Source: Branchiostoma floridae (lineage: Eukaryota > Chordata > Leptocardii > Amphioxiformes > Branchiostomatidae). From it: a stretch of 64,000 nucleotides of DNA. The translations under genes were made by a program, and so were the position numbers. Positions 1 through 64,000 of the stretch are shown here, in pieces (the first letter of the stretch is position 1; every line of letters begins with the position of its first letter). Under the pieces are notes generated by a model. It made no database searches. It saw only the letters and a program-made list of their open reading frames with translations, and had not been told where the DNA came from. The stretch covers positions 5,832,666-5,896,665 of the forward strand of contig NC_049991.1 of NCBI RefSeq assembly GCF_000003815.2, in the 5' to 3' direction.

Positions 1-1510
1 GATATGCCAACGGTGCATTAGTAGGCTCGGCTATCAGTTTATTAACCTCTATAAAACGTAAACATTCTATACAACCTATTTTTACCATATAATCTAAATC
101 TAACCAATGAAATCAACATTTACGGCCCTGAGACTTAGTTGTTGATGAGATGACCATTGAATTTACAGCAAAAACAGTGCCAGAAATGTCAGGGCGTTAT
201 TTGAGGTCGCTGAACTCACATGTATAATTGACATGCATGCATGACCTCCAACAAGGTCATAACATTTGAGATATTTTAGCCATAGCCAGCACATCGGAAG
301 CATGTACTTTGGTGGCGATTAATACTTTTTCATATGCTTTAGATTGAAACTTTGAAAAAAGGAATTTAAAGATCAACAAGATGTGTCTTGTGTGCAAGGG
401 GTATCTCATGTCATAGACCTTTTGTTGGTATTTTAATTAACAGCGTAACAACAATTGGCTTGATGCCTTAGGGGTCGTTGTGCCATCCACCTTTTGGTAA
501 TGAGGTGCGACAGAAGCTGTTCGGTAACTTTAGGGGGCGAATATCTGAAAAGGTCTTGTCACTTGACAAACAGTGAGCTTGTCCTGTCTTCTTTTTTTCT
601 AAAGGTTGGACATTTCTGTCTTTTCTATATAGATAATAGTTTGAAAATGTAGAGCTAGTAATGTAAAATAAAGTAATGTTAATTAAGTCGTGGCCTAAGG
701 ACACACAGAGAGATTTAGGTTCTGTTCTGCTGCAAAAATAAGGTAGTTTAGCCTTAATGTAAGATAAGTAATGTTTATCTAATCTTGCTTTTTCCCTTTT
801 TTTCACCAGGGCATCCACCAGTACCCTCCCCCTGTAACCGGTATTGGACAGTTATTGTGTGTATTAAACGTATGGCTAGCATACAGGAGGTACTATAGCA
901 AGGAGTTGCGAGAGGTCGATATGTTGGCGATTGTTGACATGTTCAGTTGGAGCCTGTTTACCCCCAGTGCAGTCTTCAGTATCTCACTCATACTCGTATC
1001 TTTATCTATCAATACATTTATCTACCTTAGTCTGGCTGTCTGTCTCTGTCTCTTTCTTCCTCTCTCTGTCACTCACTCACTCACTCACTCACTCACTCAC
1101 TCACTCACTCACTCACTCACTCACTCACCCACACACTCACTCACTCACTTACTCACTCAGTCACTCCCTCCCTCACTCACTCACTCACTCACTCTCGCTG
1201 TATCTATCTCTTAATTTTGTCCAATATTTCTGGTCCAATATTTTCAAAATAAAAACAACGGTTAGTACGTTTTTTTTCCGTGTTATATTTGATAGGGGTT
1301 GGTGGTGTTTTGTGTTTGGCAGCTTTTCTCTTAGATAATGTGTCATTGATTTTTACTTGTATGTTCTACATTTAACGATGTTATAATTTAGTCAGAGATA
1401 ACTAAAGAAACGGCTTCGGAGACTGGTCTGAATTCTGCTTCAAGTACATTTCGACAAGTTGTTTTTTTGTCTCAGATGTGCACAAGCGCAAATCGTAAAA
1501 GTAGCTAGAT
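1..1510. repeat. segmental duplication, copy A (non-coding)
   Basis: This stretch is related along much of its length to 1511-3740. The pair TATCAGTTTATTAACCTCTA (about 30) and its relative near 1546 open the two copies. The sequence CAAAAACAGTGCCAGAAATG at about 165 matches 3065-3085, and GACAGAAGCTGTTCGGTAAC at about 509 recurs at about 3468. Copy A holds only one diverged unit of the 28-bp repeat that is expanded in copy B (about 123-160). Short open frames here have no recognisable protein similarity. Confidence 0.7.
1064..1197. repeat. (CACT)n microsatellite
   Basis: About 130 bases of CACT/TCAC tetranucleotides with a few interruptions. Open frames through it read as Ser/Leu/Thr/His repeats and are not taken as genes. 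Confidence 0.95.
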
Positions 1511-3740
1511 TGGATGCGTGATATAGCCTCGGGATGTCGGTTGGTTATCAGTTCATTAACCTCTAAAAACATTTTTTTTTTACAAGTTGAACCTACTTTT
1601 TACTATCGAATCTGTGCCAAACATTACTCAAAGTTTCCCATTCCTTTTTTTAAAATTTCGTGCAATTATGACATGGCTTCTTCACAGAAAAGAAAAATGT
1701 CTTTGCGATTAAATTGACCAAAACTAATTTTGGTTTGGGCGGAACAGTTACTCCCAGTGTCTTTTATTCGTCTCTGGGTGTCTAAAGTTCCACATGATTA
1801 ATTGATCCCCCTATAGAAGGTACATGTTAGAACTTACATCTTATACGTTAAATCCTATTCACAGTATGCTGCGTTATACATGTAGACATCTGGTGGCTTC
1901 ACTTTGAAATATGTTCCTTGAATACAAAAAGAAAGGTCTAGTCTAATATTCTGATTAAGAGAAAAAATAATACGTGGCCGGAACTTCGGAATAGTTACCA
2001 GGCTCGTACTACACGGTCAATTTTACAGCCCCTTTGTGCCAATGTGATTCTTACCACAGTGTTTTTTTTAAACGTTTTCGAAAATTTGGCGTAAAAACCT
2101 AGAAAATGACATCAACCCTTTTGCGACCCTTAGACAGGCTTGTTAATGAAATGGCCCTGAGACAGCGTTGTTAATGAAATGGTCCTGAGACAGACTTGTT
2201 AATGAAATGGCGCTGAGGCAGAGTTGTTAATGAAATGGCCCTGAGACAGACTTGTTAATGAAATGGCCCTGAGACAGACTTGTTAATGAAATAGCCCTGA
2301 GACGGACTTGTTAATGAAATGGCCATGAGACAGACTTGTTAATGAAATGGCCCTGAGACAGACTTGATAATAAAATGGCCCTGAGACAGACTTGTTAATG
2401 AAATGGCCCTGAGACAGAGTTGTTAATGAAATGGCCCTGAGACAGACTTGTTAATGAAATGGCCATGAGACAGAGTTGTTAATGAAATGGTCCTGAGACA
2501 GAGTTGTTAATGCAATGACCCTGAGGCAGAGTTGTTAATGAAATGGCCCTGAGACAGAGTTGTTAATGAAATGGCCCTGAGGCAGAGTTGTTAATGAAAT
2601 GGCCCTAAGACAGAGTTCTTAATGAAATGGCCCTGAGACAGAGTTGTTAATGAAATGGCCCTGAGGCAGAGTTGTTAATGAAATGGCCCTAAGACAGAGT
2701 TCTTAATGAAATGGCCCTGAGACAGAGTTGTTAATGAAATGGTCCTGAGACAGAGTTGTTAATGCAATGGCCCTGACGTACAGTTGTTAATGAAATGGCC
2801 CTGAGGCAGAGTTGTTAATGAAATGGCCCTGAGACAGAGTTGTTAATGAAATGGCCCTAAGACAGAGTTCTTAATGAAATGGCCCTGAGACAGATTGTTA
2901 ATGAAATGGCCCTGAGACAGAGTTGTTAATGAAATGGCCCTAAGACAGAGTTGTTAATGAAATGGCCCTGAGACAGAGTTCTTAATGAAATGGCTTTGAG
3001 ACAGAGTTCTTAATGAAATGGCTTTGAGAAGACAGAGTTCTTAATGAAATGACCCTTGGATTTACAACGAAAACAGTGCCAAAATGTCAGGGACATAGTT
3101 CAGTGGTTGCCGTACTCATAGTATTTACCTTTAGAAAATGGCCTAATATGCATGCTTTTTGCTTGTTTTCTGTGTCAGGATGGACGGAATACAGAAAAAA
3201 TAATAATGCACAGTATAAGTAAGAAGCGAGAATGAAAACAAATAGCAGAAAAAAGATTACTGTTGTTTACATTTGCACTCAAACCGTCTCTTCTAGTCAG
3301 TGTCAGCACATTGGAAGCATATAATTTTTGAGGCAATATTTTAATAATATTGTTATGTTTCATTTTGTTGAAAGTTTTGAAAGTTTGGAAAGAGGTAATT
3401 GTGGTTTGACGCCTTAGAGTGATTTGACACCTTTTGCTAATATTTCATGTCCAATTCAAGCATTGCGACAGAAGCTGTTCGGTAACTTTAGGGGGGCGTA
3501 TCTCTGAAAAGTATTTGCCCCTGACCAACCGTGATCGAGCTTGTCCTCTCTGCTTTTTCTGAAGGTTGGACATTTCTGTTGTCTTTATTATACAAACGTT
3601 GGATTTGAATGCTGACTTAATTCTGATTAAGTCATAGCCTACAGACAAAGGGGCAGTCGGGTCTATTGCTACAAAGATAAGGTAGTTTTCCCCTTAAAAG
3701 GAAGGTAAGAGATCTTTACATGTTAATTACCTTTGTCCTT
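1511..3740. repeat. segmental duplication, copy B (non-coding)
   Basis: Second copy of the 1-1510 segment. It aligns in patches at its start (1515-1640), just after the 28-bp array (3056-3130) and in the 3400-3600 stretch. It is longer than copy A because of the array at 2131-3057 and about 480 extra bases before it. No gene is seen. Confidence 0.65.
2131..3057. repeat. 28-bp minisatellite, about 33 copies
   Basis: Tandem array whose unit contains GTTAATGAAATGGCCCTGAG followed by ACAGAGTT. Variants (ACAGACTT, GGCAGAGTT, CCTAAGAC, GTTCTTAAT) recur in blocks, for example a repeated higher-order run at about 2570-2700. This suggests growth by unequal exchange of multi-unit blocks. The last units (from about 2960) carry GCTTTGAG variants, as expected at an array edge. 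Confidence 0.95.
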
Positions 3741-3782
3741 TGCCAGAATGGCTAAGGTTATGTTTTAGGTTTTTTTTTGTGT

Positions 3783-3785
<3 letters not shown>

Positions 3786-3850
<65 letters not shown>
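3786..3850. repeat. (TG)n microsatellite
   Basis: About 32 uninterrupted TG dinucleotides. Confidence 0.97.
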
Positions 3851-3852
<2 letters not shown>

Positions 3853-3926
3853 AGCATAACTAAAGAAGCATTGGATGGATCCTAATGATATTTGGTAGGG
3901 GTCGGGAAAACGAAGGTCGAGTTCGA

Positions 3927-4243
3927 TCATCATCATCATCGCGGGCTGCTTGCCCGGACCAAGTCCACCCTCTCCTTCCAGACGTCTCTGTCCCCCATAG
4001 CGTTCTTTAGGTCTTCGACCCGAAGCCTCAGATCACGGGCAAGCTGGTCTATGTAGGTTAGTCGAGGTCACCCTGCATGTGTATACCCGTGTGCTGGCTT
4101 CCACAGTATGAGTTCACTTGCAAGCTCTGCTTTGTTTCTAAAACAATGGCCGGCAAATCTGCTTTGTGTCTAAAACAATGCCCGGCAAATCTGGTCCTAC
4201 GCTCCCTGATGATGATTGATATGGCAGGAATATTGCCATACAA
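3927..4243 (-). mobile_element. non-LTR retrotransposon 3' end (ORF2 C-terminus), degenerate
   Basis: On the minus strand, about 4215-4243 encodes RERRTRFAGHCFRHK, a stretch typical of the extreme C-terminus of animal LINE ORF2 proteins. After frameshifts come ELILWKPAHG and then LTYIDQLARDLRLR, ending in a TGA at 3936-3938. The stop runs into a (TGA)n tail, the kind of microsatellite end seen in several LINE clades. A 32-bp direct duplication at about 4124-4190 (the TCTAAAACAATG segment) disrupts the frame. It is a dead 5'-truncated copy; the clade cannot be named from this fragment. Confidence 0.8.
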
Positions 4244-4379
4244 CTGTTCCTTGGTAGGATCAAGTTCGATAATGGGATCCTAGTGGCTTGCTAAGGTACT
4301 GCAGATGAAACTCATTTTTCTATATCTCGTGTTCTAGACATGCTGTGGTCATGATTTTTGAGTGATATATTCCTTGGGG

Positions 4380-5430
4380 CAGAGAGTAAGCGATGTGAGT
4401 TTGGGCCCCCTAACGGCTTTTTTGGAATTGCAGGCGCCGGTTTCCTTTCAAACTTTGGACGAGAATAACTCTACAACGTGTTGACGGATCTTCGTGATTT
4501 TTGGCATGTAGATAGAATGAGGTTGACTTACATAATGAGATACTCATTATGCAAAGCAACAGCTAATTTGCATAATTAATGAGGCAAGTTTTTAAATCCA
4601 CTGCATTCCATGATAGGACTTTTAAACTTGTCGCATATGTAGCTGGGAAGGAGTGTCAATAGATATCAATTATGCAAATGATGACCTCATTTACATAATT
4701 AATGAGAAAATATGAACATGTCGACGGAACATCATGATGTTTGGTATGTGGGTAGCGTAATTGATACCCATAATGACATGCCAATTATGCAAATCAACAG
4801 CTAATTTGCATATTTAATAAGGACATTTTTATTAATCCGCTACATTCCATGATAGGACTTTAAAACTTGTCACATATGTAGATGAGAAAGAGAGAAATGT
4901 CAATACATATTTATCATGCAAATGGGGACCTCATTTGCATAATTAATGAAAAAAATGAACGTATTGCTTAAATAATGTGATACTTATTATGCAAATACAT
5001 AACTAATTTGCATAATTGATTTGGAAAAGTTCATAAATCCACTGCATTCCATTATACAGTAGTACTTTCAAAGTTGTCACACATGTATCTGAGAAAGAGG
5101 GAAGAGAGTAAGAGGTGTATTTAAAGACTGAAAAAAATTGAAAGAGAATAAGTCAAGAATGGATCAAAGGATCATGATGATTTTTGGTATGCTGATAGCT
5201 TAAGTAGTGCTTGATAAAATTTGATATCAATTTAATGTAGCTTGGGATCTAATTTGCATTATCAATGCCGAAATATTATAAACCAACTCCAAGCATATAA
5301 TTATGAAGTAAAATGACATGAGTAACGCATTTGTCTACAGACATCATTGTACATAACAATCCTGGATTATTTGGCAAAGGTATGTGTTTGTGCAACTCTA
5401 GCTACATAATATTTTCATTTTCCCCCTTTT
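4380..5430 (+). repeat. dispersed intronic-type repeat, copy 1
   Basis: Contains the hallmarks GGGCCCCCTAACG, GATTTTTGGCATGTAGATAG and ATTTGCATAATTAATGAG, the last partly reiterated inside the copy. It ends with a TTTGTCTACAGACATC segment followed by TTTGGCAAAGGTATG. The same signatures occur at 7448-8240, at 12963-14110 and, reversed, at 52840-53800. No coding capacity. Confidence 0.7.
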
Positions 5431-5528
5431 TGCCAAAGTTTATTAAGTTTTAAAACATATGGCTAGCACACAGAGGGCACAGTAGAGAGTAGCTCACAAG
5501 TTGGCAAGTAAGTATGCGGGCGACTGTT

Positions 5529-6120
5529 AACCCTATTCAGACCGGGCTTTTTTTGACGTAAAAAGGACGTCATAAAATGACGTCATGCACATCTAAGAAA
5601 CCAGTTGGGCTCCGCCATATTATATCCACCACCTTCAATTTTTATAAATACTTTTTTTGCAACAAATAATCGCAAAAGGCAATGGGAATAGACTACATTT
5701 ATTTATTTAGATGTTTTTTTGAGGAAAAAATACCAGGTAGTTACAAATTTTAAGGGATAATTAGCTTGTTATCTTTTATCTGGCCATACGGTCCGCCATC
5801 TTGGATTTTTGGCTGATGACGTCATTAAATTAGCATAATTTGTCCATCAATATAAGTAAGAAAGATATGCTAAATTACATTCATTTTGTAACAAAATAGC
5901 AGTAATACAGCAAATAAACGTAAAAAAATACATCGTAGAACAGAAATTATCGATTTTTGGCAAAACTGCCCGTCAACAAACGGTTGCCATGGCAATAGAA
6001 AAATATGTAAAAATGTGTCAAATTTCATTAAATTGTTGCTAACAATATTTTAGGAAAACTCACCAAATTTGGTTGCTCTAGCGTAAGCTGTTCTGGCGTT
6101 ATAGGACATCAAACCTGGCG
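5529..6120 (+). mobile_element. MITE-like element, CCTATTCAGACCGGGC family, copy 1
   Basis: Begins with AACCCTATTCAGACCGGGC followed by a T-run and GACGT motifs. Shares GACGTCATGCAYATCTAAGA and ACCAGTTG with 21760-21800 and 41975-42012, and the ACCAAATTTGGT..GCTCTAGCG region with 48180-48215. The right terminus is not clear. Non-coding; interpreted as a non-autonomous DNA transposon. Confidence 0.55.
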
Positions 6121-6550
6121 CTGGCCTCTTAATTGTCTCTCTGTAGAGAAACAAATATTATATATATAAAGCTACTGTTCTTTAGTGCCTCACACCTTAT
6201 TGTGATATTTTCACAGTACCCCTGTCACATTATCCACGATCTTCAGGCGTATCGATGGAAGATCGGCCATATTTAAGATCGACAGAGGGTTGCTCGTATT
6301 TTCACCAGAAAACTGCCCCTGCCACATAAAAGCCTTAATTTGTACATTGTACAATTAATGTCTAATAAAGTTGTTATTATCAGTGAGGCTCGGACGATTG
6401 CCGCAGAATCGTCGTCCGATCGATTTTCGCCAAATGTGATAGGAGTATAATTAGACAATCATTGAATTGCAGAAAAACGTAGGCGCACAGTCAGACTGGT
6501 TAGCACATTCTAACTGTTGTCATTCTACTTTTTCAGTCATCGCTTTCAGT

Positions 6551-6675
6551 TCAGTTGAGGTCATCCTTCCGGTGACACAATAAAATTCCTCCAGGCGGCT
6601 CTGTCCCGCATGACAGACAGGAGGTCTCCGTCTTGGAGGCCAACAACCTCCTCAATCACCCTCCTCATCGCTTTA
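6551..6675 (-). mobile_element. second LINE 3' end, just upstream of the oxidase gene
   Basis: The minus strand reads MRRVIEEVVGLQDGDLLSVM followed by RDRAAWRNFIVSPEG and a TGA at 6561-6563. This is the usual closing segment of non-LTR retrotransposon ORF2 (…DRAAWR…). A TGACCTCAACTGAACTGA tail follows. Its 5' side ends about 30 bp before the ATG at 6706 of the plus-strand oxidase gene, so the oxidase promoter or 5' UTR probably overlaps this remnant. Confidence 0.75.
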
Positions 6676-6705
6676 TTGTGTTAAAAAAATAAAGTAGTCA
6701 CCATC

Positions 6706-9700
6706 ATGGCTGCGGCGATTGACATCGACCGATATGTCGACGTGCTGATCGTCGGGACCGGGCCGGTGGGTGCTACCTTCGCCCGTGAGTTAACTGACGA
6801 AAGGGACTTGACTGTCCTTATGGTCGACAGCGGAGCCCAGTTGTCCAAAACACCAGGGGAGCATCTCAAGGTAACTGGATAACTTTACTGTTGGCTTTCT
6901 TTGGTAACCATCTTTAACTGCCTAAATGTAGCAGTGACTAATAAACTATAGTACTTAACAGACTACGTGGATATAATATTCCGTTGCATTGGAAAAGAAA
7001 GTTAGCAACATGATCTGGCTCTTCTGAGCATTTCTCATTGCACACTTTTATTTTATTGCTTTTAAAGACTTTTACGTTGTGCAAGCAAGTTTATGTCAAT
7101 GACATTGGTTATACAAAATAATGATTATTTATTTCTAAAAGGGCACGGAAAACTTATTTGAAACATTTGTGTCAGAATCGATGACGTGACTTTCAGAATA
7201 CATTGCTTATGCATTGGAAGATCAAGCCTTAGTCTTTAGACGATGACAACTTTTCCTTTTCGCAGAATTCTTTCCTCTATCAGCGGGACATGAATCTCTT
7301 CGCCCATGTGATTGAGTCGCACCTGGAGCCTGTGTCTGTTCCTACCAATCATTCACCCGTACTGACTCCGGACCCCGGGGCCGGTAACTACCAACGGTAA
7401 ATAGACGTTAATGATGGACATCTATTTTACCTTACCTTTTTGCCTCCATGAAATGTCATGGAGGTTATATTTTCAGTAGCATTTGTCTGTATGTGTACAA
7501 GATAACTCAACAACGGCTGGTTGGATTGATTTCATACTTGGTGTGTTTGAGGGGTGCGATAAAAGATGGAAGTGATACGATTTTGGGCCCCCTAGCGAGT
7601 TCCCTTGGTACTACAGCGCAACTTCTGGTTTTGCTATCTTGTGCTCTGAAGAAGCTATGGTCACGAATTCTAAGTATTTAATAGCTCTTGTGCTCAGTAA
7701 TAAGTGACATAAGTTTGGGCCCCCTAGCGACTGGTTTTGGGATAGCAGTTGCATTTTTGTCAAAAATGTTTGAAGTGGATAACTCAAAAACGGAACAACG
7801 AATTTTTATGATTTTTGGTATATAGGTACCTTATACAAAGTTTTACAAAACTAAATACTAATAGTGCAGAATTAGATTACATTTGTATAAATATTAGAAT
7901 AATCTATCATAGCCATTTTTCAATGTATATCTTGTCCTGGACATGAAATGGTCATGACATTTGGGTGGTAGATAGCATTCAGCGTCACGGCAAAGTGGAG
8001 CAAGTTTCAGCCCCAATCATTTAAATTTGGAACTTTAGGGGCGCTCTGTCAAGACATTCCAAAGAGACTGATTGCCCAAAGGAAAAACAGATTGGCATCA
8101 CTTTTAGCATATAGGTAGCTTGGACAAAGATGCACACAATGAATGATTAGTGATATACATGTTATGCAAATAGGACTTAACTGCATAATTAATTAGGATT
8201 TTTTATAACAATTGTTATCCAACAGTTTGTGTGTTGAGTGTTCGCGCCTATATCTCTAGATCTATGTAGCGTTTGCCGCATGCGTATGGGGTTTGGCACG
8301 TCGCCTGTAGTCAGTAGTGAAATGATGCACGTTCCTTTCTTTTCGCCGTATCTTTTGTTATAATCGATGTAAAAATATTAGAAATCACCCCTATATATCA
8401 CCCATGTCCAGTATCAGGGTGAAATGCACGAAGTTGTCCTAAGTTAAGTTAGATGGCAGAAGTTGTTTAAAGTTGTCCGAAGTTGTTCGAAGTTATGACG
8501 TCATCCTAACCATTGCGTCATCCTAACTTTGGACAGTCAGCCGGGTGGTGTACGGAGTTGTCCGAAGTTGTTCGAAGTTATGACGTCATCCTAACCATTA
8601 CGTCATTCTAACTTTGGACAGTCAGCCGGGTGGTGTACGAAGTTGTCCGAAGTTGTCCGAAGTTATGACGCCATCTTAACCATTACGTCATCCTAACTTT
8701 GGACAGTCAGCCGGGTGATGCACGAAGTTTTCCGAAGTTTTCCGAAGTCATGACGTCATCCTAACCATTACGTCATCCTAACTTTGGACAGTCAGCCGGG
8801 TGATGTACGAAGTTGTCCGAAGTTGTCCGAAGTTATGACGTCATCCTAACCATTACGTCATCCTAACTCTGGACAGTCAGCCAGTTGATGTACGAAGTTG
8901 TCCGAAGTTGTCCGAAGTTATGACGTCATCTTAACCATTACGTCATCCTAACTTTGGACAGTCAGCCGGGTGGTGTACGAAGTTGTTCGAAGTTGAACAA
9001 AGTTATGACGTCATCTTAACCATGACGTCTACAAACTTTTTCCAGCCAAGAGGAAGGTGTCTACAAGTGTACGAACATTTATCTTACTCAGAATAGTGGT
9101 TAACGTTACTATTTATTTGACACAGAGTTCTCCTAATAAACTTTATGATGGAGTTCTGTTGTGTTCAAGAGAAGACAATCAACTTTAAGGTTTATGTCTA
9201 TCATAACCAGTAAATATGAAGAATCTTACCTAAATTAACACAACTTCTGAAAACTCTATGTAATGTGCAAATAACTGCGACTGTGAAATCGTACCATTAG
9301 GCTTCGCATGTCTATTTCTCTTTGACTGTTCGAACTTGAATTCGAATTCGAAACAAAAGGTTATCGAACCAAACTGTCACTTTTTTTATTTTATTTATGG
9401 AAGTACGCTTGGAATAAGCAACAAATTGTTTCTTACGTTACAAGAGGTATCCTTATACCACCGTCCACCCAATAAATATCCTGAGAGGAGGATGAGTTTT
9501 GCTGGGAAGACTAGAGGGATAGAGAAAAGAGGCGAGGCGCTACTCTTGGCGAATATAGATTCTTGCCACGACTACGTCCGCGCACTGATTGACAATCATC
9601 GTTATCTAGGAAAGGTCCCTGACGGCGAAAACAACAGTAGTGACCGTAGTCCTGATATTATTCGCGCTGTTTCGCGGAAGCAGAAGATGATGGTGGAATT

Positions 9701-12700
9701 ATTTTTACGACACAACAGAAAAGTAAGAGGCATAGGGGACTATATGTTGCTGTTAACAGAAAGGTAAGAGGCATAGGGGACTATATGTTGTTGTTGGGAC
9801 TATATGCCAGCCATCGTAGCTGCTATCTAAACCAGCGGCGCACTGCCGGCGCACTGCGGGCAGAAACTGTGCCCTACTACTATAACAATTGATGAAATTA
9901 CTTATACAATATTGGAAGTCCAGAAATCTGGACAAACATTTTTTAACATGCTGCAATTGGTGTAAAAAACAGGCTAATTACTTTCCGACTTCTAAAAGTG
10001 AACATAATAAGAAGTGGACATTGTAGGACATAATATTCAAAACGTAGGTGATTACATGTAATAGAGAGTTAGAAAAACTGGCGCTAACGTTCCCGATAGA
10101 CAAACTAGATAACCTAGAAATAGTATTAAAAGTTACGCAAATGAAAGCAAATAACAATAAGAACATTTACTGTAATAGTTTAAGTGTACTGAATGATGTC
10201 AGGTACATTGTATGTATATGCATTTATCTAGGGGGAATGTGGTTAAAGGAGTGAAAATAAATGAATCTTTTTACAACTTATAAGCATCGATTGTTATTGG
10301 TCTATTTGCATCTATTTTTTTCATTCGTGTATGTGCGTGTATGTTGTGTTTATTTTATGTTTGAAGCTTTCTATAACTAGCGGTATGTGCATGAAGTAAT
10401 TTTGGACAACTTTGTAATTTTGGCTAACATACCTTAGCCACTGTCCGGGGTAAAATGACATCACCCAACTTTGCACAACTTCGGACAACTTCGTACACTT
10501 GCCACCCTACCCTGCCTACTGTACGAAGTTAGATGACGTCACGTAACTTTGCACAACTTCGGACAACATCGTACACTTGCCACCCTACGCTGCTTACTGT
10601 ACGAAGTTAGATGACGTCACATAACTTTGCACAACTTCGGACAACTTCGTACACATGCCACCCTACCCTACCTATTGTACAAAGTTAGATGACGCCACGT
10701 AACTTTACACAACTTCGGACAACTTTGTACACTTGACACCCTACCCTGCCTACTGTACGAAGTTAGATGACGTCACGTACCTTTGCACAACTTCGGACAA
10801 CTTCGTACACATGCCACCCTACCCTACCTATTGTACAAAGTTAGATGACGTCACGTAACTTTGCACAACGTCGGACAACTTCGTACACTTGCCACCCTGC
10901 GGTGCCTACTGTACGAAGTTAGATGACGTCACGTAACTTTACACAACTTCGGACAACTTTGTACACTTGACAACCCACCCTGCCTACTGTACGAAGTTAG
11001 ATGACGTCACGTAACTTTGCACAACTTCGGACAACTTCGTACACATGCCACCCTACCATGCCTACTGTACTAAGTTAGATTACGTCATCCAATAAATGAT
11101 TTGACGTCATCTGTGACTCCCGAAATAGCCTCAAAGCCAGTAGGAAACGGTTGTAACTTCGTACAACTTCGTACACCCTAACTTCGTGCACTTCACCCTG
11201 ATACTGGACATAGCTCCTATATATAGGCGATATATTGAAACAGGCATCGTGGTTTCACCATTTATTAATCAGCTTATTTCCAAGCAAATAGTGAGGTTAT
11301 TTGTTATGCCAGTGAAAGCCTTCAACAGATGTCTTTTCTTTCTTGAACAGTTGACATCGTGGAGCAACTGTTTGGGGGAAGTTAGGCATGATCAACTGCG
11401 TCGACAGTGCTATGTTCTCACTTTCCATCAATCATCGTGACACTAGACGCGATCACTAGTCTTAAGGCCCTGTTACTTCATAGAATAGATGTAAACGTGC
11501 TATAGAACTGTACCTAATTTCAGTGCAAATGTTCCAACAGTTGCTGGACATGGCAAAGTTACAAGTCGGCCCACACAGGAGCTACTGGAGTAGGTTCATA
11601 AGCTGAAGCCATCTGTTCATGGCATAATGTTCGCCACTGAATAAGTCATAAGACCTGTTGATCGTAGCCTCGATTTATACTCATAAGAAACTTTTCAATC
11701 GGTCTTTCTATTGGGTGCAAAATTTGAATAGGAAACCTTATGGATATGTTTTCAAGATCATATCTATAAAATAACACGAACATCATTACATACAAGTCAT
11801 CATTAACAAACGTAAAATCTACAAAAAACACTGAATATTTCATGGAGGTATGAAATCGGTAGTTTCTGTCGTATTTTAGCACTACGAAGTATCAATCAGA
11901 ACGCAGCTCCTTCCCTCGCGGTAACAAGTATAAACAGAAACAAATATGAACAAAAACAGAACCTACATCACTTCGGGTAACATGCATTTTAAACTGTATT
12001 CAGAAAGATCGTTATTACTAGCCTGTATGGTTCATCGGATTGAATTACAATCAAACACTTTATACATGAATTTAAAATGAACATATGGAAGAGACTCAAG
12101 TCGTAAGATACATTTTCTCACAATCGGATAGACGCAGAAATGGCTAATGGCTAAACTCTGAATTACTTTCAGAACCATCCTAAACGGACAGAATCCTTTC
12201 CAGGACCCCGAGGAAAATCTGCCGGACATCGCGGTGTGCTACGCTGTGGGCGGGATGTCCACCCACTGGACCTGTGCAACTCCCCGTGCACACCCCACTG
12301 TGGAGCGCTGGGACGGGATAGAAGACGAGGAGTGGGACAGGCTGTACAGTCGTGCTGAGGAGCTCTACAAAACTAACCAGTAAGGGGTAATGACACAACG
12401 CACAGCATGTAGCGAACAGACCTCTATGAAATCACATGTTATGAAATTCGAAAAGCGCTCTGAAATTCGCAAGCGCACTACAGTTTGAACCACTGTATTC
12501 ATGAAAGCTAAAATCAGCCTGCAGGCCCCTTTTCAATGAGGTCATAGGACGGAGGCAAGAGTCAGACAAAATATTACTTGAACAGTTAGAATACTAGTTT
12601 TTTTTTTTTAGATTTTTGTTGGCGTTGGTAAACCTCTTCATTTGTTCAACCGAATTTACAGGACAGCTTTCGAGTGCTCTGTGCGCAACACCGCTGTTAA

Positions 12701-15700
12701 GAACGCCCTTCTAAAGGAGTACAAGGATGATCTGCCTGCTGACTACGGCGTGCAAAACGTCCCACTTGCCTGCGAACGTCGCAAGGACAAGCCGGAATTC
12801 GTCACGTGGAGCTCGGCCAGCACTATTCTTGGTCCGCTGTTGGACATGCCCGAAGAAAAGTTCCAGATACTGGTAAAGTTCTGCTTTCAACTTTGTAAGA
12901 CAGTGTGTTCACCAATAGTAATACTCGCACAATCGCCTTCCGTTATCATACCTCGATGAAACATACACAGAGGCTATGTTTTTAGTAGCGTCTGTGTGTG
13001 TGTGCGTGTTGTCAAAAATTTCATGCGTTTTGAACTTCTGCGGTTATTTCCATGACAAATGGAGATATAGTTTGGGTTTTGTCTGTGTGTTTGTGTTTCT
13101 GGGTCATCTACCATATGCAAGGTGACCTAACAGTACCAACGTCCTTGCTACTCTGGAGTATCAGGTTGCTGACAGCATTGACTGTTCTCAAGTTAACGTC
13201 AGGCCAGTCCAATTCAATGTCTTGGTCTCGGATTCACTGGTTCTATTTTTCTGGATTTCGGGAAAAAATGTATCTCAGCTCTTGACTACCAAAATGAAAT
13301 CGTCTTAGCACAAGCTTTTGCTTGCACGCATAGAGGTTTGACTTAATTGAATAACATGAAATTATATGTAATAAGTAGCACACTTTTGTCTACAGACATA
13401 TTTCTACAAACAAACCTGGTTCATTTTGCAAAGGTATGATTTCGTGGAACTCTACTTACTTTTGCATCCTGCTTTAAGTTTTGGGGCGTCGAACCTCCTA
13501 ACTTTGGGGTCCTTAACTATAGAAATCCTAATAGGCGAAAAACTGTGTTCTGCTACCATATGGTGATCTTGACCTGCCATAGTCTCAACTTTTTAGTCGA
13601 GATAGCTCTTGTGCTTGAATTTGAAATTAAAGCAAAGACATTGGCATCCTAGCGGTTAGTTCTATTTTTACAGGCAAATTTTGTTAGACCTTACCAAAAA
13701 GGAAAACTCAAGTAGGAAACAACTAATTTTAATGATTTTTGCCGTGTATTCATCTTAGACAAAGATGTACATCAAATATGATATGAATTGTTTAGAATTA
13801 CTGACATTTGCATAAATAATCAAAATATCATATCATAGCCGTTTCATCATGTATCTCTTCTCCCGGGCATGATATCTACCTGGCATATGGGTGGTAGATA
13901 AAGACACCAGGATAAAGTGGGGGAAGGTTTGGGCCCCCTAACATTCACTCTTGAAATTGCAGGTATTTTGTCAGAACTTCCATAAATGAGCTTAAAATAG
14001 ATTTAACCACAACATTAAACAGATATAATTAACATGAGAAACTAATTTGCATAATTGGTATACGAATGACAAAACTGCTTAATGATAAACAAGTACTTTG
14101 TACTTCTGACACGTGTAAGTTAGATGATGGTTAACATCACCATGCATAAATTATGTAAATATCTAAGTCATTTCTATAAAAGATATGTCAAGGCGGTATG
14201 AGGTTGCCGAATTCAAGTATTCACATAAGTATACACAGAGTATTTTACATGTTCAACAGGAACAGCACCAGTGTCTCGGTCTTGCCCACGACGGTAGCAG
14301 CGTGCAGTACGCTCTGGTCAGGAATCTGGCGAACTGGAACGAGAAATTTCGGATCAAGGCAAAGGTGTACGTGGTTTGTGCCGGAACGGTCCAGACACCA
14401 CAGGCAAGATCTGATTTTTTTGCATTTTTCCACCTTCGCGGCAAAATGCCTTGGCGCCAGAAGATTCGGTGTTGGAATGATCGCACCTGTTTAATCTATG
14501 CCATAAATACCTGTTAAAACATAATTATTTCGACTGTGTCGGAACTGGCTCAATTGTAAGGTTTACGCATGGCACATGGCATGGCATAAGGTTTAATGAC
14601 AGATTTAATCACCCTGTCTCTATCTATGGCATTCTAATAACTAGAAAAAACAACTTTCTCGCACGCAAGACCTGGCAAAATGCCAGCTTTTTAAAAAGGC
14701 ACTTGATTGTTTTGCACAAAGTTGTAGAACAGTCTATTGGTATTGCTTTCGTCGTGATAACCATCAAACAACATTGTTACCAACAGCTGCTCTACAGGTC
14801 TCAAATCCGCCCGAAAGCCCTGGGTCAGTACCTGTGTGATCAGCCCATGGCCTTCTGTCAGGTCGCTTTGCTACAGGATATTATTGACTCCATCCCCACG
14901 ACTAGGGAGGATGAGATGCATGCGCACGACCCCGTCCCCATCCCCTTTAAAGATCCTGATCCTCAGGTAACTTGTATCTTATACCACCCTAACCCATTAG
15001 GGCAGCGACCGCGCTACGGCCCAAAATTCGACAAATTTCTGCAAAAAATTTACAGAGGAAAAACGAATAGTGTACGTTTTGTTTTGATTTGTTGTGTTTT
15101 CGTTTATACTCCGTCTCATTCATGATAAATGAATGACGAAATCAAGGGTACCCAAGTCCAATTTAGCCTTCACAGCTGTAAATAACTTTATTAGGTTGGC
15201 AATTCTTCATATAGTAAGGTTCTTTAGGAACAAGCATGGAGTACTTTCATCTGACGTTTCGATGTCTGTCACTGTCAGACACCATCATCAGAGTAGAAAG
15301 ACTTGAAACAACTGAGCCACGTTTGGAACGTCATTTTTGCTGGTGCAGCGCCACCTACATTGGCTATAAGTAGCAGCAAGAAGTAGTTTCCAGCCATTCT
15401 ACCCTGATAATGGTGTCTGATAAACATAGCAACGTTCGAAGTAAGAACACAATTGTAAGAAATTACACTTGAAATGTTCCATTTTGTTTAGGTATGGATC
15501 CCGGTATCTGAAAACCGACCTTGGCACTGCCAGATCTGCAGGGAAGCATCATTCTGCAGGGGCATCAAACCTTACGTTGACGGCCGTCTCATCGTGGACC
15601 TGGCCTGGTTTGGCAAGATGAACAAGCCCCATCCTGAAAACATGATGACCTTTAGGGACGACATTCAAGATCTCCATGGCATGCCACAAGTCACATTTCA

Positions 15701-17464
15701 CTACAAGATTCGTACCCAAGTAAGGACCAAATATAAAACTTCCTAAGAACATCTGCAAACAACATTTTTTTTCAACCCATCTTCATTCCATGCTTGATGG
15801 GCTGTCCCAAAATCAACATAAAAAGGAACATGTCAAAATAACTTCTGCAAAAGCAGAATATATGGCAACATTCATTACAGTCCTAAATTGATTTGACCCT
15901 TATGTAAGAATTTTAAAGAAAAAAAAAATGTTTGTAAGAAAATATGCCATTAGCATGATATATGATGTAATTCCTTTATACTGGACTGGAGTGAAATCCT
16001 CACGACTGGTTAGAATAGAGATCACGTTCATTCCCGTTCTACCCCATTGATGATCATATCGACTTATTGATGATATCATATTGATGATCATATTACTTCA
16101 ACTCCCTCCCCACAGGAAGAACGTGACCAGCAGCACGCCATGATGAATGACATGTTGCGGGCTGCCGGGGCCTTGGGCGGGTTCCTCCCGACCTCACCAC
16201 CGCAGTTCATGTCATGCTCTTTGCATCTGACGGTAAATATTCTGTTGGTATCGCTCAATCAACACTACAAAGTATGTCAGTAAATTTACGTTACCATGTC
16301 ATCTAGGATAAGAATATAAAATATTGTTGTTGCAGCTCTTAACTAATGGCCTGGGGGCTGAATACTCTTAAAGTTTGCTTGCAGTTAGCTAGAACTACAT
16401 TTCAGGATTGACGGTTTGGTCAGGCAGCTTTGGGGAACTAACGGTGTTACGTAAAAGACAACAAAGCACACTAAATGTGAAAAAAAATTCATACATATTT
16501 TTTTCTTCTTCAGTAAACTAAACAACGAGCCGAAGTTTGGAAATATTACTCTACATTAAGTAGGGATATAGACCTCTGCACTTAATACTTGATATGGTTT
16601 TATTACTTAGTTTTACCTAACTAACCAGACGAACTCAGGGGATATACTATGTAATGTGGAGCAGCTTAATGCATTATTTAAACCTTGTTGCGAAATCACT
16701 TTTATTGTCCAGGGCCCAGTGCGTATGGGTGAAGACCCAGACACTTCTGTCGTGAACGAATACAGCAAAGTCTGGGGGTTTGACAATCTGTATCTGGGCG
16801 GAAATGGCGTCATCCCTACCGCCACCGCATGTAACCCCACCCTCACAAGCTCAGCACTGGCTATCCGTGCAGCTCACCATATCCTTCAAAACTGGTATGA
16901 TTCAATCGTCAGTGATTTTTAAATGTTTTTTTTTTATATTTTTGATTTTTGAACAAAACATACTTTTGCTGTTACCAACGTAATTCTGTCACCAGGTAGT
17001 CCCTACTATGTCATATAATGTTGAGTTTATAATCGATGTCTGTATATGTAATGGGTATTTTATGTTTTTAAGACTCCTTCAATATACCATATTCAAGACT
17101 AAAATTGAAGAAGATTCACTCTTTACTTCGGGATGTTTTAAAAGATTTAATAGACGTTTCAAAAGGTGTCCACCTTTCTTCATCAATGGAATGAAAATGG
17201 AATTGAATTAAATTTTTTAAAGTATCCAGAAGTAAAGAGTGAAACTTCTTCAATTTTAAGGTATCCTGGATGACTAATCTTCACAAACATATTCAAGACT
17301 GCTTGATTTTTTTTCTGACTTGTGGATGATTTCAAATAAAAAAGCTTTTGTATCACTCGGAGATCTGATATAACTCTTGTTTGTATTTTTCTAGGGATGA
17401 CAAAGGGTTGGACCAGCTTAAGTGCAGCACGTTGGTAAAGCATGACCTCAAATACTGTATTTAG
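6706..17464 (+). CDS. pyranose 2-oxidase-like GMC flavoprotein, 10 exons, 544 aa
   Basis: Exons: 6706-6870, 7266-7396, 12173-12379, 12662-12872, 14260-14403, 14787-14966, 15492-15719, 16116-16232, 16713-16894, 17395-17464 (TAG). Phases agree at every junction and the joined frame is open. Family members are FAD enzymes that oxidise aldopyranoses at C2 and pass electrons to O2 or other acceptors. Residues 17-22 are GTGPVG, the Rossmann FAD loop, with an acidic strand end at D41. Residues 128-136 read STHWTCATP, the pyranose 2-oxidase motif in which the His (here H130) carries FAD covalently. LHL at 458-460 gives catalytic H459, and ACNPTLT gives its partner N502. [16 protein letters not shown] and [10 protein letters not shown] also fit the family. 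The length is nearer bacterial than fungal enzymes. There is no evident signal peptide, so it is probably cytosolic. The substrate loop (about 365-375) is diverged, so substrate is uncertain. All introns are GT-AG except intron 5. Confidence 0.9.
7448..8240 (+). repeat. dispersed intronic-type repeat, copy 2 (oxidase intron 2)
   Basis: Starts with CATGGAGGTTATATTTTCAG and CTGTATGTGTACAAGATAAC. Contains GGGCCCCCTAGCGA twice (7579 and 7720) and GATTTTTGGTATATAGGTA, so part of the unit is doubled here. Related to 4380-5430 and 12963-14110. The 77-codon open frame at 7448-7681 lies inside the repeat and is not taken as a gene. Confidence 0.7.
8435..9015. repeat. 85-bp minisatellite, about 6-7 copies (left arm)
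   Basis: GGACAGTCAGCC recurs at about 85-bp spacing (8531, 8616, 8701, 8786, 8871, 8956). Each unit holds two or three GAAGTTGTCC steps, a TGACGTCA palindrome and CATTACGTCATCCTAAC. Confidence 0.92.
9336..9767 (+). CDS. hypothetical 143-codon open frame in the element's centre
   Basis: The longest open frame between the two minisatellite arms. It has no family resemblance I recognise: a weakly hydrophobic start, then a basic, acidic and polar mix with [11 protein letters not shown] near residue 51. The 3' end overlaps a short direct repeat: AAGTAAGAGGCATAGGGGAC occurs at about 9721 and again about 43 bp later. It could be a chance frame or an internal gene of the inverted-repeat element. Confidence 0.2.
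   Translation: MNSNSKQKVIEPNCHFFYFIYGSTLGISNKLFLTLQEVSLYHRPPNKYPERRMSFAGKTRGIEKRGEALLLANIDSCHDYVRALIDNHRYLGKVPDGENNSSDRSPDIIRAVSRKQKMMVELFLRHNRKVRGIGDYMLLLTER
10440..11195. repeat. ~78-bp minisatellite, about 8 copies (right arm)
   Basis: Units contain GTACGAAGTTAGATGACGTC, then ACTTTGCACAACTTCGGAC and CTTGCCACCCTAC. They are inverted relatives of the 8435-9015 units, sharing the reverse complement of TCCGAAGTT and the TGACGTCA core. Confidence 0.92.
11240..12170 (+). other. rest of oxidase intron 2
   Basis: About 900 bases of AT-rich sequence between the foldback-like element and exon 3 of the oxidase. Open frames are short and unrecognised. I see no exon or repeat here. Confidence 0.5.
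12963..14110 (+). repeat. dispersed intronic-type repeat, copy 3 (oxidase intron 4)
   Basis: Opens with AGAGGCTATGTTTTTAGTAG and a TGTGTG tract. Includes TTTGTCTACAGACAT..TTTTGCAAAGGTATGA (13391-13440), matching 5320-5385, and ends with GGGCCCCCTAACATTC (13931). Another intron insertion of the family seen at 4380 and 7448. Confidence 0.65.
14404..14786 (+). other. GC-AG intron 5 of the oxidase gene
   Basis: Exon 5 ends …VQTPQ at CAG and the intron begins GCAAGA, the usual form of a GC donor (CAG|GCAAG). The acceptor is ACCAACAG before CTGCTC. Joining them gives TPQLLYRS, which matches the conserved family segment. No GT donor nearby preserves the frame, so the minor donor class is required. 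Confidence 0.85.
15190..15445. mobile_element. Penelope-like fragment with paired hammerhead-like motifs
   Basis: In oxidase intron 6. The minus strand 15253-15291 reads CTGATGA, a spacer base, an 8-bp hairpin (GGTGTCTG / CAGACATC), then GAAACGTC: the order of a type I hammerhead ribozyme. The plus strand 15414-15437 carries an eroded inverted partner (CTGATAA…GCAACGTTC). AGCGCCACCTACATTGGCTA (15350) recurs with one change at about 23332, near another such motif. Known Penelope-like elements carry such motifs in their terminal repeats. Family membership is inferred and no reverse transcriptase is seen here. Confidence 0.5.
15253..15291 (-). ncRNA. hammerhead-ribozyme-like motif 1
   Basis: Minus strand: CTGATGA, T, a GGTGTCTG/CAGACATC stem with an ACAGTGA loop, GAAAC, GTC. 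Flanking CTTTC and GAAAG could form part of stem I with an internal loop. Stem III would be only AC/GU, a palindrome compatible with dimeric hammerheads. The unpaired base after CTGATGA departs from the active consensus, so self-cleavage is uncertain. Confidence 0.45.
17101..17258. mobile_element. small inverted-repeat element in oxidase intron 9
   Basis: AAAATTGAAGAAG…CACTCTTTACTTC (17101-17129) is inverted at 17229-17257 (GAAGTAAAGAGTGAAACTTC…). The enclosed sequence includes the hammerhead-like motif at 17153-17186. A compact non-coding insertion. Confidence 0.65.
17153..17186 (-). ncRNA. hammerhead-ribozyme-like motif 2
   Basis: Minus strand: TTGATGA, AG, an AAAGGTG/CACCTTT hairpin, T, GAAACGTC. 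The layout matches the 15253-15291 motif but position C3 is T, which would be expected to weaken or abolish catalysis. Confidence 0.35.
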
Positions 17465-17951
17465 ATCCTGAACCTTGAACTAACTGACGTTATTTGGATT
17501 ACACATGTATTAGGTCCTATTAGGGTCATTTGAGGTCAGTTGCAGGTATCCACTAAACACCTGCGCAGGCCCTTATTCTCTCGGTGCCTCACAACAACCC
17601 AAAAAACTACGTTTTCGCAGATATAAATCGTTTCATCTGTTATTCCCGGTCAATATTTTGTTGTGGACATTTATGAAGAAAATGCCATCATATAATTCAG
17701 CCAAACGAAAGTACCCCTACACATACATGTAAACCAAAACATGCCATTTACAGATTTATTCATATAATGAATGAGACAAAATGAATTATAAATGGATATT
17801 TTTGACATTTACAATCACCCCCCCCCCCTTGTCGATCGTAGATTTACTTTCAATCAGAAATTTAAAACAAAACTCAAGACCCTAGTTTATTGCTGTACAA
17901 ATGTTACAATGCAAATGTCAAGTTTTTTTGTTGTAAATGTTGGGTCCAATT

Positions 17952-17957
17952 AATAAA
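17952..17957 (+). promoter_or_regulatory. candidate polyadenylation signal of the oxidase gene
   Basis: AATAAA about 490 bp after the TAG at 17462-17464, the first clean hexamer I noticed on this strand downstream. The implied 3' UTR is AT-rich with no other feature. Confidence 0.4.
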
Positions 17958-17964
17958 GTACATT

Positions 17965-19270
17965 TCATATTTTTCTTAATTTACCATTCTAGGATTTTGG
18001 GTGAATAATAGTATTCAATAAATCAATCATTCGCAGGCATCATAGTATTGCTGGGCTGTAGGCATACATTTTTGATAGCTTTTGCTTTGCATAGCTTTAG
18101 CTTTCATTTTGGACGCACTGTTTAATTTAGATGTATCTTATTCAGGCTGACGGGACTTAGAGGTTGTTACATCATTGTTCAACGCATTACCTAGAAGCTA
18201 TTGGTCAAATGGACGTAGCCTTACGTGGGGATAACATCGGAATAAATTGCAAGTTGATGTGAGAGCTTTGTAATTGCTTAACAATGTGATAATTGTTCAG
18301 ATTTAAAAAAAAAATGACGATATGTGATTCACCTTTCTGCCGAATGTAAACCAATTCCAGTAAATTGAGCCTGTTATGAAACCTTTAAACCATTTTTATT
18401 ACTAGTATACTGTTAGTCCGTTTTTTCTCAACACCATGATGAGCTTTGAAGTTTTGACATTTCCTTGCAATGTCTTACCAACAATTTATATCTCACATGT
18501 GTAAGTTATTACTCATTTACACCTGTATCGGTTACGTAGTGTCGTAAAATACTATTATGTTATTATTTCGCTTTAATTTCTAAGACCTTATCATGTTTTT
18601 TTTTGGATTCAGTAACAGGTGGAAACCGCAAGACAATGGTATTTTAGACGTAAATAGTACAACATAACTTTTGTAGGACTTTCGTATGAAAATCTTAGCA
18701 GTCATTTTACATTACTTTAACGTGGAAACGAGTAGTTTTCAGGTAAATTTTAGAACTGAATCCCAAAATTTGACATCTATAATGGGAGGTAGACTGGATA
18801 TGTAAAATATATCATATGTCAATAAAGTGGGCTGCTGACCAACTTTCGTCTGTCTTGCTTTTATTTATAATCTGTGAGTTCTACATAATCTGGTGTCCCC
18901 ATATATCTCCGTTATTACACAAATACAAGACTGTACTGGCAATTACAATCACATGTATGAACCTGTCAGCGTGTCTGTTACCCAAAGCACACAAAGAAGA
19001 AATGTTGAACTTCTTGTCAAGCTTCCATGACTTGAGCCTTTTCCGTAATTTTAAAACATTCTAGGCAACAAATCAGTTCATTTCACTGTAGAAAAAAATG
19101 AATCCTGCTAAAGCTACATTTATAGGGTACTGTTATTACGAAAATAATCGCGACAAAAGCTTCATTTCTGTTGCTACTTACATGTTGATCGATGAATATA
19201 AAATAACCTCCAAACTATTCTTGATGATCTCCCTGTATAATCTTGAGGTTGGCAAACCAACAGTGTACCG
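17965..19270. other. intergenic, no feature recognised
   Basis: AT-rich sequence between the oxidase gene and the LINE remnant. Open frames at 18816-19064 and 19098-19280 are short, unrecognised and not bounded by convincing splice sites. They may be eroded 5' LINE sequence. Confidence 0.4.
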
Positions 19271-19276
19271 CATTGC

Positions 19277-21740
19277 ATGAAAACACGTCTAGCACACTGC
19301 TTCATGTTAGGTCTCATAGACAGTTTACAAGTGGTACAGAAGACACAGAAGAGTATCGACTCATGGTATAACTCAATTTGTGAGGCTATTTACAGTGATT
19401 GTGATGCTAATCACACTGGTAAAAATGCAAATACACCCCGGCCTAGGAGCTTACACAGCCCGGGCAAACCTTTCTGGAATGGAGAGCTCGACGAGCTCTG
19501 GGTTCAAATGAGGGATGCAGAGCGTGAATACGTTAGATGGAAGGGAAGCAGAAGAAGTAAGGCCGTTCTTAGGGATGTTTTTAAGTGCAAGCATTACGCC
19601 TTTGATAAGAAACTCTGTGTTTATAAACAAAAGTATCAAAGAGGACAGGCATTGGAAATTGAAGGTCTGAAAACTAATAATCCTCCAAGATTCTGGAATG
19701 AAGTTGGGACCAAAGAGAAGCGCTAAAATGACCATGGAAGTCTCGGAAGAAACTGGAAATCCGATAGAAGAGGCGCTAGGTAGACAAGGTCTTTAAAAAA
19801 TTGGAAAAGGATTTCAGCAATCTATTTGCTGGCAACGATGTTAAGTGTAAATTTGATAATGAATTTCTGCATTAGATTTGTGCTCTTAAGCTTCATCTGG
19901 TAACTGAAATAGATGATGTTTCTTATAACCCTTACGAGTTCATGAATGCACCAATCACACTTGATGAGATCAAAGCAGCTGTAAAGAATGCTAAGTCAGG
20001 AAAAGTAATAGGAGCTGATAAAATCTCTAATGAGATGCTAAAAGCGCCAGCTATGCTGGATACAATATGCTTGTACAAACCTGTTTTGAAAGTGGCCTCA
20101 TCCCTTTTGTGTGGTACAAGTCCATTATTAACCCAATTCCCAAGTCTTCAAAAAAAGATCCAACAGTCCCGTTAAACTATCTTGGTATAAGCCTAATGAG
20201 TACGGTTTATAAACTTTATTCTTGTGTGCTTAACAATAGGCTCACCCAGTACTTAGAGAGCTCAAACTTGTGGACGAATAAAATTGTTTTCGTGGGGCAA
20301 GAGCCTGTACCGACCACATCTATACAGTGTGTAGGGTGATCAGGGCCCGAATGGAAGAGAAGTCAACTTTCGCCTGCTTTATTGACTTCCAAAAGGCTTT
20401 TGACTTGGTTATCATATCTCCTAGATTGATTTTTGAGAATTGGGTAACAGAGATCTCCTAGCCTATAGATAAATACAGAACGGCGTTGACGGGAATTTTA
20501 TCAAGTTATAATGACTCTTTAGAAGTACCCAGTAGCATGTGTAGAAGTGAATGAGTTCCAGACTAAATGATGAATTGACGATATGACCTTAAGCTTGTTG
20601 TTATATGCAGATGACATCATCATTGTAGCAGAAAATGAAAACGAATTGCGAGAAATGTTAAACATTGTTGCTGAATGGTGCTCTAAGTGGAGACTGATGA
20701 TTAACCAAAGAAAAACACAAACCAGAAGGGAGCAAGAACGAATTCTTAAACATTTTTTAGAGAGATAAAGCTTGATCTGGTGAGTTCATACAAGTATTTA
20801 GGCCTTCACTTAGCCGAGCACATGTCTTTCATCTCAGCCACTAGTGTTCTTGCTGATTCTGCTGGGAGAGCTCTAGGTGGTATTTTGCTTTAAAATAAGT
20901 TGGATACCACGCTCATACACAGCTCTACGAGCCGTGTGTTAGTCCCATTCTTGACTATGCTGCAGGTCTCTGGGGATTTAAAAAAACGATGAGTGTTCTA
21001 TGGTCCAGAATAGGGCAATACGGTGTTTCTTAGGTGTACACAAATTTGCACCCGCCCTTGCCATAACAGGAGGCATGGGATGGATGCCCTGCGAAATAAG
21101 AGGGAAAGGAGCAGTAATATCCATGTGTAACAGACTTACCAATATGCCTAATGACAAACTTACCAAAAAGCCTTAATATGGGATATGCAAAACCATGGCC
21201 CCTGGAGCAAGGATGTACAGAGAATATTTGGTAGTGTTGAACAGGAACACATTTTCCTAAACAAACTAAAAGCTGATACAAAACAAATAAAAGAGAAACT
21301 ATTTGATATAAATAGTTTCTCTTTTGTTCTCTTAGTTGGGCTCCTGACATATGGCTAAATTCCAAACGAAGAACCTATAGATTATTTAAGGATGCCTACT
21401 GCATAGAACGCTATGTTAAAATGACCCTTTGTAAAAGCCAAAAATATTACTGTTCGCAGTTACGAGCAGGGATACTACCATTGTACATTGAAACCGGACG
21501 GTACCAAGAAATCCCTGAGAAAAATAGGATTTGCACAATATGTAGTCTGGGTGAAGTAGAAAGCGACACACTTTCTTTTTACTGCCCTTTTATGGTGACT
21601 TACGAGAAAGTCTTTTTTTTTAAAATGTTCGACAAAAATTGGCTAGAACCACGAAAAAGGGTATTCACAGAAAACTTAAAGGTGTGTTACAAAAATGTAA
21701 CAAAATGTGCAGGTGGAATTATCATCATGTTTGTTACGAC
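19277..21740 (+). pseudogene. decayed LINE ORF2 (reverse transcriptase)
   Basis: Consecutive fragments in different frames follow the order of a non-LTR retrotransposon ORF2. 19343-19723 is the linker between endonuclease and reverse transcriptase (PFWNGELDELW, KYQRGQALEIEGL, PPRFWNEVG). 19942-20060 has ITLDEIKAAVKNAKSGKVIG. 20067-20330 has the palm segment (SGLIPFVWYKSIINPIPKS, LNNRLTQYLE). About 20360-20410 has STFACFIDFQKAFDLV. 20583-20765 has the catalytic LLYADDIII box and NELREMLN. 20770-20890 has SSYKYLGLHL. 21421-21600 is a C-terminal RICTICSLGEVESDT…CPF zinc-knuckle-like segment. Many stops and frameshifts mean it is not functional. The endonuclease is missing or unrecognisable, and a MITE fragment adjoins the 3' end. 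Confidence 0.9.
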
Positions 21741-21850
21741 TTGTGTTACGTCAAAATAACGTCATTAAACGACGTCATGCATATCTAAGATACAAGTTTG
21801 GTTCCACCATATTATATTTACCCCCTTGGATAAAAAGTTTTTTCAGCAAC
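21741..21850 (+). mobile_element. fragment of the CCTATTCAGACCGGGC MITE family
   Basis: GTTACGACTTGTGTTACGTC and GACGTCATGCATATCTAAGA match 41940-42005. The phrase CCATATTATATTTACCCCC matches 5617-5635. Terminal sequences are missing. Confidence 0.55.
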
Positions 21851-22300
21851 ACTGCAGAGATGCACAGATACTATATAAACTGCTTATCATTTTAAAAGAT
21901 CGCGTTCACTTTTATGAATCGATAAACTGAATACAATACAATCGTCTGACAAGAAGTCAGTCTATGGTATCGTATATTAAACATTCGGACATTGGATATG
22001 GCTGTTGTAAAATTGCCAAAACTTTTTGTACAGTCAACTCATCCAAAAATTAAATAAAAAATGTTCACTAATGAGCTATTCCAGCTATCCCATTTATTAA
22101 TGGAGAGACAAAGAATGTTTTTTTTAGATTCATCTAGCAGCAATTGGACAATAAATGAAGTCCTAGTCGACGTCATCTCTATTGAGGCCTCCTCGTTAAC
22201 AACTTAAGAATAGTGGGGGACCCAAAATCTAACCGTTTTCGAGGTTTCATAAAGATCTACCCGCATACCATATATCAAGACAATTCACTGAGACATTCGT

Positions 22301-22358
<58 letters not shown>

Positions 22359-22490
22359 CATACACACACTCTCACACATACACACAACTACATTCACACA
22401 CACACACACAATCACTCACATACACACACACACTCTCTCTCTTTCACTCACACAAACATACACACACACACACACACTCACTCACTCACA
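22301..22490. repeat. (CA)n microsatellite, interrupted
   Basis: About 190 bases of CA repeats with CT, TA and AA interruptions. The 88-codon His/Thr frame across it is not a gene. Confidence 0.95.
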
Positions 22491-22559
22491 TGGAAACACT
22501 ACCAAACACATAGCGAAGGTAATTACATATCACACGAATATAGCACGCTTCTGTCAACA

Positions 22560-23255
22560 AAATAACATCTCCTTGATTTATACTATGTAAAAAACGGAGT
22601 GATTTTAAACATGGTCTAATAACTAAGGCATAGATATTCCTAGATTTATTTATGGATGTGGGGAGCCGTTGGTCTTCACTGTTGTTATCCTCTCAGCGGT
22701 ACGCGTACAAAGTTGTGGACACTCAGATGCTGTCTTGGCTGTCACCATCTATTGGTTTGCTGCAAAGATGCATGGAAGAAGTATAGAAGTGAACGTCTTG
22801 GTCCTGTAACACTGTATGATGCAACATACAACTGGCACAAACTTAACATCGAGTTGCGCAAGGCAACACTTATACCCAACTGGATAAATCAAAAACAGCC
22901 AGACGTTTCAGGTAGCAACTACTAAATTTTGTTAGTCGTTCGTAGTGCATACTTTCTGAAAATGTCTGACCGTTTTCTAAACCTATATCCAGTTACTTGT
23001 GTAACCGCTGCGTGGCGTTTATCATAACCATCAAAATTTAGACGTCATATATTGACGTATAAATATCAAATTAATTAAATTAGTCAAAACAAATACTCTT
23101 TGGATTTAAGAGAAAAAAAACTATTCCGAAAATAGTTTTTTAGGGTTGGTAGCTATTGGAGATTTCTTTTTATACAACCAGCAGATACTGCTTGTCTAAG
23201 ACGGGAAAGACAACAGGCGGGCACGGTGGATTGGGGAGGCGATCTGGATAAGAAA
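22560..23255. other. no recognised gene
   Basis: The 89-codon plus-strand frame at 22656-22925 (cysteine-rich start, then KKYRSERLGPVTLYDATYNW) has no family I recognise and lacks clear splice sites. The remainder is AT-rich. Confidence 0.3.
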
Positions 23256-23259
23256 GGCA

Positions 23260-23430
23260 ACCGCGGTGATGAACCGGGACGAGGGGGGATACAAGTTTAG
23301 CCGCTTTTTGGATTGTTTTCTCACCACAAAAGCGCCACCTACATCGGCTAAATATAGCGGTGAGAAGCAGAACTCCAGTTAGAAGCTCTGATGAAGGTGT
23401 CTGAGAGACACGGAAACGTAAACAATGTAA
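23260..23430 (+). mobile_element. second Penelope-like/hammerhead fragment
   Basis: AGCGCCACCTACATCGGCTA (about 23331) corresponds to 15350-15370, and the downstream part aligns with 15385-15440. Contains the motif at 23388-23420. Interpreted as another copy of the element in oxidase intron 6. Confidence 0.5.
23388..23420 (+). ncRNA. hammerhead-ribozyme-like motif 3
   Basis: CTGATGA, AG, a GTGTCT/AGACAC stem with a GAG loop, G, GAAACGTA. The core boxes are intact and the cleavage-site triplet would be GTA. Stem II is separated from the core by unpaired bases, so activity is doubtful. Confidence 0.4.
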
Positions 23431-23539
23431 GTACCTGCTGGTTGTGTAAAAAGAATTCCCCTATTTCCAAAAAATATTACCTGCACGCCTGCATCTGAAA
23501 TATGCATAAGGAATATTATATATACATATAGGTGCATTT

Positions 23540-24970
23540 CAACAGTACGTTTAGGCGGTTTAAGAGAAGCGTTTAACGTTCAACGTTTAGTGACCTCAGG
23601 TAAACGGCAACTCCTGTCCTTAATGGTGAGTACATAATTGTTGTGATTTGGAAGAAACTATTGTCCAGATATTGTTTTCTACAATTCTAATTCTGACATA
23701 AAACTTGTTGTAAATCTTAAGCATATTTGTAAATACAATAAATCCTGCTCTTCGTAGGAAAAGCTAAGTCCATGACGCAAAGTAAAGCGTAAAGTTAACA
23801 TCTCTTTACCTACGACTCGAGATGGTACGGTCCGGAAAACAACCCGTGGCCTTGTCTGCTCACGCAAAAGATAAGGAAAAGGATCGCCATGACAGTGATA
23901 TACCCATCTTACATGTTCAAGTAGCAAAATAAGTGATCAGACGCACACGTCTGAGGGCGTATTTTGGCACAAGAGTTCAGCTCGCTCTACAGAAATATCG
24001 AAAAATGAATACTTCACGCAAACTTATCCCGTCACAACTACTCTTTGAGGTGGAAAGTCAACTCGTTATAAGTGACATTGGCATTATCTGCTGACTGAAT
24101 ACATAGGCATCTTCAGTTCTAAGGTATTTCTGAGGTTTTCAGAACCACGTGTATGACGTAGTAATTCTACAAAGAACACGAAACGCCAATTCTTTGACTA
24201 TGATAAAAGCTGTTCTAAATGAGAGCAACCAAAATGCCGAACGATGCAACTAGTTAAACGCGAGACCTCATTTAAGGCCAATGCCCCCAAGATCCAAACA
24301 AGGTTGACAGGTTTAGAGTGTAGAACGTACCGCGTCACAATGAAGTGGACTTTCAGCATTATGTACGAAGGCATTTGACAACTTAAAGTCTTTCGAAAAT
24401 TGTTATCCTTTCTTTAGTTGTTCCTTTAGCAAGCGGTGAAGTTAAAGGGGTTTCGCGTTGTAAACAGTAGGTGTATAAAGACACGACAAGTTGCAGAAAA
24501 TAAAATAAAAAGTTAAAAGCGAAATAAACTAAGACTTTTTCTGACTGCAAGTATGGATGCTCTACTCACGGAACTCTACATACATTTTACCAAGACACGT
24601 TTCAATCTAGTCCAGGGACTAATTAGGAACAAATCCTATTGGAAGTAACCTACCTCATGTTGAAGTTACTCGCCGATGGGTGAATACACTGTTTACAAGC
24701 CAGTAGATCGGAGTAGTGCCGAATGTTTTCCGCAGATGTGTGTCAGAATGATACAAGGAGGAAGCCGACTTTAATTTAAACACTTCAGGATGATAGACCG
24801 ATTTGAAAAAGGGGCGTGTTTTGGGTAGAAAGACAGTCTGCGTCGTGCTCATAAGCACGTCATTGTTCAGGCATGTAGAATGCAATTGTTACTAAATATA
24901 AGAGTAAGTGATATTTGTTTCCTTGTTATAATCATACAGACAGACGTGTTGCATTTATGCAGGTGCACCT
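23540..24970. repeat. tandem segmental duplication, unit 1
   Basis: Matches 25400-26830 along its length. Shared signatures include TTGTGATTTGGAAGAAACTA, CTACAATTCTAATTCTGACA, GTTGACAGGTTTAGAGTGTA (TTCAG in unit 2) and AGAAAGACAGTCTGCGTCGT. No conserved reading frame is evident between the copies, so the duplicated unit is taken as non-coding. Confidence 0.85.
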
Positions 24971-25399
24971 CGCGAAAATATACATGAGCTCGGGTAAAGT
25001 CCCCAAAACATCTAGGTTATTTGTGGCGATGATGACATACTGGGCATGCGCACTAGTTAGAAGGTAACATGTTGCCCCAATACATCTAAAACACTGGAAA
25101 ACTGTTACCTTGGTCTTACGTCAGCATTAATTCTTTATTTTACCATTACTAAAAATTCAAATTAGTTTAAGACTACGGTAATCTGGATTAACTCACTTGA
25201 AATAACCACTAAATCCATACATTGTGCAGACGAATAAGCTGTTTATATTCTCACCTACGTCATATTTTTACTAATAAAAGCGATTACACAATCCGTGTTT
25301 ATGAACCATTTTCTTGAAGGACTTTCAAACTTTATATTGGCATGGTAGGACAAAGCTTCAAGATGAGAAATTGAATATGTACATATTGTTGTTTTAAAT

Positions 25400-26830
25400 C
25401 TGAACATTTAGGCGATTTAAGAGGAGAATCCGTGGTAAATAATCCTGTTTAACGCAATGTGACCTCGAGTAAACGGCAACGCCTTTCCTAATTGATGTGT
25501 GCGTAATTGTTGTGATTTGGAAGAAACTATTGTCCCAAAATTGTTCTCTACAATTCTAATTCTGACATACAACTTGATGTGAACTTTTAGCACATGGTGA
25601 TATGATTAATTCTGCTCTCCGTTGCAAAAGCTACATAAATAACGTGAAGTAAAGCGTAAAGTTAACATCTCTGTACCTACGACTCGAGATGGTACGGTCC
25701 GGGAAAACAACTCGTGGTCTTGTCTGTTTACGCAGAAGAAGATAAGGAAAAGAATCGCAATGACAGTACTATAGACATTTTATAAGTTCAAGTAGCAAAG
25801 AATGGATCGGACGTACTGATATGAGGACATATTTTTGCACAAGAGTTCAGCTAGCTCGACAGACATATCAAAACGACCACTTCACACACTGTGTTGTGGA
25901 CGTCAATTCGTAAAGTAACATCGGCATTTCCTGCAGACTGAATATATCGGCACCTTCAGTTCTAAGGTATTTCTTAGGTTTTAAGAGCCACGTGTATTAT
26001 GTAGTAATTCTACAAAGAAAACCAAACGTCAACACTTTGAATCTAAGCTATCCAAAATGAGAGGAAGTAAAATGCCGTACGATACAGCTGGTTTAACATG
26101 GGATCCCATTCAAGGTCGATGCCCCCAAGATCCATTAAAGGTTGACAGGTTCAGAGTGTAGAGCGTACCGCGTCACCATGAAGTGGACATTTGGCATTTT
26201 ACAAAGGCATTTGACAACGTAAGTCTTTCCCAAATTGTTGTCCTTTCTCTAATTGTTCTTCAGCAAGCGGTGAAGTTGAATGGGTTTCGCGTTGTAAACA
26301 GCAGGTGTATAAAGACACGAAACGTTGCAGAGAATAGAACAAACAAGTTTGCGAAAGAGACTAAGACATTTTGTGACTGCAAGCATGGATGCTCGATGCA
26401 CAACGACTCTACAAATATGACACCCAAAACACGTTTCAATCCTGTCTGGGGACTAAGAAACAAATGCTTTTGGATGTAACCTACTTACAGTTGAAGTTCA
26501 AATGTTAAATTGTTCGCCGATGGGTGAAAATACTGTTTACAAGCCAGTAGACCGGAGTGGTGCCGAATGTTTCCCGCCGTTGCGTGTCAGAACGATACAA
26601 TGAGGAGGCACACTTCAATTTAAACATTTAATGATGATAGACCGATTTCAAAATGGGCGTGTTTTCGTAGAAAGACAGTCTGCGTCGTGCTCAAGAACAC
26701 GTCATTCTTTTGACGTTCAGGCAGGTAGAATTTAATTGATACTAAATATAAGAGTAGGTGGTACTTGTTTCCTTGTTATACACAAGAACGAATTTAATCC
26801 CATTGTCTCTCGTGAATATAAATGAGCTTT
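25400..26830. repeat. tandem segmental duplication, unit 2
   Basis: Second copy of the 23540-24970 unit, about 1.8 kb downstream, diverged by substitutions and small indels. The 98-codon frame at 26183-26479 is not preserved in unit 1. Confidence 0.85.
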
Positions 26831-26940
26831 TGGTTCAGTCCCCAAAACTTCTAGGTTAATTGTAGCGATGATGACATACTGGACATGCGCACTAGCTTGA
26901 AGGTAACATGATGCCCAAATACCTCGAAAACACTGAAAAC

Positions 26941-27150
26941 TGTAAAGCTGTCCAAAATGAGACCACCCAACATGCCGAAAGATGCATCCGGTTTAACACG
27001 GGACCCCAATTCAGGTCAATGCCGCCGAGATCCACTTAAGGTTGACAGGCTCAGAGTGTAGAACATACCGCGTCACAATGAATTAGACATATAGCATTTT
27101 TTGAAGGCATTTGACAGCGCAAAGTATTTCCAAACACAAAAAGGGCTCGT
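26941..27150. repeat. partial third unit of the segmental duplication
   Basis: Carries the AAAATGAGA…ATGCCGAA…GATGCA and AAGGTTGACAGG…TCAGAGTGTA parts of the unit, then GCATTTGACA. Corresponds to about 24215-24390 and 26050-26230. Confidence 0.8.
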
Positions 27151-27835
27151 GTTTGTTCAGACACTTTGCTAGAATATGATTGACACTCGTTTACAAAAAT
27201 GCTTTCTTCGCGAGTATTTCTTTAATTAGCGACACTATTGGAGGCATGTGCCTACGCCTTTAAAAAGTGTTACTGATTGAAGAATATTCTATTAACAATA
27301 ATAGATTTCTATGTATTTACACATCTCAAAGAAAAACGCGAAACAAGAACGAGTGTCCCGCAGCCCTGTTTATTACCATTTGGTAAAGCAATCACATACA
27401 AACCATTTTATAATTGTTGTCAAATAAACTAGTTGGTTTATGGAGAAAAAAAGCTCTGACCATTTTTGCATATTGTAAGAATTTACTTTACTTTGACTTC
27501 TACCTTTATTGACTCTTATACCCATAGAGTAGCAGTTGTACTAATTCTTTTATCTTTCACTCATTCTGTCTTCGTAGTCGGCGCTATTGTCTACAGAAAG
27601 CAGAGTGACATCATAACCTCACTATTTTTATAGGTAACTCAATGTTTACATAAAGGTGTGATTACTTGGAGAAGAAGTATTGAAACTAATCCGCATAGCT
27701 TAAAATTTCGTAACTTATACCAAAGTCAGGAATTGAAATATTCTTTACACATGCAGTACTTTAATTGTCAATCTATTCAATTCAATAAAATCAAAGTCAA
27801 AACTTAATAGAGCTTGTCTTAGACTCCAGTTTATG
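27151..27835. other. no recognised feature
   Basis: AT-rich sequence downstream of the sushi gene. No gene, repeat array or palindrome stands out. Confidence 0.4.
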
Positions 27836-27899
27836 TGAATTTATTTGTAGATATAGGTTATAAAGATACACCATGAAGAGGAAAGCTCGAACTAGATTT

Positions 27900-27905
27900 T
27901 TTATT
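27900..27905 (-). promoter_or_regulatory. candidate polyadenylation signal of the sushi gene
   Basis: AATAAA on the minus strand about 70 bp after the stop at 27977-27979. A second one lies at 27840-27845. Confidence 0.5.
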
Positions 27906-27976
27906 GTTTTGCAAGAATGTAGTCAACTAAACATCTATTTCAGTGGGCAATTTTATCCGTCATACGCAAATATGGC

Positions 27977-30375
27977 CTATCCATATGCCCTCCTGCAGAC
28001 CAGGTTGATTCCAGCCCAGGTCCCATAATAGCAGGTCCTGGTGGTACTACCAAAAACCTGGATGTATCCGGGACGGCAGCGGTAGTAGCAGCTCTCCCCC
28101 TGTGTGTACGGGTAGGAACAGCCGCTCCGGTAGGTGTAGCCCAGCGTTGGTGGTGAAGAACAGGTAGATCCTGAAAACGTATTGAAGAAGTTTGTTGAGT
28201 TGTAACTTAGAATTTTGAAAAAAGAATGGCAAAGTTCTAAGATACGTGTTTTATCCTTTCTTATATCAGGGAAATGCAATTTACGCATATTATAGATATC
28301 AATGATAATTCTTTATTAATGACATACTTATCCAAGCGCGTACTATGTACCTCTCCTACAGACGAGGCTGGCTCCAGTCCAGCGTCCATAAGAGCAGGTC
28401 CTGACTGTACTACCTATCTATTCTTTCTATCAATGAGCTTGGTTAAGTTTTTTTTTCTAGCTTTAGGATATTACAGGAGATACATACCTCCCCTGCAGAC
28501 CAGGTTTGATCCAGCCCAGCGTCCATAAGAGCAGGTCCTGGTGTAGTCTCCGGAGACCCGACTGTACCCGGTACGGCACCGGTAGATACATCTCTCCCCG
28601 TGGGTGTAGGGGGAGTAACAGCCGCTCCGTGTGGTGTAGGACAGGGTTGGTGGTGTAGAACAGGTCGACCCTGAGTATGTATAAATGTAGATTCAGAAAC
28701 ATGACATTGATATCGTTGTCTAACGTGGTTTCAAAGAGTAAGGGTACATCCAAGACATTACGAGACTATAAGACACTTGAATTATTAAAGACAAATTTCA
28801 TTCTTTCTATCAAGGAAATGATAATATGCTCGGTTAAATTTTTTTATAATGTTCCGTCGCTTTAGGCCCGACAACACTTTCAGATATCACTAGAGATACA
28901 TACCTCGCCTACAGACCAGGTTTGTGCCAACCCATCGTCCACCGGAGCAGGTCCTAGTGTAGTCTCCGGAGACCCGACTGTACCCGGTACGGCACCGGTA
29001 GGTACACCTCTCCCCGTTGGTGTAAGGGGAGTAACAGCCGCTCCGGTAGGTGTAGGACAAGGATGGTGGTGAAGAGCAGTATGTTGACACTGGTTGAAAA
29101 ACACCAGACAAGAAAACCCAAATATTTAATGTGACGGATTAAAAAGAGGAATTGTTGGTAAAAATTGAAGAACTTGAATTCAGTTTCTTTTGCAACCTTG
29201 TTTTGGAAGGAAACATGGCAAGTCAGAATAAAACAAAATATCACATGGTGGTATTCTATATTGAACATATGATAACATTTTTTCAAGCATACATGCAATA
29301 CACGCAATCTTGTTTTTATTTCAGCTAATTTTTGCTCGATGTCTACATATCTTAGATATGAAATATATACCTCTCCTGCAGACGAGGTTGGTTCCACTCC
29401 ATCGTCCACCGGAGCAGGTCCTAGTGTAGTCTCCGGAGACCCGACTGTACCCGGTACGGCACCGGTAGGTACACCTCTCCCCGTTGGTGTATGGAGAGGA
29501 GCAACCACTTCGGTAGGTGTAGGACAGGGTTGGTGGTAAAGAGCAGCCTGTTGACACTGATTAAAGAACACAACACAAAGAAACCCAGATATTCAATGTG
29601 ACGCATTAAAAAGAGCAATTGTGTGATGATGGGCAGGTAGACACTGGTAGATAATAAAAGTAGCGTTGAACGTGAAATTCAGTTTCTTTTTTAACCTTGT
29701 TTTTGAAAGGTAATATGGAGAATTGGAATAAAAAATGGTGGTATTCTATTTTAGATACAAAGCTACCTTCCTTTATCAAGTAAACATGCAATACACACAA
29801 TGTTGTTTCTTTTTCCTTGAGTGTGATATGTACCTCTTCTGCAGACGAGGTTGGTTCCAGCCCAGCGGCCACCAGAGCAGGTCCTGGTGTAGTCTCCGGA
29901 GACCCGACTGTACCCATAATGGCACCGGTAGGTACACCTCTCCCCGTGGGTGTAGGGGGAGTAACAGCCGCTCCGGTAGGTGTAGGCCAGGGTTGGTGAT
30001 GAAGAGCAGCCTGTTGGTGCTGGAACTGATTAAAAAACACCCTAAGAAACAAATTTCAATATATACAGAAAAAGAATACCGTTGACCGTTGATAAGTGAA
30101 AGAACGATACACACTAGTTGACGCACTTACCACGGCGACGACGTCGACGACGACGACGCCATGCGTCTGACGTTAAGATAAGTGCAGATATCAGGAGCAG
30201 TAGAAACACACACTGCAGAAACCTAAAAATATAGAACAGGAATGAAGATCCATCCAACCAATTTACTCATTGTTTCAATTAACATGTTATAGGAAGACTA
30301 TCTCTATATAATTACCCTTGTCCATGTCCATTCTAAGTCCTCGCAATCATCTAGCATCTTTCCCATGTTCTTCAT
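27977..30375 (-). CDS. five-sushi-domain protein with poly-arginine N-terminus
   Basis: Minus-strand exons: 30131-30212 (leader, in the CVFLLLLISALILTSDAW frame, then nine Arg), 29834-30019, 29371-29556, 28904-29089, 28488-28670 and 27977-28170 (TAG). Each of the last five encodes one sushi/CCP domain of about 62 residues bounded by phase-1 introns, as usual for this domain. Domains have six cysteines (C…SGC…ERC.YRC.TGY…RTC…W…LVC), adding a predicted disulfide to the usual two. A candidate first exon at 30316-30375 (MKNMGKMLDD…WTR) joins in phase and gives 358 residues, but that start is uncertain; the leader exon could alternatively begin at 30222. The hydrophobic leader suggests a secreted or membrane protein. 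Sushi domains mediate protein and carbohydrate binding in complement, adhesion and lectin-like proteins; no specific function can be assigned. Confidence 0.8.
28351..28410 (-). pseudogene. truncated sushi exon remnant
   Basis: Between the fourth and fifth sushi exons the minus strand reads RTCSYGRWTGASLVCRRG and ends at a GTACAT donor. Its upstream two thirds are missing and no acceptor is seen. It is the 3' third of another duplicated sushi exon, most like the 28488-28670 exon. Confidence 0.75.
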
Positions 30376-30425
30376 GCTTGAAGGAAGCCAAACCATTGTA
30401 CATTAGTGCCCACAGCTGCCATTTC

Positions 30426-30500
30426 TATATAAGGAAGCAGAGAGAGAGTTAGAGAAAGAGAGGCAGAGAGAGGATAAGAGAAAGAGAGAGAGAGAGGACC
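30426..30500. repeat. (AG)n-rich microsatellite
   Basis: Purine-rich GAGAGAG tract with interruptions. Similar tracts occur at 31670-31705, 33350-33400 and 35130-35175 at equivalent places in the duplicated block, so the tract is part of the duplicated unit. Confidence 0.85.
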
Positions 30501-33500
30501 ATTCCTTAATATCATATTGTCCTCAGGTACGTCATACTGGCAGACAGCCAAATGCACGTGAGGAGGTCGTGTTAATAGCAAACATTACTCTAAAGGACTC
30601 AAATTTCAAAGAAAGCAACACATTTAGCAAACATTTCATACTTTGACCATGCATATGTATATAATAGCGCCTGTCTACTAAATTCACACTCCTCATCGCT
30701 TCGATCTTATGATTTGTTTGATAATTGACCAATTTCATAAATGGGTGTGTTTTCAGAGAAAAAAAGGTGCAGCAACACGTGACTCTTTTGAATGTCAATC
30801 AGGTAGAATGTAATCGTGTCTAATTTTAAAGTAGGCGGTTCTTATGTCTTTGTTATCTGTACAGACAAACAGGTGACGTCACCTGGATCCCATTGTCCTT
30901 TGTGAATATTAATGAGCTCGGTAAAGTCCCGAAACTTTTCGACTGCTGGGACACTACACTCTTCAGGGGCTGGGGGGCTCCAGATCCGACTAGATTGTCT
31001 ACGGCCAGTGCAGAACAACGTGGCGAGAACTGCCTGAACTGTCTCAAATCGCCACGCATCAACTTATGATGCAAGCGAACGATTGATTGACTGAAGTAAT
31101 CTGTTAACATTAGCAACGTGCTTGTTAGGTGACATCATTAAAATCATCCTGTAATTAAGCTTACTAGATCGCTAATTACCGTCTACACTACCAACTTGGA
31201 AGTGTTGTAGTTTAATTAGGTTCATTAAACAGAATAAATAACTCAGGTACGTTATCCTGGCAAGCAGACAAAATTCTGTGACAAGATGTGCCAACATGAA
31301 CCACTTCCTTGAAGGATCTCAAAGTTACAGGTAGCGGTATTTTCAACTTGGTAGTTTACAAAGTCTTCCAAAATGGTTACAAGCTTAAGATATTTAAAGA
31401 GACCTCATTCATGCCCCTTTCTTGGATTCATTTTCTCAATACAAGTGAGTGTAATTTCATACTTGATTACGTAGCCATACAGAAGATACAATGCTATAAT
31501 TTGACTCACAGACAGTATCACACATATATTTCCATAACCGGGAAGTGAAGTTCAGCATAATAATTGACTTCTCCGACGGCCTTTTCCCCTCAAACCACAA
31601 GAATTCGTCCATACAGTACTTTTACCATCGCTAAAGGCACATCAACGATTGGATGAGAAAGGAGAGGCAGAAAGGGAGAGAGAGAGGGAGAAAGTGAGAA
31701 AAAGAGAGATGACCATTCCGTTATCTAGGACTAATATAGTACGTCATGCTGGCAGACAGCCAAAACCATTTATTGAGTTCGTGCTATAAACCACTATTTC
31801 CTCGAAGGACACAACTTTCAATCAAAACGACATAACCTTTGATACTTTGACCATGTATATGTATGTTATAACGTATCTCTATTAACTTCATACTCCTCAG
31901 AATCTTTAGAAAATCTAAGATAAACCACTAGGAACAAATTTCAAAGGCCTCAAAACACGGATACGCCTATCGTTAATGGTGCACAAGCACAAGTAACTGC
32001 TTTAATTTGGAAGGTACCATTATGTGCGTAGTATTGCCATTCTTTAAAATGTTTTGTATCTTACGAAACAAGCTTTTCAAAAATGATAGTAGATTAAAAG
32101 ATAGAAATGAAATAAACCCTGTTCTTGTTGACGACAGTCATAAGTTGAGTTAATCAGAAAACAGGAGGTCCCATGCTCGAGGTGGTATGGTCCGACAAAT
32201 ATAACGTTACTGTATTTGTTTTCACAGAAGAGCGATACATATTAAATGCATTGGTACCATTTGTTCCGTCACGATACTGTGTTTAGTACAGAAGACCGAC
32301 AACATACCAAAATCAGGAATGTTCACACCGAAAAAAACTACCAAGTTTTTTGTCTTTTTAAGATTAAACAATCGGCCGGGTTAAATCACCTAGTTCTTTT
32401 CGACAACGGTAAAACAGTGGACTGCGACTCTGTTCGGTAACTTGCATGTCGGGTCAGCAGCTGATACTTCCAGAGACAAGGCCGATAATCGCTACTATAC
32501 ACACTTTATGCACATATAAAGATAGTAAAAAATGGATTAAGAGCAGTTTGTGCGATTTCCATTATAAATGTTCGAACAAGAATAGATCGTTACCTACTTC
32601 ATGCTGAAGTTTCCCAGGTGTAGTCCCAGTGCACGCGGTTAAGTTTCTATCAGAGTGGTGACCAAACTTCCTCCGGCCGCAGTCCAGAGGTGTGCGGAAT
32701 GAGATCTGGGCTTTGTTCTTATGATCTGCTTCATAATTGACCAATTTTTATAAATGGGTGTGTTTTCAGGGAAAAAAACGTGGCTCTTTTGAAGCACAAT
32801 CAGGTAGAATTTAATCGTGTCTAATTTTAAAGTAGGTGGTTCTTATGTCTTTGTTATCTGTACAGGCAGCCTCCCATTGTCCTTTGTGAATATTAATGAG
32901 CTCGGTAAAGCCCCGAAACGTTTCGACTGCTGGGACTGAAGTAATCTGTTAACATTAGCAACGCACTTGTTAGCTGACATCATTAAAATCGGCCTGTCAT
33001 TTAATAAGCTTACTAGATCGCTAATTAATGTTTACATCACAGATTTGGAAGTGCTGTAGTTTACTTAGTTTATCAAGCTGAAGATATAAGTACCTTCATC
33101 GTGATTGCTATTATGTTGCAAGTTGTGCTTTATTTTGATCCTCGTTATTATGGCAAACAGACAAATTGTGTGACAAGCTGTGCTGACATGAACCATTTCC
33201 TTGAAGAATCCAAAAGTTGAATGTAGCTCTATTTTCAACTTGGTAGTTTACAAAGTCTTTAAAAAATGGCTACAAGCTAAAAAATATTTAAAGAGGCCTC
33301 TGTCATACCCATTTCTTTGACTTATTTTAGTAAGACAAGTGTACGAGTAAGAGAGAGAGTAATACGAGTAAGGGAGAGAGAGAGAGAGAGAGAGAGAGAG
33401 TCTTTGTTAACCGTACAGACAGCCAGGTGACGTCTGGATCCCATTGTCCTATTTGAATATTAATGAGCCCGGTAAAGTCCCCAGACTCTGCTGGGACTGA

Positions 33501-34440
33501 AGTAATCTTTTAACATTATAATTAGCAACGTACTTGTTAGATGACATTAAAATTGGCCTGTCATTTAATACTTTATTCTATAATACTTTAAATTATAGCT
33601 ATGCTTACTAGATCACTAAAGTACCGTTTACACCACTGATTTATAAATGTTGTGTTTTAATTAGTTTATTAAATAGAAGAAAACAACAACCTTCACCGTG
33701 ATGGCCATTTCAAGTTGTAGTTGTGCTCTATTTTGATCCTCAGGTACGTTTTGCTGGCAAGCAGACAAAATTGTGTAACAAGCTGTGCTAACATGAAAGG
33801 TTGAAAGATCTCAAAGTTGAATGCGGGGGTATTTCCTGTATCATTTTCACAGTTTGTCGTTGTGACGTTTAGGACGCTAATGTTTTGATATTTTGATATA
33901 TCACGTAGTGACTTAGACAATATGATCAAATAAATCGACTTGAATTCATTAAAGTTCAATGACCGCAAACACCAGACAACTTCTACTGTTGATAATCTGT
34001 AAGTGGTTGCTGAGATTTGGAAGATACTAGCAGTCAACATTGAAATACTTTGATGCTGTCATTATGCCAGGCAGATAAAACATATCTTGGGGAGAAACTA
34101 CAACCTACGATCTCAACCGGCCTTGTCATATAAACAACTTGTTATTGTGCCTATTTCAACCACGCCACATTTGTTACTGACAGGGCCACTGGCACATGTT
34201 TATATTTGACACTTTTTGTAGGATGTGAGGATGTATCTAAGCAATCAGAATGTAAGTGTCTATAGTTAGAAGCAATTGTTCACAAAATCACCCTGACAAG
34301 TCATGGAAAATGTCGCTGTAATAAGGGGTGAAAGATCTTCTCATTTGACAAATTTTGTTTAGTACATGCAAGACCCAGAGCAAAACCTACGTCATATAGC
34401 GTTAAATGGATTGGTCAGATTATATTATAGCGATTTATAA

Positions 34441-34465
34441 CCCCCCCCCCCACACACACACACAT
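34441..34465. repeat. poly-C plus (CA)n tract
   Basis: CCCCCCCCCC followed by CACACACACACA. A shorter equivalent lies at 37529-37545 in a duplicated unit. Confidence 0.8.
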
Positions 34466-35747
34466 CTTTTTGCCATCCGCAACCTTACAATGTTTAATAG
34501 CCTGGCGTAAAGAGCAAACCACGTCACATGGAAATCACCTTTATTTTGTGAATTTTGATAGACGACCTTAGAGAACTCCATTGTCCTTCACGAATGCAAA
34601 TGAGTTCCTTGAACCCTCGAAATTAATCGGTCTGGATGATGAACTTAAACGTAATAGACATGCGCAGAAGGCATTCTTCCTAAGTACACTTTACATTCCA
34701 CCACGAGTACAACGTGGTTAACTAAAATGTGAAAAGAAAAACACTTTATGTCAAAACTTGAGGTATCACATGCTACAATTTTTTAATACTTGGATCCCAA
34801 AGTTGAATGTAGCGGTATTTTCAACATAGTACTAGTTCACAAAGTCCTACTAAAATGGTTACAAGCTAAATGATATTTTAAGAGACCTCATTCATGCCCC
34901 TTTCTTGGATTCATTTTCCCAACACGAATGAGTGTAATATCATACTTAATTACGTAACCATACATGCAGTTTGACTCACAGACAGTATCACACATATAGT
35001 TCCATACCGGGAAATGAAATTCAGCAAAATAATTGACTTCACCCAAGACAACCCCCCCCCCCCCCAACCACAAGAATTCGTGCATACAGTACCTTATCCA
35101 TGGCTAAATGCACATCAACGGTTGGATGAGAAAATAGAGAGAGAAATAGAGAGAAAGAGAGAGAGAGAGAAAGGGATAAGACCACTCTGTAATCTAGTGC
35201 TATTCTCGGGTACGCCATGCTGGCAGACAGCCAGACTCATGCATGGAGGTCGTGCTAAAAGAGACCATTTCCTCGAAGGACTCAACTGTCAATCATAGCG
35301 ACACATTTAGCAAACATTTGGTACTTTGACTATGAATATGTATGTATTAGCGTCTCTACTAACGTCATACTCCTCAGAAACTTTAGAAAATCTATGACAA
35401 AACACTAGGAACAAAGTTTAAAGGCCCCCAAACACGGCTACGCCTATCGTTAATGAAGCACAAGTTACTGCTTGGAAGATACCATGATATGTGTCTTCTT
35501 GCAATTCTCTAAAATCCTTCGTATCCAACGTAACAAGATTTTTAAAAATGATGATAGATCAAATTTAAAGATAGAAATGATATAAACCCTGTTCTTATTG
35601 ACTACAGATATATGTTGGGTTAGGCAAAAAACAGGAGATTCAAAGCTCGAGGTGGTATGGTCCGATAAAAAATATATTACTGTATCCAAATACAATTCAA
35701 TCTCTACAACGGGATAAAAAACGGATATTTACTTCCGGACGTTACTG

Positions 35748-35855
35748 TATTTGATCGAATAGAAGACCAATACTAAAGACAACGGTACCATTTACCATTT
35801 GTATTTGATCGAATAGAAGACCAATACTAAAGACAACGGTACCATTTGTTACGTC
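35748..35855. repeat. recent ~53-bp tandem duplication
   Basis: TTTGATCGAATAGAAGACCA and ACTAAAGACAACGGTACCAT occur twice without change, so this duplication is much younger than the surrounding block. Confidence 0.9.
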
Positions 35856-38800
35856 CAGATAAACAACACGATACTGTGTTTACACAGAAGAACTGACAAC
35901 ATACCAACATTGGGATTGTTCACACCGAAAAAAAAATAAATCAAACAATCTAGCCGGCTAAAATCCCTAGTTCTTTTCGAGAACTATAAAGAACAGTAAT
36001 GACTTCCCCCCCTTATGACTGCGACTCTGTCCGGCACCTTGCATGTCGGGTGAGCAGCTGATAGTTCCAGACACAAGGCCGCTAACCAGTGGACTATGTT
36101 CGCTAGTATACATACTTTATGCACGTACATAAACTAAATAAAGGATTCAGTGCAGTGTGCACAATTTTCTTTAAAAACAACCACCTACTTCATGATGAAG
36201 CAACCCAGGTGCAGTCCCAGTGCACGCGGCTAAATTTTCTGGTGAGTGGTGACCAAACGTCCTCCCGCCGCAGAGCAGAGTTGTGCGGAATGAGAGCTGG
36301 GCTTCGATCTTATGATCTGTTTGATAATTGACCAATTTCATAAATGGGTGTGTTTTCAGGGAAAAAAGGTGCAGCAACACGTGACTCTTTTGAAGCACAA
36401 TCAGGTAGAATTTAATCGTGTCTAATTTTAAAGTAGGCGGTTCTTATGTCTTTGTTATCTGTACAGACATACAGGTGACGTCACCTCTATCCTATTGTAC
36501 TTCGTGAATATTAATGAGCTCGGTAAAGTCCCGAAACTTTTCGACTTCTGAGACTGAAGTAATCTGTTAACATTAGCAACGTACTTGTTAGGTGACATCA
36601 TTAAAACCATCCTGTCATTTAAGCTTACTAGATCACTAATTACCGTTTACACCAGAGATTTGAAAGTGCTGTAGTTCAATTTTTTCATTAAACAGAAGAA
36701 TAACTACCTTCATCGTGATGACCATTCCAAGCTATAGTTAGCCTCTTTTCTGATCTTATGGTATGTTATGCTGGCAAGCAGACAAAACTGTATGACAAGC
36801 TGTGTTATCATGAGCCATTTCCTTGGAGGATCCCAAAGTTTAATGTAGTGGTATTTTCTGTATAATTTGCACAGCTTTACCTTGTAACGTTGGGGACGCT
36901 GAAGTTGTGATATTTCGATGTATCACGTAGTGAATTAGACAACTCGATTTAATGAAGCGACTTGAAGTTATGAAGTTATGAAATGACTATAAGTTCAATG
37001 ACCTCAAACACCAGACAACTTCTACTGTAATCCGTAAGTGGTTGCTGAGATTTTGAAGATAGTAGCATTGCAATATTAAAATCCTTTACTGCTCTCATCA
37101 TGCCTGGAGGATGAAACATATCTTAGTTGACAGTTAACACTGATTTCGGGAGAAACCTCAAGCTACGATCTCAACCGGCCTTTTCATGTAAACAACTTGT
37201 TATTGTGTCTGTTCACTCAGGGGGAAAAGTTGAACCACGCCATATCTGTTACCGACAGGGCCACTGGCACAAGTATAAACTATATGCGACATTTTCTGTA
37301 GATTGTGATGATGTATCTAAGATAGCAGAATATGTCTTAAGAAAGAACACATTGTTGACAGAATCAACCTGACAAGTCATATATTAGGAAGCCTCGCTGT
37401 AATATGAGACTGTTTTATGTAATGTGAGACTGACAGATTCTGTTTTATGCATGCAATGATGACACAGAGTAAAACATACGCCATGTAACGTTAAATAGAT
37501 TGGTGAGCTTATATTCTAGCGATTTATCCCCCCCCCACACACATACATCTTTTTGCAACCCCACCTTTTTAATGACAAAGAGCTAAGCGTGTATAGCGTA
37601 CCACGTCACAAGGAAATGACCTTTAGATTGTGAATTTTGATAGACGACCTTCAGAGTACCCTATTGTCCTTCATGAATGCAAATGAGTTCAGTGAACCCT
37701 TGAAACGAATCGAATGATTTGTATGCTGAAGCAAAACGTAATGGACATGCGCAGGAGGCGGCAAGCAGCAAATTGTAAAAAAAAAGAGAAGAGCACGTGT
37801 CCTGGGCATTGGAAGGGCTGTACCATTTTAATATTTCAGACATATTCAACGCTCTATAGAAACTGGGAGAGAAATCGCGAACTATACCTAAGTTTACTAG
37901 ATTGCCAATTACCGTAAAGTACAAGGATTTTGCTAGTCACAAGCAATCATTCCTCTAACCGTACTATTTATTCCAACTCATCGGTTATATCTGATCTTTC
38001 CCCAGGTACGTTGTTGGCAGACAGCCAAAACGGTGCGTAAAGTCATGCAAACAAGTACCATATCATTGACTTATTCAGACTTTAAATATTGCGATAATAT
38101 ACCCTTAAGTCTTGAAAGTTTTCCATGCATCAAGTTGAAACCCAGAAGTTGCGATACCTCGGTATGTCCAGTAGTAGGTTAGAAAATTCAAATGAATTAA
38201 GCATTTTTAATTGAGCAGTTCAATGACCCAAAACACCAGACAACAACTAGTCTGTGAGTGATTGCTGTGACTTTGAAATATCAAAATTCTATTAGACAGG
38301 GTACCTGTAATCCTTTCATCATACATGCCAGATGAAGAAGGATGCCATATTTGTTTGTTTATACATATGACGTTTTCTTTATGATGTTTAAAATGTGACA
38401 GCAGCCTGACAAGTTACATGAAGTCCTCAATTTGGGGTAGAATATTAACTCTTTATGTAGCATAATACTGTCAATACGCAAGCATTAATGACACACGGCA
38501 AAATCTACGTCAATAACATGAAGATTGAGTGGTCAACGGGTGTTCCGGTAATGTTTCTCCCTTTATAGTTTCACCACCCCCAAACTTACAGTGGTAAGTA
38601 GCCCATCGTGTAGAGTTTTCCACGTCACAAGGAAATGACCTTTGTAAATTTTGATAGACGACGATAAAAGAAGCCCATTGTTCCTTACGATTACAAATAA
38701 GTTCAATGAACTCTCGAAACTATACTCGTTCACGCAATTTTTCTAAGAAACCCCATTCATGTCAAAACTTGAGACGCTCTTTACTACAATTTGACTTAAC

Positions 38801-39619
38801 ATACATGATATCAAAATAAGTTCAGCGACCTCAAGTATTGGGCTATACCTATTTTCATAGCTGTATACAAGTAACCTTGATAAATTTGCAGTTGCCGATC
38901 GTTTTGCAGAAAACGTTTAGCAAAGCTATTCTTACTTATTTCATGAATAAGATTACACTGTTCCACATAGCTACGAACATGTACTAGGGATCCTAGTCTA
39001 AGTTGGTGCGGTCTGAAAAACAGTTCGTTACCGTGTCTGTTCATGCAGAATGAAACAAATAGACAAATTTGGACCTCGTGTTGCCTTGGGCATTGACAGG
39101 GTTGTATCATTCGGACATTTTGGAGGGAGAGATATACTTTGCTGTAACGATGCAGAACGAAATCGCTGTGTATATCTAAGAATAGTCCAATATTTGGGGT
39201 GGAATATCAACGTTTTATCTAACAAATGATGTCATTATGAATGCACTGGTGACACAGAGCAAAACCTACGTTATTAAAATGGATTGGTCAACGGCAATTC
39301 TCTGCTATCCTTTTGCCACTCCACCCTTACAGTGGCACTTAGCTCAGCGTTTAGAGCGTGCTACGTCACAAGGAAGTGACCTTTTAAATTGTGATTGACG
39401 ACGTTGAAAGAACTCATTGTTCCTTACGAGTGCACAATTAGAATCAATGAACCCTCTAAACTATACTCTTTGTGTGGTCTGGGTGATGAATCAAATTGTA
39501 TTGGACATGCCCAGAAGGCAATATTCCTAAGTTCTCGTAGCACTGCACGAAAAGGCAGATTTTTACGAGTTCCCAACATTGTGCACGATGGTGGAACCTG
39601 ACGTGTTCTCACGGTGGGC

Positions 39620-40400
39620 ACGGGTTTCTACGAGCTACCTGTTCCCGCGTGCCCCAACGTTGTAAACCTGAGCGGACAAAAGGACATGTACAGCTGAAAA
39701 AGACGATCCATTTGATCTAGGTCATCTATGTATGAAACACCAGAGACTGAAGAATAATAAGCCTGGAAACATGTATTCGGTCCTCAAACTGCAATTTTAT
39801 TGCTGTCATATACATAATAGACCCAAGTAAATATTTTTATACGGATAATGTCAGTTTTGCAAGCTTCTCATGGTATCTTTTTTAACTGCCATCCTCGGTT
39901 CTTGTCCGGTCCTTGTTCTTTTTATAGTCTTATACACCACATCAAAACGTATAGCAATACACATTTCACTTTAATCCATTCATCTATTTCACGTTCTTGT
40001 GTTCACATTCGAAATGAATTGGTATTTATGTACGCTATACTTTTACATAATCATATTACATAACACTAAAACTATCTTTACTAATAACTTATATAGTAGA
40101 AAATGTAGATGGTACTACAATGCAGGGAAAACTTGTTAATGCCATATAAGCGCAGCGAAAACTTAAACAAGTCAAATCAAAATGTCGCTCAAAAGAGGCC
40201 CTGGTTAGTATCCTGCAATGATCTAATAAATTGTTGGGGTGTTTTGATATATTACAAGATATTCTAAACGCTCTAAAATCACCAGCATATATTCCTTCTC
40301 TGAGCTTTGACCGTTTGAAAATTATCAAACTTGTTCCCTCTATGTACGTTGTCCTTAATGGCAAATTATGATAATTTTTATGTTTTTAATAGCAGTGTAG
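39620..40400. other. no recognised feature
   Basis: AT-rich sequence between the duplication block and the MITE fragment. Open frames here are short and unrecognised. Confidence 0.4.
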
Positions 40401-40404
40401 CTTT

Positions 40405-40535
40405 TATCGCATGGGGGGGGGGGATCTTTTGAGTCCTGCGCAATGCTACAGCCAGAAAATGTAGTGTGTTTTGAAATTTAATTTTCAACAATTTCACAAA
40501 GTTTAAATAAGTTTCCTAATATCGTTTATTCATTC
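40405..40535 (-). mobile_element. fragment of the CCTATTCAGACCGGGC MITE family
   Basis: The G-run followed by ATCTTTTGAG, GCGCAATGCTACAGCCAGAA and AATTTTCAACAATTTCAC is the reverse complement of 42050-42140 in the full-length copy. Only the right-end part is present. Confidence 0.7.
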
Positions 40536-40539
40536 ATTG

Positions 40540-41630
40540 GAATTGAAAGAGTAATGAATATGTTTAGTAGGAAGGAAGAAAAGAATAGATACTGTCTGCA
40601 TTAATACGTTTTTTAGATAATCGCTGAGTTATATATACCAAGTATCAATTACTTCCAGCTATATCCCCCTCTTTTCCAACAGTAATATGACTTATCTTTC
40701 TCAGCCCAGAAACAACAATGTGAACGAACTGTCCATGGCTTGGAAACGTTGCCAGTTGGCCACGGTACCGATCTGTTACTAAAATATTACGCGGCGTATC
40801 AATAAAAAATAACAGATGCCTTGAGGATATAGAAGGGCTCCACTAACATACCCTCAAAACTAAACTGAAGATGTCCGGTCTGGTTGTATATACACGTGAA
40901 CCATGTTTTTCAGTGTTTTACACACTACCAAAAATGCCTTTTCTTGTTTATCTTGTTTTGCTTCCTCACAGAAAATTTATCTTCCAGGAAGAAAAAAATT
41001 CTTGTATTTCTTAAGAGTGGAATCTGGATAGAAAAAAAACAAGAATTTCTAGAATTTTTTACTTGCATTATAAGAAAAAATAAGAATATTCTGCATAAAT
41101 GTCTAGAAAAAATTTGCAGTTTCTGTTTTGCATGAATTTTATTCTACATTTTCTTCCTGCAAGAATATTTTTCTTCATATAAGGATTGTACATGGGGTAA
41201 GCAAAAAAGGAAAAAAATAATTTTTTTAGTGCAAATGTTCCCATTTCTGGTTAACGTAATGAAGACTGAAAATGGATTCTCTGGAATAAGTTTTCTAACA
41301 TAGATGCCGTTGCGATGGTAGATGTTAAGCTCATTTCTGCTCTACGTGTAAAAATATCATCCGTAATCCGTATCACCATAGCTGCTTTCAGTGGGGAATT
41401 CTATACTCATATCCGATAGTTTCGTTCAATGAAAATTATGAATCCAGCCATAGATATGGTCCACATTGATCTCTCGTTTTATTTTGTTGCCAGGATAAAT
41501 GCGTCGATTTGCATCCGTCGTAACTACAAGACTTCTCTTCTGAAATTGAATATTATTTCTAAAAGATCATCCAGTACATAATTACACTCGTTGACACGTT
41601 CTACGTCTTATTTGCGATGGTAATATGCTG
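40540..41630. other. no recognised gene
   Basis: AT-rich. 40970-41175 is rich in AAGAAAAAAA/TTCTTG and partly self-complementary, with no clean termini. Nothing else is supported. Confidence 0.35.
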
Positions 41631-41635
41631 GTTTT

Positions 41636-42157
41636 AACCCTAATCAGACCGGGCTTTTTTTGTCAGTCCTGGATGGGGGGGGGGGGTCTTTTGAGACCAG
41701 CCCCTGTTACTCTTCAACGCGTCTTATCATATGACCACCAAATTTTTAGAGAACGATGTAGACATTATATCTAAAAGATTGAAGAACTTTGACTGTATTA
41801 TGACATCATATGACGTAATTCTGGCGTCATCGCTTTCATTGTATTGGCTAGAATCATGAAAAAAAGGTATATCCAGAAATCTTCACTGTATGTTACAAAA
41901 ATTCAACAGCAATTGCAGATATCAGAATGACAAATTTTGTTATGATTTGTGTTGCCGATGACGTCAACATCAATGTCGTCAAAACGACGTCATGCATATC
42001 TAAGATACCAGTTGCCGTGGAAACACAACCAAAAGGAAATTTATGTAAACTTCGTGAAATTGTTGAAAACTTAATTTTAAGAAAATACAATAAATTTTCT
42101 GGCTGTAGCATTGCGCGGACCTCAAAAGAACGCCCCCCCCCCTCCTGTCTAATTGGC
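41636..42157 (+). mobile_element. MITE, CCTATTCAGACCGGGC family, near full length
   Basis: Left end AACCCTAATCAGACCGGGC, a T-run, TGTCAGTCCTGGAT, a G-run and TCTTTTGAGACC. The right end is inverted: GGACCTCAAAAGAACG, a C-run, CTCCTGTCTAATTGG. Internal TGACGTCA-like and GACGTCATGCATATC motifs. Non-coding, about 520 bp. It ends about 8 bp beyond the stop codon of the minus-strand gene at 42165, so it lies in that gene's 3' UTR. Confidence 0.75.
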
Positions 42158-42164
42158 GTAAATG

Positions 42165-44990
42165 TCATAGCTCAGCAAGCAGTGCTTCCACAGCGGTCCT
42201 CATCCTGTCTTGATCCCTGTCCTCCTCTTCTGTCTCTTCCACAGAAAAATCATCTAATTGTGTGTCTATGTCATTCAGCACTTTAAAGATGTCGTCATCA
42301 CGTAGAGTGGTAGATCCCCATTCTGTTGTTCCCTCTATGACATCAACTCGTGGCGGACGTACCCGTTCCTGCCAATGGCTTAATATCTGAACTTGTGACG
42401 CATCTTTTGCAGAGCACTGTAGCTCAAGATATCCGTTTATTTTGTCCTGTTTTTCATGATCACCGTAGATTATTGTGGGTATAGTGCTATCAGGCATTCC
42501 TGTAGAAAGTATAAATGATAAATATGACAATATAGTAAACGATCAAGACAACGCAAACTACAGCTATGCAAATGAGATCCTCAGCTGCATGTTAGGTACT
42601 TGTTTGTGTTAAACATGCCTTGAAGTGAATGTCTTACACTTATTGAAATCAAGTAATGGAAAAATGTAGAATTTCTTAATTAGTACATAAACAAAATCCT
42701 CTTTTTCCATAACATGTATCTCATAGTGTGCGCCTTCGTACCTTGATATTTCATGGAGGTAATGAACAAATGCAATAAGTTAAAATTACACCACTTTACT
42801 ATAATGAGGTTATAATAATTATAATTCGTTACCTTCTTGCTGCTCAGTCGCATCAGTATTGGTGTGACTTTTTACGTTAGAAGGGTTTACAACTTTGACG
42901 ATAGTCTTGTAGTTTTCCCTGCGAACAAACTTGCATTTTACCGGTTGTAACTTCATGGCTTTATCTCCGGCCCAACCAAGATACTGTACGGGACAACAAA
43001 CAATTTATATTACATTAATCACATAGAAATTTCCACCTCTGCTCCTTCAAGTTTCAACAGATTTGCTTGCCAAGGTAAGAACCGACGGTCAACGTCTTGA
43101 AATAAGCGTGTGTTATGACTTCATATAGAACAGCTATGGCAAACTGATCAATCTTATGCTGCGTTTCTTGATCATAACAGACAACATACTAGTGATTCAC
43201 ACATTAAAAAAGAAGGTACGATTGTTCTTCAAAATCTGTGGAGTCTGGTAGTGGTTAAGAATTAAACACGCGTACGTACGGACCTTACACGGACTTGAAT
43301 ATATACGCACGTGTGACACCGGCTTTATGAGTTGAAGTTATCGATCGCGACAGGAGAAGAAGAAAAAGCAGAACAGTCCGAGTACGGTATTTTCAGTCCG
43401 TACCATACCTGCGGTATGGTGGAGTGAAAATGATAGATTAACTTATTGATGTAGGTAAAGTATCAATGCTATTATGAAGTCCCACATAATACAAAATTAA
43501 ACTTACACAATTTGATGCAATGTACCATCTTCGTTTGTTCTTGTATGGAACATATTTCTTCAGAACCTTAGCCTTCATCTCCCATATAGGTTGGTTCTCC
43601 TACACAATGTCAAGAAGTTAGAAATAGAGAAATCTTATTGGACATGACAAAAGTACAGCGACTTTCGTAAGGTCTATAACAACCACTACAAGTACAACTA
43701 AACAGACATATATGGATATCTATAGGTATGGATAAATCAACATATTGGGTCTAGCATGCCATTTACACTATTGGTTCTACGGTACAAGCATTCGGGGATA
43801 CATTTGCCTAATTATACGCCTTCCAGAATGTAGTTGATCATGAGTTAATCTATCGAACAGAGAGTGTCAAATTCTTTAGAGCAAGGCGAAAGAAATGTGA
43901 ACAGCTTTGTGCGATTATCACTATGTCGTGAACAATTCGTAACAAAGTGACGTTCGTCTTCGATCTCATTTGGTCAGAATGGACAAAACCTCTGGTCACA
44001 GGGAATTTTAGTATATCGTCCAGCTTCTACATTTAGTTTGTGATGTGTTCAATGACGGTGCAACTATTATAGTGAAATCGCGTGGCGCAGCGGCGGCATT
44101 AGTGCCTCGTGACCGAGAGGTCGCGGGTTCAAATCCGACTGCGTGTCACCAATCTTGTGCCCTTGGGAAAGGCACTTTACACCGCTTTCCTCACTATACC
44201 CAGGTGAAAATGAGTACCTAGCTTCGGCTAGGGCCGTCCCTCGGACCCCTACCTACTGGGAGGAAAGACACCACAACGTTTGGACCCTTTCGTACGCGCC
44301 GCGTTCACTAAGAGAAACGAAGTGTGACTGATATCCATCGAATACACGTACGCAAAGATACCTTAAATGTTTTCTCTCTACCTTGCAGATATAGTACAAG
44401 TTGAACCGCGTAGGTCTTTGGTTGAATAGACGTCTACAAATACGTTGTGCAGGGCACATTACAGGTCCTTTATTCCTGCTAATAAGCCATGCATAAACCA
44501 AGCAGCACATTCATGGCAGGCCGATACGTATGTCATACATACTAGTACTTGCATGGCCTTTGGCAATACCATCGAATCTGCAGGGTAGAATATCTCGCTA
44601 GCACGGTATGGCATGGTCGACACGGACGGACAGAAATCTAATGTCCGTCTGAGTGTCTTTCGCCGCGGCAGCGCGGCGAAAGACAAAAAACGGACCTGAA
44701 AAAAAACAGTGGACCGGATGTTGGACCGATTCTAAAATGAACAGAATACATTAGTAGACATTCATGTGCTTTGGGGCTTACCACCCCAAAACTATTCCAA
44801 CTCGGAAGAAGTATTCAATGGGGTACAGGTTAGTTTGCTTACGAGAAAGGACGACTTTTCTCCCCCCGTATCTTCGCTGTCGATCTCCTCACCCCGAAAC
44901 ACAACAGGATCCCGGTTGAGGACTTCTGCGAAAGAAGCAGTTTTGCAGTTCCTCTTCTTTTCGACAGGGGGCAGCCGAGTGCTGCTTCTT
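42165..44990 (-). CDS. uncharacterised protein, paralogue 2 of a tandem pair
   Basis: Minus-strand exons: 44843 up to about 44986 or beyond (…EKKRNCKTASFAEVLNR… to GGEKSSFL, donor GTAAGC), 43507-43599 (ENQPIWEMKAKVLKKYVPYK…IASNC), 42833-42983 (YLGWAGDKAMKLQ…DATEQQE) and 42165-42499 (MPDSTIPTII…VEALLAEL, TGA). Phases agree. The two middle exons are clear relatives of exons 3 and 4 of the gene at 45345-51186: PIW, KYVPYKNK, W..ASNC|Y.G..G..K, IVK. The C-terminal exon is unrelated and acidic near its end (EETEEEDRDQDR). The initiator lies upstream of 44986 and was not found. No known domain is recognised; the basic middle and acidic ends suggest a nuclear protein, but that is only inference. Confidence 0.7.
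44083..44330 (+). mobile_element. tRNA-derived SINE
   Basis: The head resembles a tRNA gene: GCGTGGCGCAGCGG as A box, CCTCGTGACCGAGAGGTCGC, then GGGTTCAAATCC as B box. A non-tRNA body follows (CTTGGGAAAGGCACTTTACA, CACCCAGGTG-like, CCTAGCTTCGGCTAGGG). The anticodon arm does not fold cleanly and no intact acceptor stem closes it, so this is a SINE rather than a tRNA gene. It lies in the first intron of the 42165-44990 gene, antisense to it. Confidence 0.8.
44655..44684. other. perfect 12-bp-stem GC-rich hairpin
   Basis: GTCTTTCGCCGC, a GGCAGC spacer, then GCGGCGAAAGAC. Neighbouring TGTCCG/CGGACA repeats (44620-44700) suggest a small decayed palindromic element. Confidence 0.7.
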
Positions 44991-45344
44991 AAAAAAGTGA
45001 CAGAAAAACATTCACTAAAACGGTAACAAAAGGTTTGCTAAGCTCCGTATTATTATCATTCGGACTATATATTTTATGTGACGTTTACAATGGTCAATTT
45101 TAATATAAAAAGGCAATGGTGAAGGAAAATTTGATTTATAAATTAAAGCAGAATCTAAGATGTCGATGTCGGAAAAAAACAGAGTAGTTTGCAGTTTAGA
45201 AAAAGATGAATGTGAGATATCAATGTAATTAGATATCTTAATGTTTTACATATTTACTCATTTGCTGACAAGTAAGCGAGCCTATCAGTTAATATGCAGT
45301 TAAGCCAAGTTTGGACTTTAGAGTGAGGGAGTTAAAGTTGGTAT

Positions 45345-48300
45345 TTACGAATTGACGCTCCACCCAGCATGCACAGTATTGGTGTCGTGAGGACGCTCTT
45401 TTTCTTCAGTTATGTCATTTACTCTTGTGGTGATATCGGCTGGAGCTAGAGTAGACTCCTCTTTAGCATGGTCATCTAACATGAAAGAGATGCAGTACCG
45501 TCAGAATTTTCTGTAAAGAGTTTACTGACTGGTGGAAAAAAGAAAATCAGCATCCCGCAGGTCTTACCAACAATGAAATTATTTATGGTCACCTGTCCCA
45601 CCTTCAAAACAATAAAACATTGAACAGGTGTATCATACAGGCCAAATATTACAATTCTGCACCGGGATTACTTTAGCAATGCCTACCCCACGTTCCATGC
45701 CGTATAGCATAAACTACTAGAGAAGGTTTAAGATAGTATTAGTGGGTTTCAAAAGTGATGAAAATTTGCCAAATGTTAAAGTTTTAAAAGTTAAGGTTTC
45801 GGTGGTAGTCGAGAGATGTAGTCAATTACTAGTCATGAAGGTTGTACATGTAAATGGTAAATTTCACAACGTCCAGGATTTCGAGAGCCAATTGTGAAGT
45901 TTCCGGCGGTCGGTTGCTAGGGTATTCTTTCCCGTTGCTATGCGAGTTCGACAGAGTATCGGGTTACAAGAGGCCTACAATTTGCTAACCGTAAAATATT
46001 TCAAAATAAACAAGATGTTATGACAAGGAAAATGTATTCAAAATAAGATTAAATTCGCAATTTTAGCAAGTTTGAATCTTCCCGTTTGAATTGAGATAGT
46101 TGTTTTGTTTCGATTTTGCTTGCAAAGACGATTATTTTCTGTTTCAAGGAAGGCCTTCAATTTGACCATACTCTTGATAAGATTAGCGGCAAGTGCCATG
46201 GCAAATTCTCGATTTTTATATTTTTCGTCATCTCAGAGGCAAATAAAACTTTCTGTTTTTGGGATTTTTTAATTTTTAATTTTAAGCAAAGTTACAGTCA
46301 AAAATATGCGTAAAAATGGCATTTTTCGCACTTAATTACCAATAATTCAAAATCTAAGGCATTTTTAAAAAATCCCAAAAACAGAAATCTCGGGAAAACC
46401 GTTGCGGTCATTTTGAGCCGTCAATGAGTTATGTTGGACTCTTCTTGGTGGAGATCTTAAACGATGTTTACACGCATGTCATGCCGCACGGAGAGCGGGA
46501 GGGTGTAATTGATACCGGTGTAAACAACACTTATGATATTCAAGGTCACCAACAAAAACGCCAGTAGCTTCGTTACATATTACAGGTCCCAAACAAAGTG
46601 AAAGCATAGATGTACTGTCCAGCAAATTGTGTATATTGGTTAAAAACTATATTTTTCGCCTGATTCAAGTTAGTTGGGGGGAAAATGCCAGAAAGCACGG
46701 TTTAACCTGCAATGACCACAGATGACCTAAATAGAACACGGGTTCGGTTCGAATTACGTCAGATGGAACATCATGGAAGAGGGTTCGAATTCGGCTAGAC
46801 ATGGGAGATTTTGAGCCCGTATTTTACCACCGTGTTCTATAACATGCATTGGCATAATACCGGCCGTAAGACTTATACCGGCCGATAAAAAATAATGGAA
46901 TTTAAAGAGATCTACACATGCAACAATAGTTATTTCTGAGGTATGCACACTTCAGACATCTAGGTGTCCAATACATATTTTACAAAGCATCGATTACAAT
47001 GCATTCGAAGACGACAAGGCCAAAAGTTTTCAGTATCTTTTTCGGGACAGGCAGCTCGTCGTGGGACGAACACACCGTCACATTCATTGCCAGATTTGTA
47101 GATCATAATTACACATGCTCACGGCACAAGACGAACATGATTCAACAAAAATCTTGAATTTCTGTTGGTGACCTACAACTCATGTAAAAGTGTGAAGAAG
47201 CGTTGCATAATAGCCCGGATCTACGACTGAAAGGGAAAAATTGAACGTACGCAGCCATTTTACGCTAGCAGTAAAGTGTTACATCACAGCGGTTGTGACG
47301 GTTAGAAGTTAAATGAAAATTCTTGATAGTATACGTCCGTTTTCTCATGACATTTTGTATGCTCATGCAGGTTTATGTTTTATGCATTTACTAACATAAA
47401 AGGAAGGAACATGGAGGATGTATAAAGGTACATATCGACAGTGAATTGTGCCGTGTTTCTTCCGGCCGGTATTTTGTACCCTCTCCCAACCACGCGCCCG
47501 TTCGCCGTGTAATTAAGAGGCGAGTTACAATTACAATATTACACTTTTAGCAGGACAAGAGTGGCAGAAAGGTTACACAGAAGAAGTGGCAAGGGTAACC
47601 TATAACAGCAACATGTAAGTGGAGAAAATGATGCGTTGACAATTTGTCAAATCAGTATGGCTAGAGAAATCGTCGTAAACGTGCCGGTATTATGATAATA
47701 GATGTTAGTCATGTATCTGTTGTAGTCGGAGATGTAGTCGAGAAGCTATACATGTAAATGTCACAATGTGTGTAAATATTATCATTTTTCAATAAAATTT
47801 TTTTAAATTAATAAAAAAATACAAAAAATCTAATATGAAAGAGATAAGGGAAGGTTCGGCTTTCTGTGCTCCTGTATCTATACAAGTACCAATATCAGTG
47901 TGGGTCTGTCAAATATTCCGCGTTGCAGACAGTAGCTGGAGGATGTCAAGTTACAATGAAATGTTCTTTGGCAAAAATGTTACAATATTCCATACAATAT
48001 TCCATAAGAGAACACTGTAGTTTGACCTTGAGTGATAAAGAGGCACACGTAATATAATACAAAGCACAGAACACTTGAAGGGATTTGCATAATGTAGACA
48101 TTTATCGGTTTCAATCCTGTTTAGACTGGTGGAGGGGGGCTTTTGAGCCCGCGGCAACGTTTATGTCGCATAAAGCCAGAACGGCTTTCGCTAGAGCACC
48201 AAATTTGGTAATTTTTGCTAAAATTCAGCTTGCAACAATGGTTCCATGCAATACAGTCAACTTGATGACGTATTAATCAGGTCATATTACATCATGACAG

Positions 48301-51186
48301 CGTCAAATTTGTTTGAAAATATTCAGATAATATGTCTACATCATCTGCAGATTTGGTTGCCCTATATAAGTCGTTTAAGAGTTACAGGAGTAAGCAGGGG
48401 TAGGCCTCAAAAGCCCCCCTCCCCCCTCCAGTCCCAGGTTGACAAAAAAGCCCGGTCTAAATAGGGTTCAAAATAATGTAGGGCGTTATAAATCTTTAAT
48501 ATGGATTCACTTGAGTTGTTGAAAGTTCAAAGAACAAGTTGCATGCTTGTGTAATTTACCTGCGTTACAATGTTTAGAAGATGTCACAATCTTCACAATC
48601 TGCCTTTTGTTCTCCAGCATCATGAATTTCGTGGTGACAGCGCGGAATGTCTTCTCATGTCCTTTCAATCCCATGTACTATAGGAAGACCACGGGAAGAT
48701 GTTGAGCAACGTGCACTTATATATATGATGATCTAAACAGGTGATGTTTCAAATAAACTATAGCAATGATAGGGGTGGTGACAAAATGGGCAAAAACGAA
48801 AATTTAGAAATACACCCCCTTCAGGGGTTGTCTAATAGATCATCATTAGCATACAATTTGCATGAAACAAGATTTTTTTCTGAGAATCAGCTTCACTTTT
48901 GGCATCCAATAACTTCTCTTGATTCTGTTTGATAAGCGTTTCCTAAATTGCCTTACTTAAATTTTAACTTGCATTCCATCATTCCTATAAGATTATCACT
49001 ATAACCATCACTATAAGTGCAATTTAATGAGGGAAAGTAAAATTATGTGAAGAAAAATTCACATACTTTACATATATCTAATAACATAATAACGGATCAC
49101 ATGCAGGGCCCATATTGATGACTATATATATATATCAAACGAAAGAAGAAAACATAAAAGCTTTAAACATGTCAGTTATGATACGTTATACGAACGAGGA
49201 TCGTAGTTTGTGAAATGTATCAATCGAATCATAGTCCTAAACGTTCTTGCACATAGTAGGTTTGTTCGATAATAGCTTTACAAAATTCAGTATGAATCAT
49301 ATTTTCATTTTGTAACCCTTCCATCGAAATACCCCGGGATATCGTATGGCAGAGGGGTGGGTACCAGATTGTTAGATCCAGATCTGGTTCAGGTCCAAAG
49401 GGTCAGGTCCAGGTCCGGAAAACTTGTGGACGATACTCAAAACAATGGTCCATTTTGCAAGTAAGAAATCGGTTTAGTGAAGTATTTGACTCCCACTGGC
49501 GTTCTACAACCCTGCAAGCCTTCTAACTGCCTCTGTACGATTGACTATACAACTTTGTAGTAATGACTTTACACACTACTCTACTTCGTTCTTCTTAATT
49601 TCTTCAATCTGTAAGCCCCAAAAGGTGTGAATTCCTGATCATGTAATTTGTTTATTTTCTAATTGGTCCGACATCCGGTCCACCGATTTTTTTTCAGGTA
49701 CGTTTTTCTGGACGGTTCCATTAAGAAAAACGGGTTTTGTACCGGTACACTGTACCGGTACCCGCCCTTATTCAGTAAACTCACGCAGTTCGAGGCCATG
49801 AACCAGTTTGCCTTGTTCTTGTAAGGAACGTACTTCCTCAGGAGGTTATTGTTGACCTTCCAGATCGGACGACTCGGCTACATCATAACAGGCAAAAGTC
49901 AATCCTAAAAACTATGAGATACACTAGGCTGCCTAATCATTTTCACACATATTATGAGATTCGACCGTATTTAATGAAAGACGCAAATTTACTTATGATA
50001 TGCGGAAACGTGCGGAATATGAAAAACGCAATAATCACTGTGGTAATACGCACGAAGCTCATGTGATGCGCACGAAGCTTATGTAATACGCACGAACATT
50101 ATACAAACAAGCTGGCGTCGCTACGCTGGCAGAAGGCATGTTTTTGTAGTTTATAGTTGACCATACAAAAGTCGCTGTACTTTTTTTGTGGTGTAAATAA
50201 AGATTTTCTTTCTGTGTTTGTGCGTTTCTACTAGTCGCCATGCGGCGAAGATCGAGGCCGATATCTTGAATATCCCGCTCCGTCTGGTACGTAACCCCGG
50301 CAGCGGTTGGCCGATGTCATGTGATAAGGTTCGTGCGTATAAAGATCCGTGCGTTTTTCATGGAATTCGTACGAATCTCATACTTAGAAATAAGTGCAAA
50401 TGCTTATGGTACAACTTATATCAGTGACAAGACATGTTGAAGTTCACACAATACACGAGAAGAGCTAGTAACAAAAAAACAGAGTAAACAAGAAAAAACA
50501 ACTCATTTTTATGTTTAAATGATAAATGGTTGATACGAGATAGCACTTCTAATGTTAATTTGATTTTATCCCCAGTTTATTCTATTGATCGTTATTACTC
50601 TTAACATAAGTCAAGTAAGTCAATCGTCATTGTATCTACTTTCAAACATTATCAACATGCATACATATAGGCTTAAGTGAATTCTGCTCCATAATTATTT
50701 AAGAAATAGTTAAACACCATCTTTTGATTTCTCGATATGCAGAATGTATTTGAATACCAATTGTGAAATATTATTTTTCATCGTTAAGAAAGCTGAAAAA
50801 GTGCCCTACTTCATCTGGAACATTTGCTTCCACCAGAAAGTCTTCCTAAGTGTAAAAAAAACTGCGTTTTCATGGTCATTCGTTTATCATTTTCATATGT
50901 AACGATAGAAGCTATGCAACGGTTTACATTTGAACGAAGAAATAACATTCAGCCCATTCTTAGATAAGTGTCTGTTGGCGAATAATATGGCTGTTTTAAT
51001 ATGAACAAAAAGTGTTCCGATAAATGCTCAATAAATATTACCAGACTCAATTTTAGCATTCGAAATCCGTGAGAGAAAAAAAGTTGAAAAATGTACCAGG
51101 AAATAAGCATTGTCGTTTTCTAAACCATCGTCACTGTCGTTGCCCGTGTCTTGAGACATGGTGTTTTGTCCGCTGAGATTCGCCAT
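45345..51186 (-). CDS. uncharacterised protein, paralogue 1 of a tandem pair, 155 aa
   Basis: Minus-strand exons: 51097-51186 (MANLSGQNTMSQDTGNDSDD…YFL), 50810-50845 (EDFLVEANVPDE), 49785-49877 (PSRPIWKVNNNLLRKYVPYK…MASNC), 48560-48677 (YMGLKGHEKTFRAVTTKFMM…CNA) and 45345-45475 (DDHAKEESTLAP…GWSVNS, TAA). All junctions keep frame with GT-AG sites, and the start sits in GCCATGG, a good initiation context. Exons 3-4 form the module shared with the 42165-44990 gene, so the two arose by tandem duplication. The N-terminus is acidic and polar, the module is rich in Lys/Arg/Tyr/Trp, and the tail is low complexity. No signal peptide or membrane segment. I recognise no family. An acceptor-like TATTCTTTCAG about 25 bp before the ATG hints at a 5' UTR intron. 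Confidence 0.72.
46250..46387. mobile_element. 138-bp inverted-repeat element
   Basis: TTTCTGTTTTTGGGATTTTT (46250-46272 with AA) is perfectly inverted at 46365-46387. A short MITE or hairpin in intron 4 of the 45345-51186 gene, non-coding. Confidence 0.75.
48108..48473 (+). mobile_element. MITE, CCTATTCAGACCGGGC family, short copy
   Basis: Left end AATCCTGTTTAGAC…GGAGGGGGGCTTTTGAGCC. Right end, inverted: GGCCTCAAAAGCCCCCCTCC…GGTTGACAAAAAAGCCCGGT and CTAAATAGGGTT. The left arm lacks the GGGCTTTTTTGTC block present in the right arm. It lies in intron 4 of the 45345-51186 gene, 87 bp beyond the exon 4 donor. Confidence 0.8.
49353..49768. mobile_element. ~416-bp inverted-terminus element
   Basis: Left end AGGGGTGGGTACC and right end GGTACCCGCCCTTA are near-inverses. 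The interior is rich in GGTCCAGGTCCGG and ends with the palindrome ACCGGTACACTGTACCGGT. The right end lies about 17 bp from the exon 3 donor of the 45345-51186 gene. Confidence 0.5.
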
Positions 51187-51221
51187 GGCAGAGGTGAGTC
51201 TAGGTTAATCTGAAAGAATAA

Positions 51222-51432
51222 TCATTGACAGTTTATTTGCAAGTTCTTTCCCATATGGCAAATTGCAACATGAACATACAGAATGTCCGAATAAAGTTTC
51301 TGTTGTGTTGGAACAAAGTTTAAACCTTATCACTATGGTATTTACCAACACAGATGATCTTTTATTCGTACATTCTGTATGTTCCATGTTGCAATTAGAT
51401 CTAGGGCAAGAACTTGCAAATAAAATGTCAAT
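51222..51432. mobile_element. 211-bp palindromic element upstream of paralogue 1
   Basis: ATTGACAGTTTATTTGCAAG…GCAACATGAACATACAGAAT (51224-51285) is inverted at 51370-51432, and the inner parts (CGAATAAAGTTTCTG…TGTTGG and CCAACACAG…TTTATTCG) also pair. Almost the whole element folds into one hairpin. It lies 36 bp upstream of the ATG of the minus-strand gene, in its promoter or a 5' UTR intron. Confidence 0.85.
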
Positions 51433-51714
51433 ACCCAAACTTTTTCACTAACATACAGAATGTAAGGTAAACATATAGAAAGTAAAACACGTTGGTATAG
51501 ATAACAATGGTGGCAAGGGAAACCAAGTCACGATGTACATTTTATAGTCTAAGATAAGCTTAGATGTGAGTGTAAGTACATTATAGTGGTGCAGCACTGT
51601 TTCATTTGGTCTGGCTTGATTTTGTTCACCCTTCTTGAAAACAGCAAAAATGTTCATGGCATTCTTCCTAGATTCTTCCTAGGTTGCCACATGTGCTGAA
51701 ATGGTGGCAAGACT

Positions 51715-51916
51715 CCTGAGGGTTAATATGGCGTGACCACCCCCACCAGCTAGCTGTCAGGGGTTGGGGCACTGGCTTGCCATGCACCTGAGGGTTAATA
51801 TGGCGTGAGCACCCCCACTAGCTAGCTGTCAGGGGTTGGGGCACTGGCTTGCCATGCACCTGAGGGTTAATATGGCGTGACCACCCCCACCAGCTAGCTG
51901 TCAGGGGCGGGGCACA
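51715..51916. repeat. 72-bp tandem repeat, 2.8 copies
   Basis: CCTGAGGGTTAATATGGCGT recurs at 51715, 51787 and 51859 with only a few differences. Units carry CACCCCCACCAGCTAGCTG. Confidence 0.95.
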
Positions 51917-52330
51917 GGCACTCAACTTTTATGTTTAAGACTGATATGTTCACCTAGTGGAAACTTTTCTACTGCACGGTATAGTGAGATAAATGGATGT
52001 ACATGTAAATTGTAAATATACTTTAAAAAATAAGACTAAGTTTCATTCACTTGATGAACAGTAAGTAGATACATGTACTGTATCTTGGCGATATTGTAGC
52101 ACACTTTGTTTTTACGCTTCACAGTCATTTTTGATCAAAGGCATAATAGAGAGGGGCATTTCTCATCTTTGCAGTCAGATATGTTAGTCCGCAATATTTC
52201 TCTAATCAGAGCGTACCTATATCTCTGAAGGTGACATTTTTGTAAAACTGTTCAATACAGTACATCCTAGTAGGCGACCTGTTGACCTACATCTAAAGAC
52301 ACCAGCTGTGGCGCACATGTATGTACCAAC
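51917..52330. other. no recognised feature
   Basis: AT-rich sequence between the 72-bp repeat and the inverted-repeat element. Nothing supported. Confidence 0.4.
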
Positions 52331-52740
52331 CCTATACACCTTTCTCACGCGGCGGCCATGATAGATCGAAGAAGAGGTCAATGAGGCATACAGATAAAAC
52401 TTATTTCTAAAATCAGGTCCCATTTAGTTTTCCCCCAAACCACACAAATTTTCATGATATAAGATAGAATAATAAATATTACAATAAGTGTTATGCACCG
52501 AAAGATGTGGCAATTTAGAGTGGTGTAGACTGACCCAACAGTCCCTTAAGAGATGCAAAATAAAAACTAATAATAATAATGCAAATTTCTAACGAATTTG
52601 CAGCCATTAACTTATTGGTCGATTTCCTAATTGGTAGGCTATCATTGGTCGAACTGCTAATTATGATGGACAGCCTTTTGTTTGCCACATTGAACTCGTT
52701 TTAGATCCATCATGGCCGCCGCGTGAGAAAGGTGTATAGG
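52331..52740. mobile_element. 410-bp MITE with 37-bp terminal inverted repeats
   Basis: CCTATACACCTTTCTCACGC then GGCGGCCATGATAGATC (52331-52367) is inverted at 52704-52740 with one mismatch. The interior is AT-rich and non-coding. A target-site duplication is not obvious. The high arm identity indicates a fairly recent insertion. Confidence 0.85.
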
Positions 52741-52839
52741 CTTCTGCTGTCTATTGCAGTTTATTAAGTTTCCCTAAGTAATTATATTAAATAGATAGTG
52801 ATTTACATAATTTGCATCTCATTATGTTGATAATCACAA

Positions 52840-53800
52840 AAAGTACCTACCTACCAAAAACAAAAAAAATATCCATCAATCCCCTCAGGAGTTATCCATC
52901 TAAAAAGTTACGAACTATAAGACCCACTGCAGTTCCAAACAAGCTGCTAGGGGGCCCAAAATTACACCATTTACTCCTAGTCCCAACAGCTATATCCACC
53001 ACTTAAAAATCATGAACCTGGCACTATTGGAAAATTTAGGCGCAAACTTTGATGCTCACTTGCAGTACCAAAACAAGTCGCCATGAGGCCCATTTTCGAA
53101 CTTGACCTTCCTTTCTGTGTCCCCTACCTATTAACCAAATATCATTAGCATCCATCAAGAGCATCTCGAGTTATCTTTATCTTGCATACAGACAAACGCG
53201 CTTACATACAAAGCCAGCGACAGCACCATAGGTAAAAGGTAGCTAAACCATTCTCGCACATGACAATCCTTTCCACAACCGCTACACACCTGCCAAATAT
53301 CGTGGAAATCGCCCAGCTGCATTTTGACTTATGCTTCCCGAAAAAAAAAACACAAAAAATACCAAGCTCGCTAATGTACCGTAGGAAAACGCCAGGTAAC
53401 CCACTTTCGAACTAGGCATGACTTTTAACAACCGCTACACACCTGCAAAAAATCAAAAGTTCCATCCACAATTTCTCGAGTTATATCCTGTTGACCTACA
53501 TACAGACCCAAGTCGGCAAAAACATAATCTTCTTGGCGAAGCTAATTACGTTCTACTAAAAGAAGGCTTGTCCTTAGGCCTATCCCTAAAACACCCGATT
53601 GGGGTACAATTGACCCCAGGCGTAAATTTTGAAGTACCATTTGAATTCTTTTATTTGAAAAAAATTCCTTCTGTGACTTCGTCAGTCAAATATCTGCTAC
53701 TTATACGCTTTTACGAAAATTTGCACAATAATGTGGAAACTATAAAGAAAGTCTGTGTTCAGTCCGTCTGGGGTCCAAACGGACACTAGCAAAAAAGGTG
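52840..53800 (-). repeat. dispersed intronic-type repeat in reverse orientation
   Basis: GCTAGGGGGCCCAAAATTAC (52948) is the reverse complement of the GGGCCCCCTAGC signature at 4405, 7579 and 13931. Several GAGTTAT(A)TC and CTACCTACCAAA steps mirror the GATAACTC and TTTGGTAGGTAG parts. The unit seems reiterated two or three times. The 123-codon plus-strand frame at 53418-53789 lies in it and is not taken as a gene. Confidence 0.6.
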
Positions 53801-53809
53801 CAGTTTTTT

Positions 53810-54600
53810 TAACAAACTTTTGAGACTAATTCCATTACTACTTATCGTACTGCCAGCAAATCTTTAGAGGATAATAAACTTGTAAAACTACATTCTCATA
53901 AAAACTTCTGTGTCATCACCATATGATATGACGACATACGACATCATTTAGCTAAAAAGGTGGTTATCTTGGATAATGACTAATAACGTCATGAAATTAG
54001 CATAAAATGCAAATTTTGAATCATGAAAATAAGATTGAATTTAATAGAATTCAATTGTTGTAAGAAAACAAGTGTAGTTTACTATCAACCTCCACTTATA
54101 GGTCAAACAACACAAACTGGCAATGATCTATCGATTTTGATAAATCTTCAATCACCCCTTAGCCACTCTAGCTTCCTCTACGAACATTCACTAGAAACAG
54201 TTTCTCGGGGAGCATAAAACATTTACTCAAGTAAAACATCGATATCCCAAGACCTGACAGTCAAAGTTGAAGATTGACACTTTTGATATGAACTTTTAAA
54301 CTGCAGTTTTGAACTAGAGTTCTAGGACCCCATACCTTCTTCCCTTTCTCAGTTTACAATTCCACGTTGCAATAGCCCTATAATGGAACAGAGCGGGTTC
54401 AAAAAATGTCCTCATTAATTTTGCAAATCAGATTCCGATTGGCATAACTATTATCTAATTGTATGAAGCTACTTTTATACCAACAATCATGGAGATGGTC
54501 AGAGATCACGCTTACAACGTGCACAAGTTCACTTGGCGAGTAATACACAAAATCAGATTTTCGTCGTTCTTGGTCTTTATATTATATAACAGAGGTACTA
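53810..54600. other. possible MITE remnant, otherwise nothing recognised
   Basis: 53815-54010 contains TTTTGAGACTAATTCC, CATATGATATGACGAC and AACGTCATGAAATTAGCATA. These resemble the interior of the family at 41700-41830 and 5820-5840. The rest is AT-rich with no gene evident. Confidence 0.35.
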
Positions 54601-54688
54601 TTTGCTCTCACAGTGTGTTCCAATCACTATAAGTCCTATTGGATTGGAATTTTTCCATCATTTTGCCAAAATTTGTTGGACTTACCAG

Positions 54689-54751
54689 GGCCCACGAAGA
54701 GGGAAAGGCAGTCGCAACTTGTGGGGCATCAACAGCAGAAAACGCAAGGCT
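54689..54751 (+). CDS. possible isolated 63-bp exon
   Basis: A pyrimidine-containing stretch and TTACCAG precede GGCCCA, and GCT is followed by a GTGAGT donor. The frame reads GPRRGKGSRNLWGINSRKRK plus A, strongly basic. The opposite strand also has exon-like borders over nearly the same interval (acceptor ACTCACAG, donor GTAAGT; 54686-54749, reading LAFSAVDAPQVATAFPSSWA). No neighbouring exons are found for either strand, so this may be an orphan exon or chance. Confidence 0.25.
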
Positions 54752-55021
54752 GTGAGTGCGCGTATGTCAAATACGCTTGTTTTTTTCTCATTTACGGTTT
54801 ATCAGGTTTAGTACAAGTGTATTTTGTTTATAATATGCCGAAATGATGAGTTAACTGAACAATTGTGCGATTCAGACGTAGCAATTACAAATTGTACCGT
54901 TATTTGACACGTGAAGTAAACCTTATCTGTTGGCTAATTCTCTGGTAGTCTATAACGTTAACTAGCTCACCGAGGGTAGTGTTAAAAAATATTGTTGTAC
55001 AGTAAATTTCCTGAAGTCCAT

Positions 55022-55143
55022 AGTCCTAATTAATCTCCAAGCATATTCCTCCGTGGCAAGACAGTAACATAAGCTGGGGAAGGACTTTTAGCTTATGTTA
55101 CTGTCTTGCCACAGAGGAATATGCTTGGAGATTAAGTCCTAAT
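55022..55143. mobile_element. 105-bp perfect-hairpin MITE with 9-bp target duplication
   Basis: Arms 55030-55075 and 55090-55135 are 46 bp with a single mismatch (CCTCCGTGG versus CCACAGAGG) around a 14-base loop. AGTCCTAAT flanks both sides (55022-55030 and 55135-55143), overlapping the outermost bases, as expected for a target-site duplication of about 8-9 bp. Near identity of the arms means it is young. Confidence 0.88.
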
Positions 55144-55520
55144 GACCCAATTAGGAACAACGTTTCACATGTCGCTGCTCTTAGCCGTTGTCACAATAGC
55201 ATTACTGCCAAAAGTCAGCTGCGCACGACAATATCAGTATCCTTAAGAACGACTGGTCTGGGTACATGGCAACTAGTATCAGACCATCGAATACCTTTTG
55301 GGATGTATGGAACGCATTGTAAATTGTACAGTACGGACCGACTACTCTCTCTTCGCGGCCAGAGGCTGAACTGCAAGGAGCTAATAATAAATGGGGCTAA
55401 GTCGCGAGGGTCTGAAATGGCAGCCTGTATAAAGCGCCTCTCTGTCAGTCAGTCTATATAGACTATGACACTTTTCTAGTACGCAAAAAGAACCTAATAA
55501 AGCACCTTATGACCTCAATA
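55144..55520. other. no recognised feature
   Basis: No gene, repeat or palindrome recognised between the hairpin MITE and the SINE. Confidence 0.4.
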
Positions 55521-55529
55521 CAACAGTAA

Positions 55530-55695
55530 TTGCCCCAGGTACGACGAGGGACTGTAGGTTTTGAACCACTCACACCGCACCATCGTACGTGTGATGGGTT
55601 CTTTAACATGCCTGGGGTATGGATTCGAACTTGAGACCTCTCAGTCACGAGGCAAACACGCTGCGATAGCAACATCCAGCTGAAACGCTGTCAAA
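55530..55695 (-). mobile_element. tRNA-derived SINE, minus strand
   Basis: Minus strand: TCAGCTGGATGTTGCTATCG as A-box region, GCCTCGTGACTGAGAGGTCT, AAGTTCGAATCC as B box, then a body with CATGTTAAAGAACCCATCAC. It shares the CCTCGTGACYGAGAGGTC head with the SINE at 44083, so both derive from the same or related tRNA-head families. Confidence 0.75.
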
Positions 55696-56199
55696 GGCAA
55701 GCAAGTCCGTTACCGAGGAAGTCTGGGTACCGCAGACTCATGCTCACTTTTCACCACACTTGCCCTTCTGGCAGGCGTCAAACAGACTAACTCAGGCCCT
55801 AAATATCCTGGACCTAGTGAAAGGGCTACATGTGGGACATGTGAACAATAACAGTCTTCGGAAAAAAGATCAAGAAATATATTGTTAGATGTCAACAAAT
55901 TACAGATTCAGCCATCCTAGAAACTCAAAAAGACAGTATTGTGCTGCATGGGGCATTAAACGTTGGAGAATACCCTGTATAAAGAAAATACCGAAACAAC
56001 AGAGGAGTCGGGGTGGCCATGTATATATGCATATACAACATTCCACACAAAAGACTTTCTGACTTAGAAAGAAACGAAATACTAGAAAGGCCGACATTTG
56101 CTTGAGAGCAACTACAGTATATTTCAGCCGTCTCCCTCCCCTTGCAACAATAGACTGTTCCAAAATCACCCATGTGATAAAATGGAACACTTAGAATGC

Positions 56200-56940
56200 T
56201 TAGAATGACTTCTGACTACTAATCACACTTATGAGCAAAATGGACTCTTCCAGTGCACCCCATGTAGAAAAGTAAAACAGACTTCCGCTTAGAAATTTAA
56301 TTTTGAATCATCAGCCGTCCAAAACTGAATTGAAAAAAAAGCCTCTGTGCAAGAATGGACTCTTCCTGTTATACCCCACTGTAAAGTGGAGAATCCAAAA
56401 ATACATCCACCAAAATAGGACTTTGACCTTATCACCAAAGTCCACAAAATGAGTTACAAACGACGCTCTTCTTCGTGGAAGAATGTAATCTTCCAGCACA
56501 CCCTGTTTAGAATTGCACAATAGACCGGTCCAGAAATACTCCAACTGAAAACATGGCCTTTTGTATAATAAGCAACCCAGTCCAAAACTAAAGTCCCGGT
56601 GCATGAATGAACTCTTCCGGATAAAACCAGGCTTGCTGATTGGCTGCAGAATCCTCCTCAGCTACAGTCTTTAAGTGCAGTAGGGATCAACTTCCGTTCA
56701 ACAAATGGCATTTAGAATCATCACCCCAGTCCAAAATTGAATTTAAAAAAACTATGTGCAAGAATGGACTGTCCCAGTAATAGTCTAATGTCAAGTAGAT
56801 CAGTGCAAAAACACCCCCGCTAAATAAAACAACATTGGCATCATCACCAAAGACTAAAAGTAAATTTAAAAAACACCCCTGTCCAACAGTGGACTCTTCC
56901 AGTAATATGAGCTTGCTCATTCGTTGGTCATTTATTGGAT
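56200..56940. repeat. degenerate ~110-160-bp tandem repeat, about 6 units
   Basis: AAGAATGGACTCTTCC-like steps occur at about 56238, 56350, 56480, 56600, 56762 and 56890, most preceded by CAAAACTGAATTGAAAAAAA-like sequence. Old and strongly diverged, non-coding. Confidence 0.65.
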
Positions 56941-56944
56941 TTAC

Positions 56945-58560
56945 CTTGTCCCCCCAACCACCTGGAGTTCTAGCGAGGTAGGTAAATACTTGGATCTACC
57001 GGACACACCTGTGACCCCAGTCACCCAGCCACATAGCAAATTACCTAGAGGTCGTTGAACTCGGCACTTTAACCTCACAAATCAAAAACTCTCCCACAAA
57101 ACCTCATCAATATTATACATTGATCTTTTGAATAAGTATCTAGGGCACCTCTGTACCAACTGTCAGTTCTTTAGGATGTAATAACAGGGTGCAGGGGGAC
57201 ATAACATACGGTTTGGGTCCATAAATTGAAAAAAAACCCTCAAAAATCAAGTTCAATACCGGAGAGCCTACCGGAGAGACAGAGTATTACACAGAAGCAG
57301 ATCAAGAAGTTTTACTACTGGATGACTTCAACATTATCTGGCTAAGTGAAACCTGTACACTAAAAAGGACTTGAAACTGAATTGTCGACCCTTAACTTAC
57401 AAAGATGCAGATAGTGAAAGATGTAACCATAATCTTTAAAACTATTAACAGCTTTGTGTTATCCTTATGTATAGATCTATTCTTTTTTAAATAGACCAGG
57501 CAAATTTCTATTTACTACATCCACTCCACTGGGATATATCCGGATGTACCGACCACAACTTGCTGCACATACACAACTCGGAAAACAAGCTACATAAGGC
57601 TCAGTCCACAATAATTTATACAAAACATAGCAGAAACTCCAAGGGACACACTGTACAACAATGGCAATGTTAAGTCGTGGGTAGATGAGGAACTGCGACA
57701 TCTTATTTTCCTATGACTTGCGCACGTATACAAAGACCTGAATACGTAGGAAGCCGCGACGACTACTTCATTGTCACAGTGAATGGCAACCAATACTGCA
57801 ACTTTATGCCAATCAAAGATGTTACCATGGCTACAGCCAAGCCGGAAAATCCCCACTGCCAAGTTTGTTCCTCGTTGCCTAGACGACCGAAAGGTCCGTA
57901 TCATTAATCAACTGAGCTTACACAAATTTTTATATGGCAAATATGATTGGTAGCTTACCAGGACAAAGTATGCACTTGCTTATCATAACTATGGCACTGA
58001 CCGATGCAATGTGCAAGGAAGCCAGTGTCCGAAATCTGTTAAGAGATTTCTGTACCTCGACAGCTGTTCTCACATAACTCTATATCTGCATCAAGCAACA
58101 TCTGCTTGGCAATATCCAATTACCGCAACGCCTAACGCGTCGAAATAATTCAGACCTGGACCAACATAACGATAGACGTAGGGGTGATATCTGAATTTTC
58201 ATAGATTATAACAACAGCTATCGCCAGAAAAAGGTGCATCATCGCGCAACTGAGTGCAGACGACGTGCCAAAATACATTTACATACGAGTGAGGCAAGCG
58301 GAACATAGAGATACAGATGAAAACACTCATAACATCCACGGCACCGATCACAATACTCTCCAGTTAGCCTCTGGTCACAGCGTAATGAAGAAGTATTTCA
58401 AAAACTTATATAGATACGTAGGCTGTGCTACTCCATTAATAAAGAATCGTTCTAACTTGTACCCGATATAATGCAACTGTAGCACTTACCCGCAACTGGT
58501 GCTAGATACAATCTATTGCATATGTTACATGTAGCGAAAATCGATCGGACGACGAGTCTG
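56945..58560. other. no recognised gene
   Basis: Open frames such as 57713-57907 (plus) and 57590-57904 (minus) overlap each other and lack splice context. DFNIIWLSETC at about 57329 vaguely recalls a LINE endonuclease box, but no neighbouring motif supports it. Confidence 0.3.
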
Positions 58561-58571
58561 CAAGCTCTAAA

Positions 58572-59677
58572 GCCCCCTTTACAAATCAAGAATTTAGCTC
58601 GGCCGAGTTGTTGGCGAGCTCCAAATGGACATTTTCGGCCGGAGTATGACCGGCGCTTTGGCGATTATGCGGACCTCGAGCGAATTTTTGCAGCTCGGCC
58701 GGCGTTTGCGGGGCACTTGCAGCTGCGCTTAATTTCAGCGAGGCCTCGGCGGCGAGGATTGAGCTCGGAGAGCTCGTCGATGGGTTGCCTGTAGCTCGAC
58801 CGGAGCTTGTCCGAGCAATGGCCAAGACTTGACCAATACTCGGGCGGCAAACCGACGGTTTTTAACTCTCTTTTTTTCGGTCGGAGTTTGCCCGAACTCT
58901 TCAGCCTCGCGCCAGACTCGTTCGGGCTTCCTGCAATAACCGGACGATATTCCGTCTTTTTAAACTAGTTTGGGGTGCTTCGGGCGAGTGTTGTGCTGGT
59001 GTCGCTGGGAGCTTGGGAGGGCTCCGGCAGAATTTTAACTGTCACCTAATCAATTTGATACCTGTGTTGAACACGTGCCCTTTGTTTTGGCCTTTCATCT
59101 TTATTAAAAAGTTTGTTCCGAAATATAAGATAAATAAAGACTACTGTATGAACTTTTATAAAAAAAAGCTGCGTACCTTTTATTTATAATGTAAGGCAAT
59201 TGGACACCAAGACAGTACTTCCTATCTATTTTTTTGCTATTGGTTTGAATGTGTTAGATCATATATTCTTCATGTCTAAAGGCTTCAAGTCTGAAACTCA
59301 GACGGTCTTTGCCGGCCTTCGCTCGATGTTCGCCCGAGGTTTGCCCGAAGTTCGCCCGATGTCAGCTTTGTCAATATTATTGTATTATGGTGAATCAGAC
59401 TGGTTTGTTCACTTTGTGGCTCTTGTGGTAGTTTTTGGATTGGTGTGTCACAACATTCCTGTTCATATTATTGTTTTCAGTGTGCCCGTCCACTCCACTC
59501 ATGTCCTACATATATCCCGCAACTCAGAAATTGAATTTTACACAAATATTGGCTTTTTACAAGGTTAGCCAGTTCTGACTACGTCCATGTTCAAGACATA
59601 GTATAATCTCATTAACAAATTATAATCAGTTGTCTTGGACGGACGTCGGACGGGCTCCGTCCATTTGTAAAGGGGGC
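58572..59677. mobile_element. ~1.1-kb inverted-terminus element with GC-rich subterminal repeats
   Basis: GCCCCCTTTACAAAT (58572-58586) is perfectly inverted at 59663-59677. Sub-terminal regions are full of CTCGGCCG, GGCCGGCGTTTG and TTCGCCCGA-type repeats with both orientations present. Another partial end (CATGAATTGTAAAGC, 59765) suggests a nested or neighbouring copy up to about 59790. A 122-codon plus-strand frame (59200-59568) with hydrophobic stretches lies inside and is unrecognised. Confidence 0.6.
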
Positions 59678-60136
59678 AGATTTTCAGCGAAAAATACAGC
59701 CGATACTCGGGCGATGTTGAAATTCGGCGAGCTCTGACCGATCTACAAATTCGGCCGGCGTCCGCATGAATTGTAAAGCTGGCTTAAATGAAATTTTCGG
59801 CATAAAGACGTCCGGTGTTCTCTCAATCAACGCGCGATTTTTAGTGATCGCCGACGATTTTCAGGTGTCGTCCGATGGTCGCAAAGCAGCAAACATGTTC
59901 TTAACATTAGCGACAAGTCGCTGGTGGTCTATGAGTTTGCAGACCTCGTTGCCGGGTCACCTGCAGGTCAACCATACCTCGCCTAGGTATCGGTCAACAT
60001 TCGATTGATAGTCGGGCGTCAATTAAACGATTGAAAACCAATTTCACGTCGAAAAAATCGGACGATCTCGCTAAAACTGAGACGGCCCCACAAGAGTATC
60101 ACACAAAACTCTGACGATCTTCTTCCACGTCTCGCC

Positions 60137-62325
60137 CTACACTGTCCGATTCCTGGGTGGTACCCTAGCCCATTCCAGGGCGGTAGACTGGCCGATTCCT
60201 GGGCGGTACACTGGTCGATTCCTGGGTGGTACCCTAGCCCATTCCTGGGCGGTACACTGGCCGATTCCTGGGCGGTACACTGGCCGATTCCTGGGCGGTA
60301 CACTGGCCGATTCCTGGCTGGTTCACTGGCAAATTTCTGGGCAGCACCCTAGCCGATTCCTGGGTGGTACACTGGCCGAATCCTGGGTGGTACACTGGCC
60401 GATTCTTTGGCGGTTCACTAGCCGATTCCTGGGCGGTTCACTGGCCGATTCCTGGATGGTTCACTGGCAAATTTCTGGGCAGCACCCTAGCCGATTCCTG
60501 GGTGGTACACTGGCCGATTCCTGGGCGGTACACTGGCCGATTCCTGGCTGGTTCACTGGCAAATTTCTGGGCAGCACCCTAGCCGATTCCTGGGTGGTAC
60601 ACTGGCCGATTCCTGGGTGGTACACTGGCCGAATCCTGGGCGGTACACTGGCCGATTCTTTGGCGGTACACTGGCCGATTCCTGGGCGGTTCACTGGCCG
60701 ATTCCTGAATGATACACTGGCCGATTCCTGGGCGGTAGACTGGCCGATTCCTGTGCGGTTCACTAGCCGATTAATGGCATCTAAATGACCGATTTCTGGG
60801 CGGCACCCTGGCTGATTTCTGGGTGGTACACTGGTCGATTCCTGGGCGGTACACTGGCCGATTCCTGGGCGGTTCACTAGCCGATTAATGGCATCTAAAT
60901 GACCGATTTCTGGGTGGTACACTGGCCGATTTCTGGGCGGTACACTGGCCGATTCCTGGGCAGTTCACTGGCCGATTTCTGGGCGGTACACGGGCCGATT
61001 CATGTGCTGTTCATTGGCCGATTCATGTGTAGTATCCTGACCGATTCTTGAGCAGCCATTTCCTGCGCGTTTCACAGGCAGATTTCTGGAAGGCACCAAG
61101 GCCGATTCTTGGGCGGTACACTGGCCGATTCCTGGGTGGAACACTGGCGGATTCCTGGGCGGTACACTGGCAGATTCCCTGGTGGTACACTGGCAGATTC
61201 TTGGGCGGTGAACTGGCCTATTCCTGGGTGGTTCACTAACCGATTCCTGGGCGGTACACTAGCCGATTCCTGGGCGGTACACTGGTGGATTCCTGGGCGG
61301 TTCACTGGCCGATTTCTGGGCGGTGCACTGGCCGATTCCTTTGGCGGTACACTGGCCTATTCTTGGGCGGTTCACTGGCAAATTTCTGGGCAGCACCCTG
61401 GCCGATTCCTGGGTGGTACACTGGCCAAATCCTGGGTGGTACATTGGCCGATTCCTGGGCGGTTCACTGGCCGATTTCTGGGCGGTTCACTGGCCGATTT
61501 CTGGGCGGTACACTGGCCGATTCTTGGGTGGTACACTGGCCAAATTCTGGGTGGTACACTAGTCGATTCTCGGTCGGTACACTGGCCTATTCCTGGGTGG
61601 TACATTGGCCGATTTCTGGGCGGTTCACTAGCCGATTTCTGGGCGGTTCACTGGCCGAATCCTGGGTGGTACACTGGCCGATTCTTGGGCGGTTCACTAG
61701 CCGATTCTTGGGCGGTTCACTGGCCGATTCCTGGATGGTTCACTAGCCGATTCTTGGGCGGTTCCTTAGCCGATTCCTGGATGGTTCACTAGCCGATTCT
61801 TGGGCGGTACACTGGCCGATTCATAGGTGGTACACTGGTTGATTTCTCGGCGGCACCCTGGTCGATTCCTGGGTGGTACACTGGCTGAATCCTGGGCGGT
61901 CCACTGGCCGATTAATGGGCGGCACCCTGGCCAATTCTTGGGCGGTACACCTGCCGTTTTGTTGGCGGTTCACTGGTTGATTCCTGGGCGGCACTCTGGC
62001 CGACTCTTGGGCGGCACCCTGGCCGATTTCTGGGCGGTACACTGGCTGATTCCTGGGTGGTTCATTAGCCGATTCTTGGGTGGTCGGTACCCTGGTCGAT
62101 TCCTGCATGGGCGGCACACTGGCCGATTCCTGGGCGGTTAACTGGCTGATTCCTGGTCGGTACGCTGGCTGATTCCTGGTCGGTACACTGGCCGATTCCT
62201 GGGCGGTACCCTGGTTGATTCCTGGTCGGTACACTGGCCGATTCCTGGGCGGTTAACTGGCTGATTCCTGGTCGGTACGCTGGCTGATTCCTGGCTGGTT
62301 TACTGGCCGATTTCTGGGCGGTCCT
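60137..62325. repeat. 23-bp minisatellite, about 95 copies
   Basis: Unit contains CTGGCCGATTCCTGGGCGG plus TACA. Frequent variants are TTCACTGGC, CACCCTAGC, TTTCTGGGC and AATCCTGGG. Because 23 is not a multiple of three, the translated array has a 23-residue period and stays open for up to 227 codons in several frames on both strands. The variants and drifting copies argue that none is a conserved protein. It lies downstream of the minus-strand signal exon at 62480, probably in its intron. Confidence 0.95.
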
Positions 62326-62479
62326 ATTCTTTGATTGCATCGGTGCTAATTCCTTGGATTTAGCATATCAGTGGTTTCCCCCTGACCCATGAAATCCTAC
62401 AAATAGAGCATTATCTTAACAACCAACTTGTCACCGCGAAATCACTAATCCACTCACCTGCATTTGTTTCACCACTCAC

Positions 62480-62556
62480 CTGCATTTGCTTCACCAATCA
62501 CTGTAGACAACAGGAAAGCTGAGACCAACACAGCCCACGCCATGCTTCTTGCGTCT
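62480..62556 (-). CDS. signal-peptide exon of a minus-strand secreted protein (5' part only)
   Basis: Minus strand: TTTTCCCACAG acceptor, AGACGCAAGAAGC 5' UTR, then ATG at 62543 encoding MAWAVLVSAFLLSTVIGEAN then A, a convincing signal peptide with probable cleavage near EANA. A GTGAGT donor follows at phase 1. A 22-bp tandem duplication copies the GCAAATGCAG|GTGAGTG junction, giving a second donor (exon end 62458). Coding continues leftwards, but no further exon is recognisable before 57 kb, so the mature protein is unknown. A phase-1 signal exon is usual before extracellular modules such as sushi domains. Confidence 0.7.
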
Positions 62557-62756
62557 CTGTGGGAAAACAAACGAGGCATTTGTTAATAAATCAAATGTAT
62601 GCAAGGTAAAAAATAAAAGAAGTGGGGTGCCTGAGTTAACTAGATTTCCTACCGCTTTCTATGTCTTGAAGAATGTCGAGACGGTGGTCGAATCTTTTCG
62701 GGCTGACGATCTAATCCGTTGTCAGTTCCACGGCCGTCAATAGTTAGAAAATGTAC

Positions 62757-63950
62757 GATGTAGAGTCGTCGGGAGACAACATCGAAATATGCCAGCGCGT
62801 CAGGTACAACCCGTTATTCGTTCCAAACTTAGGCTGCCCGCATTGGTCCGTATTTTCGGAGCATCACATGATCATCTCTCCACCATTCAATGACGTTCTG
62901 CTGGGCATTTTGCCATTGCCACGAGTACGGAAATGGCGAACCTGGAGCTAGACACTCGAGACGACGGAAATGGCCAAACTGGTATCAGACGTCACGTCTG
63001 ACCGTCGCGTTGCACGTACTCCTCTGTTGACATTAAACAACAATCATTTTGTTCGCCGTTATCATGTTTTTCATCTGTCTGCCTTTCATTAGAGCAATTC
63101 TTATTATCCTCCTCAAACCAGATGAATACAGACTTATGAAACACCACCGAAGGGGTGCTAGGGTGGGTTTGTATGGTTGGAACGTAGCAAGTATCACTTT
63201 ACTGCCTACAAGGCGACTAAAGCAACTTAGGAAAGAAAATTGGTGCAATAAGTGATTATTGTCTAGGTTATTGCCTCTGTGATCTCTCTGTTTATGTATT
63301 TTTCCAACCTTTTCTGTATTATGACTTACGACAATGATATACCTATTTACAACTCATAGACAGGATCGTGGGGGTCTATGTCTATTTTTTTATGGCAGAA
63401 AGATAAGATAACGTCTGGAATAATTGATTTTGGCATATTTTGGCAATGAACAGACAAAAACACGTCAATCATACTATACTTGATATGTCGTCATAGCTTT
63501 GCAATGTTCTACTCACACCCCTGCTACTAAAGGGAAGAGCAAGTCTATTATCTTTAATTGAATCCGTGAATGCACTCATGGTAAACGGTCTGTTGTTGTT
63601 GTTGTTGTTTTTGTGTGTAATACAGGATCGTACCCTGTCTTCAAGGAGTTATGTAGACCTGTAGTTAGTGTTACTACAGCGTAGTAAACTACCCTTATAC
63701 TTACACAATCTGCAGTCTAAAGAACAATCGCTAGGTGCATGGTGCTAGAATGCCCTCAAGAGTGTATCATGTGTACATAATTGAAATACCTATCTGCATT
63801 TTACATGTACCTGTGAACAGTTATAACTTCCATAGAGGGTCGAGAACAGTAGCTTATACTCGCAGGCAATGGAGGGAACAACTTGACAGCACTAGCAAAC
63901 TCCAAACGTAAGTCAAAAAGCATTTTACATCAATTGAGATCATCATATAT
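62757..63950. other. no recognised gene
   Basis: The plus-strand frame 63049-63255 (hydrophobic start MFAVIMFFICLPFIRAILII, then basic) is unsupported by splice signals or similarity. A (TTG)n run is at 63591-63611. It may include the promoter of the minus-strand gene at 62480. Confidence 0.3.
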
Positions 63951-63954
63951 ATGT

Positions 63955-64000
63955 GAGATCGCGTGGAGTAATCGACACCGCTTTGGGCTCAGGCCAAAGA
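63955..64000 (+). mobile_element. possible truncated SINE head at window end
   Basis: GATCGCGTGGAGTAATCGAC then ACCGCTTTGGGCTCAGGCCA resembles the A-box and anticodon arm of a tRNA-derived head like 44083-44150. The window ends before any B box. Confidence 0.4.

Follow-up and report, generated by a model that had tools for sequence, protein, structure and literature searches.

Foldback elements are usually described as having matching arms, whereas the amphioxus copies analysed here keep two different ends, each with a repeat type of its own. The closest parallel is Tm1, a Mutator/Phantom element of root-knot nematodes. As far as the accessible text of its report goes (PMC3169594), Tm1 resembles the amphioxus family in its asymmetric short tips, the tandem motifs in its terminal inverted repeats (TIRs), its variable unit number and its mostly non-autonomous copies, with duplications of 9 bp versus 8 bp in amphioxus. 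However, motif C of Tm1 measures about 14 bp and does not differ in type between the ends, whereas the amphioxus units are 85 and 78 bp long with one fixed type per end, and the TIR parts compared in Tm1 average 93% identity (PMC3169594) versus about 65-70% for the amphioxus arms. Tetris, reported from Drosophila virilis and D. americana, likewise combines the Foldback plan with tandem repeats in its TIR domain, a non-coding middle, 8-10-bp duplications and no autonomous copy found; it differs, in the portions of the article available (PMC4079207), by units of about 220 bp of one named type (TIR-220) and by a long flanking domain on the outside, which can reach 866 bp. Galileo, of the P superfamily, has long TIRs, some with tandem repeats holding secondary transposase sites, but its duplications are 7 bp long, one long copy has TIRs with 95.2% identity, and P-type transposase sequence is present in nearly complete copies (accessible passages of PMC3688188 and PMC3573991). 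Muta1, a MULE of Aedes aegypti classed as a type 2 Foldback, duplicates 8 or 9 bp of its target and has subterminal tandem repeats but, in the excerpts available (PMC5225508), differs by its 12-bp units, 145-bp TIRs and an encoded transposase. The Medicago MULE MuTAnT has a Foldback structure, 9-nt duplications and (TA)n targets (PMC4486113, in part), the last recalling the CTATATAT flanking one amphioxus copy; it is a plant element, and a TA-repeat target is not general in the amphioxus family. Lastly, the MULE-related animal elements Rehavkus and Phantom are linked to minisatellites and have 8-10-bp duplications in a review table, but in the text seen (PMC6446971) the minisatellite is located behind the transposase gene or at its end rather than as inverted arrays at both ends.

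Organization of the intronic element

The window, a 64-kb stretch of the Branchiostoma floridae genome, contains a non-autonomous DNA transposon of 2,818 bp (8399-11216), its limits fixed by comparison with family copies; the first-pass annotation had recognised the same element but placed its limits slightly wide, at 8385-11235. Its position inside an oxidase intron, as had been proposed, is borne out by pyranose-oxidase-like stretches that are collinear around it, at 6736-6873, 7260-7382 (weak taken alone, 5.4 bits), 12177-12377 and 12657-12854. The host intron covers 7397-12172 on the forward strand, limits read by eye, with GT..AG borders and the frame kept across the junction. The insertion illustrates how a transposon can transport minisatellites to other locations, in this case an intron. 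Comparison with family copies identifies the 8-bp target-site duplication CTATATAT on both sides (8391-8398 and 11217-11224, forward strand). The A end (8399-8435, forward strand) comprises the tip CACCC and the TIR core ATGTCCAGTATCAGGGTGAAATGCACGAAGTT, and the B end (11180-11216, reverse strand) the tip GAGCT and the core ATGTCCAGTATCAGGGTGAAGTGCACGAAGTT, both defined by family copies and genome-wide ends. The TIR spans 52 nt with 85% complementarity, and its 32-nt core is identical at 31 of 32 positions between the two ends. TCCAGTATCAGGGTGAA, contained in the matching termini noted at first reading, has two exact occurrences in the window and no others when as many as 3 mismatches are allowed (0.14 expected).

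Inside the A end lies an array of 85-bp units (8470-9029, forward strand, 6.6 copies according to TRF), and on the B side an array of 78-bp units (10455-11087, reverse strand, 8.1 copies according to TRF), inverted relative to the former. The two arrays are indeed inverted homologues, as opposite-strand blastn aligns them at about 65-70% identity, the longest alignment covering 673 columns (E 2e-56). The unit consensuses align with each other and differ chiefly in that the 85-bp unit has an additional block with ACGTCA, about 16-17 bp long, and the outermost B-side unit (approximately 11064-11110, reverse strand) resembles by alignment this double-ACGTCA 85-bp type. AAGTT steps occur in both arrays, with a 10-bp spacing in 14 of 22 intervals of the left arm and 13 of 24 of the right. 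The palindrome TGACGTCA, present in most A-side units, has 18 occurrences across the window where 0.96 would be expected, and 13 of these lie within the element; the motif alone suggests the idea that its copies are putative CREB/ATF sites. A dyad test on the unit consensuses exceeds shuffled sequences for the 78-bp unit (reached by 1/500 shuffles) and does not for the 85-bp unit (90/500). Both consensuses fold as single strands better than shuffles (z -2.83 and -2.70), and the two terminal stretches do no better than shuffles (z 1.09 and 0.47). The calculation yields 433 inter-arm pairs, versus 50 with the right arm flipped, so that according to this model a single fold-back structure can form between the two arms. 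The middle region (9030-10454, no strand assigned) is devoid of recognised coding sequence: a six-frame Pfam scan returned no family at E up to 1, and a PDB search with the window's 167-codon frame did not return any match. By blastn, its nearest counterpart lies in copy L020 (90.7% identity). No RNA families or tRNAs were found within the window.

A family with two fixed ends

The search for other copies bearing both termini returned many in the same genome. The A end (CACCCATG...) was counted 69 times and the B end (GAGCTATG...) 77 times in 513 Mb when no more than 1 mismatch was allowed, while the backward control sequences gave 0 matches. All inverted neighbour pairs within 10 kb (59/59) join an A end to a B end; one of the 59 is probably mis-paired and has one end in common with another pair. 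The B. floridae family comprises at least 58 independent A-B pairs. Several further loci have only one recognisable end. Among the paired copies CACCCATG is present in 32/37 and GAGCTATG in 36/37, and the outermost 5 bases differ between the two ends in 37/37.

The arrays follow the same polarity in 33 of 34 copies, a count leaving out L028 and both copies in L039, with the 85-bp array towards end A and the 78-bp array, inverted, towards end B; the exception, a 247-bp copy, has one 85-type unit and no 78-type unit. Unit number varies from copy to copy. This recurrence at different places, with the same termini, makes two independent minisatellites, inverted in one intron by chance, a practically negligible explanation, even though its argument can draw on copies that lie beside or inside unrelated minisatellites. 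Nor, among the loci recovered for the family, were the arrays seen as independent satellites without shared termini: the fragments without ends in L049, L065 and L066 match element interiors and contain no array units. Copies L010 and L023, which occupy different places and are flanked by different duplications, share 98.8% identity, a sign of recent activity of the family.

The layout is Foldback-like with short conserved termini, diverged arms and unlike tips; mirror-image but different arrays at the two ends are uncommon. Viral contigs (three patterns) and bacterial or archaeal genome contigs (one pattern) contain no family copies. In the literature outside Repbase and most subscription journals, none of four strings from the termini or units found a match, and the titles and abstract beginnings listed on amphioxus foldback, MITE or minisatellite elements, or on DUF3987 with transposons, yielded no description of the family. 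Some copies adjoin or sit within unrelated minisatellites, e.g. L016 and L071.

Target-site duplications and classification

Exact 8-bp duplications flank 28 of 37 paired copies, versus 0 of 1,332 mismatched pairings used as control, and L071 adds one further duplication. Of the nine copies without an exact duplication, one matches at 7/8 positions, and L043 displays a direct repeat of 7 bp that is shifted by one base. The duplicated sequence is not fixed, only A/T-rich in its middle. The comparison of empty sites provided one case, L071, which is inserted inside a minisatellite and whose rejoined flanks restore an intact unit at 47/48 bases. For the window copy, a 9-base duplication CCTATATAT had first been read from the window alone (9 or more bases are shared by 27/40,000 random 15-mer pairs); the family shows 8 bp, the extra C being a chance match. 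For the same copy, a candidate paralogous empty site near 58179-58318 was also rejected: its left flank matches well and its right flank does not beyond chance. The joined alignment outscored 489/500 mononucleotide shuffles of the right flank, but a sliding join scored equal or higher, and the score of the right flank alone was reached by 111/1,000 dinucleotide shuffles and 22/592 random segments.

Regarding classification, the initial assignment to the FB/Galileo plan stands as far as a mobile element of Foldback layout is concerned: conserved termini, an unrelated middle, and long inverted ends that contain tandem repeats, as is typical of this class, are all present. It does not extend to near-identical inverted repeats throughout, since only the core reaches 31/32 identity while the arms remain at about 65-70% with end-specific unit types; moreover the outermost 5 bases differ, and the 8-bp duplication departs from the 7 bp of Galileo. 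In the stretches scanned, no transposase links the family to FB, Galileo or any superfamily. The duplication length falls within the 8-10 bp of Mutator/Phantom elements, and the unlike short tips outside the inverted repeat are a feature of Tm1, not general in that superfamily. A Foldback element of the Mutator superfamily, Phantom- or Tm1-like, in which a MULE transposase would generate the duplications and the unlike tips would lie beyond the inverted repeat, is a serious candidate, to which we give slightly less than even chances. The available text on Tm1 describes 9-bp duplications, tandem motifs and, beyond the inverted repeat, asymmetric 7-bp tips (PMC3169594), and that on Muta1 describes subterminal tandem repeats together with duplications of 8 or 9 bp that show no apparent preference for a sequence (PMC5225508); the absence of fixed sequence in the amphioxus duplications agrees with the latter, and, as a weak point, CAGTATC is common to Tm1 motif C and the core of the amphioxus family. 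Against it, neither MULE nor FLYWCH matches were obtained in the stretches scanned. Besides, 8-bp target-site duplications are also made by hAT, P and other superfamilies.

That same length would suit a hAT or P-superfamily element, Galileo-like, with elongated repeat-bearing ends, which we nevertheless consider unlikely. Galileo likewise has tandem repeats inside long TIRs (accessible parts of PMC3573991 and PMC3688188), but its duplications are of 7 bp (PMC3573991) and not 8. The extreme tips CACCC and GAGCT do not seem to fit the hAT pattern. The arrays and duplications also bear on a non-autonomous Helentron (HINE) carrying satellite-like arrays, as in oysters. HINEs possess subterminal inverted repeats, central tandem arrays between modules and a 3' palindrome in the pages available (PMC7492417), whereas the amphioxus copies have two inverted arrays at two ends instead of one central array. 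Helentrons and HINEs are not known to duplicate their target sites, and the 8-bp duplications of 28/37 copies contradict such an origin, which is very improbable.

Coding content and possible end discrimination

Pfam reports no transposase, including MULE, FLYWCH, THAP P-type and hAT, in the window middle (six frames) or in the stretches scanned of L019, L036 and L071 (parts, six frames), L042 (part, four frames) and L069 and L070 (parts, three frames). The related autonomous copy with a transposase that the first-pass annotation had proposed to look for was not found in these stretches, so mobilisation would presumably occur in trans. The whole is very probably best explained by a family of non-autonomous cut-and-paste DNA transposons, observed through its defined ends, 8-bp duplications, one empty site, fixed polarity and variable unit number, whose ends and arrays would be recognised by a transposase supplied in trans. 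At each end this enzyme would bind the conserved terminal core, and the arrays would act as reiterated subterminal binding sites, by analogy with Galileo, whose THAP domain binds secondary sites in the TIR tandem repeats (PMC3688188, in part). The AAGTT steps in helical phase and the TGACGTCA palindrome in most units would help end pairing and raise specificity, while the unlike 5-nt tips and unit types would distinguish one end from the other. Unit number would change through slippage or unequal exchange within each arm, and such turnover within arms would explain near-identical termini alongside diverging arms, the arrays turning over while the 32-bp terminus stays fixed.

Unlike ends with mirror-image but different arrays may let the mobilising enzyme tell the two ends apart, and the family offers a natural test of the role of subterminal arrays in transposition and of end discrimination by a eukaryotic transposase. 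RAG pairs a 12-RSS with a 23-RSS, a parallel for asymmetric end pairing. By analogy, the transposase might pair only A with B through tips and array type, TGACGTCA and the 10-bp-phased AAGTT forming an end-specific binding code, and an autonomous form might carry a DUF3987-type P-loop partner of the transposase; this combined proposal is rather doubtful. A-B pairing in every pair would also follow from simple descent, without any synapsis rule.

The long copies do carry fragments resembling DUF3987, in L019 (E 0.035, 0.11 and 0.0013, weak) and in L070 (E 3.6e-6, 26.9 bits versus a cut-off of 27). Other weak Pfam hits are Arfaptin (E 0.063), DUF2838 (0.0027), BTP (0.082), MgtE (0.078) and FdhE_N (0.074), all hits from family copies being below the curated cut-offs. 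The L019 exon piece did not return any match in the PDB. Its first 33-46 residues are kept in 8 other copies at 89-95% identity, and the copies of ~1.7-2.7 kb that keep the start of this DUF3987-like exon probably derive from longer ones by internal deletion; in the opposite direction, the long copies could have gained the DUF3987-like region.

Architecture of the window copy

The element (8399-11216, 2,818 bp) is flanked on both sides by pyranose-oxidase-like coding stretches, and the host intron, with boundaries read by eye, opens with the GT at 7397, closes with the AG at 12172 and preserves the reading frame. TRF reports a left array of 85-bp units (8470-9029, 6.6 copies) and a right array of 78-bp units (10455-11087, 8.1 copies). 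The first-pass annotation, which described a Foldback-like element with minisatellites as inverted arms just inside matching termini, is borne out: the two arrays are inverted homologues, aligning on opposite strands at about 65-70%, and outside both lies a 52-nt terminal inverted repeat (85% complementary) whose 32-nt core is identical between ends at 31 positions. With up to 3 mismatches allowed, the window contains just two matches to the terminal 17-mer (0.14 expected); TGACGTCA is present 18 times (0.96 expected), 13 of these within the element. Pfam analysis of the element's middle in six frames returned no match at E values up to 1. An old repeat (8252-8393) adjoins the left end and has a second copy, 72% identical, at 58179-58318 on the minus strand.

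By calculation with DNA energies, the arms pair with each other at -369 kcal/mol versus -104 and -96 for each arm singly, and the 433 computed inter-arm pairs fall to 50 when the right arm is flipped. Single units are likewise calculated to fold better than shuffles (z of -2.83 and -2.70), and the terminal stretches no better than theirs.

A family with two unlike ends

The genome search covered the assembly of 513,431,437 bases in 431 contigs, window included. The exact terminal 17-mer occurs 144 times (77 plus, 67 minus), its backward control never. Allowing up to 1 mismatch, the search located 69 ends of type A and 77 of type B, which share the core and differ in their tips; they lie on long contigs up to C19 or else on contigs numbered at least 145 (controls, 0). 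Other genomic copies with both termini, as befits an element of the kind first annotated, were thereby found: the 146 ends yield 59 pairs of inverted neighbours no more than 10 kb apart, every one of them A-B, with no A-A or B-B pair, where interchangeable ends would give A-B in half (P about 1.5e-18). The pair on contig C11 (6,975 bp), one end of which is common to another pair, is probably a mis-pairing, so that 58 remain. This uniform pairing reflects a fixed architecture rather than an active rule, since descent from a single A-B ancestor gives the same result. At this stringency 29 ends have no partner; among the loci read around such ends, a partner end is found at up to 3 mismatches in L052, L055, L057, L064, L067, and L068, the rest of the loci read having a single end or no end visible.

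Target-site duplications were assessed in 37 paired copies, comprising 35 loci (one with two elements) and the window. Identical 8-bp flanks occur in 28 and a 7/8 match in one further copy; among 1,332 mismatched flank pairings, none matched at 8/8 and one at 7/8. The window copy is flanked on each side by CTATATAT, and the copy at L071, extra to the 37, by ACATCAGC. The latter insertion sits within a minisatellite, which provides an empty site: once one duplication is removed, 47 of the 48 bases at its junction agree with an intact unit next to it. The same comparison is weak for L016 (39/48) and L011 (38/48), and the other copies put through it had no analogue within their short flanks. The L071 and L016 copies lie inside or adjoin unrelated minisatellites.

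Oriented A first, 33 of 34 elements (a count omitting the 56-bp L028 copy and both L039 copies) have their 85-type units toward end A and their 78-type units, inverted, toward end B; the one that departs from this is 247 bp long, with one 85-type unit and zero 78-type. Six of the 34 have, in addition, one 85-type match in the B half, which would be consistent with the outermost unit on the right of the window copy, similar as that unit is to the double-site type. In five copies some of the 78-type units are found past the midpoint, in the A half. With 7 and 9 unit matches the window copy is among the longer members of the family; the B side of L014 has 12.

Turnover, movement and coding capacity

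Units of the window copy are 92-96% identical in the left arm and 87-97% in the right, where near-identical units alternate in the pattern that unequal exchange would leave. Divergence between the arms far exceeds that between the termini. Near-identical copies such as L010 and L023 (98.8%) occupy separate sites with unlike duplications, showing that the family has moved recently; the middle of the window copy clusters with L020, L032, L017, L022, and L018. Three loci are unusual in form: at L039 (5228-9201) two copies adjoin head to tail with an overlap of ~3 bases between their ends; L028 (293-348) holds scarcely more than both ends in 56 bp and lacks a matching target-site duplication; and at L026 (179-403) the A end is duplicated within a 112-bp repeat.

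No transposase was found in the scanned stretches of L019, L036, L042, L069, L070, L071, and the window. L019, L069, and L070 possess an additional common region (about 94-96% identity), pieces of which resemble a DUF3987 protein (L070, E 3.6e-6, 26.9 bits, slightly below the cut-off of 27; L019, E 0.0013, 18.4 bits). The DUF3987-like sequence may represent either a gene native to the element or one captured from the host. Eight other copies (L013, L015, L016, L027, L029, L036, L041, and L055) are probably internal-deletion forms, since the start of the DUF3987-like exon persists in them.

Related elements and neighbouring repeats

The closest parallel is Tm1, described as Foldback-like with tandem motifs, unlike tips, and 9-bp duplications (PMC3169594); Tetris (PMC4079207), Muta1 (PMC5225508), MuTAnT (PMC4486113), and Galileo (PMC3573991, PMC3688188) have features partly in common with the amphioxus family. 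In the portions of these descriptions compared, no element has two unit types each fixed to its own end. The sole basis for a Mutator assignment would be duplication length and tip asymmetry. By analogy with the Galileo THAP domain, which binds sites within TIR tandem repeats (PMC3688188), the arrays are most likely reiterated putative transposase sites. The CREB/ATF sites initially suggested for them are putative, being based on motif counts only.

Elsewhere, the window contains a large 23-bp minisatellite (TACACTGGCCGATTCCTGGGCGG, 60138-62322) with two plus-strand open frames of 235 and 246 codons, and an array of 28-bp units (2127-3056, 33 copies, 91% matches). A 60-nt inverted repeat (40413-42141, 87%) with an extra 47-nt block, G-rich tips, and 1.6 kb spacing looks like another transposon. 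Shorter ones at 55030-55135 (46 nt, 98%), 46250-46387 (23 nt, 100%), and 52328-52743 (65 nt, 88%) look like MITEs or hairpins. Lastly, a Sushi (SCR) domain stretch lies on the minus strand at 27980-28312 (Pfam E 0.00016).
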